From Sphingomonas sp. (GTDB taxonomy: Bacteria > Pseudomonadota > Alphaproteobacteria > Sphingomonadales > Sphingomonadaceae), in assembly GCA_017849555.1 (NCBI GenBank), contig JAFIGU010000095.1, positions 38,942 through 102,941 of the forward strand: a stretch of DNA of 64,000 bases, read 5' to 3'. The notes beneath the pieces were generated by a model, which had not been told where the DNA came from, did not search any database, and was given only the letters and a program-made list of their open reading frames with translations. The translations under genes were made by a program, and so were the position numbers. This document shows, piece by piece, positions 1 through 64,000 of the stretch. Position 1 is the first letter of the stretch. Every line of letters begins with the position of its first letter.

Positions 1-2
1 TG

Positions 3-1136
3 CCGGGCGCGCCGCACGATCTCAATGCCGAGCAGCGCGCCTATCTCGGCAGCATCGATACCAAGGCCGAAGCGGCGGCGGCGCGCGGCGCGGTCGCCGT
101 GATCCAGCTCGTCACGCCGGGGAGTGAGCGCACCACCCCCTTCGCCCGGGTCGCCGAGCGCAGCGCCCGCCCGCGGATGACCTGGGCCGAGGCCGACGGC
201 AGCGGCCACGCCGACGCGCCGATCCCGGTCGTCGCGACGTTCAGCGAGGCCGGCGCCGCGAAATTGTTCGCGGGCACGCGCATTTCCTGGGCGGCGCTGG
301 TCAAGGAAGCCAAGCGTCCGGTGCCGCGCTACGCCGCGCAGCCGCTCCCCGCACGGCTGACGATCGACACCGCGAGCGCCTTCGAGGCGGCGCGTTCGTC
401 CAATGTCATCGGCGTGCTGCCCGGCAGCGACGCGGCGCTGGCGAAAGAGGTCGTCGTGCTCTCCGCGCATCTTGACCATATCGGGGTCACCGCGCCCGAC
501 GCGCGCGGCGATACGATCAACAATGGCGCGCTCGACGATGCGATCGGCATCGCCAGCCTGATCGAGGAGGCGAAGCGTTTCCACGAACGCGCGCCACGCC
601 GCACCGTGATGTTCGTCGCCTTTACCGCCGAGGAGAAGGGACTGATCGGCAGCGACTATTTCACCGCGCATCTGCCCGCGACGGGCACAATCGTCGCCGA
701 CGTCAATCTCGATATGCCGATCCTCACCTATCGCTTCGAGGATATGGTCGCGTTCGGCGGCGATCGTTCGACGCTCGGCCCGGTGATCGGGCGTGCGCTG
801 GCCGGGATCGGGGTGACGCTGTCGCCCGATCCGATGCCGGGCGAGGCGATCTTCGTGCGGTCGGACCATTTCAATTTCGTCCGCCGCGGCATTCCGGCGG
901 TGTTCCTGTGGCCGGGGCCGAAGGGGCCGGGCAAGGCGGCGACCGACGACTTCATGAACAAGCATTATCACCGCCCGTCGGACGATCTGACCCAGCCGAT
1001 CCTGTGGGATCAGGCGGTGCGCTTCGTCGACGCCAATTACCGCATCGCGCGCGAGATCGCCGACGCCGACACGCGCCCGCTGTGGAACCGGGGCGATTAT
1101 TTCGCCGGGCTGTTCGACGGGCCGATGGCGCCATGA
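3..1136 (+). CDS. M28 family zinc peptidase, 5' partial
   Basis: Probable exported zinc exopeptidase of the M28 family. The frame is open from base 3 with no convincing start, so the gene begins outside the window; a GTG at 99 lies inside the conserved part and is not the start. The visible N-terminal third looks like a PA-type insert. The M28 core follows with HLDHIG (metal His and Asp), NNGALDDAIG (bridging Asp), TAEEKGLIGS (catalytic and metal Glu), the Asp of LDMPI, and HYHRPSDD (last metal His). All expected metal ligands are present, so it should be active. The SDR gene starts one base after its stop, so the two are probably cotranscribed. Signal peptide and substrate cannot be judged from this fragment. 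Confidence 0.85.
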   Translation, partial: PGAPHDLNAEQRAYLGSIDTKAEAAAARGAVAVIQLVTPGSERTTPFARVAERSARPRMTWAEADGSGHADAPIPVVATFSEAGAAKLFAGTRISWAALVKEAKRPVPRYAAQPLPARLTIDTASAFEAARSSNVIGVLPGSDAALAKEVVVLSAHLDHIGVTAPDARGDTINNGALDDAIGIASLIEEAKRFHERAPRRTVMFVAFTAEEKGLIGSDYFTAHLPATGTIVADVNLDMPILTYRFEDMVAFGGDRSTLGPVIGRALAGIGVTLSPDPMPGEAIFVRSDHFNFVRRGIPAVFLWPGPKGPGKAATDDFMNKHYHRPSDDLTQPILWDQAVRFVDANYRIAREIADADTRPLWNRGDYFAGLFDGPMAP

Positions 1137-1137
1137 G

Positions 1138-1965
1138 ATGACGCGGCTGTTCGTCTTCGGTCTCGGCTACGCCGCGCGCGCGATCACCGCGGCGAGCGGC
1201 GCGCCCACACTGGGGACGACACGCGACGGGCGCGACGGGACGATCCGCTTCGACGATGCGGATGCGGTGCGCGCCGGGATGGCGACGGCGACGCATGTGC
1301 TATCCTCCGTCCCGCCCGACGAGAGCGGTGCCGACCCGGTGCTGACGCGATATCGCGAGCTGCTCGGCGGGCGCTGGCTCGGCTATCTCTCCTCGACCGG
1401 GGTCTATGGCGACACCGGCGGCGCATGGGTCGACGAGACCGCGCCGGTCGGCGGCGGGCGGCGCGCGGCGCGCACAGGGGCGGATGCCGCGTGGCTGGCG
1501 ATCGGCGCGCGGGTGTTCCGCCTCCCCGGTATCTACGGGCCGGGGCGGTCGCCGCTTGACCGGCTGCGTGCCGGCACGGCGCATCGCATCGTCCTGCCGG
1601 GGCAGGTGTTCAGCCGCGTGCATGTCGCCGATATCGCACGCGGGGTGATCGCGGGATTCGCGGCACCGGCGGGGGCGTATAATCTCGCCGACGATCTGCC
1701 GGCCGGGCAGGACGAGGTGCTGGCCTATGCCGCGGCGCTGATCGGCCTGCCGCCACCGCCGGTCGTGCCGCTCGACATCCTCGGCCCCGCCGCGCGCGGT
1801 TTCTATGCCGAGAACCGCCGCGTCGCCAACGGCAAGGCGAAGCGCGTGCTCGGCTGGGCGCCGCTCTACCCCGATTACCGCGTCGGCCTGCGCGCGGTGA
1901 GCGCGATGACCAGCCCGATCCCGGCGAGCACCCCGCCGCCGATCGCCAGCGTCGACCAGCGATAG
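1138..1965 (+). CDS. NAD(P)-dependent epimerase/SDR family protein
   Basis: Extended-type short-chain dehydrogenase/reductase of 275 residues. The N-terminus has a Rossmann-like VFGLGYAARAI. A YLSSTGVYGD strand-turn follows at about residue 90, then FRLPGIYGPGRSPLDRL and a conserved FSRVHVADIARG. It resembles the YeeZ-like sugar-nucleotide-epimerase-related group; the substrate is unknown. I do not see a clear catalytic YxxxK pair, which may mean a non-classical or non-catalytic role. It starts one base after the M28 gene. The 3' end runs 91 bases into the convergent EamA gene, so its last 25 or so residues (low-complexity Ser/Pro) are encoded antisense to a transporter C-terminus and look like an extension past the natural family end near RVGLRAV. 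Confidence 0.75.
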   Translation: MTRLFVFGLGYAARAITAASGAPTLGTTRDGRDGTIRFDDADAVRAGMATATHVLSSVPPDESGADPVLTRYRELLGGRWLGYLSSTGVYGDTGGAWVDETAPVGGGRRAARTGADAAWLAIGARVFRLPGIYGPGRSPLDRLRAGTAHRIVLPGQVFSRVHVADIARGVIAGFAAPAGAYNLADDLPAGQDEVLAYAAALIGLPPPPVVPLDILGPAARGFYAENRRVANGKAKRVLGWAPLYPDYRVGLRAVSAMTSPIPASTPPPIASVDQR

Positions 1966-2792
1966 CCCTCGAACACGGTCGACAGCAGCATCGCGATGAC
2001 GGGCACGATCACGCTCGAATAGGCCGCCTTGGCCGGGCCGATCGCGCGGATCACGCGGAAATAGAGCGGGAAGCACAAGGCCGAGGCCGCGAGCCCAAGA
2101 TAAAGCGTCCCCGCAACATAGCCCAGCCGCCATTCGAACACCGGCGGCCCCGTGGTGATCCACGCCCAGGCTGCGTCGAGCCCGGACCCGATCAGCATCG
2201 CCACCGCCAAGGTCGGCACCATCGGATAGCGCGTCGCGACCGAGGTCGCCTGCATCACATTGGCGGTCGAGGCGGAGAGGATCGCGCAGCAGGTAAGCGC
2301 GATCCCGATCAGCGCCGCGCCCGGGCCGTGCGGATCGCTGCGCGCTTCGTTGATGAACAGGAGCACCACCCCGGCCATCGCGATCCCCGAGCCGATCACG
2401 AGCTGCCGCCCGAGCTTCTGCCCGAGGAAGATGCGCGCGAACACGGCATTGGGCACCAGCAGCAGCGCGAACACCACCGCCACCAGCCCCGATGTGATAT
2501 GCTGCTCGGCGCGATAGACGAAATTGAAGTTGAGCACGAATTGCGCGAGCCCCAGCGCCGCCGCGAAGGCCCAGCCGCGCGCGTCGAAGGTGAAACGCTC
2601 GCGCGTCGCCAGCCCCCAGACGAGCATCGCGACGCCCGCGACGAGGAAGCGATAGCTGACCGACCAGCTCGGCGGGACGACGCTCAGCTGATCGCGGATC
2701 ACCAGCCAGGTCGATCCCCAGATCAAGGTGACGATCGCGAATGGGATGAGGACGGCGGCGCGGGTCGAATTGGGGCGGGTCGCGTCGCTCAT
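1875..2792 (-). CDS. EamA/DMT-family transporter
   Basis: Ten-helix drug/metabolite-superfamily permease of 305 residues in the inner membrane. Two EamA repeats are visible: the first from IPFAIVTLIWGSTWLVIRDQ (about residue 15), the second from about residue 155, ending in GGVLAGIGLVIALTARR. The WGSTWLVI motif is typical of RhaT/YdcZ-like DMT exporters. The substrate cannot be read from sequence. No strong Shine-Dalgarno precedes the ATG. Its 3' end overlaps the convergent SDR gene by 91 bases. Unlike the second EamA gene of the window, its upstream region carries only an intergenic inverted repeat and no riboswitch-like element. Confidence 0.85.
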   Translation of the reverse strand: MSDATRPNSTRAAVLIPFAIVTLIWGSTWLVIRDQLSVVPPSWSVSYRFLVAGVAMLVWGLATRERFTFDARGWAFAAALGLAQFVLNFNFVYRAEQHITSGLVAVVFALLLVPNAVFARIFLGQKLGRQLVIGSGIAMAGVVLLFINEARSDPHGPGAALIGIALTCCAILSASTANVMQATSVATRYPMVPTLAVAMLIGSGLDAAWAWITTGPPVFEWRLGYVAGTLYLGLAASALCFPLYFRVIRAIGPAKAAYSSVIVPVIAMLLSTVFEGYRWSTLAIGGGVLAGIGLVIALTARRPTR

Positions 2793-2831
2793 CTGGTTGC
2801 TTTCATTGCGCCGGCGGGTGAGTCGCTCGTT

Positions 2832-2910
2832 CCCGTTCGGGCTGAGCTTGTCGAAGCCCTGCCCTTTCTTCCGAAGAAGTGCAGCCCGTCGACACGCTCG
2901 GGGCGAACGG
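2832..2910. repeat. Intergenic inverted repeat, family A copy 1
   Basis: Imperfect palindrome with outer arms CCGTTCGGGCTGAGCTTGTC and a degenerate complement ending GGGCGAACGG, separated by a CTTTCTTCCGAAGAAG centre. Near-copies lie at 10974-11054 and 58286-58368, with a half copy at 60405. It sits between the EamA and PBP1A genes. No transposase accompanies any copy. Confidence 0.8.
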
Positions 2911-3009
2911 TGGAGAAGCGATCCCCCTTCTTATACGGGCACGCTGTAACGGCCCGCGCGCCGCTGTCGATCCGAATCTGGCGCTCAAATCACAAGCTGG
3001 GCTGATTGA

Positions 3010-5145
3010 TCAGAACCAGTCGCGCGGCGGCCCGTCGCCGGCGGGCGGCCCGCGCTCGTCGCGGCGCGGCGGCGGGGGCGGCGCGTCGGGGGACGGCGCT
3101 CGGTTGACCGACACCGCGCCGTCGGGCCCGACCTTGAGATCGATCCCCGCGCCCTGCAGCTGGCTGTGGATCTGTTCGGCGATCGGGCCGATCACATTCC
3201 CCGCCACGTCGCCGATCAGCGCCTCGGGATCGATCTCCTCGGGCTCGGGCACCTTGACCACCGGGGCGAGGTGAAGCGCGGAAACCATGAAGTTGCGCCA
3301 GATCTGCGCCGGCACCCCGCCGCCGTGGAGCCCCGGATTGGGGGTATTGTCGTCATTGCCGACCCACACCCCGACCACCAGATCGCCCGCGAAGCCGATG
3401 AACCACGCGTCGCGCCCGCTCTGCGACGTCCCGGTCTTGCCATAAGCCGGGACCGACAGCGCCGCCGCGCGGCCGGTGCCGCGGATCGACGCGCCGAGCA
3501 GTTCGAGCATCTCGTCGTGGATGTCCGACGGCATCGTCTTGGGGCCGCTGGTCAGCGCGGTGTACCACGGCTTGTCGCCCGTCGCGGGCAGCCCGCGCGC
3601 CTCGACCGGATAGCGCCCGTCGGCGACCCCGGCGAAGGCCGCGGTCATTTCGAGCAGCGACACTTCGGAGGTGCCGAGCGAGATGGTCGCCTCATTGGCG
3701 ATCGGGGTGGAGATGCCGAGATCGCGCGCGGCGCGGATCACGTTCTTCACCCCCACTTCCTGCGTCAGCCGCGCCGCGACGACGTTCGACGAACGCTGGA
3801 AGGCGCGGCGCAGCGGAATCTTGCCGAGATAGCGATTGTCGTCGTTCTTGGGCTTCCACCCCGCGATCTCGACCGGCGAATCGTCGGCGATCGTCTCGGG
3901 CGTCAGCCCGGCGCGCATCGCGGCGAGATAGACGAACAATTTGAAGGTCGACCCCGGCTGGCGCCGCGCCTGGGTCGCGCGGTTGAACGGGCTTTTGGCA
4001 TAATCGCGCCCGCCGACCATCGCGACGACCTCGCCGTTGCGCTTCATCGCCACCAGCGCGCCCTGCGCCTGCCGCAGCCCGGCCTGACGGATGACGCGTT
4101 CGGCGGTGCGCTGGAGATTGCGGTCGAGCGTGGTGCGGATCGTCGCCTCGTTGCGGATCTCGCCCGCCTGATCGCGCGCCTCGGGGAGCACCCAATCGGC
4201 GAAATAGGTGCCGGTGGGCAGCGCTTCGGGCTGTTTGGCGAGCACGCGCTGCGGCTGCACCTCGGCGGCCTGCGCCTTGGTGATGAACCCCGCCTCGGCC
4301 ATCGCGCCGACGACCACCATCTCGCGCGCCTGCGCGCCTTCGAGATTGCCGGTCGGCGCGAGCCGCGACGGCGCCTTGACCAGCCCGGCGAGCATCGCCG
4401 CCTGCCCGATGTTGAGCTTGTCCGGCGCGCGCCCGAAATAATGTTTCGAGGCAGCGGTCAGCCCGTAGACATTGTCGCCGAAATAGACGTTCGAGAGATA
4501 GCGCGAGAGGATCTCGTCCTTGGTCAGCCACGCTTCGAGCCAGAAGGCGATCATCACCTCGCGCAGCTTGCGCCCCATCGTGCGATCCGCATCGAGAAAG
4601 GCATTCTTGGCGAGCTGCTGGGTGATCGTGCTGCCGCCCTGCCGCACCCCGCGCGATCCCATATTGGCCCAGGCGGCGCGCAGGATGCCGCGCGGATCGA
4701 CCCCCCAATGCGAATAGAAGCGCCGGTCCTCGATCGCGATGAACGCCTCGCGCACATGCGGCGGCAGCTTGGCGGCATCGACCGGCGCGCCGATGATCGC
4801 CCCGCGCCGCGCGATCGGGGTGCCGTCCGCCGCGGTGAGCGTGATCGACGGCGGGGTCGGCGGCTTCAGTGATTGCGACAGCGGCGCGGTAAAGGCGAGC
4901 CAGCCGATCGCGATCACCAGCAACACGACCAACGCCGCCGCGCCGCGCACCACCCAGCGCCAGATGCGCTTGGCGCGATCCGCCGGGCGCATGCGCGGCG
5001 GCAGCGGCGCGGGATCGGGCACCGGATCGTGCCACGCATCGAAGGCGGGCAGCGGCTGACGCGATTCCGCCGGCGCGTGATTGTAGCGCAGACGGCCATT
5101 TTCGTGCGGATCGAGGTGCATAGGATCGTTCGGATGGTCGGCCAT
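3010..5145 (-). CDS. Penicillin-binding protein 1A (bifunctional glycosyltransferase/transpeptidase)
   Basis: Class A PBP of 711 residues that polymerises and cross-links peptidoglycan in the periplasm. A proline-rich cytoplasmic tail of about 60 residues precedes one membrane anchor (about 65-87). The GT51 domain (about 115-290) shows EDRRFYSHWGVDPRG with the catalytic Glu and GGSTITQQLAKN. The transpeptidase domain has the nucleophile motif STFK (near residue 398), SSN (near 458) and KTGTSQ (near 575), so both active sites are intact. The C-terminal 40 residues are Pro/Arg-rich and disordered. It is monocistronic by context: the nearest same-strand neighbour is over 200 bases away and the divergent gene starts at 5370. 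Confidence 0.93.
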   Translation of the reverse strand: MADHPNDPMHLDPHENGRLRYNHAPAESRQPLPAFDAWHDPVPDPAPLPPRMRPADRAKRIWRWVVRGAAALVVLLVIAIGWLAFTAPLSQSLKPPTPPSITLTAADGTPIARRGAIIGAPVDAAKLPPHVREAFIAIEDRRFYSHWGVDPRGILRAAWANMGSRGVRQGGSTITQQLAKNAFLDADRTMGRKLREVMIAFWLEAWLTKDEILSRYLSNVYFGDNVYGLTAASKHYFGRAPDKLNIGQAAMLAGLVKAPSRLAPTGNLEGAQAREMVVVGAMAEAGFITKAQAAEVQPQRVLAKQPEALPTGTYFADWVLPEARDQAGEIRNEATIRTTLDRNLQRTAERVIRQAGLRQAQGALVAMKRNGEVVAMVGGRDYAKSPFNRATQARRQPGSTFKLFVYLAAMRAGLTPETIADDSPVEIAGWKPKNDDNRYLGKIPLRRAFQRSSNVVAARLTQEVGVKNVIRAARDLGISTPIANEATISLGTSEVSLLEMTAAFAGVADGRYPVEARGLPATGDKPWYTALTSGPKTMPSDIHDEMLELLGASIRGTGRAAALSVPAYGKTGTSQSGRDAWFIGFAGDLVVGVWVGNDDNTPNPGLHGGGVPAQIWRNFMVSALHLAPVVKVPEPEEIDPEALIGDVAGNVIGPIAEQIHSQLQGAGIDLKVGPDGAVSVNRAPSPDAPPPPPRRDERGPPAGDGPPRDWF

Positions 5146-5246
5146 CAGCGTATTACTTCAATAAGACAGTCGCCGCAAGGGCCGGCCATGCGCTGGCATT
5201 TAGCGTGACGGGGGCGGAAGCGAAAGCGTGAAGCGGAATCCCCGCC

Positions 5247-5276
5247 CGTCACCCCGCCTCAAGACCGGGGTGACGG
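5247..5276. repeat. Intergenic inverted repeat, family C
   Basis: Perfect 10-base arms CGTCACCCCG / CGGGGTGACG around a CCTCAAGAC-type centre, between the divergent PBP1A and enoyl-CoA hydratase genes. Degenerate relatives occur at 23434-23463, 24420-24491 and 27396-27423. Whether it works as a hairpin in RNA or is only a dispersed repeat cannot be told. Confidence 0.7.
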
Positions 5277-5369
5277 CCCGGCTGGACCCAGCCGTTCGCC
5301 CCATCAAATACCCTGTTCCGCTCGCCATAACTTATGTTATCTCACCCTCGATAGCGAGAGGATGAGGGC

Positions 5370-6173
5370 ATGAGCGCTTTGGGCAATGACGCGGTGGCGG
5401 TGGAGACGCGCGGCAATGTGATGCTGATCACGATCAACCGCCCGGCGGCGCGCAACGCGGTCAACGCGCAGGTCCACGAAGGCGTCGGCGATGCGCTCGA
5501 AGCGGCCGACAAGGACCCCGAGATCCGCTGCGTCATCATCACCGGCGCGGGCGACAAGTCCTTCTGCGCGGGGGCCGATCTGGTCGCGCTCTCGCGCGGC
5601 GAAAGCCTGACCCCCGACGACAAGGCCAAACAGGCGTGGGGCTTCGCCGGCATCGCCAGCCACCCGATCTCCAAGCCGGTGATCGCCTGCGTCAACGGCA
5701 CGGCGCTGGGCGGCGGGCTCGAGATCACATTGGCGTGCGATCTGGCGGTGGCGGTCGACAGCGCCTTGTTCGGGCTGCCCGAGCCCAAGCGCGGGCTGTT
5801 CGCGGCGGCGGGCGGGGTGTTCCGGCTGCCCGAGCAATTGCCGAAGAAGATCGCGATGGAGATGATCCTCACCGGCGATCCGATCACCGCCGAGCGCGCG
5901 CTCGCGCTCGGGCTGGTCAACGCGATCGCGCCGCGCGAACAGCTTCTCGACACCGCCTTCGCGCTCGCCGAACGGATCGCGGTCAACGCGCCGCTGTCGG
6001 TGCAGGCATCGAAGAGGATGGCGCAGGGCATCGTCGACGGCCATGTCGCGCGCGACGACGCCGCCTGGGCACAGAACCGCGCCGAGGCGAAGATCGTCTT
6101 CACCAGCGAGGATTCGCGCGAGGGGCCCAAGGCATTCGCCGAAAAGCGCGCGCCGGTGTGGAAGGCGCGCTGA
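5370..6173 (+). CDS. Enoyl-CoA hydratase/isomerase (crotonase) family protein
   Basis: Cytoplasmic crotonase-fold enzyme of 267 residues, probably hydrating a 2-enoyl-CoA in fatty-acid or related acyl-CoA breakdown. The oxyanion-hole segments are KSFCAGADLVAL and NGTALGGGLEITLACD. The two catalytic glutamates of true hydratases are both present and 20 residues apart: the Glu of GGGLEI and the Glu of FGLPEPKRG. A GAGAGGA-like Shine-Dalgarno precedes the ATG. The downstream thiolase-like gene starts three bases after this stop (GTG at 6176), so they form a two-gene operon and presumably act on the same kind of acyl-CoA. Exact substrate unknown. Confidence 0.9.
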   Translation: MSALGNDAVAVETRGNVMLITINRPAARNAVNAQVHEGVGDALEAADKDPEIRCVIITGAGDKSFCAGADLVALSRGESLTPDDKAKQAWGFAGIASHPISKPVIACVNGTALGGGLEITLACDLAVAVDSALFGLPEPKRGLFAAAGGVFRLPEQLPKKIAMEMILTGDPITAERALALGLVNAIAPREQLLDTAFALAERIAVNAPLSVQASKRMAQGIVDGHVARDDAAWAQNRAEAKIVFTSEDSREGPKAFAEKRAPVWKAR

Positions 6174-6175
6174 CC

Positions 6176-7681
6176 GTGGCCGCCGACGCCGAGCGCATCG
6201 CGGTGATCGTCGGGGTCGGGCAGGTCAACGACCGCCCGGCCGATCCGCTGCAGGGGCTCGATTCGCTCGGGCTGATGGTCGCCGCGCTGCAGGCAGCGGA
6301 TCGCGATGCCGGGGGCGGTTGGCTCGGCGACGTCGAGTCGGTCGCGGTGGTGCAGCAGATCAGCTTCCGCCAGGATAATCCGCTGGCGCAAAAGGTCGCC
6401 GAGCGGATCGGATCGCGCGCGACGATCGTCCACGACACCGTCGGCCCCAATGGCGACAGCCCGATCCTGTTGCTCAACGAGGCGGCCAACCGCATCGCGC
6501 GCGGCGAGATCGGGATCGCCGCGGTGACCGGGGGCGAGGCACTGCGCACCGCCAGCCAGCGCGCCGCGCTCGCCGCCAGGACCGACGTGTCGGACCAGAA
6601 TCCGATCCGCAATCTCGCCAAGGGCCGCGCGCCGGGATACCGCCAGATCCACGGGCTCACCGCGCCGGTCGACGTCTATCCGCTCTACGAAAACGCCGGG
6701 CGTGCCGCCTATGGACAGACGCTCGCCGAGGGGCAGGCCGAATCGGGCGAAATCTGGTCGCGGTTCAGCGCGATCGCCGCGGCGACCCCGGCGGCGTGGA
6801 TCCACGCTCCGAAGACCGCCGCCGAGATCGTCACCCCGACCGCCGACAATCGCCCGATCGCTTTCCCTTACACCAAGCTGATGGTCGCCAATTCGAGCGT
6901 CAACCAGGGCGCCGGGTTCATCGTCACCAGCCTCGCCGAAGCGCGGCGGCGCGGGGTGCCCGAGGCGCGGATCATCTATGTCGGGCGCGGCGCCGCGGCG
7001 CATGAGGCGGACGATTTTCTGGCGCGCGACCGCTATGACAAATCGCCGAGCATGGAAATATGCCTCAACCGCGTCCTCGAATGGAACCAAGTGGGCGCCG
7101 ACGACCTCGATCTCGCCGAACTCTATTCCTGCTTCCCCTGCGTCCCGAAAATGGCGCGCCGCGTGATCGGCTGGCCGCTCGACAGGCCCGCGACGGTGTT
7201 CGGCGGGCTCACCTTCGGCGGCGGCCCGATCGGCAATTATATGAGCCACGCGGTCGCCGAGATGGTCGACGCGCTGCGCGGCGGCGAGGGCCAGAAGGGG
7301 CTGCTGTTCGCCAATGGCGGCTATGCCACCCACAATCACGCGATCGTGCTCGCCACCGCGCCGCTCCCCGGTGCCGGCGAAGCGCATGATTTCGATTGTC
7401 AGGCGGAAGCCGATGCCGCGCGCGGCCGCGTTCCCGAGCTGATCAAGGACTATGCCGGCCCGGCCGAGATCGAAACCTATACCGTCTTCTACGCGCGCGA
7501 CGGGCAACCCCGATCGGGTGTGATCGTCGCGCGGCTCCCCGACGGCAACCGCACCCTGGCGCATGTGCCCGGCGGCGATGCCGCGACGATCGCCTTCCTC
7601 ACCGACGGTACCGCCGAACCGGTCGGCACGAAAGGCGAGGTGGTGGCGGGCGGCGAGATGATGGTCTGGCGGCGAAGCTAA
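6176..7681 (+). CDS. Thiolase-superfamily protein (annotated in relatives as acetyl-CoA acetyltransferase), catalytic residues missing
   Basis: Thiolase-fold protein of 501 residues with a GTG start directly after the hydratase stop; the frame is open further upstream, but that stretch is the shadow of the hydratase gene. The N-terminal IAVIVGVGQVNDRP and the mid-region AAVTGGEAL fit the superfamily. Where thiolases carry the nucleophilic Cys, residues 90-96 read GPNGDSP. Where they carry the GHP histidine (about 347-353) it reads GGGPIGN, and where the second Cys stands (about 377-387) it reads ANGGYATHNH. By this by-eye alignment all three catalytic residues are absent, so ordinary thiolysis is doubtful. 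A C-terminal beta-rich domain of about 80 residues follows. Operon context suggests an acyl-CoA role. Confidence 0.75.
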   Translation: MAADAERIAVIVGVGQVNDRPADPLQGLDSLGLMVAALQAADRDAGGGWLGDVESVAVVQQISFRQDNPLAQKVAERIGSRATIVHDTVGPNGDSPILLLNEAANRIARGEIGIAAVTGGEALRTASQRAALAARTDVSDQNPIRNLAKGRAPGYRQIHGLTAPVDVYPLYENAGRAAYGQTLAEGQAESGEIWSRFSAIAAATPAAWIHAPKTAAEIVTPTADNRPIAFPYTKLMVANSSVNQGAGFIVTSLAEARRRGVPEARIIYVGRGAAAHEADDFLARDRYDKSPSMEICLNRVLEWNQVGADDLDLAELYSCFPCVPKMARRVIGWPLDRPATVFGGLTFGGGPIGNYMSHAVAEMVDALRGGEGQKGLLFANGGYATHNHAIVLATAPLPGAGEAHDFDCQAEADAARGRVPELIKDYAGPAEIETYTVFYARDGQPRSGVIVARLPDGNRTLAHVPGGDAATIAFLTDGTAEPVGTKGEVVAGGEMMVWRRS

Positions 7682-7724
7682 GATCGCCTCCCCACCGCTC
7701 GCGCTGTGCGTATGACGCCCCGGC

Positions 7725-8600
7725 CTACCCCGCCGACAGGAAGACCACCCCGCCGATCAGCACGCCGCATCCCACCAGCCGCCACGGCCCGACCCTCTCG
7801 TGCAGGATCAGCATCCCCATCAGCGCGCCGACCATCATCGACATCTCGCGCATCGGCGCGACGAGGCTGAGCGGCGCGCCCGAGCCGAGCGCCGCGAGCA
7901 CGAGGATATAGGACAAGGGCGACAGCAGCCCGACCCCGATCGCGAACCGCCAATAGCCGCGCATCGCCGCCAGCGCGCGGCGCGGATCGGCGATCACCAG
8001 CGGCGAGAGCAGAAAGAAGCGCAGCAGGTTCGAGAACCAGTCGAGCATCACCGGGACGATGCCGAGCGTCTTGACCGCATAAGCGTCGACCACCGTATAG
8101 GTTGCGATCAGCCCGCCGGTCGCGCTGCCCCAGCGCACCCCCGCCTGCCCGCCGGGCCGGCGAAAGGCGGAAAGATCGCCCTGCGTCGCGATTAGCCCGA
8201 TCCCCGCCACGACGAGGATCAACCCGAGCACCCCCAACCCCGACGGCCGCTCGCCGAGGATCAGGAACGCGCCGATCGTCGACAGCATCGGCCCCGTCCC
8301 CCGCGCGACGGGATAGACCACCGAGAGATCGGCGACCTGATAGCCGCGCTGCAGGCACAGGCTGTAGCCGAGGTGGATCAGCGCGCTGAGCAGGACGAAG
8401 GCGGCGCCCACGCCGGTCCACGCCGTCCCGCGGCCCGCGATCACCAGATAGACCACCCACGGCGCATAAGCGACGCACGCGACCAGATTATAGGCGAAGA
8501 CGAACACCGGGCCGACCGCCGCGGCGCGCTTGGCGAGCAGGTTCCACGTCGCATGGACGAGCGACGCGAGCACGACGAGCAGCAATGAGGCAAATGTCAT
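7725..8600 (-). CDS. EamA/DMT-family transporter under ykkC-type riboswitch
   Basis: Ten-helix DMT permease of 291 residues with two EamA repeats. It starts MTFASLLLVVLASLVHATWN, a form seen in EamA exporters, and ends LVGCGVLIGGVVFLSAG. The ATG at 8600 has a perfect AGGAGG five bases upstream, which lies inside a predicted hairpin (8601-8626). The leader upstream contains a ykkC-family aptamer, so expression is probably switched by a small ligand, guanidine being the leading candidate. That would make this a candidate guanidine (or related cation) exporter, not one of the usual small-multidrug-resistance (Gdx/SugE) proteins. No other gene shares the transcript on this strand. Substrate is inferred from the leader alone. 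Confidence 0.85.
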   Translation of the reverse strand: MTFASLLLVVLASLVHATWNLLAKRAAAVGPVFVFAYNLVACVAYAPWVVYLVIAGRGTAWTGVGAAFVLLSALIHLGYSLCLQRGYQVADLSVVYPVARGTGPMLSTIGAFLILGERPSGLGVLGLILVVAGIGLIATQGDLSAFRRPGGQAGVRWGSATGGLIATYTVVDAYAVKTLGIVPVMLDWFSNLLRFFLLSPLVIADPRRALAAMRGYWRFAIGVGLLSPLSYILVLAALGSGAPLSLVAPMREMSMMVGALMGMLILHERVGPWRLVGCGVLIGGVVFLSAG

Positions 8601-8626
8601 CGAGACCTCCTGATTGGTCGATCTCG
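8601..8626 (-). promoter_or_regulatory. Putative expression platform: hairpin covering the Shine-Dalgarno
   Basis: On the minus strand CGAGATC (8626-8620) can pair with GGTCTCG (8607-8601), seven pairs including one G-T wobble, around a loop holding most of AGGAGG. The last two bases of the ribosome site are thus in the stem and the ATG follows at once. It lies between the aptamer and the start codon, which suggests translational control. Confidence 0.55.
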
Positions 8627-8735
8627 ACGTCTCCGCCTCTGGGCTTTTATCCCTCGGGTGCAGCCGCGGAGCACCCGCGGTTTCTGCAACGCTCGGTCCA
8701 GCGGCGGCAAAGCGCCCGGAACCCTAGTTGCCATT
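8627..8735 (-). promoter_or_regulatory. ykkC-family riboswitch aptamer (guanidine-I-like)
   Basis: Read on the minus strand, the leader of the EamA gene holds the conserved blocks of the ykkC class in order: ACTAGGGTTCCG (8729-8718), CTGGACCGAGCG (8701-8690), then GAGGGATAAAAGCCC (8655-8641). Between the last two is a hairpin with TGCAG / CTGCA and CCGCGG / CCGCGG arms, a three-A bulge and a GTGCT loop. The first block is followed by a GGCG / CGCC hairpin. The TAGGGTTCCG and GGGATAAAAGCCC blocks are the hallmark of the class. Subtype (guanidine, ppGpp, PRPP or nucleotide) cannot be settled by eye; a transporter as the only downstream gene favours guanidine. Confidence 0.88.
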
Positions 8736-8798
8736 CGGTCGATGAGCGGCCCCTAGCCGATCCGTGCGATCGCGATCAAGCGCGGTGCTATCCACCAC

Positions 8799-8859
8799 CC
8801 CGGCGCAGGCCGGGGTCCAGTTACGACCGCTCCGATGCTGGACCCCGGCCTACGCCGGG
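8799..8859. repeat. Long intergenic inverted repeat
   Basis: Two 22-base arms (8799-8820 and 8838-8859) are complementary except for one position, around a 17-base centre. The core reads GGCCGGGGTCCAG. The rest of the 400-base gap 8601-9000 holds the riboswitch leader on the left and a small hairpin before rpiB on the right; I see nothing else in it. Confidence 0.75.
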
Positions 8860-8955
8860 TCGCAGCGAGCCATAGGCAGCGTGACCGTCGCTTCAAATTT
8901 CCTAATCCCATGCCGCGCCACGCTATCAGCGGTGGCATTCGCCGCATCACGCGTC

Positions 8956-8985
8956 TAAAGGCGCGGGCATCCGTCCACGCCTTTA
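8956..8985 (+). other. Hairpin just upstream of rpiB
   Basis: TAAAGGCG (8956-8963) and CGCCTTTA (8978-8985) form an eight-base inverted repeat ending 15 bases before the rpiB start. It may be a leader hairpin, an operator or a remnant of a repeat. No clear promoter elements were recognised beside it. Confidence 0.35.
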
Positions 8986-9000
8986 TGGAAAGCGCCCCCG

Positions 9001-9444
9001 ATGCGCATCGCTATCGCGTCCGATCACGCCGCCGTCGAGCTCAAGTCCATGCTCGCCGACTGGCTGCGCGAGGCCGGGCATGACGTGCTCGATCTCGGCA
9101 CCAACGGCAGCGCGAGCGTCGACTATCCCGATTTCGGCCATGCGGTGGGCGCGGCGCTGGCCGACGGCCGCGTCGAGCGCGGCGTGGTATTGTGCGGCTC
9201 CGGGGTCGGCATCTCGATCGCGGCGAACCGCAACCCGGCATGCCGCTGCGCGCTGGTCAGCGAGCCGCTCTCCGCGCGTCTCGCGCGCCAGCATAACGAC
9301 GCCAATGCGATCGCGATGGGCGCGCGGCTGATCGGCCCGGAAATGGCCAAGGCCTGCCTCGAGGCGTTCCTCTCGACCGATTTCGAGGGCGGCCGCCACC
9401 AGCACCGCATCGACAAGCTTTCCGTCCGCCTCACGGCTGCATAA
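9001..9444 (+). CDS. rpiB: Ribose-5-phosphate isomerase B
   Basis: Interconverts ribose 5-phosphate and ribulose 5-phosphate in the pentose phosphate pathway. The 147-residue protein matches the RpiB/LacAB family from the first residue: [31 protein letters not shown], and the active-site [13 protein letters not shown] with the catalytic Cys, then [17 protein letters not shown]. Length is usual for the family. It is the first gene of a tight set with glyA (15-base gap), a small glycine-rich protein, nrdR and trmJ, all on the plus strand, an order common in sphingomonads. No regulatory site was recognised apart from the hairpin at 8956-8985. Confidence 0.95.
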
Positions 9445-9459
9445 CCAAGGAGTCTCGCG

Positions 9460-10767
9460 ATGAGCACGAACCCCGCCAATCTCAATGATGTGCAGCCGGA
9501 CGGCTTCTTCACCCGCGGCCTTGCCGACGCCGATCCGGCGGTGTTCAAGGGCGTCGCCCACGAGCTGGAGCGCGAGCAGACCCAGATCGAGCTGATCGCC
9601 TCCGAGAATATCGTCTCCAAGGCGGTGCTCGAAGCGCAGGGCAGCGTCTTCACCAACAAATATGCCGAGGGTTATCCCGGCAAGCGCTACTATCAGGGCT
9701 GCCACCCGTCGGACGAGGTCGAGCAGCTCGCGATCGACCGCGCCAAGGCGCTGTTCGGCTGCAACTTCGCCAACGTCCAGCCGCATTCGGGCGCGCAGGC
9801 CAATGGCGCGGTGATGCTGGCGCTGACCAAGCCCGGCGACACGATCATGGGGCTGAGCCTCGATGCCGGCGGCCATTTGACCCACGGCGCCAAGGCGGCG
9901 ATGTCGGGCAAATGGTTCAACGCGGTGCAATATGGCGTGACGCCGGACACGCATCTGATCGATTACGATCAGGTCGAGGCGCTCGCGCTCGAACATAAGC
10001 CGACGCTGATCATCACCGGCGGCTCGGCCTATCCGCGCGTGATCGATTTCGCCCGCTTCCGCGCGATCGCCGACAAGGTCGGCGCCAAGTTCATGGTCGA
10101 TATGGCGCATTTCGCGGGGATCGTCGCGGGCGGGCTGCATCCCTCGCCGTTCGAGCATGCCGATGTCGTCACCACCACCACCCACAAGACGCTGCGCGGC
10201 CCGCGCGGCGGGATGGTGATGACCAATGACGAGGCGATCGCCAAGAAGATCAACTCGGCGGTGTTCCCGGGGCTGCAGGGCGGCCCGCTGATGCACGTCA
10301 TCGCCGCCAAGGCGGTGGCGTTCGGCGAGGCGCTGCGCCCCGACTATAAGAGCTATATCGCCGCGGTGGTGGAAAACGCCAAGGTGCTGGCCGCGACGCT
10401 CAAGGAGCGCGGCTGCAACCTCGTCTCGGGCGGCACCGACACGCATCTCGCGCTGGTCGACCTGACCCCGCTCGGGGTGACCGGCAAGGACGCCGACGAG
10501 GCGCTCGAGCGCGCCGGGATCACCTGCAACAAGAACGGCATCCCCAACGATCCGCTCCCCCCGATGAAGACCAGCGGGATCCGCGTCGGCTCCCCCGCGG
10601 GCACCACGCGCGGCTTCGGCGCCGCCGAATTCCGCGAGATCGGCAATATGGTTGCGGACGTACTGGACGGCCTCGCCAAGAACGGCGAAGCTGGCGATGC
10701 GCAGGTCGAGGCGCATGTTCGGGAACGAGTACGCGCCTTGTGCGCTCGTTTCCCGATCTATCAGTGA
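9460..10767 (+). CDS. glyA: Serine hydroxymethyltransferase
   Basis: PLP enzyme converting serine and tetrahydrofolate to glycine and methylene-tetrahydrofolate, the main one-carbon source in the cytoplasm. The 435-residue protein is full length. Visible hallmarks are [19 protein letters not shown], the glycine-loop [14 protein letters not shown], and the cofactor-binding lysine in [15 protein letters not shown] strong AAGGAG ribosome site precedes the ATG by a suitable distance. It lies 15 bases after rpiB and 10 bases before a small ORF, so cotranscription is likely. Nothing unusual in the active site was noticed. Confidence 0.97.
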
Positions 10768-10777
10768 GGGCGTAAAG

Positions 10778-10954
10778 ATGTCGAAGATCGACGAAGTGCA
10801 GGAAACCGTCCGCAACACCCCCGGCCTCGGCCGGAAAATGGCGAAATACGGCGCGATCGGCGCGGTATTGGCGATCCCCTTGCCCTTCGTCGGCCCGGTC
10901 ATCGGCGCGGTGGTCGGCGCCGGCGTCGCCTACGCGCGCCGCGATAAGAACTGA
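10778..10954 (+). CDS. Small glycine-zipper membrane protein, hypothetical
   Basis: A 58-residue protein starting at the ATG ten bases after glyA. The N-terminal 20 residues are charged (MSKIDEVQETVRN), followed by KYGAIGAVLAIPLPFVGPV and GAVVGAGVAYARR: a glycine-zipper hairpin able to span the membrane, ending in a basic tail. The spacing and codon use fit a real gene of the rpiB-glyA operon. I do not recognise a family function. The same frame is open upstream inside glyA, but the proper start is the ATG at 10778. A family A repeat follows directly after it. Confidence 0.65.
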   Translation: MSKIDEVQETVRNTPGLGRKMAKYGAIGAVLAIPLPFVGPVIGAVVGAGVAYARRDKN

Positions 10955-10973
10955 GCTATGCCTCTCCCATCCT

Positions 10974-11054
10974 CCGTTCGGGCTGAGCTTGTCGAAGCCC
11001 TGCACTTTCTTCCGATGAAGAAGGGCAGCCCTTCGACAGGCTCAGGGCGAACGG
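10974..11054. repeat. Intergenic inverted repeat, family A copy 2
   Basis: Begins CCGTTCGGGCTGAGCTTGTC, has a CTTTCTTCCGATGAAG centre and ends GGCTCAGGGCGAACGG. It is the best-preserved copy, lying between the glycine-zipper gene and nrdR inside a likely operon, so it would be part of the transcript and could fold. Confidence 0.85.
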
Positions 11055-11092
11055 GAGAGGGTGCTGCTTCTTCCTTCGAGGGCGCGAACTGA

Positions 11093-11554
11093 ATGCGCTG
11101 CCCGTTCTGCGGCCATGATGCGAGCCAGGTAAAGGATAGCCGCCCGACCGACGACGGCGCGGCGATCCGTCGGCGTCGCCAGTGCGAGGGGTGCGCGGCG
11201 CGCTTCACCACCTTCGAGCGGATCCAGCTGCGCGAATTGGTGGTGGTCAAGAGCAACGACCGCCGCGAACCGTTCGACCGCGAGAAGCTGATCCGCTCGA
11301 TCGGCATCGCCGCGCGCAAGCGCCAGCTCGACGGGATCGCGATCGAGCGGCTCGTCTCGGGCATCCAGCGCCAGCTCGAAACCTCGGGCGAAGGCGAAGT
11401 GACCTCGAAGCGGATCGGCGAAATGGTGATGGACGGGCTCAAGGGGCTCGATTCGGTCGCCTATATCCGCTTTGCCTCGGTCTATCGCGATTTCAACGAG
11501 GCGAAGGATTTCGAGGAATTCGCCGGCACGGTCGAGGAAGCCGGCCGCGGATGA
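11093..11554 (+). CDS. nrdR: Transcriptional repressor NrdR
   Basis: Zinc-ribbon and ATP-cone repressor of ribonucleotide reductase genes, 153 residues, the usual length. The ribbon is MRCPFCGHD with a second [13 protein letters not shown] pair, giving the four zinc cysteines. The ATP cone begins near residue 50 with [20 protein letters not shown]. The C-terminal [20 protein letters not shown] is highly conserved in the family. The start is the ATG next to the ribbon. Its stop overlaps the trmJ start (ATGA at 11551-11554), so the pair is translationally linked. Target NrdR boxes are not in this window as far as I can see. Confidence 0.97.
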
Positions 11555-12279
11555 GCGCTGCGCCGCCCCCCGTCATCGTCCTCGTCCGCCCGCAACTCGC
11601 CGAAAATATCGGCAAGGCGGCGCGCGCGATGCTCAATTTCGGGCTGACCGAGATGCGGCTCGTCACCCCGCGCGACGGCTGGCCCAATCCGCTCGCCGGC
11701 CCGGCGGCGTCGGGCGCCGATCTGGTGCTCGAGGGCGCGCGGGTGTTCGAGAGCGTCGCCGAGGCGGTGGCCGATTGCGCGCATGTCTATGCGACGACGG
11801 TGCGCAAGCGCGGGGTGACCAAGCCGGTGGTGACCCCCGAGGCCGCCGCGCGCGAGATGCGCGGCGCGGCCGAGCGCTCGGCGATCCTTTTCGGCCCCGA
11901 GCGGTCGGGGCTCGAAACCGACGATGTCGCGCTGGCGCGCACGATCCTAACCGTGCCGATCAACCCCGAATTCGGCAGCCTCAACCTGGCGCAGGCGGTG
12001 ATCCTCGTCGCTTACGAATGGGCGAAGGGCGAGACGCTGGCGAGCCCGCCCGAAACCGATCTCGCCCCGCCCGCGCCGCAGGCCGAGCTGGAAGGGATGA
12101 TCGGCCAGCTCGACCAGATGCTCGAACAGGCCAATTTCTTCTTCCCGCCCGATCGCACCCCCGCGACCAAACGCACCCTGCGCACCTTGCTGACCAAACC
12201 CGGCTGGTCGAGCCAGGAGGTGCGCACGTTGCGCGGGGTGCTCTCGGCGCTGGCGGGGGCGAAGGCGAAGCGGCGGTAA
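11551..12279 (+). CDS. trmJ: TrmJ-like tRNA/rRNA 2'-O-methyltransferase (SpoU/TrmH family)
   Basis: SPOUT methyltransferase of 242 residues, probably 2'-O-methylating position 32 of tRNAs. The family opening [24 protein letters not shown] is clear, followed by the knot-forming motifs [18 protein letters not shown] and [16 protein letters not shown]. The start ATG overlaps the nrdR stop by four bases; a longer open frame upstream is only the shadow of nrdR. The C-terminal 80 residues ([12 protein letters not shown] onward) form the helical domain typical of TrmJ. It ends 72 bases from the convergent aspartyl-protease gene. Confidence 0.9.
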
Positions 12280-12313
12280 CCTCCGTTCGTTGCTGATTCG
12301 GGATCACCTCGCC

Positions 12314-12329
12314 CCGTTCGCCCGAACGG
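12314..12329. repeat. Short palindrome between convergent genes
   Basis: CCGTTCG-CC-CGAACGG, seven-base arms with a two-base centre, in the 71-base gap between trmJ and the aspartyl protease. It matches the outer ends of the family A repeats and may be a collapsed copy; it could act as a shared terminator, though neither side has a T run. Confidence 0.45.
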
Positions 12330-12350
12330 AGAGAGATCGCGCTCTGCCTT

Positions 12351-14204
12351 CTAAATCTGATCCCTGAGCGTCAGCGCCACCGCGCGCGTCTCCCCGCCGC
12401 GGCGCACCTGCAGCGCGATCGTCGACCCCGCCGGTCGCGAGCGGAACAGGCGGCGCGCATCGGCAAGCTGCTCCGCCACGACCGGCGTGCCGTCGATCGC
12501 AACGATCACATCGCCCACCGCGAGGCCCGCCGCGGCGCCCGCACTGTCCTTCGCCACATCGGTCACTTCATAGCCGCCGTTCTTGGCGTTGATCCACAGC
12601 CCCGAGCGATCGAACGTGCCGACATCCTCGGGCTCGGGCACGATCCGCTTCAGGTACATGATCTGATTGGTATAATCGAAGGTCACCACGAAGCGCTTGA
12701 GCAGCCCGCTGCCGATATTGCCGTCATAGGCCGGGTCGCTGATCGACCCGCCCTTCGCCTCCGACAGCCCGGCGGCGATATTGCTCACCGGCACCTCGCC
12801 CAATTTGAGCGCCGGCAGCCGCACGACATAGCTGCGCGCTGGCCCGCCGACGCCCCAGCCGGTCACCGCGCTGGTGCCCTTGGCGAATTTGGCGCGCAGA
12901 TCGTTGGCTTTCACGAACGGGCTGGTGAAATCGATCTCCGAGCGTGAACCGGTATCGATATCGAACCGCGCGGGCATCCCCATCACCGATCCGCTGACGA
13001 AGGGCAGATGATCGTAGAACACGAACGGCACCGCGCTGCCCAGCGCCGCGCTCGCCCTGAAATCCGCCGGCCGGGTGAAGCTCAGCGTCTTGCCGCCGTA
13101 ATCGATCGTCGTCACCAGCCGGCGGAATAGCTCGAACCCGACCATCCCGTCGACCGCGATCCCCTCGATCGACGGATCGTAGATATTGGTCGCGAAGCCG
13201 GTCTGGTCCTTCAGCCGCACGTCGCCGATCGCGATCTCGTCGAGATGGACGAAGCCGGTCGTCTCATGGCCCTCGCCCGCGCCGCTGGTCACCGCCGCGC
13301 CGACCGCCTGCAGCCCCACTTCCCTGACCAATTTGGGCGAGAGCAAGGTATGCCCGCCGGTATCGACGATGAACGTATACGGCCCTTTGCCGTTGACCAT
13401 CGCCTCGACGTAGATGTGGTTGTTGAGGAAGCGGAACGGCACGCTGGCATGCGACGCGCCGCCGACGATCTCCGCCCCGGTCAGCGCCACCTTGGGCATC
13501 GCATAGGCGCCGAGCGGGCGCCTCCCGCCGAAGGTCGCGCTCTGCAGCAGCGAGGTCGACAGCGATTCCGGCCCCAGCCCCTGATCGGTCACCATTTTGT
13601 GCGCCAGCATCGCGCCGCTTTCGGGGCGATAGTCCGAATAATTTTCGGTGACGTGGAAGAATTGCCGCATCTCCGCGATGCGCGTCAGGAAATGCGTCTC
13701 GGCGTCGAACCACGCATCGAAGCGATGCCCCTGTTTGAGCGTGACGACGAGATGATCCTGCGCGCGTCCGTCGATCGTGTCGCGTCCGGCCGAGGTGATT
13801 TTCGCGCCGCCGCGATCGGCGCGCCACCACAGATTGGCGTTGCGATAGGCGGCGCTGGCCGCGGTGAGCGGGCGGTCACCGCCGAGCTGCGGCGTATAGG
13901 CGAGCGAGATATCCTGCTGCCACGGCGTCTTTCCGTCGAAGCCGTCGCTGCTGCGGATCCCCTGCGCCTCCTGTTCCTCGGCATAAGCGCCGGTGGCGAC
14001 GTCGTAGCGGAGGGTGAGCGGCCCGGTCAGCCCGGAAGCGGTGTTGGTATAGCGCAATTCCACCGCCCCCACCGCGGGCATCTTCACCGCGGCGCGGTTG
14101 GCGGCGAGCACCGCATCGACCGTCGTCGCCGGCTCGGCATGGGCGCTCGCGGCGAGCGAAAAGGTAAGCACGGCGGCGGCAAACGGCCTCATCACGACCC
14201 TCAT
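12351..14204 (-). CDS. Exported retropepsin-like aspartyl protease with PDZ domain
   Basis: A 617-residue exported protein. The chosen ATG gives MRVVMRPFAAAVLTFSLAASAHA, a good Sec signal peptide; the frame opens 24 residues earlier, but that extension has no signal character. Residues to about 250 are an outer-membrane lipoprotein-sorting-like beta domain. Two aspartyl-protease half motifs follow, FIVDTGGHTLLS (about 290) and FDIDTGSRSEID (about 430), so one chain carries both catalytic Asp sites. A PDZ domain closes the protein (ITNAKNGG-type strand, GLAVGDVIVAIDGTPV). It probably cleaves envelope or secreted proteins. It is divergent from an AraC-type regulator, with 37 bases between the starts, suggesting a shared control region. 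Confidence 0.8.
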   Translation of the reverse strand: MRVVMRPFAAAVLTFSLAASAHAEPATTVDAVLAANRAAVKMPAVGAVELRYTNTASGLTGPLTLRYDVATGAYAEEQEAQGIRSSDGFDGKTPWQQDISLAYTPQLGGDRPLTAASAAYRNANLWWRADRGGAKITSAGRDTIDGRAQDHLVVTLKQGHRFDAWFDAETHFLTRIAEMRQFFHVTENYSDYRPESGAMLAHKMVTDQGLGPESLSTSLLQSATFGGRRPLGAYAMPKVALTGAEIVGGASHASVPFRFLNNHIYVEAMVNGKGPYTFIVDTGGHTLLSPKLVREVGLQAVGAAVTSGAGEGHETTGFVHLDEIAIGDVRLKDQTGFATNIYDPSIEGIAVDGMVGFELFRRLVTTIDYGGKTLSFTRPADFRASAALGSAVPFVFYDHLPFVSGSVMGMPARFDIDTGSRSEIDFTSPFVKANDLRAKFAKGTSAVTGWGVGGPARSYVVRLPALKLGEVPVSNIAAGLSEAKGGSISDPAYDGNIGSGLLKRFVVTFDYTNQIMYLKRIVPEPEDVGTFDRSGLWINAKNGGYEVTDVAKDSAGAAAGLAVGDVIVAIDGTPVVAEQLADARRLFRSRPAGSTIALQVRRGGETRAVALTLRDQI

Positions 14205-14241
14205 ATTGCGAAATTCGAGCGGGTTGCTTAGCCCTTGCCGG

Positions 14242-14955
14242 ATGGGCGGTCTTGAATGCACTTCACATTGGGGCATCCGGTCCGCCGATCCCGGCCGTAC
14301 CCGCCACGGCCCGCGCGAGGACCTGCCCCGCCACCCGCACGATCATGCCTTCGCGGCGGTGGTGCTGTCGGGCGGCTATGTCGAGGCGGGCGATACCGGC
14401 CGGCACGCGGTGGAGGCGGGCGACGTCCTGCTCCACCGTGCATGGGAAAGCCATCTCGACCGTTTCGACGCGCGCGGCGCGGAGGTGCTCGTCCTGCCGA
14501 TCGCCGATCGCGATACCACGCCGCTGATCGGGCGCGTCGCCGACCCCGATACGATCGCGCGGCTCGCCGAACGCGACCGCACCGGGGCGGCCCGGCGACT
14601 GCTCGCCGAACTGGCCCCGCGACCGGCACCCCCCGCCGACTGGCCCGACATGCTGGCGCAGGCGTTGCGTGACGATCCCGATCTGTCGCTCGCCTTGTGG
14701 GCGGATCGCCTCGGGCTGCACCCGGGGAGCATCAGCCGCGGGTTCCGCCAGGTGTTCGGGGTGACCCCGGTCGCCTTCCGGCTGGTCCAGCGCACGCGGC
14801 AGGCGCTCGGTGCGTTGCAGATATCCGCCGCCCCGCTGAGCGCGATCGCTTATGATTGCGGTTTCGCCGACCAGGCGCATATGAGCCGCGCGGTCCGCGG
14901 GCTGACCAACGCAACCCCGACGGCGTTGCGCCGCGCGGCGGGAATGGCGTCGTAA
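14242..14955 (+). CDS. AraC-family transcriptional regulator
   Basis: A 237-residue DNA-binding regulator. The likely start is the ATG at 14242 (MGGLECTSHWG); the frame is open upstream within the divergent protease gene and is shadow there. The N-terminal half is a cupin-like sensor with HPHDHAFAAVVLSGGYVEAGD and GDVLLHRAWESHLDRF, histidines that could bind metal or ligand. The C-terminal half has two helix-turn-helix motifs: LSLALWADRLGLHPGSISRG and IAYDCGFADQAHMSRAVRG. It sits head to head with the aspartyl protease, 37 bases between starts, so it may control that gene or itself. Ligand unknown. Confidence 0.85.
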   Translation: MGGLECTSHWGIRSADPGRTRHGPREDLPRHPHDHAFAAVVLSGGYVEAGDTGRHAVEAGDVLLHRAWESHLDRFDARGAEVLVLPIADRDTTPLIGRVADPDTIARLAERDRTGAARRLLAELAPRPAPPADWPDMLAQALRDDPDLSLALWADRLGLHPGSISRGFRQVFGVTPVAFRLVQRTRQALGALQISAAPLSAIAYDCGFADQAHMSRAVRGLTNATPTALRRAAGMAS

Positions 14956-15055
14956 CGCGCGTTTAACAACAGGATCACTTTGGTCTAGGCTCGCGCTTCG
15001 ATGGTATTGTAGCGTCCTCGTTCGTCAGCGTTTGTCTCTCTCGAAGGGCGCCCTG

Positions 15056-16831
15056 ATGTACAAGATAATCCACTGCATCGCGCTCGCCGGCCTCGGCATC
15101 GCCGCGTCGAGCTTCGCGCCGCCCGGCCAGCCCGTTTCACCCACCGCGCTGGACATGCTCGATCCGACGCGGCTGGCGGCCTCGCTCTGCGGCGGAAAGG
15201 GCGGCGCGGCGGCGCTGACCCGCTCGCTGACCTTGGCGGCCGCGGTCGCCGGGCCGGCCGGCACCGCGTCGCGCCCGATCCCGCTCTACCCCGATCTCAC
15301 CACGCAGCTGCCGATCACGACGGCCAGCGCAGCGGCGCGACGCTATTTCGGGCAGGGGCTGGTGCTCGCCTATGGCTTCAACCACGCCGGCGCGGTGCGC
15401 TCGTTCCGCGTCGCGCAGCGGCTCGACCCCGATTGCGCGATGTGCTGGTGGGGCGAGGCGCTCGCGCTCGGCCCGAACATCAACGCGCCGATGGACGATC
15501 GCGACCGCGACGCGGCGCTTGCCGCGATCGATCGCGCGCTGGCGTTGCGCGCGCGCGCCACCCCGCTCGAACAAGCGCTGATCGAGGCGATATCGCGCCG
15601 CTATGCGCGCGATGCGCGGGCCGATCGCGCGGCGCTCGACGCGGCCTATGCCGATGCGATGCTCGACGCGGCACGCCGCTTCCCCGCCGACGACGATATC
15701 GCGGTGCTCGCCGCCGAGGCGGTGATGGACACGACGCCGTGGAACTATTGGCAGGCCGACAAGCGCACCCCGGTGGGGCGCAGCGGCGACGCGGCGCGGC
15801 TGCTCGAAACGGTGATCGCGCGCAACCTCGATCACCTCCAGGCCGCGCACCTTTACATCCACCTGATGGAAAACAGCGCCGATCCGCACCGCGCCGAGGC
15901 CGCGGCCGACCGGCTGGCGCGGGCGCAGGCGCCGAGCGCGGGGCATCTCGTCCATATGCCGGGGCATATCTATCAGCTCGTCGGGCGCTATCGCGATGCG
16001 ATCCGCGTCAACATCGCCGCCGCGCGATCGGACGAGGCGTTCATCCGCGACACCGGCGATCGCAGCCTCTTCCGCTACGGCTATTATCCGCACAATGTGC
16101 ATTTCATCGTCACCTCGGCGCAGCTCGCGGGGGATATGCCGACCGCGCTGGCCGAGGCGCGGCGGCTGCGGACGATCCTCGATCCGGCGACCTCCGCGCG
16201 CATCGCGTGGATCCAGGCGATCGACGCGGCGCCCTATCTCGCGATGGCGCAATTCGCTGAGCCGCGCGCGATCCTCGCCATGCCCGCCCCCGACGCGCGG
16301 CTGCCCTATGCCGCGGCGATGCGGCGCTATGCGCGCGCCGTGGCGCGGGCGCGGCAGCGCGACGCACGAGGGACCGAGACCGAACTTGCGGCTTTGGCGA
16401 AGCTGAGAAGATCGGATGCGTTCGCCGGGATGATCGCGCAGGGCGTCCCCGCCCCCGATCTGCTGGCGCTCGCCGAGGCGGTGGCGCGCGGGCGACTGGC
16501 TTATGCGCAGAAACATTATGATGCCGCGGCCGGCTTTTACCGGCAGGCGATCGCGATCGAGGCGCGGATTCCGTATCAGGAGCCGGCCTATTGGTATTAT
16601 CCGGTCAATCAGTCGCTCGGCGCGGCGCTCTATCAGGCGCGGCGCTATGACGAGGCGGCGCAGGCGTTTCGCGCCGCGCTGGCGCAGACCCCCGGCAACG
16701 GCTGGGCGCTCTACGGCCTCGCCGAAAGCGAAAGCGCGCGCGGACACGGGCTCGAAGCGACGGCGGCGGGGCGCGCGCTGCAACGCGCGTGGGTGGGCGA
16801 CCGGCGCTGGCTGAGAATGGATCGTCTGTAG
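15056..16831 (+). CDS. Exported TPR-repeat protein
   Basis: A 591-residue protein. The ATG at 15056 gives MYKIIHCIALAGLGIAASSFA, a plausible signal peptide; a TTG eight codons upstream is possible but gives a poorer N-terminus. From about residue 95 it has TPR-like helices (YGFNHAGAVRSFRVAQRLDPDCAMCWWGEA), including a CAMC pair, followed by HLYIHLMENSADPHRAE and HMPGHIYQLVGRYRDA, a His-rich stretch seen in a sphingomonad/proteobacterial TPR family of unknown role. The C-terminus has two more TPRs (YEEAAQAFRAALAQTP-like). No partner gene in operon: the AraC regulator lies 100 bases upstream and tRNA-Phe follows on the other strand. Function unknown. Confidence 0.75.
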   Translation: MYKIIHCIALAGLGIAASSFAPPGQPVSPTALDMLDPTRLAASLCGGKGGAAALTRSLTLAAAVAGPAGTASRPIPLYPDLTTQLPITTASAAARRYFGQGLVLAYGFNHAGAVRSFRVAQRLDPDCAMCWWGEALALGPNINAPMDDRDRDAALAAIDRALALRARATPLEQALIEAISRRYARDARADRAALDAAYADAMLDAARRFPADDDIAVLAAEAVMDTTPWNYWQADKRTPVGRSGDAARLLETVIARNLDHLQAAHLYIHLMENSADPHRAEAAADRLARAQAPSAGHLVHMPGHIYQLVGRYRDAIRVNIAAARSDEAFIRDTGDRSLFRYGYYPHNVHFIVTSAQLAGDMPTALAEARRLRTILDPATSARIAWIQAIDAAPYLAMAQFAEPRAILAMPAPDARLPYAAAMRRYARAVARARQRDARGTETELAALAKLRRSDAFAGMIAQGVPAPDLLALAEAVARGRLAYAQKHYDAAAGFYRQAIAIEARIPYQEPAYWYYPVNQSLGAALYQARRYDEAAQAFRAALAQTPGNGWALYGLAESESARGHGLEATAAGRALQRAWVGDRRWLRMDRL

Positions 16832-16883
16832 CGCGGACGAAATCGCCTTCAGCGGATCGTCGGAAAACTGGCGGAACGGGCTA

Positions 16884-16959
16884 TGGTGCCCAGGGGCGGG
16901 ATCGAACCACCGACACTGCGATTTTCAGTCGCATGCTCTACCAACTGAGCTACCTGGGC
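16884..16959 (-). tRNA. tRNA-Phe (anticodon GAA), CCA encoded
   Basis: On the minus strand a 76-base tRNA: acceptor GCCCAGG / CCTGGGC, D-arm AGCTCAGTTGGTAGAGCA, anticodon stem GCGACTGAAAATCGC with GAA, T-arm GGTTCGATCCC, discriminator A and encoded CCA. All arms pair. It lies 29 bases downstream of yacG on the same strand. Confidence 0.97.
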
Positions 16960-16988
16960 ATACCAGCGAACCGCCGGAGCCGCGCTCT

Positions 16989-17162
16989 CTAGTCGGCGTC
17001 TCGACCGCTGTCCAGCCCATTTGGATCGACCGGCTGCCCGGGCAAACGATATCCTTCGCCGAGCCATTGCAACAGGTCGCGATCCTTGCAGCCGCGGCTG
17101 CAGAACGGCGCATGTTCGCGCACCGTGGGACGTCGGCAGATCGGGCAGGTCACGGTCTTCAT
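16989..17162 (-). CDS. yacG: DNA gyrase inhibitor YacG (zinc-binding)
   Basis: A 57-residue protein, short enough to be missed by length cut-offs. It begins MKTVTCPICRRPT and continues FCSRGCKDRDLLQWLGEGYRL: the two CxxC/CxxxC pairs form the YacG zinc finger, and the DL-W-EGYR-P segment is the family signature. YacG binds GyrB and inhibits gyrase. Its ATG overlaps the stop of the RNase G/E-like gene by four bases, so maf, the RNase-like gene and yacG are translationally chained. tRNA-Phe follows downstream. Length and motif order are usual for alphaproteobacterial YacG. Confidence 0.92.
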   Translation of the reverse strand: MKTVTCPICRRPTVREHAPFCSRGCKDRDLLQWLGEGYRLPGQPVDPNGLDSGRDAD

Positions 17163-18079
17163 CCGTCCAATATAGGGGTTCGCCCCGTCCGGCGCACCAG
17201 TTCGGCGAGCCAGTCGGGGCGGGCGTCGATTCGCGCCGCCACCGCGGGGGGCAGGCGATAGCGATTGGGCGCGCCGGGCGGGGTGCGCTCGATCTCGCGC
17301 AGCGCGGCGCGCGCCGCCGCGCCGACCGGATCGGCGCGCAGCAATTCGGGCAGCGACGCGCGCGGGCGCGGGCGGACGATCTGCAGGAAGCCGAAGCCGT
17401 TCATCGCGGTGCGCTCGAACGGTTGCGGCAGCGTCGCATCGATCACCGCCGCGACGCGCTGGCGCGCCTCCTTGCCCTGGATCGTCGGGAAATCGACCCC
17501 GATCGACCCGCCGATATCGTGCCGCACGATCGCCGCCGTCACCGCCGTCGCCGCGCGATCGGCCAGCGCATCGAGCGCGCCGCCGCCATCGACATCGAAC
17601 AGCGTCATCGCCGGGGTCGGGGTGAGGCGCAGCATCCCGCCGGGGAAGGCGATATCGCCGCTCACCGCCTCGTCGAGCAATTCGGACCAGCCCGCCGCCT
17701 CCAGCGCGTCCGGCTCATGCGCGCGCAGCACCCGCACCGGGCCGTCCAGCGTCTCGCGCAGGCTGGGCGCGGGGCGTGGTGCCTCATCGGTGGCGGCGAC
17801 GCGCGGCGGCTTGACGCGCCCCGGCTCGGGCAACGCCTCGCGCACCACCACCACGTTGAGCCGCGCGCCGAGCGTCAGCCCCGGCGGGGTGCGCGCGATC
17901 GTCGCGACCGTGCCGTCGGAGAGCCGGACCACGCCGGGTTCGGTCAGTTGTGCGCTATGGACCGCGCCGAGCCGCGCCCCGGCATCGTCGCGCACGATCC
18001 GTGCGGCGATGATCCGGCCGTCGGCGATCAGCGCGGCGCGCGTCTCGCCGATGCCGTCCTCATAGAGCCATTCAGCCAA
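17159..18079 (-). CDS. Short RNase E/G-family protein
   Basis: A 306-residue RNase E/G homologue, far shorter than RNase G (about 490) or RNase E. The probable start is TTG at 18079, overlapping the maf end by eight bases. An S1-like first half (IADGRIIAARIVRDD, LGARLNVVVVREAL) is followed by the catalytic-core signatures TLFDVDGGGALD (161-170) and HDIGGSIGVDFPTIQGKEA (188-205), which carry Asp residues at the places of the two metal-binding Asp of RNase E. The zinc-link CPxCxG and the small C-terminal domain are absent, so the usual tetramer is unlikely. Such short forms occur beside maf and yacG in sphingomonads and relatives. Activity is unproven. Confidence 0.8.
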   Translation of the reverse strand: MAEWLYEDGIGETRAALIADGRIIAARIVRDDAGARLGAVHSAQLTEPGVVRLSDGTVATIARTPPGLTLGARLNVVVVREALPEPGRVKPPRVAATDEAPRPAPSLRETLDGPVRVLRAHEPDALEAAGWSELLDEAVSGDIAFPGGMLRLTPTPAMTLFDVDGGGALDALADRAATAVTAAIVRHDIGGSIGVDFPTIQGKEARQRVAAVIDATLPQPFERTAMNGFGFLQIVRPRPRASLPELLRADPVGAAARAALREIERTPPGAPNRYRLPPAVAARIDARPDWLAELVRRTGRTPILDG

Positions 18080-18659
18080 GGATCACGCCGGCCGCGCGCA
18101 GCAGCGCGCCGGTCTCGTAGAGCGGCAGCCCGACCACCCCCGAATGCGATCCGGCGAGCCGGCGCACCCAGGTCTCGGCGCGGCCCTGGATGGCATAGCC
18201 GCCCGCCTTGCCCTCGCCCTCGCCGCTCGCGACATAATCATCGATCTCCGCCAGGGAGAGCGGCTTGAAGGTGACGATCGTGTCGGACAGCCGCTCGCGC
18301 AGCCGTCCCTCGGCGTCGATCACCGCCACCGCCGACAGGCAATGATGCCGCCGCCCGGCGAGCAGCCCGAGCATCATCCGCAGATCGGCCTCGTCTTCGG
18401 GCTTGCCGAGAATCCGCCGCCCGACCGCGATCGTCGTATCGGCGGCGAGAATCACCTCGCCCGGCGCGCGTTCCACCGCAGCCGCCTTGGCGGCGGCGAC
18501 GCGGCGCACATAATCGCGCGGGCGTTCGTTCCTGAGCGGGGTCTCGTCGATATCGGGCGCGACGATCCGCGCCGGGGCCACGCCGATGCGCGCCAGCAGA
18601 TCGCGCCGCCGCGGCGACGCTGATGCAAGGACGAGAGCCGGGCCGGCAGCCACGGACAC
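18072..18659 (-). CDS. maf: Maf-family nucleotide pyrophosphatase
   Basis: Cytoplasmic nucleoside triphosphate pyrophosphatase of 195 residues thought to hydrolyse modified or canonical NTPs (dTTP/UTP or m7GTP classes). Visible signatures are LVLASASPRRRDLLARIG at the N-terminus, VILAADTTIAVGRRILGKP in the middle and EGEGKAGGYAIQGRAETWV near the end, with the catalytic Asp in AADT. The start codon is probably GTG. It overlaps the RNase G/E-like gene and lies 12 bases after infA, so infA-maf-RNase-yacG look like one leftward operon. Which Maf subclass it belongs to cannot be settled here. Confidence 0.92.
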   Translation of the reverse strand: MSVAAGPALVLASASPRRRDLLARIGVAPARIVAPDIDETPLRNERPRDYVRRVAAAKAAAVERAPGEVILAADTTIAVGRRILGKPEDEADLRMMLGLLAGRRHHCLSAVAVIDAEGRLRERLSDTIVTFKPLSLAEIDDYVASGEGEGKAGGYAIQGRAETWVRRLAGSHSGVVGLPLYETGALLRAAGVILG

Positions 18660-18671
18660 GCGATCCGGCTG

Positions 18672-18917
18672 TTATTGCGGGCCGGGGCCGCCCCGGCCGG
18701 GCATGAAGCGGTAGGTGATCCGCCCCTTGGTCAGGTCGTACGGGGTCAGCTCGACCAGCACCTCGTCGCCGACCAGAACGCGGATGCGGTTCTTGCGCAT
18801 CTTGCCGGCGGTATGGCCGAGGATTTCGTGATCGTTCTCAAGCCGGACGCGGAACATCGCGTTGGGCAGCAGCTCGACCACCTGGCCGCGCATCTCGAGG
18901 AGTTCTTCTTTCGCCAA
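18672..18917 (-). CDS. infA: Translation initiation factor IF-1, TTG start
   Basis: OB-fold IF-1 of 81 residues, which binds the ribosomal A site during initiation. The chain [39 protein letters not shown] and RITYRF is unmistakable; a nine-residue Gly/Pro tail is added after the usual end. The only reasonable initiator in frame is TTG at 18917, since the upstream codons (CAG AAA GAC AAT TGT) hold no other start. A weak AGAAAG may serve as ribosome site. A perfect GC palindrome GGGCGCGCGCGCCC lies at 18940-18953 in the leader. It heads the infA-maf-RNase-yacG set. Confidence 0.95.
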
Positions 18918-19017
18918 ACAATTGTCTTTCTGGATTTGAGGGCGCGCGCGCCCTTAGCCGAACAGCGCGACTTTGGGAAGTATCGCCGCTTCGACCCGGC
19001 ATCTGCCGGCGCTTCGC

Positions 19018-20955
19018 CTACGCCGGATTATGGCGATCGAGGAAGGCTTTCATCCGCTTGAGGAAATCGAGCCGGTCGGCGGCGCGGCTGAAATGGTGAT
19101 CGCCAAGCGGCTGTTCAACATATTCATACGGCTTACCCGCCTGTTTCAACGCATCGGCCATCTGCCGCGATTGCTTCACCGGCACGCGCATGTCGGCCTT
19201 GCCGTGGACGATCAGGATCGGGACGGAAAATTGCTCGGCGCCGAAGCGCGGCGACACCGCCTTGAAATCGGGAGTCCGCGCGCGCCAGTAATCGCCGAGC
19301 GCGCGGCCGTTGAGGAATTGCGCGTCATAGGATCGCATCCCGGCGAGATCGGACACGCCGGCATAGGAAACCGCGCAGCGATACAGCGCGCCGTCGCGCT
19401 GCGCCGCGCGCATCGCGGCATAGCCGCCGTAAGAGGCGCCGATCATGCACACTCGTTTGGGATCGACGATCCCCTCCTTCGCGGCCCAGGCGAGCGCGTC
19501 GTTGAGGTCGTCCTGCATCTTGAGCCCCCATTCGCCGCGTCCCATCCGGGCGAAGGCGGTGCCATAGCCGGCCGAACCGCGATAATTGGGCTGGATGACG
19601 ACATAGCCGATTTCGGCGAGATATTGCGCCCACCAGTCCCACCCTTCGGAATCGCGCGCGAGCGGGCCGCCGTGCGGCATGATGACCGCCGGCAGGTTGC
19701 GCGCGCTGAGGCGGTGGCGCGGCATGGTGAGCAGCGCCTCGATCTGGGTCCCGTCGCGCGCGGCATAGCGCACCGTCTTGACCGGCGAGAGCAACCGCCC
19801 CTGCAGCGTCTGGCTGTTCCACGCCAGCCGCTTCATGCGATCGGCGTTGGTATCCCAGAAATACAGCATCCCCGCTTCCGACGGGCTGCCGATATCGATG
19901 AGAAAGCGCGTGCGATCGGCGTTCCACGAGATGATCTGCGCGCGGCGCGTGCCGACCGCCTTGTCGGCGACGTCCTGAAACTCCTTGAGCGCGGGATCGA
20001 GCCAGGCGGTGCGGCTGTATTTGTCGGTGAGCGTGACCCCGGCGAGGCCGTCATGCTCGTGGTTGGAGACCACGCCGTCGACATCATAGCCCGGCGCGGC
20101 ATAGAGTTTCCGCCCGAGCTTGAGATCGGGCAGCGACACTTCATAGACCGCGTCATACCCGTCCGAATCGTCGATCGCGATCGCATTGCCGTCGGGGGTG
20201 AAGATCTGCGGGAGCGGGATGTTGTGCTCGTCGTCGCGGCGCTGCACCGCGATCGTGCGGAACAAGGTTTCGTCCGCGCCGCGATACAATAATTGCCCGC
20301 GGCGGCGATCGTCGTCGTAGCGATAGCCCATCCGCACCCGGCCGCTGCCGTCGGCATACCAGTCGAACACATTGGTGCTGCCATTGACGACGCGGCGCGT
20401 TTTCCCGGTCGACAGATCGGCCTCGACCACCTCGGGATAGACCTGATCGATGCTCTGCACCCCGGTCTGCCGCGACAGGAGGACGCGCGGCGAGCCGTCG
20501 CGCGCGCTCCACAGCACATCGTCGGCGCGGATGCCGGAATGCTCCCAGTCGATGCGGTTCGCCTTGGTCAGCGCGGCATTCACCCCGATCAGCCGCGTAA
20601 CGTAGATGTCATAGCCTTCGAACTTGTCCTGCGCGCCGACGCCGACCGCGAGCCAGCCCGTCCCGACCCAGCGCCACCAATTGACGTCGATCTTGTCGGA
20701 CAAGGCCATCGCGGTCGGTTTCTCGTCGCCGATGAACACCGGCATGACCACCAGTTGCTGGACGCCGTTGATCGCCACCTTCGCCGCGATGTGCGTGCCG
20801 TCGGGCGACAATTTGGGCGATTCCATGAACGGCAGTTCGGCAAAGGCCTCGACCGGCACCGGCGCATCGGGATTGGCCGCCGGCGCGGGCGCCTGTTGCG
20901 CCGCCGCGCCGGCCGACATCGCCAGCGCGAGCCACATCATCTGTCGCATGTTCAT
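19018..20955 (-). CDS. Exported S9 family prolyl oligopeptidase-like peptidase
   Basis: Serine peptidase of 645 residues, probably periplasmic. The ATG at 20955 gives MNMRQMMWLALAMSAGAAAQQ, a signal peptide; 16 extra in-frame residues upstream lack signal character. The first 370 residues form a beta-propeller-like domain, followed by an alpha/beta hydrolase domain: oxyanion segment MPHGGPLARD, nucleophile GASYGGYAA, acid in VHGKADMRVP and base in PLGDHHFSR. All triad members are present. It resembles the dipeptidyl/acylaminoacyl peptidases abundant in sphingomonads. Monocistronic by context: infA lies 100 bases downstream and a terminator precedes its upstream neighbour. Confidence 0.9.
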   Translation of the reverse strand: MNMRQMMWLALAMSAGAAAQQAPAPAANPDAPVPVEAFAELPFMESPKLSPDGTHIAAKVAINGVQQLVVMPVFIGDEKPTAMALSDKIDVNWWRWVGTGWLAVGVGAQDKFEGYDIYVTRLIGVNAALTKANRIDWEHSGIRADDVLWSARDGSPRVLLSRQTGVQSIDQVYPEVVEADLSTGKTRRVVNGSTNVFDWYADGSGRVRMGYRYDDDRRRGQLLYRGADETLFRTIAVQRRDDEHNIPLPQIFTPDGNAIAIDDSDGYDAVYEVSLPDLKLGRKLYAAPGYDVDGVVSNHEHDGLAGVTLTDKYSRTAWLDPALKEFQDVADKAVGTRRAQIISWNADRTRFLIDIGSPSEAGMLYFWDTNADRMKRLAWNSQTLQGRLLSPVKTVRYAARDGTQIEALLTMPRHRLSARNLPAVIMPHGGPLARDSEGWDWWAQYLAEIGYVVIQPNYRGSAGYGTAFARMGRGEWGLKMQDDLNDALAWAAKEGIVDPKRVCMIGASYGGYAAMRAAQRDGALYRCAVSYAGVSDLAGMRSYDAQFLNGRALGDYWRARTPDFKAVSPRFGAEQFSVPILIVHGKADMRVPVKQSRQMADALKQAGKPYEYVEQPLGDHHFSRAADRLDFLKRMKAFLDRHNPA

Positions 20956-21009
20956 TTCACCCCCGGTTTCCGCCAGCTTCCACACGGCAACCGGCTTGCG
21001 CAAGGGGCA

Positions 21010-21047
21010 AAAAAAGGCCGGCCCGACTGCCCGGACCGGCCTTTAAC
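21010..21047 (-). terminator. Intrinsic terminator of hppA
   Basis: Minus strand: AAAGGCCGG, a loop of about 14 bases that can pair further (CCG/CGG), then CCGGCC followed by a run of seven T. It begins about 20 bases after the hppA stop. A textbook rho-independent terminator and the clearest in the window. Confidence 0.9.
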
Positions 21048-21064
21048 CGTTCAACCGATCAGGA

Positions 21065-23245
<2,181 letters not shown>

Positions 23246-23433
23246 CGCATTCCTTCCCCTAGTCTGTTCTCCCCGCGCCCAAGAGCTTTTGCCCCTTGTG
23301 GCGGACACGGACGGGTGAAGGCGTATAGAGCGCCCGGCGTGGGCGCAAGCCGGGGCGGCGTTTGGGGAAGCCGTTGCTTACCTTACGATGTGTCCCCGCG
23401 AAGATGAAGCGCATCGACGGAGCGACATTCCGC

Positions 23434-23463
23434 CCGTCGCCCCAGCCTTGAGCCGGGGTAACG
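23434..23463. repeat. Intergenic inverted repeat, family C (degenerate)
   Basis: CCGTCGCCCC and GGGGTAACGG around an AGCCTTGAGCC centre, between hppA and thiL. It matches the repeat at 5247-5276 with substitutions in both arms. I see no other feature in the 244-base gap 23246-23489. Confidence 0.6.
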
Positions 23464-23489
23464 GCGCGGGTGCGGTTTTCTCGGGCCGC

Positions 23490-24377
23490 CTACGCGCGGT
23501 GCTCGAACCCGAGCCGCAACGGCAGCGGCACCGCGTTCCCGTGCTCGGTCAGCGATAACCCTTTGCCGGCCAGGAATTTTCCCACGCGCGTCGCCGGCAC
23601 CGGGATCGGCGCGTCGGGCGCGGCGGCGAACAGCAATTCGTAATCGTCCCCCGCGGTCGCCGCCGCCAGCGCGTCACCGCCGAACGCGCGATAATCGGCC
23701 GAGAGCGGCACCAGCGCGAGATCGATCGCCACCGCGCAGCCGCTCGCTGCCGCCATCCGCCACGCGTCGATCAGCAGCCCGTCGGACACGTCCATCATCG
23801 CATGAACCTGCGGCGCGAGCAGCCGCCCCTCGGCGACGCGCGGGATCGGCCGGCGATAGGCCGCGAGCAACGTCGCCGGCCCCGCCGCGCCGCGCGCGAT
23901 CGCCAGCCCGGCGCCGGCATCGCCGATCGTCCCGGTCACCCACAGATCGTCGCCGGGCACCGCCCCGCTGCGCGCCGGCGCCATCGCATCGGCGCCGATC
24001 GCGGTGAGCGTCAACACGCGCGGCGCCCCCGCCGGCAGCGACACCGTATCCCCGCCGAGCAATGCGCAATCGAACGCCGCCAGCGCCGCCGCCAGCCCGG
24101 CGAGGAACGCCCGATCCCATTCGTCCGCGCCGAGCGGATAATTGAGCAGCACACCCTCGGGCCGCGCGCCCTTCGCCGCAAGATCGGAAAGGTTGGTCGC
24201 CACCAGCTTCCACGCCACGTCGTCGGGCGGGTCTCCGGCAAGGAAATGCACCCCTTCGACCAGGGTGTCGGTGGTGAGGATATGCTCGCCGAGCCGCGCG
24301 ACGTCATCGGCCAGCCCGAGCGCGCCGGGGTGGAGCGGCAGGCGGCGCAATGCGGCGATGAACTCGGCTTCGATCAT
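23490..24377 (-). CDS. thiL: Thiamine-monophosphate kinase
   Basis: ATP-dependent kinase making thiamine diphosphate from thiamine monophosphate, 295 residues. The ATG at 24377 gives MIEAEFIAALRRLP; a 16-residue in-frame extension is not conserved in the family. Signatures of the PurM/ThiL fold are visible: LGLADDVARLGEHILTTDTL, HFLAGDPPDDVAWKLVATNLSDLAAKGA, LLGGDTVSLPAG and HAMMDVSDGLLIDAWRMA. All Mg-ATP Asp residues appear to be there. It stands alone, divergent from nadB across an inverted repeat. No THI-box riboswitch was recognised. Confidence 0.95.
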   Translation of the reverse strand: MIEAEFIAALRRLPLHPGALGLADDVARLGEHILTTDTLVEGVHFLAGDPPDDVAWKLVATNLSDLAAKGARPEGVLLNYPLGADEWDRAFLAGLAAALAAFDCALLGGDTVSLPAGAPRVLTLTAIGADAMAPARSGAVPGDDLWVTGTIGDAGAGLAIARGAAGPATLLAAYRRPIPRVAEGRLLAPQVHAMMDVSDGLLIDAWRMAAASGCAVAIDLALVPLSADYRAFGGDALAAATAGDDYELLFAAAPDAPIPVPATRVGKFLAGKGLSLTEHGNAVPLPLRLGFEHRA

Positions 24378-24419
24378 CGCGCCGGGGTATCGGCTTTGCG
24401 GCACCTCGTCGCCCCCTTT

Positions 24420-24491
24420 CGTCATTCCCGCGAAGGCGGGAATCGATTCTGGCTGGCCTCACGACTCTTTCCCCGACCTGCGGGAATGACG
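24420..24491. repeat. Intergenic inverted repeat, family C (long form)
   Basis: CGTCATTCCCGCGAAGGCGG at the left, with its own small hairpin, and TGCGGGAATGACGG at the right, about 40 bases apart. It occupies most of the gap between the divergent thiL and nadB starts. A compact version is at 27396-27423. Confidence 0.7.
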
Positions 24492-24537
24492 GCGAATGTC
24501 CTTGTCGCGCGGCGCAACTTTCGGGCAACAAGCGCAC

Positions 24538-26118
24538 ATGATCAGCACCAGCGACGTCCTCATCGTCGGTTCCGGCGCGGCCGGGCTGACCGCCGCGCTC
24601 AACCTCGCCGACCGTTTCAAGGTCACCGTGCTCGCCAAGGGCGCGCTCAACGAGGGCTCGACCGCGCATGCGCAGGGCGGGATCGCCGCGGTGCTCGAAC
24701 CGGGCGACACGTTCGACAGCCATATCGAGGATACGATGATCGCCGGCGCGGGGCTCAACGACCGCGCCACCGTCGAATTCGTCGTCGAGAACGCCCCCGC
24801 CGCGATCCAGCGGCTGCAGGCATTGGGCGTGCCTTTCGCCACCGAGGGCGACGCGCTCCACCTGACGCGCGAGGGCGGGCATTCGCACCGCCGCATCGTC
24901 CATGTCGCCGACGCGACCGGCTGGGCGGTGCAGGAGGCGCTCCAGCGCGCCGCCGAGAAACACCCCAATATCACCCTCGTCCCCGATCAGGTCGCGATCG
25001 ACCTCGCCACCAGCCGGCATGAGGAGCGCTATTCGGGCGCGGGCAACGTGTGGGGGGTCTATGCGGTCGATCGCCGCACCGGGCGGGTCAATCTCTACAC
25101 CGCGCGCGCGACGATCCTCGCCACCGGCGGGGCGGGGCGCACCTATCTCTTCTCCACCGCGCCGCGCGGCGCGACGGGGGACGGGATCGCGATGGCGTGG
25201 CGCGCCGGCTGCCGCATCTCGAACATGGAATTCATGCAATTCCACCCGACCTGCCTCTACAATCTCGACGTCAAGAATTTCCTGATCACCGAGGCGGTGC
25301 GCGGCGAGGGCGGCCAGCTCAAGCTGCCGACCAACGGCCACCGCTTCATGCCCGATTTCGATCCGCGCGCCGAACTGGCGCCGCGCGATGTCGTCGCGCG
25401 CGCGATCGACCACGAGATCAAGCGGCTCGGGCTCGATTACGTCCACCTCGATATCAGCCATATGCCCGCCGATTTCGTCCGCGCGCATTTCCCCAACATC
25501 TACGAGAAACTGATCGGTCTCGGCATCGACATGACGCGCGAACCGATCCCGGTCGTTCCGGCGCAGCATTATACCTGCGGCGGGATCCTGATCGATCGCG
25601 ACGGGCGCACCGACCTTCCCGGGCTCTATGCCGCGGGCGAATGCACCCAATCGGGGCTGCACGGCGCCAACCGCCTCGCGTCGAACTCGCTGCTCGAATG
25701 TTTCGTCTATGGCGAGGCGGCGGCGAAGCATATCGCGGCCAATTGGGACGGCTTCGCCCCTGTCCCCGCGATCCGCGCCTGGGACGAAAGCCGCGTCACC
25801 GATTCCGACGAGGAAGTCGTCATCAAGCAGAACTGGACCGAGATCCGCCGCTTCATGTGGAATTACGTCGGGATCGTGCGCACCACCAAGAGGCTGGAAC
25901 GCGCCGCGCACCGCATCAAGCTGCTGACCGAAGAAGTCGGCGATTATTACGGCCATTTCCGCGTCACCCCGGACCTGATCGAATTGCGCAATCTGCTCCA
26001 GACCGCCGATCTGATCGTGCGCTCGGCGCTGCTGCGCCACGAAAGCCGCGGGCTGCATTATACGCTCGACTGGCCCGAGACCTCGCCCAAGGCGGTCGAT
26101 ACGATTCTCGTTCCGTGA
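24538..26118 (+). CDS. nadB: L-aspartate oxidase
   Basis: FAD enzyme that oxidises aspartate to iminoaspartate, the first step of de novo NAD synthesis, 526 residues. The N-terminal dinucleotide fold is DVLIVGSGAAGLTAALNLAD, followed by EGSTAHAQGGIAAVLEPGD. The C-terminal third includes TCGGILIDRDGRTDLPGLYAAGE and GANRLASNSLLECFVYGEAAA, characteristic of NadB. The start is the ATG at 24538; the open frame before it runs into the inverted repeat. nadA and nadC are not beside it here. A GC-rich hairpin (26135-26157) follows its stop. Confidence 0.95.
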   Translation: MISTSDVLIVGSGAAGLTAALNLADRFKVTVLAKGALNEGSTAHAQGGIAAVLEPGDTFDSHIEDTMIAGAGLNDRATVEFVVENAPAAIQRLQALGVPFATEGDALHLTREGGHSHRRIVHVADATGWAVQEALQRAAEKHPNITLVPDQVAIDLATSRHEERYSGAGNVWGVYAVDRRTGRVNLYTARATILATGGAGRTYLFSTAPRGATGDGIAMAWRAGCRISNMEFMQFHPTCLYNLDVKNFLITEAVRGEGGQLKLPTNGHRFMPDFDPRAELAPRDVVARAIDHEIKRLGLDYVHLDISHMPADFVRAHFPNIYEKLIGLGIDMTREPIPVVPAQHYTCGGILIDRDGRTDLPGLYAAGECTQSGLHGANRLASNSLLECFVYGEAAAKHIAANWDGFAPVPAIRAWDESRVTDSDEEVVIKQNWTEIRRFMWNYVGIVRTTKRLERAAHRIKLLTEEVGDYYGHFRVTPDLIELRNLLQTADLIVRSALLRHESRGLHYTLDWPETSPKAVDTILVP

Positions 26119-26134
26119 ATCCGTCGCGGCTCAG

Positions 26135-26157
26135 GCGCGGTTCATCGCGAACCGCGC
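26135..26157 (+). terminator. Candidate terminator hairpin after nadB
   Basis: GCGCGGTTC-ATCGC-GAACCGCGC: nine perfect pairs and a five-base loop, 17 bases after the nadB stop. The following AAACTGATGTTTTCTTTC is only moderately T-rich, so termination is a guess. Confidence 0.5.
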
Positions 26158-26218
26158 AAACTGATGTTTTCTTTCAATGCCGAGATCGGTTTTAACTCGA
26201 CATCGGGTCGGGTGGGCA

Positions 26219-27376
26219 ATGAAGAAGATGTTAGGGTCGCGAATTCGGTGGGCGATAGCCGCTTCGGGCGCACTGGCGTTGATCGCCTGCGGCCCCGGTA
26301 CGCGGCCGGGCACGACCACCGCGCGCGCACCCAGTTCGTCCTACGCATCCGCCCCCGCTTATGTCGTGTCGCTCCCCGTGCCGAAGGTCCGCCCGCGGCC
26401 GCGCAACGACGCACCCGCCGCGCTGGCCGAGCGGATCGAGACACTGGTCCGCGGTTTCCCCGGGGTCGCGGGGATCGCGATCCGCGCGGTCGATGAAGGC
26501 TGGACGGTCGAATATGGCGCGCGGCGCCTGATGCCGCAGCAGAGCGTGAGCAAATTGTGGGTCGCGATGACCGTGCTCGACCAGCGCGATTCCGGCCGGC
26601 TCCGCCTCGACGATCCGGTGACGCTCTACCCCGCAGATCTCACCTTGTTCCACCAGCCGATCGCCGCGCTGGTCAAGCCGAGCGGCTATCAGACCACCGT
26701 CAGCAGCCTGCTCGTCCGCGCGCTGACGCAAAGCGACAATACCGCCAACGATCGCCTGCTCAAACTGGTCGGCGGCCCCGCCGCGGTGCGCGCGTTCATC
26801 GAGCGCAAGCAATTGGGCGACATCCGCTTCGGCCCCGGCGAGCGGCTGCTCCAGGCCAAGACCGCGGGGCTGACCTGGCAGCAGAGCTATTCGCTCGGCA
26901 ACGGCTTCAATATCGCGCGCTCGCGGCTTTCGCCGGCGGTGCGCGAGGCCGCGCTCGAAGCCTATATCGCCGATCCGCCCGACGGCGCCGCGCCGCTCGC
27001 GATCGCCGACGCGCTGGCGCGGCTGGCGCGCGGCGAATTGCTGTCCGAAACCTCGACCCGCTTCATGCTCACCACGATGGGGTCGACCGTCACCGGGCGC
27101 GCACGGCTCAAGGCGGCACTCCCGCCCGGCTGGACGCTCCAGCACAAGACCGGCACCGGGCAGGAGCTCGGCCGCCGCAACGCCGGGTTCAACGATGTCG
27201 GGCTGCTCACCGCCCCCGACGGGCGGCGCTATGCGATCGCGGCGATGATCGGCGATACGACGCGCCCGATGCGCGACCGGCAGTTGCTGATCCAGGCCGC
27301 CGCCAGCGCGCTGACCGGCCACCGGCTCGACACGCGCTCGATCGCCGCGGCCGACGACGACGCGCCGGGGAGCTGA
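26219..27376 (+). CDS. Class A beta-lactamase-like serine hydrolase, lipoprotein
   Basis: Exported lipoprotein of 385 residues; the ATG at 26219 gives a signal peptide ending in the lipobox LIAC. The penicilloyl-serine-transferase motifs are all visible: SVSK (nucleophile Ser and Lys), SDN within TQSDNTAND, and HKTGTG. The omega-loop glutamate motif E-x-x-L-N of class A enzymes appears as ERLLQ, with Gln for Asn. The SDN-to-KTG spacing is longer than in small beta-lactamases, so the protein may be a peptidoglycan-active or beta-lactam-hydrolysing member; which one cannot be told. Not in an operon with nadB or polA, as a hairpin and a repeat flank it. Confidence 0.8.
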   Translation: MKKMLGSRIRWAIAASGALALIACGPGTRPGTTTARAPSSSYASAPAYVVSLPVPKVRPRPRNDAPAALAERIETLVRGFPGVAGIAIRAVDEGWTVEYGARRLMPQQSVSKLWVAMTVLDQRDSGRLRLDDPVTLYPADLTLFHQPIAALVKPSGYQTTVSSLLVRALTQSDNTANDRLLKLVGGPAAVRAFIERKQLGDIRFGPGERLLQAKTAGLTWQQSYSLGNGFNIARSRLSPAVREAALEAYIADPPDGAAPLAIADALARLARGELLSETSTRFMLTTMGSTVTGRARLKAALPPGWTLQHKTGTGQELGRRNAGFNDVGLLTAPDGRRYAIAAMIGDTTRPMRDRQLLIQAAASALTGHRLDTRSIAAADDDAPGS

Positions 27377-27395
27377 GCGCTCGCATCCTTCCCTT

Positions 27396-27423
27396 CGTCA
27401 TTCCCGCCTGCGCGGGAATGACG
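27396..27423. repeat. Intergenic inverted repeat, family C (compact)
   Basis: Twelve-base perfect arms starting CGTCATTCCCGC around a four-base CTGC loop, 20 bases after the serine hydrolase stop. It could form a strong hairpin in RNA. No T run follows. Confidence 0.75.
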
Positions 27424-27526
27424 GGTAGATGTGGAAGGGGCGCCAAGGCCACAACACGCCACAAACCCGCCAAATCACCCCACAAGCGGGATTGGTCCCG
27501 CGCGCGATCCGAGCTATCCCCCGACC

Positions 27527-30292
27527 ATGCCGCATCTCTACCTCGTCGATGGCTCGGGCTATATCTTCCGCGCCTATCACGTCCTGCCCAAGCTCACCAA
27601 CCAGCACGGCGAACCGGCCGGGGCGGTCTATGGCTACACCACGATGCTGTGGAAACTCGCCAAGGAACTCCACGAGGCCGACGGGCCGACGCATCTCGCG
27701 GTGATCCTCGACGCGGCCGAGCATACCTTCCGCAACGAGATGTACGATCAGTATAAGGCGCACCGCCCGCCCGCGCCCGAGGATCTCGTCCCGCAATTCC
27801 CGATGATCCGCGACGCGACCCGCGCCTTCTCGCTGCCGTGCATCGAGGAAGCCGGGTGGGAGGCGGACGATCTGATCGCGTCTTATGCCAAGGCGGCGCT
27901 GGCGCAGGGCTGGCAGGTGACGGTGATCAGTTCCGACAAGGATCTGATGCAGCTTTTGACCGAGCCCGGCATCGACATGCTCGATACGATGCGCGACCGG
28001 CGGATGGGGCCGGAGGCGGTGGTCGAGAAATTCGGCGTCGGCCCCGAGAAATTGGGCGAGGTGCTCGCGCTGATGGGCGATGCGGTCGACAATGTCCCCG
28101 GCGTCCCCGGGGTCGGCCCCAAGACCGCGGCCAAGCTCATCAACGAATATGGCGACGTCGAGGCCGTGCTCGCCGCCGCGCCCGGGATGAAACCGGGCAA
28201 GTTGCGCGAAAATCTGATCGCCAATGCCGAGATGGCACGGCTGAGCCGCAAGCTGGTCGAGCTGGCGAGCGACGTGCCCTTGCCCCAGCCGCTCGAGGAA
28301 ATGGCGCTCGACGGCATCCCCGAGGCGCCGCTGCGCGCATTCCTGGAGCATCACGGCTTCAAGTCGCTGCTCGCCAAATTGGGGCAGGTGGCCGATGCCC
28401 CGGCACCGACCCCCGTTTCGCCGACCGCGCTGCCGCAGGCGGAAGAGCCGCCGTGCGACCACGACAGCTACGCCACCGTCACCGACGAGGCCGCGCTCGA
28501 TCGCTGGATCGCCGAGGCGCGGCACCAGGGTTATGTCGCGATCGACACCGAGACGACCGGCAAGGACCCGATGCTCGCCGAGCTGGTCGGGGTCAGCCTC
28601 GCGCTCGCGCCCAACCGCGCCTGCTATATCCCGCTCGCGCACGGCGGGACCGACATGTTCGCCGAAAAGCCGGTGCAGCTCAACCGCGACGCCGCGCTCG
28701 CCAAGCTGCGCCCGCTGCTCGAAGACCCCGGGGTGCTCAAGATCGGGCACAATCTCAAATACGACCTGATCATCCTCGCCCGCGTCGGGGTCGATGTCGC
28801 GCCTTATGACGATTCGATCGTGATGAGCTTCGATCTCGATGCCGGGCTCCACGGCCACGGGATGGACGAGCTCGCCGCGACCCACCTGTCGCATTCGTGC
28901 ATCGCGTATAAGGATGTCGTCGGGACCGGGAAGAAGCAGCTCGGCTTCCACGAGGTCGATCTCAGGACCGCGACCCGCTACGCCGCCGAGGATGCCGATG
29001 TGACGCTGCGGCTGTGGCGGCGCTTCCGCGCGCGGCTCCCGGTCGAGGGATCGACGCGTATCTACGAGATGGTCGATCGCCCGCTCGTCGCGGTGATCGC
29101 GCGGATGGAGCGCCACGGGATCAAGGTCGATCGCGAGCGGCTCGCGCAATTGAGCCGCGGCTTCGATACCGAGATCGCCGCGCTCGAAACCGTGATCCAC
29201 GGCCTCGCCGGCGGCCCGTTCACGATCGGCAGCCCCAAGCAACTGGGCGACGTCTTGTTCGAGCGGATGGGGATCAAGGGCGGGCGCAAGGGCAAGTCGG
29301 GGGTCTATTCGACCGACGTCAACGAGCTCGAGCGGATCGCCGCGTCGCACGAATCCCCCGGCGCCGAGATCGCGATGCGCGTGCTCGACTGGCGCCAGCT
29401 GACCAAGCTCAAGAACACCTATACCGATACGCTGCAGGAACAGATCAACCCCGCCACCGGGCGCGTCCACACCAGCTACAGCCTCACCGGCGCGCAGACC
29501 GGGCGGCTCTCCTCGACCGATCCCAACCTCCAGAACATCCCGATCCGCACCGAGACCGGGCGGCAGATCCGCGACGCCTTCGTCGCCGAGCCGGGCAATG
29601 TCATCCTCGCGGCGGATTATTCGCAGATCGAATTGCGCCTCGCCGCGCATATGGCCGACGTTCCCGCGTTGAAGGAGGCGTTCGCGCGCGGCGACGACAT
29701 CCACTCGCTCACCGCGCAGGAATTGTTCGGCGAATTGAACCGCGACACTCGCGCGCGCGCCAAGACGATCAACTTCGCGATCCTCTACGGGATCAGCCGC
29801 TGGGGGCTCGCCGGCCGGCTGGCGGTGACCCCCGACGAGGCGCAGGCGATGATCGACCGCTATTTCGAGCGTTTCCCCGGGATCAGCCGCTATATCGCCG
29901 ACACGCTGACCCATGCGCGCGACAATGGCTTCACCGAGACCTTGTTCGGCCGCAAGACGCATTTCCCGCGGCTCAAATCGAAGATCCAGCACGAGCGGCA
30001 GGGCGCCGAGCGCGCCGCGATCAACGCGCCGATCCAAGGCACCTCGGCCGATATCATCAAGCGCGCGATGGCGCGGATGGAACCCGCGCTGGCCGAAGCG
30101 GGTCTTGCCGGCACACGGATGCTGCTCCAGGTGCATGACGAACTGGTGTTCGAGGTGCCGCAAGCCGAGGTCGATGCCGCGCGCGTCGTGATCGAGCGCG
30201 TGATGGCCACTGCCGCCGAGCCGGCGGTGAAGCTCGACGTGCCGCTGGCGGTGGAGATCGGCGTGGGCGAAAGCTGGGGGGCGGCGCATTGA
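27527..30292 (+). CDS. polA: DNA polymerase I
   Basis: Repair and Okazaki-maturation polymerase of 921 residues. The ATG at 27527 gives MPHLYLVDGSGYIFRAYH, the family N-terminus. Three domains are present in order: 5'-3' exonuclease (to about residue 290, with EADDLIAS and AVDNVPGVPGVGPKTA), 3'-5' exonuclease with the DxE pair in YVAIDTETTG (about 365), and polymerase with motif A ILAADYSQIELRLAAH, motif B RRAKTINFAILYG-like, and motif C LLQVHDELVFEV. The proofreading Asp and Glu are intact. A ten-pair hairpin lies 12 bases after the stop. Confidence 0.97.
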   Translation: MPHLYLVDGSGYIFRAYHVLPKLTNQHGEPAGAVYGYTTMLWKLAKELHEADGPTHLAVILDAAEHTFRNEMYDQYKAHRPPAPEDLVPQFPMIRDATRAFSLPCIEEAGWEADDLIASYAKAALAQGWQVTVISSDKDLMQLLTEPGIDMLDTMRDRRMGPEAVVEKFGVGPEKLGEVLALMGDAVDNVPGVPGVGPKTAAKLINEYGDVEAVLAAAPGMKPGKLRENLIANAEMARLSRKLVELASDVPLPQPLEEMALDGIPEAPLRAFLEHHGFKSLLAKLGQVADAPAPTPVSPTALPQAEEPPCDHDSYATVTDEAALDRWIAEARHQGYVAIDTETTGKDPMLAELVGVSLALAPNRACYIPLAHGGTDMFAEKPVQLNRDAALAKLRPLLEDPGVLKIGHNLKYDLIILARVGVDVAPYDDSIVMSFDLDAGLHGHGMDELAATHLSHSCIAYKDVVGTGKKQLGFHEVDLRTATRYAAEDADVTLRLWRRFRARLPVEGSTRIYEMVDRPLVAVIARMERHGIKVDRERLAQLSRGFDTEIAALETVIHGLAGGPFTIGSPKQLGDVLFERMGIKGGRKGKSGVYSTDVNELERIAASHESPGAEIAMRVLDWRQLTKLKNTYTDTLQEQINPATGRVHTSYSLTGAQTGRLSSTDPNLQNIPIRTETGRQIRDAFVAEPGNVILAADYSQIELRLAAHMADVPALKEAFARGDDIHSLTAQELFGELNRDTRARAKTINFAILYGISRWGLAGRLAVTPDEAQAMIDRYFERFPGISRYIADTLTHARDNGFTETLFGRKTHFPRLKSKIQHERQGAERAAINAPIQGTSADIIKRAMARMEPALAEAGLAGTRMLLQVHDELVFEVPQAEVDAARVVIERVMATAAEPAVKLDVPLAVEIGVGESWGAAH

Positions 30293-30303
30293 CGGATCGT
30301 TCG

Positions 30304-30326
30304 GAAATGCCCCAGCGGGGCATTTC
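30304..30326 (+). terminator. Candidate terminator or hairpin after polA
   Basis: GAAATGCCCC-AGC-GGGGCATTTC: ten perfect pairs with a three-base loop, between polA and the flippase gene. No T run follows; it may act as a bidirectional hairpin. Confidence 0.55.
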
Positions 30327-30374
30327 GTGCGGCGCCGGCCCGCGAAAATACCTCAGGCGTCGGGAGCGCCAGCG

Positions 30375-31892
30375 ATGAGCGAAACCGCGGAGGATATTGC
30401 CACGCTCGCCAAGGGCGGCCGCACCAATGTCGCAGGGTTCATCCTGCGGCTGGCGGCGCGCATCCCGTTCCTGTTCATCGCCGGACGGCTCTACGGCCCC
30501 GATCTCGTCGGGCGGTTCGCGATCGCCGTGGTGGTGGTCGAGCTGGCGGCGCTGGTCTCGACGCTCGGGCTGAAACGCGGGCTGGCGCAGGCGCTCGCCA
30601 CCACCGATCGCCCGCATGTCCATGTCGTATGGGACGCGCTCGTCCTCGGCGGCATCCTCAGCCTCGCCGCGAGCACGGTGCTGTGGATCTTCCCCGAGGT
30701 GATGTATCCCAACAGCTATGTCACCGGGCTCGATCGCTATCTGCCGCTGATCATCCTCGCGATCGCCTGGTCCGACATCAGCCTCGCCGCGCTCGCCTAT
30801 CGCCTCAACGTCCGCGCCGCGGTGACCGCGCGCGCGGTGGTCGAGCCGTGGACGATCTCGATCACCGCCTGGATCTTCTCGTTCATCACGACGCGCGACG
30901 GGCTGGTGCTGGCCTATGTCTCGTCGATGCTCGCCGCGCTGACCGCCAGCCTCGTGCCGTTCCTGCGCAGCTACGGTCTCCCCCACGGCTGGTCGCCGCA
31001 TTTGCGCGAATTGTTCGCGCTCGCGCGCCGCAACGCCCCGCTCGCCGGCGCCGACGCGCTCGAATGGGGGACGCGCAACGTCGACCGTTTCATCCTCGGG
31101 GTGATGTTCGCGCCCAAGATCGTCGGCATCTATTATATGGCGCAGCAGGTCGCCTCGCTGCCGCAGAAGCTCAAGACCTCGTTCGATCCGATCCTCGGGC
31201 CGGTCATCACCCGCAACCTCGCCACCGGCAACCGGGCCGCGATCGCCGATCAGGTGCGGCAGGTGGCGTTCTGGATCATCGCCGCACAGGGCTGCCTCGC
31301 GCTGATGGGGTCGATCCCCGGCGAGGCGGTGATGGGGACGGTGGGGCCGCAATTCGTCGCCGGCACCGCGGCGCTCGCCTTCCTGCTCACCGCCGAGGTG
31401 CTCGCCTCGACCGGGGCGGTGTGCGAATCCGCGCTCGTCTATGTCGCGCGCCACCGCAATCTCGCGATCTCCGCCGCGATGCTGCTGTTCCAGGTGGTGC
31501 TGAGCTTCGCGCTGATCCTCACGATGCGCGCGCTGGGCTGGCCGGTCGAATATCAGGCGGCGGGGCCGGCGGTGGCGCTGATGACCAGCGTCGCGCTGAC
31601 CTCGGTGATCAAGGCGCGGCTGCTCGGGCACCTGCTGCAGGCATCGGTCTCGCCGTTGCGCTGGCCGCTGCTGTGGGCGGCGGCGGCGGCGATCGTCGTC
31701 GGGGGCGCCTTCGCCGCGCTGCCGCATGAATATGAATGGGCCGAGGTGATCATCGGCATCCCCGCGATCGCCGCGACCTATCTGTTCATCCTGTGGCGCT
31801 GGGCGTTCGGCCCCGACGACCGCGCCTTGTTCAGCCGCATGCCGCGCGCGGACGAGGCGACCCTGCCCCACGTCGGCGCGACGACGCGCTGA
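30375..31892 (+). CDS. Oligosaccharide flippase family protein (Wzx/MVF-like)
   Basis: Polytopic inner-membrane protein of 505 residues with about 12 to 14 helices, of the polysaccharide-exporter (MATE/MVF) superfamily. It starts at the ATG at 30375 (MSETAEDIATLAKGGRTNVAGF), and the first helix is FILRLAARIPFLFIAGRLYGP, where RLYGPDLVGRF is the typical element after helix 1. Codon use and GC content are those of the core genes, unlike the neighbouring polysaccharide locus, so it is probably the older resident exporter. A second flippase, wzx at 38253-39749, lies inside the locus. Its glycolipid substrate is unknown. Confidence 0.82.
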   Translation: MSETAEDIATLAKGGRTNVAGFILRLAARIPFLFIAGRLYGPDLVGRFAIAVVVVELAALVSTLGLKRGLAQALATTDRPHVHVVWDALVLGGILSLAASTVLWIFPEVMYPNSYVTGLDRYLPLIILAIAWSDISLAALAYRLNVRAAVTARAVVEPWTISITAWIFSFITTRDGLVLAYVSSMLAALTASLVPFLRSYGLPHGWSPHLRELFALARRNAPLAGADALEWGTRNVDRFILGVMFAPKIVGIYYMAQQVASLPQKLKTSFDPILGPVITRNLATGNRAAIADQVRQVAFWIIAAQGCLALMGSIPGEAVMGTVGPQFVAGTAALAFLLTAEVLASTGAVCESALVYVARHRNLAISAAMLLFQVVLSFALILTMRALGWPVEYQAAGPAVALMTSVALTSVIKARLLGHLLQASVSPLRWPLLWAAAAAIVVGGAFAALPHEYEWAEVIIGIPAIAATYLFILWRWAFGPDDRALFSRMPRADEATLPHVGATTR

Positions 31893-31912
31893 GTCGCCAT
31901 ACGTGGTGCTAA

Positions 31913-31948
31913 CCGGCGCAAGGCCGGCGTGGAGCCCGCCTCCGCGGG
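31913..31948. terminator. Tandem small hairpins between convergent genes
   Basis: CCGGC-GCAAG-GCCGG followed by CCCGC-CTCC-GCGGG, each with five pairs, in the 110-base gap between the flippase and the leftward glycosyltransferase. They mark the point where core-like GC content changes to the A+T-richer locus. A shared terminator role is plausible but unproven. Confidence 0.4.
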
Positions 31949-32002
31949 AAGATCCAAGGTCGCCTCGTCGGTCGAAAGCTTCGTACGCAACGGGTGGCTC
32001 GG

Positions 32003-33163
32003 TTAACCGTGCGCGGTATCGGGCAGGAGCACGTCCAAATATTGGCGAGTGATCGCGCTCCAACGATAACGTTCTCGCAACCGCTCTCGCGCTTCAGGCG
32101 TTATCAGGCCTGATTGGGGGGACCGGATCAGCTGGCTTAGCTCTTCGACCGAGCTAAAATACGCTCCCTCATCATCGAGAGTCGCTCGATTGAAGACACA
32201 ATCGAACGCGAGAATCCGATCTGAGTGGAAGATCGCCTCAACCAGGGATGGATTCGTCCCGCCGACGCTATGTCCGTGGACATAGACTGCCGAGCCCGAA
32301 CGGATCACTGCCAGAGCCGCTTGATCATATACCGGCGGGCGCAAGACGAATCCCGGCGTTCCATGATATTCATCGAATAGAGAACGGCCATATTCCGTAG
32401 AATTCCAATTACCGACAAACGTAATTCGTGCTTTCTCCATGCAAGCTGCCTTCAGGATCATCGCAGCATTATTTTCCGGCTCTACGCGCGCGATTGCTAG
32501 AAGATAACCATTCGAGTCCGCTCCGACCCCCTCCTGAAGCCTTACTTGATCTGCACCATAGGCAATCATAACGGGGTTTACGCCATAAATTTTCCGAACC
32601 ATTGGCACCAATGCGTCGTTGTCGGCAATTATTGCGTCAGAATATCGAATCGCTAAAGACTCGAGCGCCTTCAGCAAAGCCCGAGCCAAGGGACCAAATT
32701 TGTCACGGCGCCATTCTAGCCCGTCGATATTCGTAACAATCCGATGTCGCCGCCTCACCAGCCTAATGAAAGGCAACAACCATGCTGCCGAGGTACCTAA
32801 AAGAAGAATGCAATTATGCTGCCGCGCAAGGGACGCATGAAAGAGCTGCAGCGCATCGTGAAGCAGGCTTTGAGCGCCTCCCGCCGAAAATGGCAGCCAT
32901 GCGCGACGATGCCCGGCAAATCGGCCCGACCGTTCCGCCCGCGTATAAGCGGATCGCTGACCATAAAGCGTCAACTCCACGCTCTTGGCGTCGACGTGAT
33001 ACGCCAATTGCTCCGCAAGTGTCTCGAAGCCTCCGTAACGTGCCGGAACCCCGCGCGTGCCCACCACAGCAACCCTAGCTTCGGGAAGCGTTGAGGGAAT
33101 CTGCGAAGAAGACGAACGTGCTGTGGATTCGGACCGCAACGAACTTGCTGACTGTGCCGACAT
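32003..33163 (-). CDS. GT4-type glycosyltransferase with DUF1972 N-terminus
   Basis: Glycosyltransferase of 386 residues. The signature VAVVGTRGVPARYGGFETLAEQL at about residue 31 defines the DUF1972 group, many of whose members are rhamnosyltransferases of capsule and O-antigen loci (Cps2T/WchF type). The C-terminal GT-B domain has the donor-site stretch PPVYDQAALAVIRSGSAVYVHGHSVGGTNPSLVEA, including the acidic residue of the EX7E-like region. It acts on the cytoplasmic face on a lipid-linked acceptor. Last gene of the leftward locus; its ATG shares one base with the preceding GT2 stop (TAATG). Sugar donor not predictable. Confidence 0.85.
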   Translation of the reverse strand: MSAQSASSLRSESTARSSSSQIPSTLPEARVAVVGTRGVPARYGGFETLAEQLAYHVDAKSVELTLYGQRSAYTRAERSGRFAGHRRAWLPFSAGGAQSLLHDALQLFHASLARQHNCILLLGTSAAWLLPFIRLVRRRHRIVTNIDGLEWRRDKFGPLARALLKALESLAIRYSDAIIADNDALVPMVRKIYGVNPVMIAYGADQVRLQEGVGADSNGYLLAIARVEPENNAAMILKAACMEKARITFVGNWNSTEYGRSLFDEYHGTPGFVLRPPVYDQAALAVIRSGSAVYVHGHSVGGTNPSLVEAIFHSDRILAFDCVFNRATLDDEGAYFSSVEELSQLIRSPQSGLITPEARERLRERYRWSAITRQYLDVLLPDTAHG

Positions 33164-34143
33164 TATCGACCTTTCGACCGATTTTCACTATTTTTCAAAG
33201 TCTTACCTCGCCATAGCACGCGCTTCAGTTGCACAATCGCCATCAGTCGATGGCCGATAGTGTGGCCTCGCCGGGCCATTACTAAACCAAGCCTCCATGC
33301 AAGCGGCCCTCTCCCCGGGAGAATAGGAGTAGGATTGGTGATCCGCGCCGCTCGTGCGATACAGCAAAAATCTTCGACGAAAGCGGAAGTCTGTATCCCG
33401 ATAGTCCGGGAAAGCCGGATGCCGCGCTTGATGTAATCGCCCATCGAACGTTTACGTGCCGCCCCCAAAATATTCATTTCATGCTGGCGATACAGACCAA
33501 GCTGCTCAGAAATATAAACAATCTTTCCGGCGTGGGCGGCAACAAGCACCAGCGCCCAATCATGCATTGCATAGTAACGCGGGCGAAGGCAGCTCAACGC
33601 GATATCGAGCAATGGCTTCGTTATCGCGACAGTATGTCCGATCACCGGGTTCGCGATCAGGAGACGATCCGTTGCGAGGTCCTGCGGTAGGGCGAACGGT
33701 CGTCCCTCGTAAAAGCTCTGCCGAAGCGGCTGAAGTGCTGCATCGCATATCTGCACGTCATGGAAGACCAACAGGCGATCCTCGCCTTCCCGCCGCCCGC
33801 GGTTAAGACAGTCAAGCATCCGCTCGGTCTTATTCGGGAGCCAGATGTCATCCTGATCACTTAGAAAAATCGTGTCATCTGCTCCGCACTGCGGCGCGAT
33901 CTGAGCGAAGGCATGAAAGAAGGACAAGGTGACCCCCGGCGCGCAGGACACCATCCTTACATCCAGCTTCGGCCAGCGCGACGTCAACTCTCCCAGAAGT
34001 TCCCGCGTGCCGTCGGAAGAGGCGAAATCGAACAGATGCACGACATCGATCGAGCGATTCTGATTCATGATGGAGGCCAACTGAGCCTCCAGGAACCGAA
34101 CGCCATTGTGCGTGCAAATGATGACCCGAATCATAACCGCCAT
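33163..34143 (-). CDS. GT2-family glycosyltransferase
   Basis: Cytoplasmic or membrane-associated GT-A glycosyltransferase of 326 residues. The N-terminus IRVIICTHNGVRFLEAQLASI is the nucleotide-sugar-binding strand, and TIFLSDQDDIWLPNKTERML carries the metal-binding DxD-type motif in the SDQDDIW form common among rhamnosyl- and related transferases. A C-terminal hydrophobic patch (IGHRLMAIVQLKRVLW) may attach it to the membrane. It is linked to the following GT gene by a TAATG overlap and separated from the methyltransferase gene by 52 bases. Donor and linkage unknown. Confidence 0.85.
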   Translation of the reverse strand: MAVMIRVIICTHNGVRFLEAQLASIMNQNRSIDVVHLFDFASSDGTRELLGELTSRWPKLDVRMVSCAPGVTLSFFHAFAQIAPQCGADDTIFLSDQDDIWLPNKTERMLDCLNRGRREGEDRLLVFHDVQICDAALQPLRQSFYEGRPFALPQDLATDRLLIANPVIGHTVAITKPLLDIALSCLRPRYYAMHDWALVLVAAHAGKIVYISEQLGLYRQHEMNILGAARKRSMGDYIKRGIRLSRTIGIQTSAFVEDFCCIARAARITNPTPILPGRGPLAWRLGLVMARRGHTIGHRLMAIVQLKRVLWRGKTLKNSENRSKGR

Positions 34144-34195
34144 CTAGCCCGGCAAAGAAACCATTTCGAGTGGCTCGCACCGGAGTGCCGATCAA

Positions 34196-35434
34196 TCACG
34201 ATCTAGGCGGCACGAGCTCCAACTCGGGCAACGGGAACAGCAACGTGAAATCGGCTAACCGTTCCGACTTAATGAAAAAGTCTCGGAAATGCCACGGAAG
34301 AACGAGGAGGTAATCTGGTTTCTGACGCAACAGATCATCCTGCGGCACGATCGGAATCCAAGTACCGGGAGTCACACAGCCATATTTATCAGGATTGACC
34401 TCGCCAATTGCGGTGATGAGGTCGGCCCCCAGTCCGCAATATTGCAAGAGGACGTTACCCTTTGTGGAGGCACCGAGGGCCGCGACCACCTTTCCTTCAT
34501 CGCGCGCGGCCTTGACGAAGGCGACCAATTCAGATCGAAGCCGTTCCGTCCGACGCGCGAATTCGCGATACACTTCTAGCGAAGGGATTCCGCCGCTCTC
34601 CTCCTGCTCCAGCAATTCAGCGGCAACGGGCGACTGGCTAGCGCCGCCCGTCTTACCGACAGTAACAGAGAAGCTTCCACCGTTAACATCATTGAACTCG
34701 ACATCCCGGATAACGAGGCCGGCCCGCTCGGCCATCCAGTTAATCTGCGCAAGGGCATAGAATTCAATATGTTCGTGACACACCGTGTCATAGGAATTAC
34801 GAGCCAGCATCGTCGGCAGGTAACTCTGCTCGAACACCCAGATCCCATCATCCTCGAGAATTCCCGCGACTTCGCGCATGAATGCGAGCGGATCTTCGAG
34901 ATCATAGAACATGGAGAAAGACGTCACGACCCGCGCTTTCCGGCCAGGGAAACGCTCCCCGATCAAACGGGCCGTGAAGAAATCCGGAACGATATTGACG
35001 TCTTCCGGGTAATATTTTCTGAACTTCTCTGCAGTTGGGTCAACCCCCACAAGAGTGAGGCCGGCCCCCTTGTAGAATCCTAGCGTCGTTCCGTCATTGC
35101 TCCCAATATCGACCACAAGATCACCGGGTTTCAAGAGATTCAACGCCCTAATACGGCCCACCTTATTTCGAAGATGCTCGACCATGCTTTGATTCAAGCC
35201 AGATCGGTATCCGTAGTTTTCACCGTACATTTCACCGAGATCGTAGCTGCGATCGAGCTGGACCAAACCGCAAGCATCGCTGCCAGTACATTTTACAAGC
35301 AGAAGCGGGCCTTCAGTGAGATCAGGATCAGGCGCGTGCGGGAACGTGCCAGTGAGCTTCTGGATTCCGAGATCGAGAATCTCCACCAAATTGTCGTTCC
35401 CGCAGATTCGGCAGGCCTTAATCGGGTCAGTCAC
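34196..35434 (-). CDS. TylCIII-like sugar C-methyltransferase (SAM-dependent)
   Basis: A 412-residue protein with the three-part layout of NDP-sugar C-methyltransferases. The zinc-binding N-terminus has CRICGNDNLVEILDLG and KCTGSDACGLVQLD. The middle is a class I SAM fold, with GDLVVDIGSNDGTTLGFY at about residue 105-122. The C-terminal domain includes VVAALGASTKGNVLLQYCG and FKSERLADFTLLFPLPELE-type ending. Relatives such as TylCIII methylate C-3 of 4-keto-6-deoxy sugars. Its GTG start overlaps the stop of the GMD-like gene by four bases, so the pair is translationally coupled. That suggests the methyl group goes onto a GDP-4-keto-6-deoxyhexose; this is inference. Confidence 0.82.
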   Translation of the reverse strand: MTDPIKACRICGNDNLVEILDLGIQKLTGTFPHAPDPDLTEGPLLLVKCTGSDACGLVQLDRSYDLGEMYGENYGYRSGLNQSMVEHLRNKVGRIRALNLLKPGDLVVDIGSNDGTTLGFYKGAGLTLVGVDPTAEKFRKYYPEDVNIVPDFFTARLIGERFPGRKARVVTSFSMFYDLEDPLAFMREVAGILEDDGIWVFEQSYLPTMLARNSYDTVCHEHIEFYALAQINWMAERAGLVIRDVEFNDVNGGSFSVTVGKTGGASQSPVAAELLEQEESGGIPSLEVYREFARRTERLRSELVAFVKAARDEGKVVAALGASTKGNVLLQYCGLGADLITAIGEVNPDKYGCVTPGTWIPIVPQDDLLRQKPDYLLVLPWHFRDFFIKSERLADFTLLFPLPELELVPPRS

Positions 35435-36423
35435 GCGGTATATCCTCTGTTCGCTGACGCCGACTGCATAGTCTGCAGATCGACGTCCACCATTTCCTTG
35501 ATCATTTCTTCGAAGGTAACGCTCGGCGCCCAGCCAAGCTGCTCTCTCGCCAGCGCGGAATCTCCGACCAATTCAGTACTGTCCGGCGAGCGCCGTAGCG
35601 TCGGGTCCGAACTCACGTATCGGCGCCAATCCAATCCGACGTGATCAAACGCGATCTTGCATAGGTCGGCGACAGAATGAGTCTGCCCCGTCGCAATGAC
35701 ATAATCGGACGGCTGCTCCGACTGCAACATCAACCACATAGCGCGAACCACATCGCGAGCATGCCCCCAGTCCCGCCGCGCGTCGAGGTCTCCGAGGACC
35801 AGATCTTCAGCCATCCCGCTACGAATCGCGGCGGCGGCGCGAGTGATTTTCCGCGTGACGAAATCAGCCGATCTGCGTGGACTTTCGTGGTTGAATAGAA
35901 TGGCTGAGCACGCAAAAGCCCCATGTTGTAAACGCGATATTCCAACCATATTGTGCGCAAACAGCTTCGCCGCTCCATAGGGACTGCGCGGCGAGAATGG
36001 GGTTGCTTCGTTCTGGGGACTTGCACGCGTCGCCCCAAACATCTCGCTGCTCGACGCCTGACAGAAACGGCTACGTACACCGCTGCCCTGTATTGCGTCC
36101 AACATTCTAGCGACAGCGAGGCCATTAACGTCACCTATCGCAACCGGCTGATCGTACATACCGGAGCCGGTCGAAAATGCCGCAAAGTTATAAATCTCGT
36201 CCGGCTTCGCTCGACCGATCAGGGCTGCGATCGCCTCGGCGTCGAGCAGGTCGATCTCGACCAGCTCAATCGCCTCTCGGCGCCGGCTTGCCAAACATCG
36301 CCGCGCGCGGTCCGGATCCCGGGATGAACCGATGACGCGATACCCTTTGGCGCAAAGCAGCTCCGCCATATAGGAACCATCCTGTCCCGATATGCCGAAA
36401 ATAAGCGCGGTTCGGCTCTTCAC
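35431..36423 (-). CDS. Divergent GDP-mannose 4,6-dehydratase-family protein
   Basis: Extended SDR of 330 residues with a GTG start overlapping the upstream glycosyltransferase by four bases. The cofactor turn SGQDGSYMAELLCAKGYRV and the segment [30 protein letters not shown] put it in the GMD family. The catalytic set is SSSE (Thr of canonical GMD replaced by Ser at 125; Glu127) and YGAAK (Tyr149, Lys153). The canonical [12 protein letters not shown] is NFAAFSTGSGMY here, a change at the substrate pocket. So it may act on a different GDP-sugar or on the product of the canonical gmd at 39768-40844. Coupled to the C-methyltransferase gene. Confidence 0.8.
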   Translation of the reverse strand: MKSRTALIFGISGQDGSYMAELLCAKGYRVIGSSRDPDRARRCLASRRREAIELVEIDLLDAEAIAALIGRAKPDEIYNFAAFSTGSGMYDQPVAIGDVNGLAVARMLDAIQGSGVRSRFCQASSSEMFGATRASPQNEATPFSPRSPYGAAKLFAHNMVGISRLQHGAFACSAILFNHESPRRSADFVTRKITRAAAAIRSGMAEDLVLGDLDARRDWGHARDVVRAMWLMLQSEQPSDYVIATGQTHSVADLCKIAFDHVGLDWRRYVSSDPTLRRSPDSTELVGDSALAREQLGWAPSVTFEEMIKEMVDVDLQTMQSASANRGYTA

Positions 36424-37463
36424 GCCGAATGCCTTTTGAGAGACAACGCGGCAAGACGGCGACTCAGCGACATCGAAAACCTACTGTTCCAGGCCAGCGC
36501 ATAGCACGCCGCCCGATAGCGCCCGCCCATGCTAAGCAGCAGCAGCATCGCGATCAGGTTAGCAAGCCGGCCCGGGAGGAGCGCGAAGGCCAGCAGCGGC
36601 AGGCGCCGGATACCGGATAGCCGCCGCGCGAAGAACTTGCGATACTCGGTCATGCTATACGATCCGTTTGCGCGGAATCCGAGCATCTTGCGTGGTATTC
36701 GCCACGGTTCGGCTGCCGTAACGCGCGCCTTGGCTTCGTCCGAAAACCCGGAAAACGACCAGATCAACGCTGGCCACATGAACATCCAGATTTCAAAGCC
36801 CCGCGCACTCCACATCGCGTTGCCAAAACGAATCTGAATCTGCGGCTCACCGAGCAAGAGCACATGGGCGAGCGGCTTTTGAAATATTACACCGACATGG
36901 ATGAAAAGCGACCCATAGTACCTGCGCCGATCTCGATCGAGCCATAGCTGCCGACGAAAAATGGTCCCCCCGATGAAAGACAGTGGATCTCCAGCATCAG
37001 CCAGTAATCGATCACCGTCCGCGACACCGTAACGCCGCAAGCCAGTAAATCCAAATCTTCTTTCTTGCAGCGGCTGATCGCAGTTTGCATCAAGAACCTC
37101 TGCATCAACCACCAGCAAGTCCGGGTCTTCTGCGAGAATTAGCGCAAGAACACGGTCAACAGCATTCGGCTTTAGTAGATCATCATCTGTCATCAACCAG
37201 ACATGCCGACCCGTAGCATAGCCAACGGCTTTGTCGTAGTCGGCATCGACCCCGGAATTTTCCACCTCTCGATAGTAGCGAAGCTGCGGCCAGTCTCTAG
37301 CATACCGCTCAACCACCTCCGCTGTATTGTCCGGAGATGCTCCATCGACGATAATCAGCTCTGTTTCGGGACGAAGCTGCGGCAGAATTGTATCGAGTGT
37401 TTGCGCAATAAATGCACCGCGTTTGAACGTCGCCATGCATATAGAAAGCTGCGGCTCAGTCAT
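36420..37463 (-). CDS. GT2-family glycosyltransferase
   Basis: GT-A glycosyltransferase of 347 residues from the ATG at 37463. The N-terminus LSICMATFKRGAFIAQTLDTIL is the usual GT2 opening, followed by ELIIVDGASPDNTAEVV and the DxD-type HVWLMTDDDLLKPNAVDRVL. A hydrophobic C-terminus (RLPLLAFALLPGRLANLIAMLLLLSM) suggests membrane attachment near the lipid-linked acceptor. It overlaps FkbM by eight bases upstream and the GMD-like gene by four bases downstream. An in-frame start at 37484 is possible but lies deeper in FkbM. Donor and linkage unknown. Confidence 0.85.
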   Translation of the reverse strand: MTEPQLSICMATFKRGAFIAQTLDTILPQLRPETELIIVDGASPDNTAEVVERYARDWPQLRYYREVENSGVDADYDKAVGYATGRHVWLMTDDDLLKPNAVDRVLALILAEDPDLLVVDAEVLDANCDQPLQERRFGFTGLRRYGVADGDRLLADAGDPLSFIGGTIFRRQLWLDRDRRRYYGSLFIHVGVIFQKPLAHVLLLGEPQIQIRFGNAMWSARGFEIWMFMWPALIWSFSGFSDEAKARVTAAEPWRIPRKMLGFRANGSYSMTEYRKFFARRLSGIRRLPLLAFALLPGRLANLIAMLLLLSMGGRYRAACYALAWNSRFSMSLSRRLAALSLKRHSA

Positions 37464-38283
37464 TTCGTCGCTCCCGAGCAGCACGGATTTTTCGCCCGAG
37501 AGGCGCTCCCACCACCGGAGCGGAGATAAGCAAGCGAGAGATCCGCCGCCGCAACATCAGTCCGCGGGCGCGGATCATCGAGGCAATATAATCACGCTCC
37601 GGGCTGCTCCCCAGCATCTCCCTGTCGCTCCGAGCAGCGTACCAATCGTTCACGCCGGTTCTTCTAAACCGAACATATCCCTCGCTTGCCAACGCGTGAC
37701 GGACACCGTTTCCGAACAGAAGTGAATTGTCTTCGATCACCAGGATTCTGGGGCGCCAGCGCGAAAGAGTGAAACCCTTCAAAACCGCGAGCTCGTGCCC
37801 CTCCACATCGATCGAAACGAACGCGATCTCGCCCGGTTTGGCACCCGCCTCTTCAAGGATGGTATCGAGTGGCGCAGTCCTGACGTCGACCGCACGAACC
37901 GACAATCCCTGTCGCTCGATGCTGGTTTGAGCGCCTTGCTCGATACTGGAAACCGCGTGGGATAGCTCCGCGCCCTCGGCCAGCATCAAAGTCGCCACGC
38001 CGTGAACGCTCGAAGCGGCGCCCTCAAACACAAATGAGGTTCGCTCGCGTCGCAATCGGGCACAAAGCTCAGGATTTGGCTCGACCAGCACACAGGACCA
38101 GCCCGCCTGCTCAAAATATAAGCTCACACTACCGGTGACACCGTCGTTCGCGCCGACATCGACACACGTCCACGGGCCCGCGCCCGGAAACATGTCGGCC
38201 AAAATCCGATCTTCACCGAACTGTCCATGAAATCTCTGCATCACGAACGCTGTTACCTCTGTATCATTCTGCTCGCCGCCCAC
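37456..38283 (-). CDS. FkbM-family methyltransferase
   Basis: SAM-dependent O-methyltransferase of 275 residues (GTG start) or 261 (ATG at 38241). The SAM motif is WTCVDVGANDGVTGSVSLYFEQAGWSC, followed by CVLVEPNPELCARLRRER and the family-typical FVSIDVEGHELAVLKGF. FkbM enzymes in polysaccharide loci usually O-methylate a sugar hydroxyl. With the GTG start it overlaps wzx by 31 bases; with the ATG there is an 11-base gap, so the ATG may be the true start. It is coupled to the downstream GT2 gene by a short overlap. Acceptor sugar unknown. Confidence 0.85.
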   Translation of the reverse strand: MGGEQNDTEVTAFVMQRFHGQFGEDRILADMFPGAGPWTCVDVGANDGVTGSVSLYFEQAGWSCVLVEPNPELCARLRRERTSFVFEGAASSVHGVATLMLAEGAELSHAVSSIEQGAQTSIERQGLSVRAVDVRTAPLDTILEEAGAKPGEIAFVSIDVEGHELAVLKGFTLSRWRPRILVIEDNSLLFGNGVRHALASEGYVRFRRTGVNDWYAARSDREMLGSSPERDYIASMIRARGLMLRRRISRLLISAPVVGAPLGRKIRAARERRND

Positions 38284-39749
38284 TTCACCATCATCCGCCC
38301 CTCGGGCAGCATCAAGCTACCCGTCACCAACGCGCTCAGCATAAACGCGCCTCCGAGAAGGATACGGGACACATCCGAACCGACGATCGGCATAATGGTG
38401 ATCGCTGCAAACCCGAAACCAACAGAAATGACAAGGGGCGGACCAACACCATGCAACACCCATAACCACCCCTGACCCGGCAAGACATACTTATCTGTCA
38501 GGTAAGTTCCCAATATGAAATAGAAGGAATGCAGGACGACCCATGCAATAGCCGCTCCTGTCGCGCCCATATAGGATGAGAGCGCGAATACCGCCGGAAG
38601 AAATATAAGGGAGAGCAGTATATTTATGGATAGAGGCACAGATGTCATTCCGCATGATATTTGCAGCGCGTACGGAAAATACATCACGCAATGGATTGCA
38701 GTTCCTATCGAAAGGAGAATAACTATAATTGCTGTCTGATCAACAATATTCGGATCCCTTACCCACACGGATAATAGAGAATGGGAGCAGACGATGAGAA
38801 ACATCGCGATCGGGAATATTATGGTTAAAAACCGACGCGTGAAGCCATGATATTGTCGAGACAGATCCGCGATCGATCCAGATTCGAAGAGGCCGGAAAG
38901 ACGGGGATAAACAACGTTGAATGCCGGGGTTACCAGACGGTAAAGTATACCGGCCAACGCCGTTGCGAGGGTATAACGCCCGATCTGGTCAAGTGTCGTT
39001 GTGCGCATCAGGACAATCTTGTCGATCTGCGAAAAGAGAACGCCTGTTGCCGCAACCGCAGCCATGCCCGCTGAAAAGCGCCAGATGGATTTGATAACCG
39101 CCCAGCTGAACCCCGTGGTTGCTCGGCCGCCGATGGCGTGGCGGGCCGCCGCACGCATGGCGAGGGAGTGCAGAGCGCCGACGACAGCTTGCCATAAGAA
39201 AAACGCGCGGAGCGAAGGCTCGACGAACATGAGAATGGCAACCGCGCCGACATTCGCGAGCGTTACGCTGGCGATGGTGACGGCGCTCGCCAGATCCACG
39301 CGCTGGGCGCCGTTCAGGACCCCGATGTACAAGGTTCCAGGCCACCTCGCGCCGACCGCAACCGCACTCAGGGCGAGCGCCAGTGTTATCTGGTCGACCG
39401 AAAGGCTTCCGCTATTGAGCCATTTGGTCGCTATCCACGGAGCGAGGACTGCCAGGCTGGCGGCCATAATCGCCCCCGACACAACAAACAGAATCGACAT
39501 CGAATGCACTAGGTTTCGAGCATAGGGCATCGTGCCGGCTACCATCGAACGGGCGACCTCACGGCTGACGGTGGGAGAAAGCCCCATGTCCAACAGGGCA
39601 AATATACCCTGTAGCGTCAGGTACACGCCGATCATCCCATAGGCTTCGATCCCGAGATATCGAATATACCACGGCACCGCGAGCAATCCGATCAGGGCCG
39701 TCCAGCCGGAACTCGCGACGCCAGCGAGGAAATTGCGTCGGTTGGTCAC
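38253..39749 (-). CDS. wzx: Wzx-like polysaccharide flippase
   Basis: Integral membrane protein of 498 residues with about 12 to 14 helices; it would flip the undecaprenyl-linked repeat unit to the periplasmic side. It starts with GTG (MTNRRNFLAGVASSG), then helix 1 WTALIGLLAVPWYIRYLGIEAYG; YLGIEAYGMIGVYLTLQG is a standard feature of the family. Loops are basic, as expected for the inside. Codon use is A+T-richer than the core genes. A separate flippase-like gene stands at 30375-31892 outside the locus. It lies 18 bases after gmd on the same strand. Confidence 0.87.
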   Translation of the reverse strand: MTNRRNFLAGVASSGWTALIGLLAVPWYIRYLGIEAYGMIGVYLTLQGIFALLDMGLSPTVSREVARSMVAGTMPYARNLVHSMSILFVVSGAIMAASLAVLAPWIATKWLNSGSLSVDQITLALALSAVAVGARWPGTLYIGVLNGAQRVDLASAVTIASVTLANVGAVAILMFVEPSLRAFFLWQAVVGALHSLAMRAAARHAIGGRATTGFSWAVIKSIWRFSAGMAAVAATGVLFSQIDKIVLMRTTTLDQIGRYTLATALAGILYRLVTPAFNVVYPRLSGLFESGSIADLSRQYHGFTRRFLTIIFPIAMFLIVCSHSLLSVWVRDPNIVDQTAIIVILLSIGTAIHCVMYFPYALQISCGMTSVPLSINILLSLIFLPAVFALSSYMGATGAAIAWVVLHSFYFILGTYLTDKYVLPGQGWLWVLHGVGPPLVISVGFGFAAITIMPIVGSDVSRILLGGAFMLSALVTGSLMLPEGRMMVKWAASRMIQR

Positions 39750-39767
39750 CCGAATGCGCCAGAAGGA

Positions 39768-40844
39768 TCAGTCGTGGAGACCATGTTGTCGAAGCAGGCT
39801 TTCGCGTTCAGCCGCCTTCAGGTCGGCAGCAACCATCTCTCGCACCAACGTTTCAAAGTCCGTTCTGGCTTCCCACCCGAGTTCCTTGTGCGCTCGCGTC
39901 GAATCTCCCAATAGGGTTTCGACCTCGGTTGGGCGGAAATAGCGGGGATCGACCGCAACCACCCGCCGTCCATGGGCGTCAAACGCTACCTCATCCAGCC
40001 CGCTTCCCTCCCAATTCAATTCGATACCAAGTTCGCGGAACGTCGCGTGGACGAAATCCCGAACGCTATGCTGAACCCCGCTCGCGATCACGAAATCGCG
40101 CGGCTCCTCCTGTTGCAACATCAACCATTGCATCTCGACATAGTCGCGAGCATGCCCCCAGTCCCGCTTTGCGTCCATGTTCCCAAGGTACAGGCAGTCC
40201 TGCAGCCCGAGCTTGATCCGCGCCGCAGCTCGCGTAATCTTTCTTGTTACGAAGTTTTCGCCCCGCACAGGAGACTCATGATTGAATAGAATCCCGTTGC
40301 ACGCGAATATCCCATAAGCTTCTCGGTAGTTGACCACCGTCCAGTAAGCAAAAAGCTTGGCGACCGCATAAGGCGATCTCGGATAAAATGGCGTATTTTC
40401 TCTTTGAGGCACATCTTGTACCAAGCCGTAAAGTTCAGATGTCGAGGCTTGATAGAAACGTGTCCGGTGTGTCATATCAAGCGCGCGAACTGCCTCAAGA
40501 AGACGCAAAGTTCCGAGCGCGTTGACATCAGCGGTATACTCCGGCTGCTCGAAGGAAACGGCGACATGACTCTGAGCAGCGAGATTGTAAATCTCATCTG
40601 GTCGCGTTTTTTCCAGAAGATGGATTAGGCTTCCACCATCTGTAAGATCGCCGTGATGAAGGAAAAAGCGGACGTCACGCTCGTGCGGATCCCGATATAG
40701 ATGATCGATCCGTGCCGTATTGAAGCTCGATGAACGGCGCTTGATACCGTGAACCGTATACCCCTTCTTAAGAAGAGTCTCGGCGAGATAAGATCCATCC
40801 TGCCCGGTTACCCCGGTGATCAAGGCCGTCTTTCGATTATCCAT
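39768..40844 (-). CDS. gmd: GDP-mannose 4,6-dehydratase
   Basis: Makes GDP-4-keto-6-deoxy-mannose from GDP-mannose, the branch point to GDP-fucose, GDP-rhamnose and related sugars. The 358-residue protein is canonical: [23 protein letters not shown] at the N-terminus, [21 protein letters not shown], catalytic STSELYG (Thr, Glu), YAVAK (Tyr, Lys), and [29 protein letters not shown]. No gene for the usual next enzymes (GDP-fucose synthase or RMD reductase) is recognisable beside it. The divergent GMD-like protein at 35431 and the C-methyltransferase are the candidates to use its product. Confidence 0.95.
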
Positions 40845-41036
40845 GATATCCTAACCGTACTCCACATGTCCGATGGTCCGACATATAACTTGTAGTCGCT
40901 TCCACACGGACGTCCGCGCTTCACGGGTATGCCCCGCTCGGTCGTCAACTCGTAGATGCGGCCATATCGGCGCGCATTGCAGCGAACAAGCTTGGAATGC
41001 CCTGCCAAGCGCCCGCGGATCGTCCCACCTCCAGGA

Positions 41037-42170
41037 TCAGCGCGAAGGGACCCGCGGCACCGTCGACCGGCGCACTTCGTCATCATCCCTAAACAATAGT
41101 TGGCAGGTCAGAAACCAAGAAGGAACGAATAGCCACGGATTGTTGTAACCAATTAGTACATACACCGCGAATCGCGCGAACCCCTTCAGGGTCCATCCTG
41201 AAACGGACAGGAACAACGAAAGTATCAGTAACAAAATCGTTAACAACGCTATTGGCCCGAGCTGCAGCATGAGCATCGGCAGTTGCATCTCAACCTGATA
41301 GGGCTGCTCAGGGTCAGAGGAGAGTTGAGGCATATAAAAACCCCATCCTAATCCTGACCAATTATCCGGGAGTAATCCCATGATTATATTAAATTGGAAC
41401 TGCTTTGCCCGCAGGCTCAAATCCATATCTGGTCGAATTATCGGCAGATAATTGTAAAGCAGAATTATCGCCGTCACCGCTATAATCGCCGCACCCACCT
41501 TGATGTGCGGGCGGCTCCGTAAGAGATATGGCAGCGCGAGGTTGAGACCCAACAGCGCCATGATAACCACGCTCTTGGCTACGAAGACCACAAAGATGGC
41601 TACAGCACCGAGCGCCGCCAGTCTCACCCAACGATTCCTGAAAGACGACAGAAGGAAAACCGCCGCCAGGCTGGAGGCCTCAAAGTATATGCGGTAGGTA
41701 ATCCCATCTGAGCCCTCGACCCTATTAAGTCCGCGCAACCCATAAAGATCGACGCTAGAAACCAGCAGATAGAATCCCATTAAAGCATTGAACAAAGTCA
41801 GATAAGTCAAAACACGTCGCAAAAGGAGGGAATCATATCTAACCGCATGATTAATCAGGGGCATCGACCAGACAAAGAAAATAAAACCTAGCAGGTGGGT
41901 CTGATCGTATGGATTCCCATATTGGAAAAAATAAACCAACAGACCGACGATTGAGATTCCAAAGGCGATCAATAAGTCACGGCGGTAACTAGCATCCCCT
42001 ATTCCGACCAGAATAAGTCCCGGTATAACAAAGACTTTTTGCGAAAAGAAGAGGAGTAGCGGCCATATATTGGTCGATAGCGGAAAGGCTAAAAGGCGAA
42101 TCGATCGCCAAGAGAAAGCGGCAGTATTTTTCGCAGGTGCGTCACTCGCCAGGCCAGCAGAGGCGTTCAT
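41037..42170 (-). CDS. Polytopic membrane protein, Wzy polymerase candidate
   Basis: A 377-residue inner-membrane protein with about 10 predicted helices and a large hydrophilic loop after IIMGLLPDNWSGLGWGFYMPQLSSDPEQPYQVEM (about residues 265-300), a layout common in O-antigen polymerases. I see no strong family signature, as is usual for Wzy. Codon use is the most A+T-rich of the locus. Its position among glycosyltransferases and before the priming transferase fits repeat-unit polymerisation. A second protein of the polymerase/ligase superfamily is encoded at 46467-47855, so the roles of the two are open. A 192-base gap on its downstream side shows nothing recognised. Confidence 0.7.
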   Translation of the reverse strand: MNASAGLASDAPAKNTAAFSWRSIRLLAFPLSTNIWPLLLFFSQKVFVIPGLILVGIGDASYRRDLLIAFGISIVGLLVYFFQYGNPYDQTHLLGFIFFVWSMPLINHAVRYDSLLLRRVLTYLTLFNALMGFYLLVSSVDLYGLRGLNRVEGSDGITYRIYFEASSLAAVFLLSSFRNRWVRLAALGAVAIFVVFVAKSVVIMALLGLNLALPYLLRSRPHIKVGAAIIAVTAIILLYNYLPIIRPDMDLSLRAKQFQFNIIMGLLPDNWSGLGWGFYMPQLSSDPEQPYQVEMQLPMLMLQLGPIALLTILLLILSLFLSVSGWTLKGFARFAVYVLIGYNNPWLFVPSWFLTCQLLFRDDDEVRRSTVPRVPSR

Positions 42171-42254
42171 TCCTGCAATCCAATCGGCTGCCCGGGCACC
42201 ATATACATGGCCTCCCCCAGATCCGTGATCGTAACGCCGGAATATCGGACGAGC

Positions 42255-43550
42255 TTAGCGGGCACCAAAACCACCGATCATCGTTGGGATCGTGCGTAGT
42301 GCGATCACGATATCCAGCCAAGCCGAGAAATATTTCACGTAATAGAAATCGTAAGCGAGCTTTTGATTAATCGCATCGATGTCAGTTACATGTCCCTGGT
42401 GCACCTGCGCCCATCCGCTGATACCCGGGCGAACAATATGTCGATAGCTGTAGAATGAAATTTCGCTCTCATACCATTTCGACAGCGGAAGCGCTTCCGG
42501 ACGTGGACCAATCCAGCTCATTTCGCCGCGCACGATATTCAGCACCTGCGGGAGTTCATCGAGTCGCGTGCGTCGTAGAAAACGGCCTACCCGAGTAATG
42601 CGGTCATCTTCGTGGCGGGTCATGGCATCTTGACGCGCTTCGTCCTCGTCGGAAGAAATCTCCCGCGCGCGCATCGTCCTGAACTTGAATATTTCGAATA
42701 CTTCGCCGCGATAGCCAATTCGTTGCTGACGAAATATTACAGATCCAGCAGAATCCAATTTGATTAGAACGGCGATCAGTCCCATGAGAACCATCAACGC
42801 AGGCGCCAGTGCAACACAAATAGCCAGATCTGCAAAGCGCTTTATCTTGCGGTATGCGAGATTCGGTATCAGTGAGCCGAAACTATTTTCGGACAGGTGC
42901 TCAATCATCACTCTTCCGGTCAATGATTCACTTAACAGCTTCGAATGATAAACTGTGCGTCCACTAACCGCTGCGCGCGCAATTATCCGCTCCCAATCAT
43001 CATCGTGATCATGACGAAAATCAGCGACAAGCATCGCCCGCGGGTCAGCGGGCACAACCGGGCTTGCCATCATCACCCATTCGGCCGCCCCGATGCTGCG
43101 CAGCGATTCGACGTCCCCGCCCGGCACAACATGAAAAAGTGGCTTTACTAGCCGCTCAGTCAAGTACGCGATGGCGTACATCACGATCACGGCCAAAATG
43201 AAGCTTACCGACAACACGACGCGGCTATAGGCGAGCCGCATCCCAAAAATCACGACAAGAGCCAAACCGTAAGCCGCAGCGGTCGACGGGAGTATGAAAG
43301 CATAAGAGCGGGTACCGGGGAAGTCGTTTACGCGACGCAGCGTCATCAGCGCAGCCATCGAAGCGAACGCGGCTCCCACGACGCTATTATCGATAGCGCG
43401 ATAGGATTCGACGGTGATAAGCCCCGCGTAGACATAAAGGGCCGGCGCGACGACAGCCACGACCCACATCGCCAATAGTTGAAAACGCAGGCGATTGAAG
43501 GCCGCGAAGCTGCGGCTCGGACTCGCAACAATCTGTCTTGTCATCAGCAT
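42255..43550 (-). CDS. Polyprenyl glycosylphosphotransferase (priming sugar transferase)
   Basis: Initiating enzyme of 431 residues that links a sugar-1-phosphate to undecaprenyl phosphate. Four to five N-terminal helices (about residues 25-140) are followed by a cytoplasmic domain and a WcaJ/GumD-like catalytic domain: KRFADLAICVALAPAL, IFRQQRIGYRGEVFEIFKFRTMR, RRTRLDELPQVLNIVRGEMSWIGPRP, and GISGWAQVHQG. The catalytic Asp-Glu in the RTRLDELPQ element is intact. Sugar likely a hexose-1-phosphate (glucose or galactose), unproven. Two in-frame starts (43550 and 43544) are close. It should set the first sugar of the repeat unit made by this locus. Confidence 0.92.
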   Translation of the reverse strand: MLMTRQIVASPSRSFAAFNRLRFQLLAMWVVAVVAPALYVYAGLITVESYRAIDNSVVGAAFASMAALMTLRRVNDFPGTRSYAFILPSTAAAYGLALVVIFGMRLAYSRVVLSVSFILAVIVMYAIAYLTERLVKPLFHVVPGGDVESLRSIGAAEWVMMASPVVPADPRAMLVADFRHDHDDDWERIIARAAVSGRTVYHSKLLSESLTGRVMIEHLSENSFGSLIPNLAYRKIKRFADLAICVALAPALMVLMGLIAVLIKLDSAGSVIFRQQRIGYRGEVFEIFKFRTMRAREISSDEDEARQDAMTRHEDDRITRVGRFLRRTRLDELPQVLNIVRGEMSWIGPRPEALPLSKWYESEISFYSYRHIVRPGISGWAQVHQGHVTDIDAINQKLAYDFYYVKYFSAWLDIVIALRTIPTMIGGFGAR

Positions 43551-43620
43551 GGTACCGCCATGCCGCCAGCATCCTGAACGATTGTGTGAGCCATCACCAT
43601 CGCACGTCTATATAATATGC

Positions 43621-43653
43621 GCGATCGGTCAACCGGTCGGCACGTCCGATCGC
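43621..43653. promoter_or_regulatory. Inverted repeat upstream of the priming transferase gene
   Basis: GCGATCGG (43621-43628) and CCGATCGC (43646-43653) are exact complements with a 17-base spacer, 71 bases upstream of the transferase start in a 169-base gap. Beside it, on the minus strand, TATTATATAG may be a -10-like element. Operator function is conjecture. Confidence 0.35.
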
Positions 43654-43719
43654 ACTCACCAGCAGCCCAATCGAGAACCGACCGACGTGCGCAACCGTGG
43701 CCCGCGAGGCCGGTACAGC

Positions 43720-44565
43720 TCAGCGCTGGTATTTTGTTCCTCGCCGCAGCCAAGTCTTCGTCCAACTTTTCAGGCGCTGCGCGGTGGGAACCCGAAGCGG
43801 TCGGCCGTCCTCCTCCCCCGCGACGTTTCGACCCGTCCGTATGTCGACCGGATACCTTCGGTAGATGCCGCGCTCGTCATCAGAAAGCAAAGGCGTATGA
43901 TAGCTGCATCCGTCGAAATAGTAATGGGTGACCTGACTGTGGCGGCTACGCCCCTCCTGGATAATGGGGCTTCCTCCATGCAAAATGTTAGCGGACCAGA
44001 TCAGCGCCTGGCCACGCTTCAAATGGGCTTCCTGGGGCCGCAGGTTATGATCTTCGATGACTCGCGCGATCATAGGCTCATAGGCAGTTCTATAGAGCTG
44101 ATAGGGATCGTTTTTTCCAATCCTGTCGATGCCTGCGTCTTTGAGCGTTAGCTGCGGCAATAATTGCGAACCCGGATAATATCGAAGTGGACCGTTTCCA
44201 GCGTCGATATCTTCCAGCGCGACCCAGACGCCCGCCATGAAACCTGCTGGCTTGCTATCGAAGTGGATAGTATCGCTATGCGCCGCTTGCTCCGTCCCTT
44301 TGTTGAAATTCAAAGTCTGAAAGGGGAAGGCGGGACGTCCATATAATTCTTCAAGTACATTCAAAATTTTCGGAAGCACCGCAAGGTACCGGGCGCCGGG
44401 ACTGCGGCGCCACGCATTTTCGATGCGGTTATTGTGGTCGTAAACAGGCGCAAGATCGCTGATAACGCCTTCCGCGAGCTCGGCAAAGTTCGGGATATCG
44501 AGATCAATAATCAAATAACCGGTCGAATTAAACTCATCTATGATGCTGCGCGCAGCCATATCCAC
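43720..44565 (-). CDS. PhyH-type Fe(II)/2-oxoglutarate dioxygenase
   Basis: Phytanoyl-CoA dioxygenase-family protein of 281 residues in the polysaccharide operon. A GGGAGG ribosome site at proper spacing favours the GTG at 44565 over an ATG two codons later. The iron-binding candidates are HSD (96-98) or HFD (101-103) in AAHSDTIHFDS and the distal His of NILHGGSPI; the 2-oxoglutarate Arg is in GRSRHSQVTHYYF. These form a complete facial triad. Such enzymes hydroxylate or epimerise small molecules; here a lipid-linked sugar, a nucleotide sugar or an attached group could be the substrate. The role is unknown and not usual in Wzx/Wzy loci. Confidence 0.82.
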   Translation of the reverse strand: MDMAARSIIDEFNSTGYLIIDLDIPNFAELAEGVISDLAPVYDHNNRIENAWRRSPGARYLAVLPKILNVLEELYGRPAFPFQTLNFNKGTEQAAHSDTIHFDSKPAGFMAGVWVALEDIDAGNGPLRYYPGSQLLPQLTLKDAGIDRIGKNDPYQLYRTAYEPMIARVIEDHNLRPQEAHLKRGQALIWSANILHGGSPIIQEGRSRHSQVTHYYFDGCSYHTPLLSDDERGIYRRYPVDIRTGRNVAGEEDGRPLRVPTAQRLKSWTKTWLRRGTKYQR

Positions 44566-44638
44566 CTATCGCCTCCCATTTCCTCACTCAGTGCCATAAC
44601 GATATCCTATCAGCAAGAATCGACTCTCCATGATGCTG

Positions 44639-46261
44639 TCACTCGATCGCTAGCGACAATCGTGTCTCATGCCCCGCGGGAATCGTAATGGGGTGATCCG
44701 TCGAATTGTAAACCTCTATGGGAACGGCGGCATAGCGGGGCAGCGTCGTATCGTTCCTGTGCAAGAGATTTCGCTCAAGCGATAGGGAGCCGCCGCCGGG
44801 CTCCGCCACGCGCTCTACGTTCCATCGCTGCTGACCTGCGAAAAACGCGATACCTGGCGTCGTCAACTCGATCGAACATGAAACGAGCGCTTTGCCCGGA
44901 GGAACGAGCACGCGCAATTCGTCCAGCTTGACTGATTTACCCGGCGCTACGCTGGTCGCCGTCGCGGTTCGCGCGACATGCCCTAGAGGCGCGGCCTGCA
45001 ATTGGACGCACCGGACCACGCCAGCAGGCCCTTCCGTCGTGATTCTGCCGTTAATCGAAGAAGCGCTGGCGGCATCGGCCCAGACTGCGACCCAATAGAA
45101 GATTCCGCCGAAAGAGGCGTTGATCAAGATCGCGCGGGATCGCTCGATATGAATCGCCCCTTCACGACTTCCAAGGCTGCCTGTTGACCAGAAGGGCGTA
45201 CCGATGGCGGCGTTGATCGACAAATTGACAGAGTCGCGGATCGTAAAGGCCCGCCCAACCGGCTGCTCGACGAGCCCATCGAATGCTAGATCATCACAAT
45301 TTTCGATGAGAAGTGCGGCTTGCTGGATCAATTTTCCCGCGCGGTAGAACCCCGTGCGAGCAACCTGCACGCCCGCCATAGTAACATATTGGCACTCGCG
45401 CAGGACTATCGCTTCTGCCCCGGTCTCAAACAACGTTGCACCGGTGATCGCGACGAATGGCGTTCGCTCGATCAGCAGCGAGTTGTACTTGCACTGAAAG
45501 AAGCGCACATTCTCTATGCGTAGGCCATCACACTTACGAATTTCCGCAATCCGCCCGCAGTGTAGCGCCGCTATGCAGCCATCAATCCGCGCGTCCCGGA
45601 CAGCGTAGAAATCCCGATCATTCGAGATGAACCGAAACACGGTGCCGCAATCATGTGCAAGCCACTCACCGATGTGAGGCATTTGGGCGGATCGGCCGCC
45701 ATCGGAAACGCTTTCGACGCCGATTTCTAGGCCATGAAACGATACGTCTCGAGCCTCAAACTGCTGAGAACCGGCTATATCGATGCCGATCGCCCCTGGC
45801 TGGAAGCCCGGTTCTGCCCCCCAGTCCGATTGACGGGCCTCTTTCGCCCGGATCGCGATTCCGACGATAGCAACGTTATTGCTATTGCGCGCGTCTATGG
45901 CGAGCCGTCCGTTGATGATGATTTCGGTACGAGTCGCTGACCGTGGTGGTCCCTTTCCCGTATAAGGCTCCCATCCCGAGCGCCCCGAGCCGCGCAATAC
46001 CTGACCGTCGCTTAGTACCAGCGGCACCTCAATCCGAAACGTTCCCGGCGGAACGTCGACGACCTGACCTGTTGCAAGCGCCGCGCGAAAAGCGGCGCTG
46101 TCGTCGGCGATGCCGTCGCCCTTGGCGCCGAAGTCGGCAACGCTGACGATGCGGTTCGCTGGGCGAGCCGCGCTCAGCGCCGGCGCAGCAACCGCGACTC
46201 CAACGGTCGGCGCACTGGCCTTGAGCAAATAGCGGCGGGTAAGGTGGGTATCGGTGGGCAT
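44639..46261 (-). CDS. Tat-exported parallel beta-helix protein (pectate-lyase/tailspike-like)
   Basis: A protein of 540 residues from the ATG at 46261; an in-frame ATG at 46294 is also possible. The N-terminus LTRRYLLKASAPTVGVAVAAPALSA is a twin-arginine signal. VSVADFGAKGDGIADDSAAFRAAL marks the pectate-lyase superfamily (Pfam Pectate_lyase_3) entry, followed by repeated short beta-strands typical of a right-handed beta helix, through about residue 380, and a beta-rich C-terminus. Such proteins degrade, epimerise or bind polysaccharides. In a polysaccharide locus it probably trims or modifies the polymer in the periplasm. Catalytic residues cannot be assigned by eye. Confidence 0.8.
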   Translation of the reverse strand: MPTDTHLTRRYLLKASAPTVGVAVAAPALSAARPANRIVSVADFGAKGDGIADDSAAFRAALATGQVVDVPPGTFRIEVPLVLSDGQVLRGSGRSGWEPYTGKGPPRSATRTEIIINGRLAIDARNSNNVAIVGIAIRAKEARQSDWGAEPGFQPGAIGIDIAGSQQFEARDVSFHGLEIGVESVSDGGRSAQMPHIGEWLAHDCGTVFRFISNDRDFYAVRDARIDGCIAALHCGRIAEIRKCDGLRIENVRFFQCKYNSLLIERTPFVAITGATLFETGAEAIVLRECQYVTMAGVQVARTGFYRAGKLIQQAALLIENCDDLAFDGLVEQPVGRAFTIRDSVNLSINAAIGTPFWSTGSLGSREGAIHIERSRAILINASFGGIFYWVAVWADAASASSINGRITTEGPAGVVRCVQLQAAPLGHVARTATATSVAPGKSVKLDELRVLVPPGKALVSCSIELTTPGIAFFAGQQRWNVERVAEPGGGSLSLERNLLHRNDTTLPRYAAVPIEVYNSTDHPITIPAGHETRLSLAIE

Positions 46262-46389
46262 CGGTTTGTCCGGATCGACAACAAAATTATTCATCGCACC
46301 CATTGCCATCGAACGTCGATCGGCAAGTGACACCATGTCAGACAGCCCGCTTAGCCAACGTCAACGTGGAAGGCGAGTCGCCCCTGGGC

Positions 46390-46419
46390 CCACGTGAACG
46401 TGGCAGACCGATATATCGG
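46390..46419. promoter_or_regulatory. Two palindromes in the divergent promoter gap of the polysaccharide operons
   Basis: CCACGT-GA-ACGTGG (46390-46403) and the perfect twelve-base CCGATATATCGG (46408-46419) lie side by side between the leftward and rightward operons. An AAAGGAGGTT at 46420-46429 follows but has no start codon at ribosome distance. They are candidate operators for coordinated control. Confidence 0.45.
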
Positions 46420-46466
46420 AAAAGGAGGTTCCGTTTTCTCCGAAAGGCGCTTAGCAGTTACATAAT

Positions 46467-47855
46467 ATGCCTACACGTCATCGTTCCGGCTCTTTCAGAC
46501 TAGATGCGTCGTTCGTCGTTTTCACCGCGTTCATGTGCATCGTGTGGCTGGCCGGAGGCGCGTCGCACGCGAATGTACTGGGTCAGGCGGTCGTGCGAAG
46601 CGCGGCATGGACGGCGTTGATCATCATACTTTTGACCGGCGAGCTTCGCGCATTTCGCCTCGCGAGGCCCGTGTGGGTTTTGCTGATCGCCGCGATAATG
46701 CTTCCTTTGCTGCAATTAGTGCCCCTGCCGCCATCCGTCTGGCAGGCGTTGCCGGGCCGGGCCGCGCTCGTAGAAGCAGCCGCTGCCAGCGGGCAAGCGC
46801 AGCCTTGGCGGCCGTGGTCTATCGTACCCGCGGCGACGGCAAATGCGGCTGCCTCGCTCATCGTGCCGCTCGTTACCATCATGCTTGTTACCAACTTCAA
46901 GGAGCGCGCACGTTCCTGGTTGCCCGGCACCTTGCTGGGCCTCGTCGTCGCGTCCGCGCTTGTCGGCCTGCTCCAACTTTCCGGAATTGGATTCAACAAT
47001 CTCCTAATCAATGGAACGCCCGGCCAGGTCAGCGGTACTTTCGCGAACCGAAATCACTTCGCCCTCTTCCTCGCCCTTGGCTGCATGCTGGCCCCCGTCT
47101 GGGCTTTCTTTGAAGGGCGCCGGCCACAGTGGCGCGGCCCGGTTGCACTGGGCTTCGTGCTGCTGTTTGCATTGACGATTCTGGCGAGCGGGTCGCGCGC
47201 CGGTTTGGTGTTGGGTCTCTTGGGGGTGGTTTTCGGGCTGGCGCTGGTGCGCCAAGAGATCAGGCGCGCGCTGCGCCGCTATCCTCGCTGGGTATTCCCC
47301 GTTCTGATCGTCAGCATCATCGGCGTTGTTGGGGCCTTTATTCTGATAAGTATCGTTGCGGACCGCGCGGTATCAATCGATCGAATATTAGCGATCGACC
47401 CCAACCAGGATCTGCGCCGCCGTGCACTTCCCACCGTTCTTCAAATGATTAAAATCTATTTTCCGGCGGGAACCGGGCTTGGCAGCTTTGATCCGATTTT
47501 CCGTATGCACGAGCCCTTTGACCTTTTATCGCTCGTTTATTTCAACCACGCTCACAATGATTTCCTTGAAGTCGTGCTCGATGCTGGCGTGCCGGGGCTG
47601 CTGCTATTGGTAGCCGCGCTTTCGTGGTGGGCGTGGGCAAGCATCAATGCATGGCGCGCCGATTCCGGCAGTGACTATGTCTTGCCCAAATTAGGGTCGG
47701 CGATGCTACTGCTCGTCGTGATCGCCAGCGTCTCCGACTATCCCGCGCGCACCCCCATGATCATGGTGATGGTCATCGTAGCTGCCACCTGGCTCAGCGA
47801 TCGGACGAGAGCGCACCGTAGCACAGCTTTACCCGCGTCCGGTCAGCCCTTATAG
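46467..47855 (+). CDS. O-antigen ligase/polymerase (Wzy_C) family protein
   Basis: Polytopic membrane protein of 462 residues with about 11 helices. The stretch GTPGQVSGTFANRNHFALFLALG is the conserved Wzy_C/WaaL core, and a large periplasmic loop carries FDPIFRMHEPFDLLSLVYFNHAHNDFLEVVLDAGVPGLLLL, with the His-Asn-Asp region found in ligases and polymerases. It could polymerise the repeat unit, as in sphingan and related systems, or ligate it to a carrier. First gene of the rightward operon; no Shine-Dalgarno is visible close to the ATG. The protein at 41037 is a second candidate for the same job. Confidence 0.85.
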   Translation: MPTRHRSGSFRLDASFVVFTAFMCIVWLAGGASHANVLGQAVVRSAAWTALIIILLTGELRAFRLARPVWVLLIAAIMLPLLQLVPLPPSVWQALPGRAALVEAAAASGQAQPWRPWSIVPAATANAAASLIVPLVTIMLVTNFKERARSWLPGTLLGLVVASALVGLLQLSGIGFNNLLINGTPGQVSGTFANRNHFALFLALGCMLAPVWAFFEGRRPQWRGPVALGFVLLFALTILASGSRAGLVLGLLGVVFGLALVRQEIRRALRRYPRWVFPVLIVSIIGVVGAFILISIVADRAVSIDRILAIDPNQDLRRRALPTVLQMIKIYFPAGTGLGSFDPIFRMHEPFDLLSLVYFNHAHNDFLEVVLDAGVPGLLLLVAALSWWAWASINAWRADSGSDYVLPKLGSAMLLLVVIASVSDYPARTPMIMVMVIVAATWLSDRTRAHRSTALPASGQPL

Positions 47856-47894
47856 GCAGCTCGCCTCCCTTTCTTTCTGGAAGACGTCGCGCGC

Positions 47895-48611
47895 ATGCAC
47901 AGGAATTGTACTGCTTTACTGATTGCGTTCGCTTTGTCGGCGTGTGGGGGTCGGCTACCACTGGAATCGAGCCAGCGCCTGACCGTTGTGAAGGACAGCG
48001 CAACGCTGCCTGCTCCCGCTCGTAACGACCTGACAGCTGCCGACCGCCCATCGCTGATCGGCCCGCTCGACACCATACAGGTAGACGTGTTTAACGTTCC
48101 TGAGCTCAGCCGGGAGATGCAGGTCGATGCGAGCGGCCGCATTTCGATGCCCCTAGCCGGCACGATAGAAGCCCGCGGCAAGACCGCGGAGGAGTTGGCG
48201 CGCGCTGTCGAGGACTCATTGCGCGGACGCTATGTCCGCAACCCGGAAGTGACCATCAACATCAAGAACTCGGTCAGCCAGGTCGTAACAATCGACGGGC
48301 AGGTCGTGGAGCCGGGTCTCTATCCCGTCACCAATCAGATGACCCTTATGCGTGCCATCGCATCGGCTAAAGGGCTGTCGGAATTTGCGCGACAGGACGA
48401 TGTCGTCATTCTCCGAACGGTGAATAATCAGAAGATGGCCGGCTTGTACAATATGGGAGCCATTCGCCGAGGCATGTATGACGACCCTCCGATCTATGCC
48501 AACGATGTGATTGTTGTTGGCGATTCGCCGCAGCGTCGCCTGTTCCGGGATTTTGTTTCGCTTTCGCCGCTTTTGGCTGGGCCGCTCATCGCGATCCTGC
48601 AAAGGAATTAA
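47895..48611 (+). CDS. wza: Polysaccharide export outer-membrane lipoprotein (Wza-type)
   Basis: Outer-membrane secretin-like export channel subunit of 238 residues. The signal peptide ends at the lipobox LSAC (residue 17), so it is lipidated. The Poly_export domain follows: LIGPLDTIQVDVFNVPELSREMQVDASGRISMPLAGTIEARGKTAEEL, and the SLBB domain ITIDGQVVEPGLYPVTNQMTLMRAIASAKGL. It is shorter than E. coli Wza (about 380), as in the GelD/GumB type with one SLBB domain. It lies 40 bases after the ligase gene and 15 bases before wzc, giving a full export operon. Confidence 0.93.
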   Translation: MHRNCTALLIAFALSACGGRLPLESSQRLTVVKDSATLPAPARNDLTAADRPSLIGPLDTIQVDVFNVPELSREMQVDASGRISMPLAGTIEARGKTAEELARAVEDSLRGRYVRNPEVTINIKNSVSQVVTIDGQVVEPGLYPVTNQMTLMRAIASAKGLSEFARQDDVVILRTVNNQKMAGLYNMGAIRRGMYDDPPIYANDVIVVGDSPQRRLFRDFVSLSPLLAGPLIAILQRN

Positions 48612-48625
48612 GGTTCGGTATCGTT

Positions 48626-50851
48626 ATGAATTTGGCTGCACCAAATCTCCGCGGCGGCTTTTCCGCAGCCGGACCGATTATTAACGATCCGCCGAGACCC
48701 GAAGCGGAGCGTATCCCGATTCTCCGTCATTATCTGCGCGTCGCGATGCGCTGGCGTTATGTTATCCTGGGTGTGGTGGGGGTTTGCGCGCTCTTCGGCC
48801 TAATCGCAACCTTGCTCATGACGCCCAAATATACCGCTACCTCGACGCTCGAGATTTCGCGCGAGTCAGACAAAGTCACCAGCTTCCAAGGCGTCGAACA
48901 GGAAGTCAGCGTGGCCGATCAGGAATTTTACCAGACCCAATATGGTCTTCTGAAGTCCCGTTCCCTCTCCGAACGTGTTGCGTCGCAGCTACGCTTGATC
49001 GATGATCCGAAGTTCTTCGAACTCTTTGGCGCGTCCAGCCGCGAACCTGCGCTTGAACTTTCGAGCGGGCGTTATCCTGCCTCCGGTCGCACGGTACGAC
49101 AACGGATTGCTGGCGAAATTCTTCTTAAGCATCTCGACATTTCACCAACCCGACTTTCGCGGCTGGTCGATGCCCATTTCACCAGCCCCAACCCCGATTT
49201 CTCAGCGCGAGTCGCCAACGCCTGGGCAGAAAATTTCATCCAGACTAATCTGGAACGCAAAGTCCAGGCGACCTCCTACGGCCGCAGTGTGCTGCAACAG
49301 CAATTGACTGGCCTCAAGGAAAAGCTGGACGAATCACAAAGGCAGTTGGTCGCGTACGCCTCCGCGGAGCGGATCATCAACCTACCTGCACAGTCGAGCG
49401 GGGATGGTCGGGCAACCAGCGAGCGCTCGATCACTGCAGATAATCTGGCCACGCTCAATAACGCGCTGTCACAGGCGACGGCAGACCGCATTCAGGCGGA
49501 AGCCCGTTACCGGCAAACGGGAAACGCGGGCGCATCGACTGAGGCTTTGCGCAACCAAGCAATCAACACCCTCCGTCAGAAGCGCGCTGAATTGGCGGCC
49601 GAATATCAGCGGCTGATGACGCAATTCGAGCCTGGATACCCCGCGGCCAAAGCGTTGCAGTCGCAAATCGACCAGCTCGACCGCTCGATCGCCCGTGAAG
49701 AAGGTCGGGTTTCCGGCTCGCTTCTCGCCGACTACCGGGAAGCGCTTGATCGCGAGCGAGCGCTGCAAGGCAAGGTTGAGCAACTCAAAGCCAGTTATCT
49801 TGACCTGCGCCGTCGTAGCATCCAGTACAACATCTACCAGCAAGAGGTGGATACCAATAGGGCGCTATATGACGGCCTCCTTCAGCGCTTTAAGGAGATC
49901 GGAGTTGCCGGGGGCGTCGGTGTCAACAATATCTCCATCGTCGATCCGGCGGATGTGCCGCAACGGCCTTCGAGTCCGCGCCTTTTCCTTAATCTTGCCA
50001 TTGCCCTCCTGACGGGCTTTGGTTTGAGCGCGCTCGCTGTCTACGCGTTGGAACAGATCGACGAAGCGATTGCCGACCCTGCGGAAGTCGAGCGGCGCCT
50101 TGGTTTGCCGCTGCTCGGCTCGGTGCCCAAGCAGGAGAGCGGCACTCCCAAAGAAGCGCTGCTCGATCGCAAGTCGGACCTCGTTGACGCATATCTCGCG
50201 GTGCAAACCAATCTCGGCTTCACAACCGAACACGGCGTGCCCCGCTCATTCGCAATCACTTCAACCCGGCCGGCCGAAGGCAAGTCGACGACCGCACTTG
50301 CCCTCGCAACCACGCTTGCCCGTGCGCATCGCAAAGTTATCTTGGTCGACGGTGACATGCGCTCGCCGTCAGTCCACCATTTTGGCGGGGTCGGTCACGA
50401 ACGCGGTTTGAGTAATTTCCTATCGGGCCAGGATGATATCGAAACGCTCATATTCCAGATGCCCGATTTTGGTTTCACAGCAATGTCTGCAGGACCGATC
50501 CCTCCTAACGCTGCTGAACTGCTAACCGGAAACCGGCTGTCGCTCCTCATAGAGCGGTTGCTTGAAAGCTATGATCACGTCGTGATCGATTCGCCTCCTG
50601 TGATGGGCCTGGCGGATGCGCCGCTTATCGCTAGCCGTGTTGAAGGCATTATCTATGCGGTTGAATCCCACGGTATCCGATCGAGTCTCGTCAAGACCGC
50701 GCTTGCCCGCCTTGCCAGCGCGAACGCCCGGGTTATCGGCGGCGTCCTGACCAAATTCGAGGCGCGTAAGGCGCATTATGGCTATGGCTATGAATATGGC
50801 TACAGCTACGGGCGACAAGGCGATAACAGGAAAGAGGCATCGCGCGGGTGA
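48626..50851 (+). CDS. wzc: Polysaccharide co-polymerase with BY-kinase domain (Wzc-type)
   Basis: Inner-membrane chain-length regulator and tyrosine autokinase of 741 residues, with both halves in one chain, unlike the split GelC/GelE arrangement of gellan loci. An N-terminal helix (about residues 48-68) is followed by the periplasmic coiled coil, a second helix (about 450), and the kinase: Walker A RPAEGKSTTALALA (about 548), Walker A' ILVDGDMRSP (about 570) and Walker B HVVIDSPPVMG (about 650). The C-terminus is a tyrosine cluster, HYGYGYEYGYSYGRQG, the expected autophosphorylation site. It overlaps the next gene by one to four bases. Confidence 0.93.
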   Translation: MNLAAPNLRGGFSAAGPIINDPPRPEAERIPILRHYLRVAMRWRYVILGVVGVCALFGLIATLLMTPKYTATSTLEISRESDKVTSFQGVEQEVSVADQEFYQTQYGLLKSRSLSERVASQLRLIDDPKFFELFGASSREPALELSSGRYPASGRTVRQRIAGEILLKHLDISPTRLSRLVDAHFTSPNPDFSARVANAWAENFIQTNLERKVQATSYGRSVLQQQLTGLKEKLDESQRQLVAYASAERIINLPAQSSGDGRATSERSITADNLATLNNALSQATADRIQAEARYRQTGNAGASTEALRNQAINTLRQKRAELAAEYQRLMTQFEPGYPAAKALQSQIDQLDRSIAREEGRVSGSLLADYREALDRERALQGKVEQLKASYLDLRRRSIQYNIYQQEVDTNRALYDGLLQRFKEIGVAGGVGVNNISIVDPADVPQRPSSPRLFLNLAIALLTGFGLSALAVYALEQIDEAIADPAEVERRLGLPLLGSVPKQESGTPKEALLDRKSDLVDAYLAVQTNLGFTTEHGVPRSFAITSTRPAEGKSTTALALATTLARAHRKVILVDGDMRSPSVHHFGGVGHERGLSNFLSGQDDIETLIFQMPDFGFTAMSAGPIPPNAAELLTGNRLSLLIERLLESYDHVVIDSPPVMGLADAPLIASRVEGIIYAVESHGIRSSLVKTALARLASANARVIGGVLTKFEARKAHYGYGYEYGYSYGRQGDNRKEASRG

Positions 50852-52074
50852 TGTCTCCACGCCACGCTTCGGTACGGCGGTCCGCAACCGAAAAGGCGTT
50901 TCGGGGGCTACTGGCAATCATTGCGGTAGCATTGGGTTATGTCAGCGTTACTCAAAGCCTAGGTTACACTTTCAAGGACGATTCCGCGCGGGCGCATATT
51001 TTGGCGCCCAATGACGGGAGGGTCACCGCGCTTCTGTCTCAGTCGTTCGTGACCGCTCAAGCGACCGCGACCGATCTCGCGGAAGGAGAGCGTCTCGCGC
51101 GCCTGGCGCTCGATCAGGATCCGACGGCGGTCCGCGCGGCGACGACGTTGGGACTCATCAATGAGATCAGAGGTCACAAGAAGGTCGCGCGCCGCCTATT
51201 CGCTTATGCCGACAAGCTCTCTCGCCGCGAACTCCAGACACAACTTTGGGCTATCGAGGATGCGGTTGAGCGACACGATGTCGCTGGCGCTCTTCGGCAA
51301 TATGATATCGCGCTTCGCACGTCACAAATCGCACCTGACTTACTGTTTCCTGTCCTTGCTTCTGCCGTCGCGGATCCCGGTATCCGTTCCGCGTTGACGC
51401 GAACACTGGCGAGCGATCCCGCATGGGGACCAAATTTCACTCTTTATGTGTCAGCCCACAGCCCCCCGGACGCAGCTGTCAGCCTGTTCCGAGACCTCGC
51501 TCGCACGGGAAATGAGGTTACGGCCGAACCGCACGCTCGGCTGGTCAATCGGCTCATTTCGAGTGGCGCATTTGCAGATGCGTGGAATTATTATTCGGGG
51601 ATTCGGCGCGGAGCCAGCCGACACTCATCGCGTGATCCGCGTTTTCAGATGAATCTCGCCATACCAACCCCGTTCGATTGGACGCTTGAGGACACCCCTG
51701 GAATCAGCTCGATGATTCAGCCCGGTGAGCGCGGCGGTATCTTTGATTTCTCAGCACCCGCAAGCGTAGGTGGAAATGTATTGCAGCAAATGCAGATGCT
51801 TCCTCCGGGGGATTATCGGTTGGAAGGACATAGCAGTGGAATCGAGCAGCCAGAGGGTTCACGGCCTTATTGGGTACTGACCTGCCTAGACGGCCGCGAG
51901 CTCAACCGCGTCATCGTACCGAACTCGACACAAGCAAAAGGAGCATTCTACGGGCAGTTCCATGTCCCGGAGACGTGCCCGGTGCAGACGCTTGCCCTTG
52001 TGGTTCGCGCAACCGAATCCATATCCGGCGTTACCGGACAAATCGACCTGATCCAGCTCGTTCCGCTTCGCTGA
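50851..52074 (+). CDS. Unrecognised membrane-anchored protein of the polysaccharide operon
   Basis: A 407-residue protein starting at the ATG at 50851, which shares one base with the wzc stop (a GTG three bases earlier is also possible). One N-terminal helix (LLAIIAVALGYVSVTQSLGY) anchors it, most of the chain being periplasmic. Residues 60-200 look like TPR/helical repeats (EGERLARLALDQDPTAVRAATTLG). The C-terminal half is beta-rich, with YRLEGHSSGIEQPEGSRPYW and TCLDGRELNRV, resembling a carbohydrate-binding-like sandwich. I recognise no known family. Tight coupling to wzc points to polymer assembly or export. Confidence 0.72.
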   Translation: MSPRHASVRRSATEKAFRGLLAIIAVALGYVSVTQSLGYTFKDDSARAHILAPNDGRVTALLSQSFVTAQATATDLAEGERLARLALDQDPTAVRAATTLGLINEIRGHKKVARRLFAYADKLSRRELQTQLWAIEDAVERHDVAGALRQYDIALRTSQIAPDLLFPVLASAVADPGIRSALTRTLASDPAWGPNFTLYVSAHSPPDAAVSLFRDLARTGNEVTAEPHARLVNRLISSGAFADAWNYYSGIRRGASRHSSRDPRFQMNLAIPTPFDWTLEDTPGISSMIQPGERGGIFDFSAPASVGGNVLQQMQMLPPGDYRLEGHSSGIEQPEGSRPYWVLTCLDGRELNRVIVPNSTQAKGAFYGQFHVPETCPVQTLALVVRATESISGVTGQIDLIQLVPLR

Positions 52075-52115
52075 TATGCGTTGCGTGATCGCCATTCGAC
52101 TTTGAAGGTTGCGTT

Positions 52116-52418
52116 ATGCGTTGTGCAGGATTCCTCGTCGCACTTCTGACAGTCCCAGCCTCGGTGACAGCACAAGTTACCCCGGTCAGTCAGACTGCCG
52201 AATCCTCGGCCGGTCAGGTCGGCCAGCGCCAAACGCGTGAAAAAGTCGCGCCAAATATCAATCCCGCAGGTCGGACCAATAGCCGTATCGCAAACCGGGT
52301 CGAATCGCGGATCCGAAACCGAATCGATCGCTATTACGATCCCCAAGCCAACGCCACGTCACCGTTTAAGGTCGCGGAGGAGCAAACACGCAAGGCTGGC
52401 AAGCCTACCGGCCACTAA
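52116..52418 (+). CDS. Small secreted Arg/Asn-rich protein, hypothetical
   Basis: A 100-residue protein with a clear signal peptide ([20 protein letters not shown]) and a GAAGG-like ribosome site. The mature part is short, polar and basic in the middle ([24 protein letters not shown]), with two IRNR-like turns, so it may bind the anionic polymer or a partner. It follows the unrecognised gene by 41 bases and closes the rightward operon. A GATGAC-AAT-GTCATC hairpin lies three bases after its stop, and the rest of the 153-base gap to purH holds nothing I recognise. Confidence 0.6.
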
Positions 52419-52571
52419 CCAGATGACAATGTCATCGCGTGTTACGACGGAGGCGCGCGACCCTGATCTGGGCCACTGCCATTCGCTTTTTGCTTCGTTG
52501 ACAATGGGTTTAACGCACGCGTCGACGAACGATGAAAAACCAGAGCGTGAACAGGCCTGCATTGTCAAAAC

Positions 52572-54143
52572 TCAATGCCGGAAGTGGCGCATCCCGGTGA
52601 AGATCATCGCCAGCCCGGCCTCGTCGGCCGCCGCGATCACCTCCGCATCGCGGATCGAGCCGCCCGGCTGGATCACCGCGGTCGCCCCCGCCTCGACCGC
52701 CGCGAGCAGCCCGTCGGCGAAGGGGAAGAAAGCGTCCGACGCCACCGCCGAGCCGATCGTGCGCGGCGTCGCCCAGCCGGCCTTGTCCGCCGCATCCTTC
52801 GCCTTCCACGCCGCGATCCGCGCGCTTTCCAGCCGGTTCATCTGCCCCGCGCCGACCCCGGCGGTGCTGCCATCCTTGGCATAGACGATCGCGTTCGACT
52901 TGACGTGCTTGGCGACCGTCCAGGCGAAGCGGCAATCGGCCAGTTCCTGCGCCGTGGGCTGGCGCTTGGTCACCACCTTGAGCATCTCGTCGGTGAGCTG
53001 GCCATTGTCGCGCGACTGGACCAGCCAGCCGCCGGTGATCGACTTGGCGGTGAGCCCGCCGCGCGCCGGATCGGGCAAAGCGCCGGTGAGCAGCAGCCGC
53101 AGATTCTTCTTCGCCGCGAACAAGGCGATCGCTTCCTCGTCGGCATCGGGCGCGACGACCACTTCGGTGAAGATCCCGGTGATCGCTTTGGCGGTCGCCG
53201 CGTCGAGCGTGCGGTTCAAGGCGATGATCCCGCCGAACGCCGACACCGTGTCGCAGGCGAACGCCGCCTCATACGCCTCGGCCAAGGTCGCCGCGGTGGC
53301 CACCCCGCACGGATTGGCATGCTTGACGATCACGCACGACGGCGCGGCGTCGCGGAATTCGCTGACCAGCTCGAGCGCCGCATCGGCGTCGTTGAGATTG
53401 TTGTAGCTCAGCTCCTTGCCCTGCACCTGCCGCGCCTGGCCGATGCCGGGGGTCGCGGGGCCGGCGTGGTTGTAGAATGCCGCCTGCTGGTGCGGGTTCT
53501 CGCCGTAGCGCAGCACGGTCGGCGCCTGGAGCACGAACGGCAGCGTCGCGGGGAACAGCTCGCGCTGATCGGCGAAGCCGAACCAGCTCGCGATCATCGC
53601 ATCATAGGTGGCGGTGGCGGCAAACGCCTTGGCCGCGAGCCGCTTGCGCTCGGCAAGATCGGTCTCGCCCTTGGCGACGATCGCATAATCCGCCGGATCG
53701 GTGACGATCGCGACATAAGCGTGGTTCTTCGCCGCCGAACGCACCATCGACGGGCCGCCGATATCGATATTCTCGATGATCTCGTCGCGCTCGGCACCTT
53801 TCGCGACGGTCTGGGCGAAGGGATAGAGATTGACCACCACCAGATCGATCGCGCCGATCCGATGCTCGGCCATCGCCGCGGCGTGCGCGGGATCGTCACG
53901 CACCGCGAGCAGCCCGCCGTGGACCATCGGGTGGAGCGTCTTGACGCGGCCGTCCATCATCTCGGGGAAGCCGGTGAGATCGGAAACGTCGCGCACGTCG
54001 AGCCCCGCGTCGCGCAGCGCCTTGGCGGTGCCCCCGGTCGAGACCAGTTCCACCCCGCGCTCGGCCAGCGTGCGGGCGAGATCGACCACCCCCGTCTTGT
54101 CGGACACGGAAAGAAGCGCGCGCTTGATCGGGATCGTGGTCAT
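52572..54143 (-). CDS. purH: Bifunctional phosphoribosylaminoimidazolecarboxamide formyltransferase/IMP cyclohydrolase
   Basis: Last two steps of purine synthesis, to IMP, in one 523-residue cytoplasmic protein. The start at the ATG 54143 gives [19 protein letters not shown]; 17 upstream in-frame residues are not conserved. The N-terminal cyclohydrolase domain has [21 protein letters not shown] and [12 protein letters not shown]. The formyltransferase part has [29 protein letters not shown] and [11 protein letters not shown]. The gene marks the return to core-like GC content after the polysaccharide locus. A 78-base gap with a repeat separates it from the following operon. Confidence 0.96.
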
Positions 54144-54220
54144 GGTCGGCTTTCGCGAAGCTAGGGAGGGTTCGCGCGGCCTATTAGGGTTCAATTCGCT
54201 TGCGCGCCACCCTCACCCTC

Positions 54221-54305
54221 CGTCATGCCGGGCTCGACCCGGCATCCAGAGCCACGAGTGACGCACATTTGCGGCTCTGGATGCCGGATCAGGTCCGGCA
54301 TGACG
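54221..54305. repeat. Intergenic inverted repeat, family B copy 1
   Basis: CGTCATGCCGGGCTCGACCC at the left and GGTCCGGCATGACG at the right, with inner arms ATCCAGAGCC and GGCTCTGGAT. Close copies lie at 60439-60522 and at the right window edge (63956). Confidence 0.85.
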
Positions 54306-54328
54306 AAATAGAGTAAGGCCAGTTACCC

Positions 54329-56071
54329 TCAGCGCGCGCGCTTCAACGCCCAGCTGATGCTCGCCCCGCCGGCATCGGCCGCGCCGGTGATGACGAGCTG
54401 TTGCGTCGCGATCGGCCGCCCCTCGGGGTCGATCCACAGACTGTCCTCGATCGCCAGCGAATCGCCGCGCGCGCGGAATTGCCACAAGGCCCCGCCCGGC
54501 ACGCGCAGCACCGCGGCGAGCCCATCGGCGGTCGGCGACGCCTCCACCCCGCGCCCGAGGTGGAAGCGGATCGCGAACGGCGTCGTCCCGGGCCGGCGCC
54601 GTCGCCCCTTGGGCAGCAAGGCATCCTCGCCGCGCAGCTCGCGCCCGTCGCCCGCCAGCACCAATTGGCGGCGGTGGATGAACCCGAAGCGGCGGACATA
54701 GCCGTCGTGATTGGCCTCGATCCGGCTCGCGCCGTCCGATTCCTGCCGCGACAATTCCACCGCGGTGACGCCCTTGCCGAGGCTGCCGTCGGAAAGGATC
54801 GCGGTCGAATTGGAATCGTCGAGCGTCAGCGTCGAATGCGCCGCGGTCGTGCGCAGCCCCTCGGCCAGCGTGCGCGGCAACCGCGGCGAGGCATCGCGCG
54901 CACCGCCGCAATTGACGATCAGCCGCGTCGCGCCGTCGGAAAATTCGAACGCCAGCGTCGAGGCGCACCCGCCGTCGACCGCGCGCGCCACCGGCGGCGG
55001 GGCGGCATCGACGATCAGCACCGCCTTGCCCCCCGTCAGCCGCTGATAGCCCCATTCGCGCGCCTGCTTGAGCGGGCGGGCGCGCACCCCGGTCGCCTCG
55101 ATCACCTGCGCGACGCGCTCGGCCGGCACCGGGCCGCTGCCCTGCCAGCTCGCCAGCCCGCGATCGGCATGACACACCCCAAGCAATGCCGGAACAAGCC
55201 GCGCCAGCGCGCTTTCCGCCACCTCGGGCAGCGCCAGCCGGCGCGCTTCATAGCATTCGCGCAACGTCGCGAGCAGCGCGGCGATATCGAGCAACGCATC
55301 GGGCGCGCGGCTCACCGCGCCGCCGTCTTCGAACAAGGCGGTGCCCAAAGCGCGGGTCAGCCCCGCCTCGGCGAAGGCGAGCCCCGCATCGCCGCCGGGG
55401 ATCAGCAGCCGCGCCGCGAGCAGCCCGCTCCACGCCGCGACGCGCTTCGGCCCCGGCGGGGTCTTGTCCGCCCCGCGATCGAGATGCCGCGCGCCCCGCG
55501 CCAGCGTGTTGAGCACCTTCGAGCGATAGACGAGATCGGTCGACGACAGGATCAGCGGCGCGTGCGCGGTCCAGAACAGGATGCGCCGCCCCCACAGATC
55601 GGGCCGCCACGCCGCGCCGGCGACCTTTTCGGCATGCGCGAGCAGCCAGCGCGACATCAGCCCCTCGGCGATCGGCGCACCCTGCACCCGCGTCGCGACT
55701 GAAGAAAGATCGCGCAGCCACGCGAAGGAATGGAGATAATCGGCATAGCCCGGCGCGACATCGAGCGTGCGGAAATCGAGCCCGGCGATCGCGAGCTGTT
55801 CGCCGCGCCACAGGAAATGCCCGGCGAGCAGCGCCTGCCCGCGCGCGACATCGCCGAAAACGGGGTCGTCGGGCACCGCGATCAGCTTGAGCGGATAGCG
55901 CCCCTTGAGCCGGAACGAATGGATCGGGGTGCGCCACGTCAGCCGGTCGAAGGTCTGCGACAAGCGCTCGGCGAGCGACAGCCCGCGATCGCCGCCCGAT
56001 CGTACCAGCCTCTTGCCCTGTTCGATCCCGTCGGGGCCGGAATCAACGGCTTTATCGTCCTGTTGGCTCAT
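54329..56071 (-). CDS. Heparinase II/III family protein
   Basis: A 580-residue protein beginning at the ATG 56071, which overlaps the rpe stop by four bases (ATGA). The frame is open further upstream, but that is shadow inside rpe. The first 350 residues are mostly helical (toroid-like) and the C-terminal 200 are a beta-rich heparinase II/III-like domain ([24 protein letters not shown], with HSTLTLDD the conserved element). No signal peptide is visible. Members depolymerise uronic-acid polysaccharides, but this cytoplasm-like form beside rpe and purH is a conserved sphingomonad arrangement of unknown substrate. Confidence 0.8.
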
Positions 56072-56730
56072 TCGCCGCGCAGCGCCCGGATATTGGCGGC
56101 ATAAGCCTCCGGCCCGCCGCGGAAGGTGGCGGTGCCGGCGACCAAAGCATCGGCGCCGGCGTCGATCGCCAGCCGCGCGGTCTGCCGGTCGATCCCGCCG
56201 TCGACCTCGAGATCGATATCGCGCCCGCTCGCCTCGATCATCGCGCGGATCGCCGCGATCTTGCGCAACTGGCTGTCGATGAAGCTCTGCCCGCCGAAGC
56301 CGGGGTTGACGCTCATCACCAGCACCAGATCGACGAGATCGATGAGATAATCGAGCACATCGACCGGGGTCGCCGGGTTGAGCACCACCCCGGCGCGCTT
56401 GCCGAGGCTCTTGATGTGCTGGATCGTGCGGTGGACGTGCGGCCCCGCCTCCGGGTGGACGGTGATCGTATCCGCCCCGGCCTCGGCGAAGGCGTCGAGA
56501 TAGAGGTCGACCGGGGAGATCATCAGATGGACGTCGAACGGCTTCGCCGTATACGGGCGCAGCGCCTTCACCACCGCCGGGCCGATCGTGATATTGGGGA
56601 CGAAATGGCCGTCCATCACGTCGACGTGGATCCAATCCGCCCCCGCAGCGTCGATCGCGCGTATCTCCTCACCGAGCTTGGCGAAATCGGCGGACAGGAT
56701 CGAGGGGGCGATGCGGACGGGCTTGGTCAT
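56068..56730 (-). CDS. rpe: Ribulose-phosphate 3-epimerase
   Basis: Cytoplasmic TIM-barrel enzyme interconverting ribulose 5-phosphate and xylulose 5-phosphate, 220 residues, the usual length. Visible hallmarks: [40 protein letters not shown] with the metal His-Asp, [16 protein letters not shown] and LEVDGGI. All catalytic residues look intact. It starts 25 bases after the rsmB stop and overlaps the heparinase-like gene, so rsmB-rpe-heparinase are likely cotranscribed leftward. Confidence 0.96.
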
Positions 56731-56755
56731 ACGGTCCGCTTAACGCGCAACTGGC

Positions 56756-58048
56756 TCAGGCGGAAGCACGTCGCAGCCGTGCGACGAAAAAGCCGTCGCA
56801 CCCGCCCGTCGCCTCGACCGTTCCGGGCAAGGTGCGGACATAACCGTCGGGGTGGGCGGCGATTCCGGCGGGGAGTTCGCCCGGCGCCGGCGGCATGACG
56901 GCAAAATCGCCGCGCTGCCCGAGAAACTGCGCCAATTGCGCCTCGCCCTCGGCGGGTTCGAGCGAGCAGGTGGCGTAGACGAGCAATCCGCCCGGCCTCA
57001 CCCAATCCGCCGCGCGGGCGAGGATGCGGCCCTGCAACTCGGCCATTTCGGCGATCACCCCGTCATGCGCGCGGTGAAGCACATCGGGGTGGCGGCGGAA
57101 GATGCCGGTCGCGCTGCACGGCGCATCGACCAGCACCGCCTCGGCGGGCGCGTCGGGCGCCCAATCGAGCACATCGCCCACCACCACGTCGGCGGAAAGC
57201 CCGGTGCGCGCGAGATTCTCGTTCAGTCGCGCGGCGCGACTTTTCGACGCGTCGACCGCGGTAACCTGCCAGCCGGCGGCGGCGAGCTGGAGCGTCTTGC
57301 CCCCCGGCGCCGCGCACAGATCGAGCGCCTGCCCCGCGCCGCTGCCGATCAGCCGCGCGGGGAGCGAGGCGGCGAGATCCTGCACCCACCACGCGCCCGC
57401 GTCATAGCCCGGAAGCTCGGGCACCGGCCCGGCATCGACGAGCCGCACATGCCCTGGCGCAAGGCTTTCTCCTTCGAGCCCCGACCACGCCGGATCGCGC
57501 AGCGTGACATCGAGCGGCGGCGGCGCGGCGATCGCACGCGACGCGGCGGCGACCACCTCCTCGCCCCACGCTTCGCGCCAACGCTCGGCGACGGGCACAA
57601 GCAGGGTCGGCGTCTCCGGCAGCGCCGCGCCGCCGCGCATCAGCGTCCCGAACACGCCGTGGACCAGTCGCCGCGGCCCGCCGTCGACCAGCGGGAGGAC
57701 GGTGGCGATCGCGGCATGCGGCGGGGTGCCGAGCGCGAGCGCCTGGGCGAGCGCGATGCGCAGCGCCATCCGCGCCTTGGCATCCTCGGGGAGGATCTGG
57801 CGGGTGGCCGAATCGATCAAGGCGTCGAGATCGGGCAGCCGGCGCAGCGTCTCGGCGGCGATCGCATGCGCCAGCCCGCGATCGGGCGGCGAGACGAGAT
57901 CGCGCGTCGCCGCGGGCAGCGCCGCTTCCAGCGCCTCGCCGCGCCTGAGCACCGCATCGAGCAATCGCAAGGCGGCGCGGCGGGTCGCGGTGCCGAGCGG
58001 CAAAGCAGGGCGGCGGGGCGGTCTAGGGGGCTTGGCGCGGATCGTCAT
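56756..58048 (-). CDS. rsmB: 16S rRNA (cytosine-5)-methyltransferase, RsmB type
   Basis: m5C methyltransferase of about 430 residues, probably for C967 of 16S rRNA. The ATG 58048 (MTIRAKPPRPPRR) is the likely start, with another ATG three codons upstream. The N-terminal 150 residues are a NusB-like RNA-binding domain (ATRRAALRLLDAVLRRGEALE). The methyltransferase has LDLCAAPGGKTLQLAA, DAPCSATGIFRRHPDV with one catalytic Cys and YATCSLEPAEGEAQL with the nucleophile Cys. Divergent from the DUF1674 gene, 54 bases apart. Confidence 0.93.
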   Translation of the reverse strand: MTIRAKPPRPPRRPALPLGTATRRAALRLLDAVLRRGEALEAALPAATRDLVSPPDRGLAHAIAAETLRRLPDLDALIDSATRQILPEDAKARMALRIALAQALALGTPPHAAIATVLPLVDGGPRRLVHGVFGTLMRGGAALPETPTLLVPVAERWREAWGEEVVAAASRAIAAPPPLDVTLRDPAWSGLEGESLAPGHVRLVDAGPVPELPGYDAGAWWVQDLAASLPARLIGSGAGQALDLCAAPGGKTLQLAAAGWQVTAVDASKSRAARLNENLARTGLSADVVVGDVLDWAPDAPAEAVLVDAPCSATGIFRRHPDVLHRAHDGVIAEMAELQGRILARAADWVRPGGLLVYATCSLEPAEGEAQLAQFLGQRGDFAVMPPAPGELPAGIAAHPDGYVRTLPGTVEATGGCDGFFVARLRRASA

Positions 58049-58102
58049 CACGCCCATGTGGCGGGGAACCAGCCAGATCGCCAGCAAGATCGGATATCGC
58101 AA

Positions 58103-58264
58103 ATGTCGAAACGCCCCGCGCACGTGAAGCCGCCGGCCTATCTCTCGCCCAACAAGCCGGTCCCCAAGCCCGCCCCGGCGACCCCCGGCCCGACCGATCC
58201 CAACGATCGCGACCCGACCCGCTTCGGCGATTGGGAGCTCAAGGGCATCGCGGTCGATTTCTGA
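58103..58264 (+). CDS. DUF1674 family protein (SDHAF4-like)
   Basis: A 53-residue protein starting at the ATG 58103. The C-terminal signature DPTRFGDWELKGIAVDF is the DUF1674 core, found in mitochondrial SDHAF4, an assembly factor for the flavoprotein subunit of succinate dehydrogenase. The first 38 residues are Pro/Lys-rich and disordered, as usual. It is too short for common length cut-offs. Divergent from rsmB, and a family A repeat follows it. Function by homology only. Confidence 0.88.
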   Translation: MSKRPAHVKPPAYLSPNKPVPKPAPATPGPTDPNDRDPTRFGDWELKGIAVDF

Positions 58265-58285
58265 GCGCGGCGCACGAAATAAAAC

Positions 58286-58368
58286 CCGTTCGCCCTGAGC
58301 CTGTCGGAGGGCTGCGCTTCTACCGCGCGAAGAAAAGTGCAGGGCGTCGACAAGCGCAGCCCGAACGG
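58286..58368. repeat. Intergenic inverted repeat, family A copy 3
   Basis: Starts CCGTTCGCCCTGAGCCTGTC and ends AAGCGCAGCCCGAACGG, with an ACCGCGCGAAGAAAAG centre. It lies between the DUF1674 and gpsA 3' ends, where it could also serve as terminator for both. Confidence 0.8.
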
Positions 58369-58390
58369 TGAGAGGTCCTTCCCTTCAGGC

Positions 58391-59362
58391 TCACACCTCG
58401 TCGCGCAGCGGGCGCGACAGCAGATCCCGCGTCACCGCGCGCACATCGGCGCCGTCGAGCAGCCGGCACACCGCCTCGACGATCGGCATATCGACCTCCA
58501 CGTCGCGCGCCGCCTCGACCAGCACCGGCGCGGTGAATGCCCCCTCCGCCACCGTCCGGCGATCGGCGAGCAGGGTCGCGGCGCTTTCCCCACGCCCCAG
58601 CCCGACCCCCAAAGAGAAATTGCGCGAACTGGTCGACGAACAGGTCAGCACCAGATCGCCCAGCCCTGACAATCCGGCGAGCGTCTCCGCCCGCGCGCCG
58701 CGCGCCAGCCCGAAGCGCGTCATCTCGGCAAAGCCGCGCGCGATCAGCGCGGCCCGCGCATTCTGCCCGAGCCCCGCGCCCTCGACCACACCGCAAGCGA
58801 TCGCGAGGACATTCTTGACCGCCCCGCCGATCTCCGCCCCCATCACGTCGGTCGACGCATAGGGCCGGAACGCCGGCCCCGCGAGCCGCGCCGCGAGCCG
58901 CGCCTGCAAATCGCTATCCTCGCACGCCAACGTCACCGCGGTCGGCAACCCCGCCGCCACCTCATGCGCGAAGGTCGGCCCCGAAAGCACCGCGATCGGC
59001 GCCCCCGGGTGCGCGGCATGCGCCACTTCGCCGACCAGCCGCCGCGTCCCCGCCTCGATCCCCTTGGCGCACATCACCAGTGGCGTCGCGCCGACCGGAG
59101 TCTCCGCGAGCACCCGCCCGACATGCTGCGCCGGCGCGACGACCAGCAACGCATCGACCCCGGCCAGATCGCCGAGCGCGCCGGTCGCGCGGATCGCCGG
59201 CGACAGCGCCACCCCCGGCAGAAACAGGGGGTTCGCATGATCGGCGTTGATCGCCGCCACCACCTCTGGCTCGCGCGCCCACAGCAGCACCTCGCCGCCG
59301 CGGGCCGCCACCGCCGCGAGCGCGGTGCCCCAGGCGCCGCCGCCGATCACCCCGATCCTCAT
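58391..59362 (-). CDS. gpsA: Glycerol-3-phosphate dehydrogenase [NAD(P)+]
   Basis: Makes sn-glycerol 3-phosphate for phospholipid synthesis, 323 residues. The ATG 59362 gives [20 protein letters not shown], the Rossmann start; the upstream open frame is shadow inside tsaD. Other signatures are [29 protein letters not shown], and the catalytic lysine in [14 protein letters not shown], followed by [14 protein letters not shown]. The start overlaps the tsaD stop by four bases, so tsaD-gpsA form an operon, as in many alphaproteobacteria. Confidence 0.96.
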
Positions 59363-60384
59363 GCCTTCACCCCCGCGCCGCGCACCGCCTCCGCGCTCGG
59401 ATCGAGCGGCCAGCGCGCGCGCGCCGGCACGTCGAGCGGGTCGCTCAGCCCCGCGACGAACCGTTCGGCCCCCGCCCAGCCGATCATCGCGGCATTGTCG
59501 GTGCACAGCCACAAAGGCGGCGCGACGAAGCGCAGCCCATTATCCGCCGCCAGCGCCTCGAGCGCGCCGCGCACCGCGGCATTGGCCGCGACCCCGCCCG
59601 CGACGACCAACGCGGTCGCCCCGTCCGCCCGGTCGAGCGCGCGGCGGGTGCGGTCGATCAGGCAATCGACCACCGCCTGCTGGAACGAGGCGGCGATATC
59701 CTCCGCGCGATACTGCCCCACCGCACGCGCCACCGCGCTCTTGAGCCCGGCGAAGGAGAAATGCGGCTCGCCCGATCCGAGCAACGGGCGCGGCAGCGGC
59801 ACCGCGCGCGGATCGCCGAGCGCCGCGGCGCGCTCCACCGCCGGCCCGCCGGGAAAACCCAGCCCGAGCAATTTGGCGGTCTTGTCGAACGCCTCGCCCG
59901 CCGCATCGTCGATCGTCGTCGCGAGCCGGCGGTAGCGTCCGACCCCCTCGACCAGCAGCAACTGGCAATGCCCGCCCGAGACGAGCAGCAGCAGATAGGG
60001 AAAGGCGAGCTCGGCATCGGCGAGCCGCGGGCTCAGCGCGTGTCCTTCGAGATGATTGACCGCGATCAGCGGCTTGCCGACCGCGTGCGCCAGCGCCTTG
60101 CCGGTGACGAGCCCGACCATCACCCCGCCGATCAGCCCCGGCCCCGCGGTCGCGGCGATCGCGTCGACCCGATCGAGCGATACGCCGGCATCGGCCAGCG
60201 CCGCCTCGATCAGCGGCTCCAGCGCCTCGACATGCGCGCGCGCGGCGATTTCCGGCACCACCCCGCCATAAGGACGATGCGCGGCTTCCTGCCCCGCCAG
60301 CCGGTGCGCGAGCACCTGGCGGTCGCCGGTGACCAAAGCGGCGGCAGTCTCGTCGCAGGAGGATTCGAGCCCGAGGATCAGCAT
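59359..60384 (-). CDS. tsaD: tRNA N6-adenosine threonylcarbamoyltransferase
   Basis: Transfers the threonylcarbamoyl group to A37 of ANN-decoding tRNAs, 341 residues. The start ATG 60384 gives [18 protein letters not shown], the family N-terminus. The ASKHA-fold has [16 protein letters not shown], metal-binding NHLEGHA (His pair), [14 protein letters not shown] and [19 protein letters not shown]. The C-terminal part includes [13 protein letters not shown]. Cotranscribed with gpsA. The open frame upstream of 60384 runs antisense through the hemC region and is not coding. Confidence 0.96.
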
Positions 60385-60404
60385 GTCCCGCCCTCTATCG
60401 CGTC

Positions 60405-60432
60405 CGTCCGGGCTTGTCGAAGGGGCGCGAAC
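60405..60432. repeat. Half copy of repeat family A
   Basis: CCGTCCGGGCTTGTCGAAGG followed by GGCGCGAAC: only the outer parts of the family A element remain, fused, just before a family B copy. A decayed copy. Confidence 0.45.
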
Positions 60433-60438
60433 CCTCTC

Positions 60439-60522
60439 CGTCATGCCGGACTTGATCCGGCATCCAGAGCCACGGGCGGCGGTGTTTGCGGCTCTGGATG
60501 CCGGGTCGGGCCCGGCATGACG
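60439..60522. repeat. Intergenic inverted repeat, family B copy 2
   Basis: CGTCATGCCGGACTTGATCC at the left, ATCCAGAGCC and GGCTCTGGAT as inner arms, CCCGGCATGACGG at the right. It lies between the divergent tsaD and hemC starts. Confidence 0.88.
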
Positions 60523-60591
60523 GATAAGCGAGAAGCGTCGGGACAATCCATCCGGTTGAATGTCGCCCCGTCCTGGGCCATCGCTCGCGGC

Positions 60592-61491
60592 ATGATCTTC
60601 CGGCTCGGCACCCGCGGCTCCCCCCTTGCGCTCACCCAGGCGGGGATGACGCGCGACGCGCTCGTCGCCGCGCATCCCGGCCTCGAGGTCGAACTGGTCA
60701 CGGTGCGCACCACCGGCGACCGGGTGCAGGATCGCGCGCTCGCCGAGATCGGCGGCAAGGCGCTGTGGACCAAGGAGCTCGATCGCGCTTTGCTCGACGG
60801 CGAGGTCGATGCCTGCGTCCATTCGATGAAGGATGTCGAGACGATCCGCCCGGCCGAGATCGCGATCGCCGCGATGCTGCCGCGCGCCGACGTGCGCGAC
60901 CGGCTGATCGGCGCGGCATCGATTGCCGATCTGCCACCCGGCGCGATCGTCGGGAGCAGCTCGCCGCGTCGCCGCGCGCAGCTGTTGCGGCTGCGCCCCG
61001 ATCTGCGGATCATCCTGTTCCGCGGCAATGTCGACACCCGCCTTGCCAAGCTCGCCGCGGGCGAGGCGGATGCGACCCTGCTCGCCGCCGCCGGGCTCGA
61101 CCGGCTCGGACGCCACGACACCGGGCAGGCGATCCCGATCGACCAGATGCTTCCCGCCCCGTCGCAGGCGGCGGTGGGGATCGAGGTGCGCGCCGGTTCG
61201 CCCGCCGCGGCGCTGGTCGCGGCGATCGACAACGCGCCGACCAGCAAGGCGGTGCTGACCGAGCGCGCCTTTCTCGCCGCGCTCGGCGCCGGCTGCCACT
61301 CGCCGGTCGGCGCGCTGGCGCGGATCGTCGAGGGCGGGATCGGCCTTCGCGCGCAATTGCTCGCCGAGGACGGCAGCGAAGCGGTCGAGGGCGAGCAGCA
61401 GGGCGCGGACGGCGCGATCGTCGCCGCGGCGCTGGCCCGCGACTTGCTCGGCCGCGCGCCGGAATCGGTCCGCCGGCTGTTCGGCGGGTGA
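60592..61491 (+). CDS. hemC: Porphobilinogen deaminase (hydroxymethylbilane synthase)
   Basis: Polymerises four porphobilinogens to hydroxymethylbilane in heme synthesis, 299 residues. The ATG 60592 gives [19 protein letters not shown]. Substrate and cofactor elements are visible: [13 protein letters not shown]-type (here [16 protein letters not shown]), [32 protein letters not shown], and the dipyrromethane cysteine in [14 protein letters not shown]. All expected. Its stop overlaps the hemD start (GTGA). Confidence 0.96.
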
Positions 61492-62150
61492 CGCGCGCCG
61501 CGATCGTGCTGCGCCCCGAGCCGGGCAATGCGCGAACGATCGCGCGGCTCGCGGCGCTGGGGGTGCCGGCGTTGGCGCTGCCGCTGTTCGCGGTCGAGCC
61601 GGTCGCGTGGGAGACACCCGGCGGGGCGTTCGATTCATTGCTTATCACCAGCACCAATGCGATGCGCCACGCCGGCGCCGGGCTGACGGCGCTGGGTCAC
61701 CTGCCGGTGATCGCGGTCGGCGAGGAAAGCGCCAATGCCGCGCGCGCCGTCGGCCTCACCGTCGCGGTGACCGGTACGACCGACGGCGTCGCCGCGCTGG
61801 ACGCCGCCCGGGCGGCGGGGTTCCGCGCGCCGCTCCACCTCGCGGGGCAGGAACATATCGCCTTCGCCGATGTGGTTTCGATCACCGTCTATCGCAGCGC
61901 GCCGCTCGATCTGGCCGCCGGGGCGCTCGCGGCGGCACGCGGGCGGGTCGCGCTGCTCCACTCGCCGCGCGCCGCGCGCCGCTTCGCCGAGCTGGTCGAC
62001 CGCGACGCGGTGCCGCGCGAGACGATCCGTCTTGCCGCGCTGAGCGAGAAGATCGCCGCGGCGGCCGGCGCGGGCTGGGACGCGATCGCCAGCACGCCGC
62101 GCCCCGACGACGCATTGCTCGTCGCACTCGCCGCGTCGCTCGCGAGTTGA
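61488..62150 (+). CDS. hemD: Uroporphyrinogen-III synthase
   Basis: Cyclises hydroxymethylbilane with ring inversion to uroporphyrinogen III. The 220-residue protein starts with GTG overlapping the hemC stop by four bases. Conservation is weak as usual for HemD, but the two-domain pattern is there: [20 protein letters not shown] at the N-terminus, [37 protein letters not shown], and [17 protein letters not shown] in the second domain, with a final [11 protein letters not shown]. It is a little short for the family. Position right after hemC makes the assignment firm. Confidence 0.88.
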
Positions 62151-62181
62151 CCCGTGGCGCCGGGCCGGGGATAGTGCGCCG

Positions 62182-63132
62182 ATGAACGATCCACTGCCGA
62201 GCGAAACCGCCGCGCGCCGGCCGCGGGTCGGGCTGGTCATCACGACGCTCGTCGTGCTGGCATTCGTCGTCGGCATCGCGCTGATGCTCGTCGCGATGCG
62301 TAATTCGGGCGGCTGGTTCGTCCACACCCCGTCGACCACCCAGCCCGCGCCCGACGCCGCCCAGCCGCAAACCGCGCCGCAGCCCGAAGCGCAACCTTCC
62401 CCGCAAGCCACCGTCCCGCCGACCCCGGAAGCGCTCGATTCACGCGAAACCGCGCTTGCCGCGCAGCTTTCCGCGCTCGAAGCGCGCACCGCCTCGATCG
62501 ACAGCACCACTGCCGCCGCCGCCGCGCAGGCCGGTCGCGCCGAGGCGATGATGGTCGCCTTCGCCGCGCGCCGCGCGATCGATCGCGGGGTGACGCTCGG
62601 CTATCTCGAGGTCCAGCTGCGCGAACGGTTCGGCCAGATCGCCGCCGGCCCCGTCGCCACCGTGATCCAGGCCGCACGCCAGCCGGTGACGGTCGCCGCG
62701 CTGCGCCAGGCGCTCGACGCCAACGCCGATCGGCTGACCAACGGCGGCGGCGACGGCTGGGTCTCGGGCTGGCTCGCCGGGATTCGCCACCAGCTCGGCA
62801 GCCTCATCATCCTCCACGACGTCAGCACGCCGTCGCAGCTCCCCGCCGAGCGACTGGCGCGCGCGCGGCGGCTGCTCGACGCGGGGCAGGTGCAGGCCGC
62901 GCTGGGCGAGGTTTCGCGGCTGCCGGGCGCCGGGTCGTCGGGCAATTGGGCCAACGCCGCACGCCGCTTCATCGCCGCGCACCACGCGCTCGATGCCTTA
63001 GAAGCGGCGGCGCTGATGGTCCCGCCGCCCGCATCTGCCGACAACAACAATTCAGCCAATGCCGCGCCGCCGCCGCCCGCCGAACCGGCGGTTCGCGCCG
63101 AGCCGGCGGGGCCGGCGCGGGAAGCTATCTGA
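62182..63132 (+). CDS. Membrane-anchored coiled-coil protein of the hem operon, mitofilin-like
   Basis: A 316-residue protein with one N-terminal helix (VGLVITTLVVLAFVVGIALMLVAM, about residues 15-38), a Pro/Gln-rich linker, a coiled coil (about 85-125, LAAQLSALEARTASIDST) and a helical C-terminal domain that ends in an Ala/Pro-rich tail. Position after hemC-hemD matches the alphaproteobacterial genes encoding mitofilin/Mic60-related proteins or HemX-like proteins. I see no enzyme motif. It could shape the envelope or support heme-pathway proteins. It runs into the convergent DUF72 gene by 8 bases. Confidence 0.7.
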   Translation: MNDPLPSETAARRPRVGLVITTLVVLAFVVGIALMLVAMRNSGGWFVHTPSTTQPAPDAAQPQTAPQPEAQPSPQATVPPTPEALDSRETALAAQLSALEARTASIDSTTAAAAAQAGRAEAMMVAFAARRAIDRGVTLGYLEVQLRERFGQIAAGPVATVIQAARQPVTVAALRQALDANADRLTNGGGDGWVSGWLAGIRHQLGSLIILHDVSTPSQLPAERLARARRLLDAGQVQAALGEVSRLPGAGSSGNWANAARRFIAAHHALDALEAAALMVPPPASADNNNSANAAPPPPAEPAVRAEPAGPAREAI

Positions 63133-63922
63133 CCCGCTCGATCAGCGCCATCGCACCGTGCGGCGCGCGGACCTTGGCGCCGTTGATGAAGAAGACGAAG
63201 GCATCGCGCGGCGCGGGCGCCGGTTTCGCTGCCTCGACATAGGGCAGCCCCTCGGGCGCGCCGCCCGCGGCCCAGTCGCGCGCCGCCGCCGCCCAGTGAT
63301 CGAGCTCGGTCGGACTATAGCCCGCCGGTTCCTCCTCGACGCCATTTTCCAGCCGCGCATAGGTGAAATCCCCGGTCACGTCGGCGATCGCGGGATAATC
63401 CGCCGAATCGGCATAGACGATCGCCACCCCGGCGGCGCGGCACATCGCGATGAATGCCGGGTCGGCGAAGCTGTCATGCCGCACCTGCACCGCGTGGCGC
63501 AGCGCCACACCCTCATGCGCGGCGGGCAACAGCTTGAGGAAGGCGCCGAAATCCTCCGCATCGAATTTCTTGGTCGCCATGAATTGCCACAGGATCGGCC
63601 CGAGCCGATCGCCGAGTTCGACGATCCCCTGCCCGACGAAGCGCCCGACCGATTCGCCCGCCTCGGCCAGCACCTTGCGGTTGGTGCAGAAGCGCGAGGC
63701 CTTCAGCGTGAAGACGAACCCGTCGGGCACCGCTTTGGCCCAATTGGCGAAGGTCGCGGGCTTGAACCCGCTATAATAGGTGCCGTTGACCTCGATCGCG
63801 GTCATCTTCCCCGCGGCATATTCGAGCTCGCGCTTCGCGGGCCATTTCGGCGGGAAGAAGGTGCCGCGCCACGGTTCATAGGTCCAGCCGCCGATACCGA
63901 CGCGAATCGTGCCTGTGCTCAT
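63125..63922 (-). CDS. DUF72 domain-containing protein
   Basis: A 265-residue TIM-barrel-like protein of the DUF72 (YecE) family. Signatures are IRVGIGGWTYEPWRGTFFPP at the N-terminus, YSGFKPATFANWAKAVPDGFVFTLKASRFCTNRKVL and ILWQFMATKKFDAEDFGAFLKLLP, with VFFINGAKVRAPHGAMALIE at the end. The biochemical role of the family is unsettled; relatives are linked to nucleic-acid or iron-sulfur processes only loosely. It overlaps the convergent gene by 8 bases. Single gene in context. Confidence 0.88.
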   Translation of the reverse strand: MSTGTIRVGIGGWTYEPWRGTFFPPKWPAKRELEYAAGKMTAIEVNGTYYSGFKPATFANWAKAVPDGFVFTLKASRFCTNRKVLAEAGESVGRFVGQGIVELGDRLGPILWQFMATKKFDAEDFGAFLKLLPAAHEGVALRHAVQVRHDSFADPAFIAMCRAAGVAIVYADSADYPAIADVTGDFTYARLENGVEEEPAGYSPTELDHWAAAARDWAAGGAPEGLPYVEAAKPAPAPRDAFVFFINGAKVRAPHGAMALIERVR

Positions 63923-63955
63923 GATCTTACCTCAAGATGTGACCCCGCCCCTCTC

Positions 63956-64000
63956 CGTCATGCCGGACTTGATCCGGCATCCAGAGTCTCAAGCGATGTC
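63956..64000. repeat. Intergenic inverted repeat, family B, cut by window end
   Basis: CGTCATGCCGGACTTGATCC followed by ATCCAGAG: the left arm and start of the inner arm match the copy at 60439-60522. The right half lies beyond the window. Confidence 0.75.

What the first reader, a model, noticed from the sequence alone, without database searches (positions are those of the whole stretch)
8627..8735. ykkC-family riboswitch controlling an EamA transporter instead of a Gdx/SMR exporter
The leader on the minus strand has the class-defining blocks in order (ACTAGGGTTCCG, CTGGACCGAGCG, GGGATAAAAGCCC). Guanidine-I members usually control SMR exporters, carboxylases or ABC systems. An EamA permease as sole target suggests a guanidine or related-cation exporter from a different family, or another ykkC subtype with a different ligand.
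Basis: partly seen in the sequence, partly recalled or inferred. Interest (0 to 1): 0.8.

Follow-up and report, generated by a model that had tools for sequence, protein, structure and literature searches.

The report
Orphan ykkC riboswitch before EamA transporter
A short RNA switch of the ykkC family sits in front of a membrane-transporter gene in a Sphingomonas-type bacterium; such pairs were already known, their trigger molecule is not, and the sequences gathered here suggest a phosphate-bearing trigger rather than guanidine.

Summary
Window 8743-8624 (minus) is a ykkC-type aptamer; an EamA gene (7725-8600) starts 23 nt further on. Rfam Guanidine-I matches at 50.4 bits, E 4.9e-8, under the gathering score of 63. 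It is not guanidine-I: the position that is A there is C, the published mark of subtype 2. EamA as target is not new: a 2018 paper and a 2020 review describe 'ykkC subtype 2d', ligand unknown. Ligand and transported compound are untested.

The parts
8624..8743 (-). complete ykkC subtype-2 aptamer including the closing helix P0
   Evidence: RF00442 hit 8635-8738; alignment A1 and pair counts; R1 match 8615-8747, 157.6 bits (the window leader is in the training set as L001)
8738..8742 (-). P0 5' strand UCGAC
   Evidence: paired with the 3' strand in 25 of 25 distinct group-A leaders, one compensatory change
8624..8628 (-). P0 3' strand GUCGA; its last two bases also start the strand complementary to the RBS region
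8686..8731 (-). P1, P1a, P1b and P2 hairpin, with CTAGGGTTCCG and CTGGACCGAGCG
   Evidence: covariation; C at 8691 is the position that is A46 in guanidine-I
8641..8680 (-). P3 stem, CACC strand (8660-8657, equivalent to C75-C78 of the PRPP aptamer) and loop GGGATAAAAGCCC
   Evidence: equivalence is my alignment to residues named in PMC6031431
8639..8639 (-). G equivalent to G96 of the PRPP aptamer, pairing with the C75 equivalent at 8660
   Evidence: pair invariant in 25 of 25; same C75-G96 distance (21 positions) as in the PRPP numbering
8620..8625 (-). GAGAUC strand, complementary to GGUCUC at the RBS (predicted OFF state)
8602..8611 (-). Shine-Dalgarno AGGAGG (8611-8606) and masking partner GGUCUC (8607-8602)
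7725..8600 (-). EamA (DMT superfamily) transporter gene, 291 aa, ATG start
   Evidence: PF00892; TIGR03340 phn_DUF6 110.8 bits, below its cut-off 288.15; model pLDDT 89.7 and DMT fold matches

Best explanation
The element is a ykkC subtype-2 riboswitch of the EamA-associated orphan kind (published label 2d) that turns ON translation of one EamA exporter gene. Shown by sequence comparison: ykkC fold, P0, subtype-2 pocket marks, EamA downstream, and overlap of the P0 3' strand with a strand complementary to the ribosome-binding site. Inferred: without ligand, GUCGAGAUC pairs with GGUCUCGAU and masks the Shine-Dalgarno guanines and the start codon; a ligand held between P3 and P0 stabilises P0, takes GUCGA away from that hairpin and lets ribosomes start. 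Inferred with less certainty: the ligand is a phosphorylated anion (sugar-phosphate or nucleotide-like), and EamA exports it or a compound that builds up with it.
For: Rfam match E 4.9e-8. C at the A46/C49 position and G at the G96 position (meaning from PMC6031431). Covariation on 25 distinct leaders: 98.6% of cells paired, 15 pairs with changes on both sides against 3.8 in shuffles, 0 of 500. P0: paired in 25 of 25 in group A; in group B one P0 pair is U-A in 13 and C-G in 11 of 24 rows without a mismatch; in group C mean longest run 5.4 against 4.4 shuffled, 14 of 500 as high. RBS masking: in 20 of 22 distinct group-A leaders at least 6 of the 9 nt before the start codon are paired in the fold of the isolated segment. 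In the window, forcing P0 dissolves the masking hairpin and raises the unpaired chance of the AUG bases from 0.00-0.02 to 0.22-0.32. No terminator-like site in 8560-9020. Downstream EamA in 5 of 5 RF00442 hits among 120 genomes searched and in 8 of 8 R1 hits among 295 genomes of the genus.
Against: No binding or expression data. Energy: with P1, P2 and P3 in place, adding P0 costs 13.7 kcal/mol (MFE -66.9 to -53.2), the full aptamer with the single C75-G96 pair lies 30 kcal/mol above the free fold (-43.4 against -73.8), and the mean unpaired chance over AGGAGG hardly changes (0.39 to 0.41) because coding sequence re-pairs with it; tertiary contacts, ligand and folding during transcription are not in that model. 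The leader as a whole is no more stable than shuffles (z -1.07). P0 in group A is nearly invariant (1 of 5 pairs with a compensatory change, in L066), and L143 and L144 each break one P0 pair. L033 and L066 lack the conserved masking stem (0.44 paired). Anionic ligand: the transporter also has invariant acidic residues (D172, E252, E268), so a cation is not excluded. Nothing in the neighbourhood points to a pathway.
Confidence: 0.55

Rival explanations
1. The ligand is a small toxic cation akin to guanidine, and EamA is its exporter (the proposal of Sherlock et al. 2018 for subtype 2d).
For: Published argument: 2d consensus most like guanidine-I, and a target in the superfamily of guanidine transporters (PMC5912903 discussion, passage). 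SMR models match the EamA protein weakly (17-19 bits). A choline (cation) importer, LicB, has the highest TM-score among the listed structures (0.79).
Against: A46 replaced by C; P0 present, which PMC6031431 describes as absent from guanidine-I and as part of the pocket for PRPP. With the group-A model guanidine-I loci score 32-41 bits, no higher than three group-B loci (39-41) and within the ppGpp range (25-47), below PRPP-type loci (43-70). RF00442 scores the window under one locus each of 2a, 2b and 2c type (50.4 against 62.8, 58.3, 62.3).
Confidence: 0.2
2. Group A simply senses PRPP (or an NDP) like subtypes 2b/2c, with an exporter as an unusual target.
For: The group-A model gives its best scores outside group A to two PRPP-type loci (70.2 and 69.5 bits). 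The equivalents of G48, C49, C75-C78, G96 and G104 are kept in the window.
Against: The reciprocal test does not bear it out: a PRPP-type model gives 2c-type loci 96-100 and ppGpp-type loci 57-95 bits but the window 49.6 and other group-A members 16-55. The G105 equivalent is A (as it is in PRPP-type loci before xpt-like genes), P0 is shifted, and the 5' tail differs. The target is not a purine gene.
Confidence: 0.18
3. The leader is a decayed ykkC copy without function.
For: Rfam score under the gathering threshold. Rare: 8 of 295 genomes of the genus. One genus member, L144, looks degenerate.
Against: The 25 distinct leaders, the window's among them, share long invariant stretches outside the two blocks that my search pattern required, across Sphingomonadales, Rhizobiales and Rhodobacterales names, while P2 and P3 vary with compensation.
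Confidence: 0.04

Closest known systems
ykkC subtype 2d (orphan; EamA/phn_DUF6 and TauE genes)
   Same: ykkC fold, subtype-2 mark, sole EamA target of the phn_DUF6 kind
   Different: The published text names extra conserved tails for 2a-2c and says 2d is most like guanidine-I; group A has tails and P0 and is not closest to guanidine-I. The published 2d consensus figure was not available here.
PRPP riboswitch (ykkC subtype 2b)
   Same: P0, C49, C75-G96 pair, CACC strand; published as an ON switch, as proposed here
   Different: target gene, shifted P0, different 5' tail, translational instead of terminator platform, low reciprocal model score
NDP riboswitch (2c) and ppGpp riboswitch (2a)
   Same: ykkC fold with tails and pyrimidine at 49
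   Different: the ppGpp class lacks G96; loci of both types side with 2b rather than with group A and precede other genes
Guanidine-I riboswitch (RF00442, subtype 1)
   Same: overall P1-P2-P3 architecture
   Different: A46 is C here, P0 present, score below gathering
EamA / DMT superfamily (YddG, LicB, triose-phosphate and nucleotide-sugar transporters)
   Same: ten-helix DMT fold
   Different: sequence identity 10-17% in the 36 structure matches at E up to 0.001; substrate unknown

Membership tests
ykkC motif (superfamily) | conserved P1/P2/P3 fold with the three sequence blocks | tested here: met
   full-length match; covariation
Guanidine-I riboswitch | adenosine at the A46 position | tested here: not met
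   C at window 8691. The pattern demanded this C, so its loci prove nothing here; the five RF00442 hits, found without the pattern, also have it
Guanidine-I riboswitch | score over the Rfam gathering threshold | tested here: not met
   50.4 against 63 bits
ykkC subtype 2 | pyrimidine at position 49 | tested here: met
   criterion from PMC6031431
ppGpp riboswitch (2a) | no G at position 96 | tested here: not met
   G at window 8639, invariant in 25 of 25
PRPP riboswitch (2b) | G96 and P0 | tested here: met
PRPP riboswitch (2b) | purine-metabolism target gene and 2b-like sequence | tested here: not met
   EamA target; 49.6 bits with R3 against 101-120 for three PRPP-type loci, which are in or nearly identical to the training set
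PRPP/ppGpp/NDP/guanidine riboswitches | binding of the ligand | not testable with these tools
   needs in-line probing
ykkC subtype 2d | EamA (phn_DUF6) or TauE target | tested here: met
   PF00892; TIGR03340 is the best NCBIfam hit at 110.8 bits but below its cut-off 288.15
ykkC subtype 2d | match to the published 2d consensus | not testable with these tools
   consensus figure not held (papers not held; text only)
ykkC subtype 2d | consensus most similar to guanidine-I (published remark) | tested here: inconclusive
   not so for group A; with the group-B model guanidine-I loci score 20-42 and group C 46-79, but the published set may differ
Gdx/SMR guanidine exporter | short four-helix SMR protein (about 105 aa, as the SMR models; helix number recalled) | tested here: not met
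   291 aa, EamA, DMT fold with about ten long helices

The most novel reading that the evidence does not exclude
Group A is a riboswitch class of its own, separate from the other EamA-linked ykkC RNAs (B plus C) and from 2a-2c, that uses a shifted P0 to read a phosphorylated metabolite not yet known as a riboswitch ligand, and drives an exporter for it or its product.
Probability: 0.4. Interest if true: 0.75.

Novelty: new member of a known kind. Interest (0 to 1): 0.5.

Why it matters
A 2020 review names subtype 2d as the ykkC class whose ligand was still undetermined. This window gives a short, well-conserved representative from a Sphingomonas-type genome with a compact leader, narrows the ligand search from guanidine-like cations towards phosphorylated anions, and warns that the EamA-linked RNAs may be two classes, which would mislead a ligand screen that pools them. 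It would also give a first handle on the substrate of an uncharacterised exporter family.

Tried and rejected
Guanidine-I member with an odd target: rejected (C at A46, P0, low score). Phosphonate (C-P lyase) context suggested by the family name phn_DUF6: PhnJ (PF06007) is absent from 8 of 8 R1-positive genomes of the genus (the same call finds it in E. coli), so that pathway is not needed. Gene neighbours as ligand clue: beyond EamA and overlapping frames, the largest neighbour cluster touches 5 of 59 loci; rpiB recurs only in L003/L085 (one genome) and a glyA-like protein (by eye) only in L085 and L089. Nearest solved structures: Foldseek ranks the triose-phosphate translocator first by E-value (4.2e-7), but the choline importer LicB has the higher TM-score, so the fold does not tell cation from anion. 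Invariant R100 (TM4) and R251 (break in TM9) in 40 of 40 aligned proteins were considered as phosphate ligands by analogy to Lys124 of the CMP-sialic acid transporter, which contacts the alpha-phosphate (passage of PMC6508934; that it lies on TM4 is recalled); I did not map them into the cavity. Intrinsic terminator: none found. Masking of the RBS by the pocket strand, as in group B: not seen in group A (5.7 against 5.4 with shuffled RBS, 23 of 300 as high), although L066 has 10 such pairs.

Rows dropped: A1 used 25 of 27 group-A rows (2 identical). A5/R2 used 24 of 32 group-B rows (dropped: duplicates L005, L056; odd leaders L049, L078, L108; L067, L057, L102 missed by my regex, later scored 94-108 bits with R2). 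A3 used 40 proteins of the 57 found in groups A and B (dropped: duplicates, truncated or over-long frames, L123). In one search, 24 of 27 rows were matched and two (L065, L028) were in the wrong register. One search matched 11 of 12 group-C loci; 7 of 11 have a run of 5 or more pairs, L026 and L094 have 4, L070 and L092 none. In one search one of 27 group-B rows (L028) used a wrong segment and 7 of 27 show no more than 6 pairs. In one search one of five measures went against group B (further pair types 18 against 20.7 in shuffles). R3 used 12 of 14 PRPP-type rows. In one search two of 13 R1 hits (L131, L136) were not matched by my regex and not examined. L101 and L119 were put in their groups by the leader, not by the protein. 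Labels for ppGpp-, PRPP- and 2c-type loci rest on reading the downstream proteins by eye; Pfam was run on two group-C and one group-B protein.

Full report
Is it there? Yes. The minus strand between 8743 and 8624 reads AUCGAC-CGAAUG-GCAA-CUAGGGUUCCG ... CUGGACCGAGCG-UUGC ... CACC-CGAGGGAUAAAAGCCC-AGAGGCGGAGAC-GUCGA. The default Rfam scan does not list it, because the match to RF00442 Guanidine-I, 50.4 bits and E 4.9e-8, lies under the gathering score of 63. In the whole genome the same place is the only good match (E 9.4e-8; the other one E 8.86). The ATG of a 291-aa EamA gene follows after 23 further nt. Folding energy alone would not have found it (z -1.07).

What kind? Published structures give a simple key. 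In guanidine-I RNAs the position called A46 is adenosine; in 2a and 2b it is a pyrimidine (C49 in the PRPP aptamer). G96 separates PRPP from ppGpp aptamers, and a helix P0 made by the two ends is absent from guanidine-I (PMC6031431: introduction, first part of the structure section, discussion and passages read). The window has C at 8691, G at 8639 and a P0. It is therefore subtype 2, not guanidine-I. EamA targets are already in print: a 2020 review says subtype 2d RNAs control EamA (phn_DUF6) and TauE transporters and that the ligand is undetermined (PMC7266159, passages); a 2018 paper says the 2d consensus is most like guanidine-I and proposes a small, charged, toxic compound (PMC5912903, introduction and passages). 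For later reports I searched 'subtype 2d' with riboswitch (2 papers, these two), phn_DUF6 (the same two), EamA with riboswitch and Sphingomonas (none), and ykkC with riboswitch from 2019 on (40 papers, seen as listing and start of abstracts). Passages of a 2022 and a 2025 review did not name 2d. No ligand turned up, in a library that lacks most subscription journals.

Relatives. RF00442 at E 0.01 finds 5 of 120 genomes searched (the window's own included), each upstream of EamA. With five of the earlier loci, 123 loci, duplicates included, were sorted mainly by their downstream gene: 27 with an EamA close to the window's (group A), 32 with a more distant EamA of the same kind, about 31-45% identical by tblastn (group B), and 64 others, which include an EamA group (group C, 12 loci, several from Anaerolineae) and loci whose proteins read as purine, amino-acid and phosphatase genes. 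TIGR03340 phn_DUF6 is the best NCBIfam hit in 8 of 8 group A and B proteins tested of 57 found, at 111-137 bits, well under its cut-off of 288.

Fold. On 25 distinct group-A leaders the structure including P0 has 98.6% of cells paired and 15 pairs with both sides changed (3.8 in shuffles, 0 of 500 reach it; sliding the partner by one to three columns drops pairing to 27-45%). P0 of group A is paired in 25 of 25 but nearly invariant; L066 changes a G-C to A-U, while L143 and L144, found later, each break one pair. In group B P0 has another sequence and covaries openly: one pair is U-A in 13 and C-G in 11 of 24 rows with no mismatch; the whole group-B structure beats its shuffles in four of five measures and falls short in one. 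Group C shows P0 complementarity with weaker statistics (11 of 12 loci matched; mean run 5.4 against 4.4, 14 of 500; 4 of 11 have no run above 4). So EamA-linked RNAs have the kind of ends that the published text names for 2a-2c. In the PRPP aptamer P0 extends the pocket for a polyanion, and the residues named there for the 5-phosphate (G48, C49, C77, C78) have the same letters here. My residue equivalence rests on the sequence blocks and on the identical distance between C75 and G96; it is not a structure.

Two classes? Models from group A (R1), group B (R2) and PRPP-type loci (R3) were run over overlapping sets. R1: group A 86-158 bits, then PRPP-type 43-70, group C 29-69, 2c-type 45-51, ppGpp-type 25-47, guanidine-I 32-41 (66 sources), three group-B loci 39-41. 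R2: five group-B loci 94-123, group C 61-79 apart from L092 at 46.5, all else at or below 56, the window 44.1, guanidine-I 20-42 (71 sources). R3: three PRPP-type loci 101-120, 2c-type 96-100, ppGpp-type 57-95, window 49.6, other group A 16-55, B and C 35-49, guanidine-I 30-48 (63 sources). Group A is thus apart from both B plus C and 2a-2c. Training rows score high by construction; support from rows outside the training sets comes from L127, L057, L067, L102 for R2, L140, L141, L143, L144 for R1, and the 2c- and ppGpp-type loci for R3.

How it works. In group A the strand GAGAUC, which starts inside the P0 3' strand, is complementary to GGUCUC that overlaps the Shine-Dalgarno just before the start codon. 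In folds of the isolated segment 20 of 22 distinct leaders have at least 6 of the last 9 nt before the start codon paired; L033 and L066 do not (no shuffle control). Exchanges such as GAGAUC/GAUCUC, GAGACC/GGUCUC and GGGAUC/GGUCUC keep the pairing. Energies give only weak help. In the free fold of the window the four Shine-Dalgarno guanines (unpaired chance 0.00-0.29) and AUG (0.00-0.02) are masked. Forcing P0 dissolves that hairpin and raises AUG to 0.22-0.32, but the mean over AGGAGG stays at about 0.4 because coding sequence re-pairs, and with P1, P2 and P3 in place P0 costs 13.7 kcal/mol. No terminator is found. Group B reaches RBS masking by another route: its pocket strand CACCUUAAAGAC is complementary to the RBS region (mean 9.7 pairs against 6.3 with shuffled RBS, 0 of 300, 27 loci, 7 of them with 6 pairs or fewer), and L066 carries a group-A aptamer with a group-B-like RBS pairing. 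Both designs suggest an ON switch of translation. No expression was measured.

The transporter. The model (pLDDT 89.7) matches DMT transporters: triose-phosphate translocator, nucleotide-sugar transporters, SLC35B1 with ADP, LicB, YddG entry 5i20 (that 5i20 is YddG is recalled). Invariant residues in 40 of 40 sequences include R100 and R251 but also D172, E252 and E268, so the protein does not settle the charge of its substrate.

Spread. R1 finds 8 of 295 genomes of the genus, 8 of 8 before EamA, and 13 of 385 genomes drawn from the class. Of these 13 one is the window's own, one is group B, nine carry the guanidine-I letters GAGAG (two of them, L126 and L130, tested and over the RF00442 threshold) and two were not examined. 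These searches used the stricter filters, which lose weak matches. Group A is a rare, scattered element.

Verdict. Observation confirmed; interpretation partly supported. The element belongs to the known orphan kind of EamA-linked ykkC subtype-2 riboswitches. The useful new points are P0 in these RNAs, the split into two groups, and the two RBS-masking designs.

Noticed in passing
L109 5485-5600 and other group-B loci: In group B the ligand-pocket strand CACCUUAAAGAC is complementary to the ribosome-binding site, so pocket and RBS would compete directly.
   Followed up: yes
L066 130-264: A group-A aptamer in a record titled Deltaproteobacteria MAG, with a compensatory P0 change and a group-B-like RBS pairing instead of the GAGAUC/GGUCUC stem.
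   Followed up: partly
window 8788-8872: Long G+C-rich inverted repeat in the rpiB-eamA intergenic region; it draws matches to microRNA families well below their thresholds.
   Followed up: no
window about 1899-2741 (-): A second EamA frame (351 aa) lies in the same window (G000:C38:40840-41682); RF00442 has no match there.
   Followed up: no
window 9001-11554 (+): Divergent run of rpiB, glyA, a short ORF and a protein that reads like NrdR (NrdR by eye).
   Followed up: no
L107 63-248: Purine riboswitch directly before a ykkC-type aptamer, upstream of a protein that reads like PurC: the published guanine-PRPP tandem.
   Followed up: no
L020 1897-2366: T-box leader followed by a ykkC-type aptamer before a protein that reads like IlvE; PMC6031431 mentions ppGpp/T-box tandems.
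   Followed up: no
L049, L078, L108: EamA-linked ykkC leaders with unusual 3' tails (L049 Candidatus Lumbricidophila, L078 Solirubrobacterales); I left them out of the group-B model.
   Followed up: no
L144 1501-1636 (-): A divergent, possibly decaying group-A leader in the genus (86.4 bits with R1) in front of an EamA 68% identical to the window's.
   Followed up: partly
Rfam RF00442: Its gathering score of 63 leaves out the window and every non-guanidine locus tested (L020 62.8, L087 62.3, L107 58.3, L012 45.7, L106 43.5; L109 not matched at E 0.001).
   Followed up: partly
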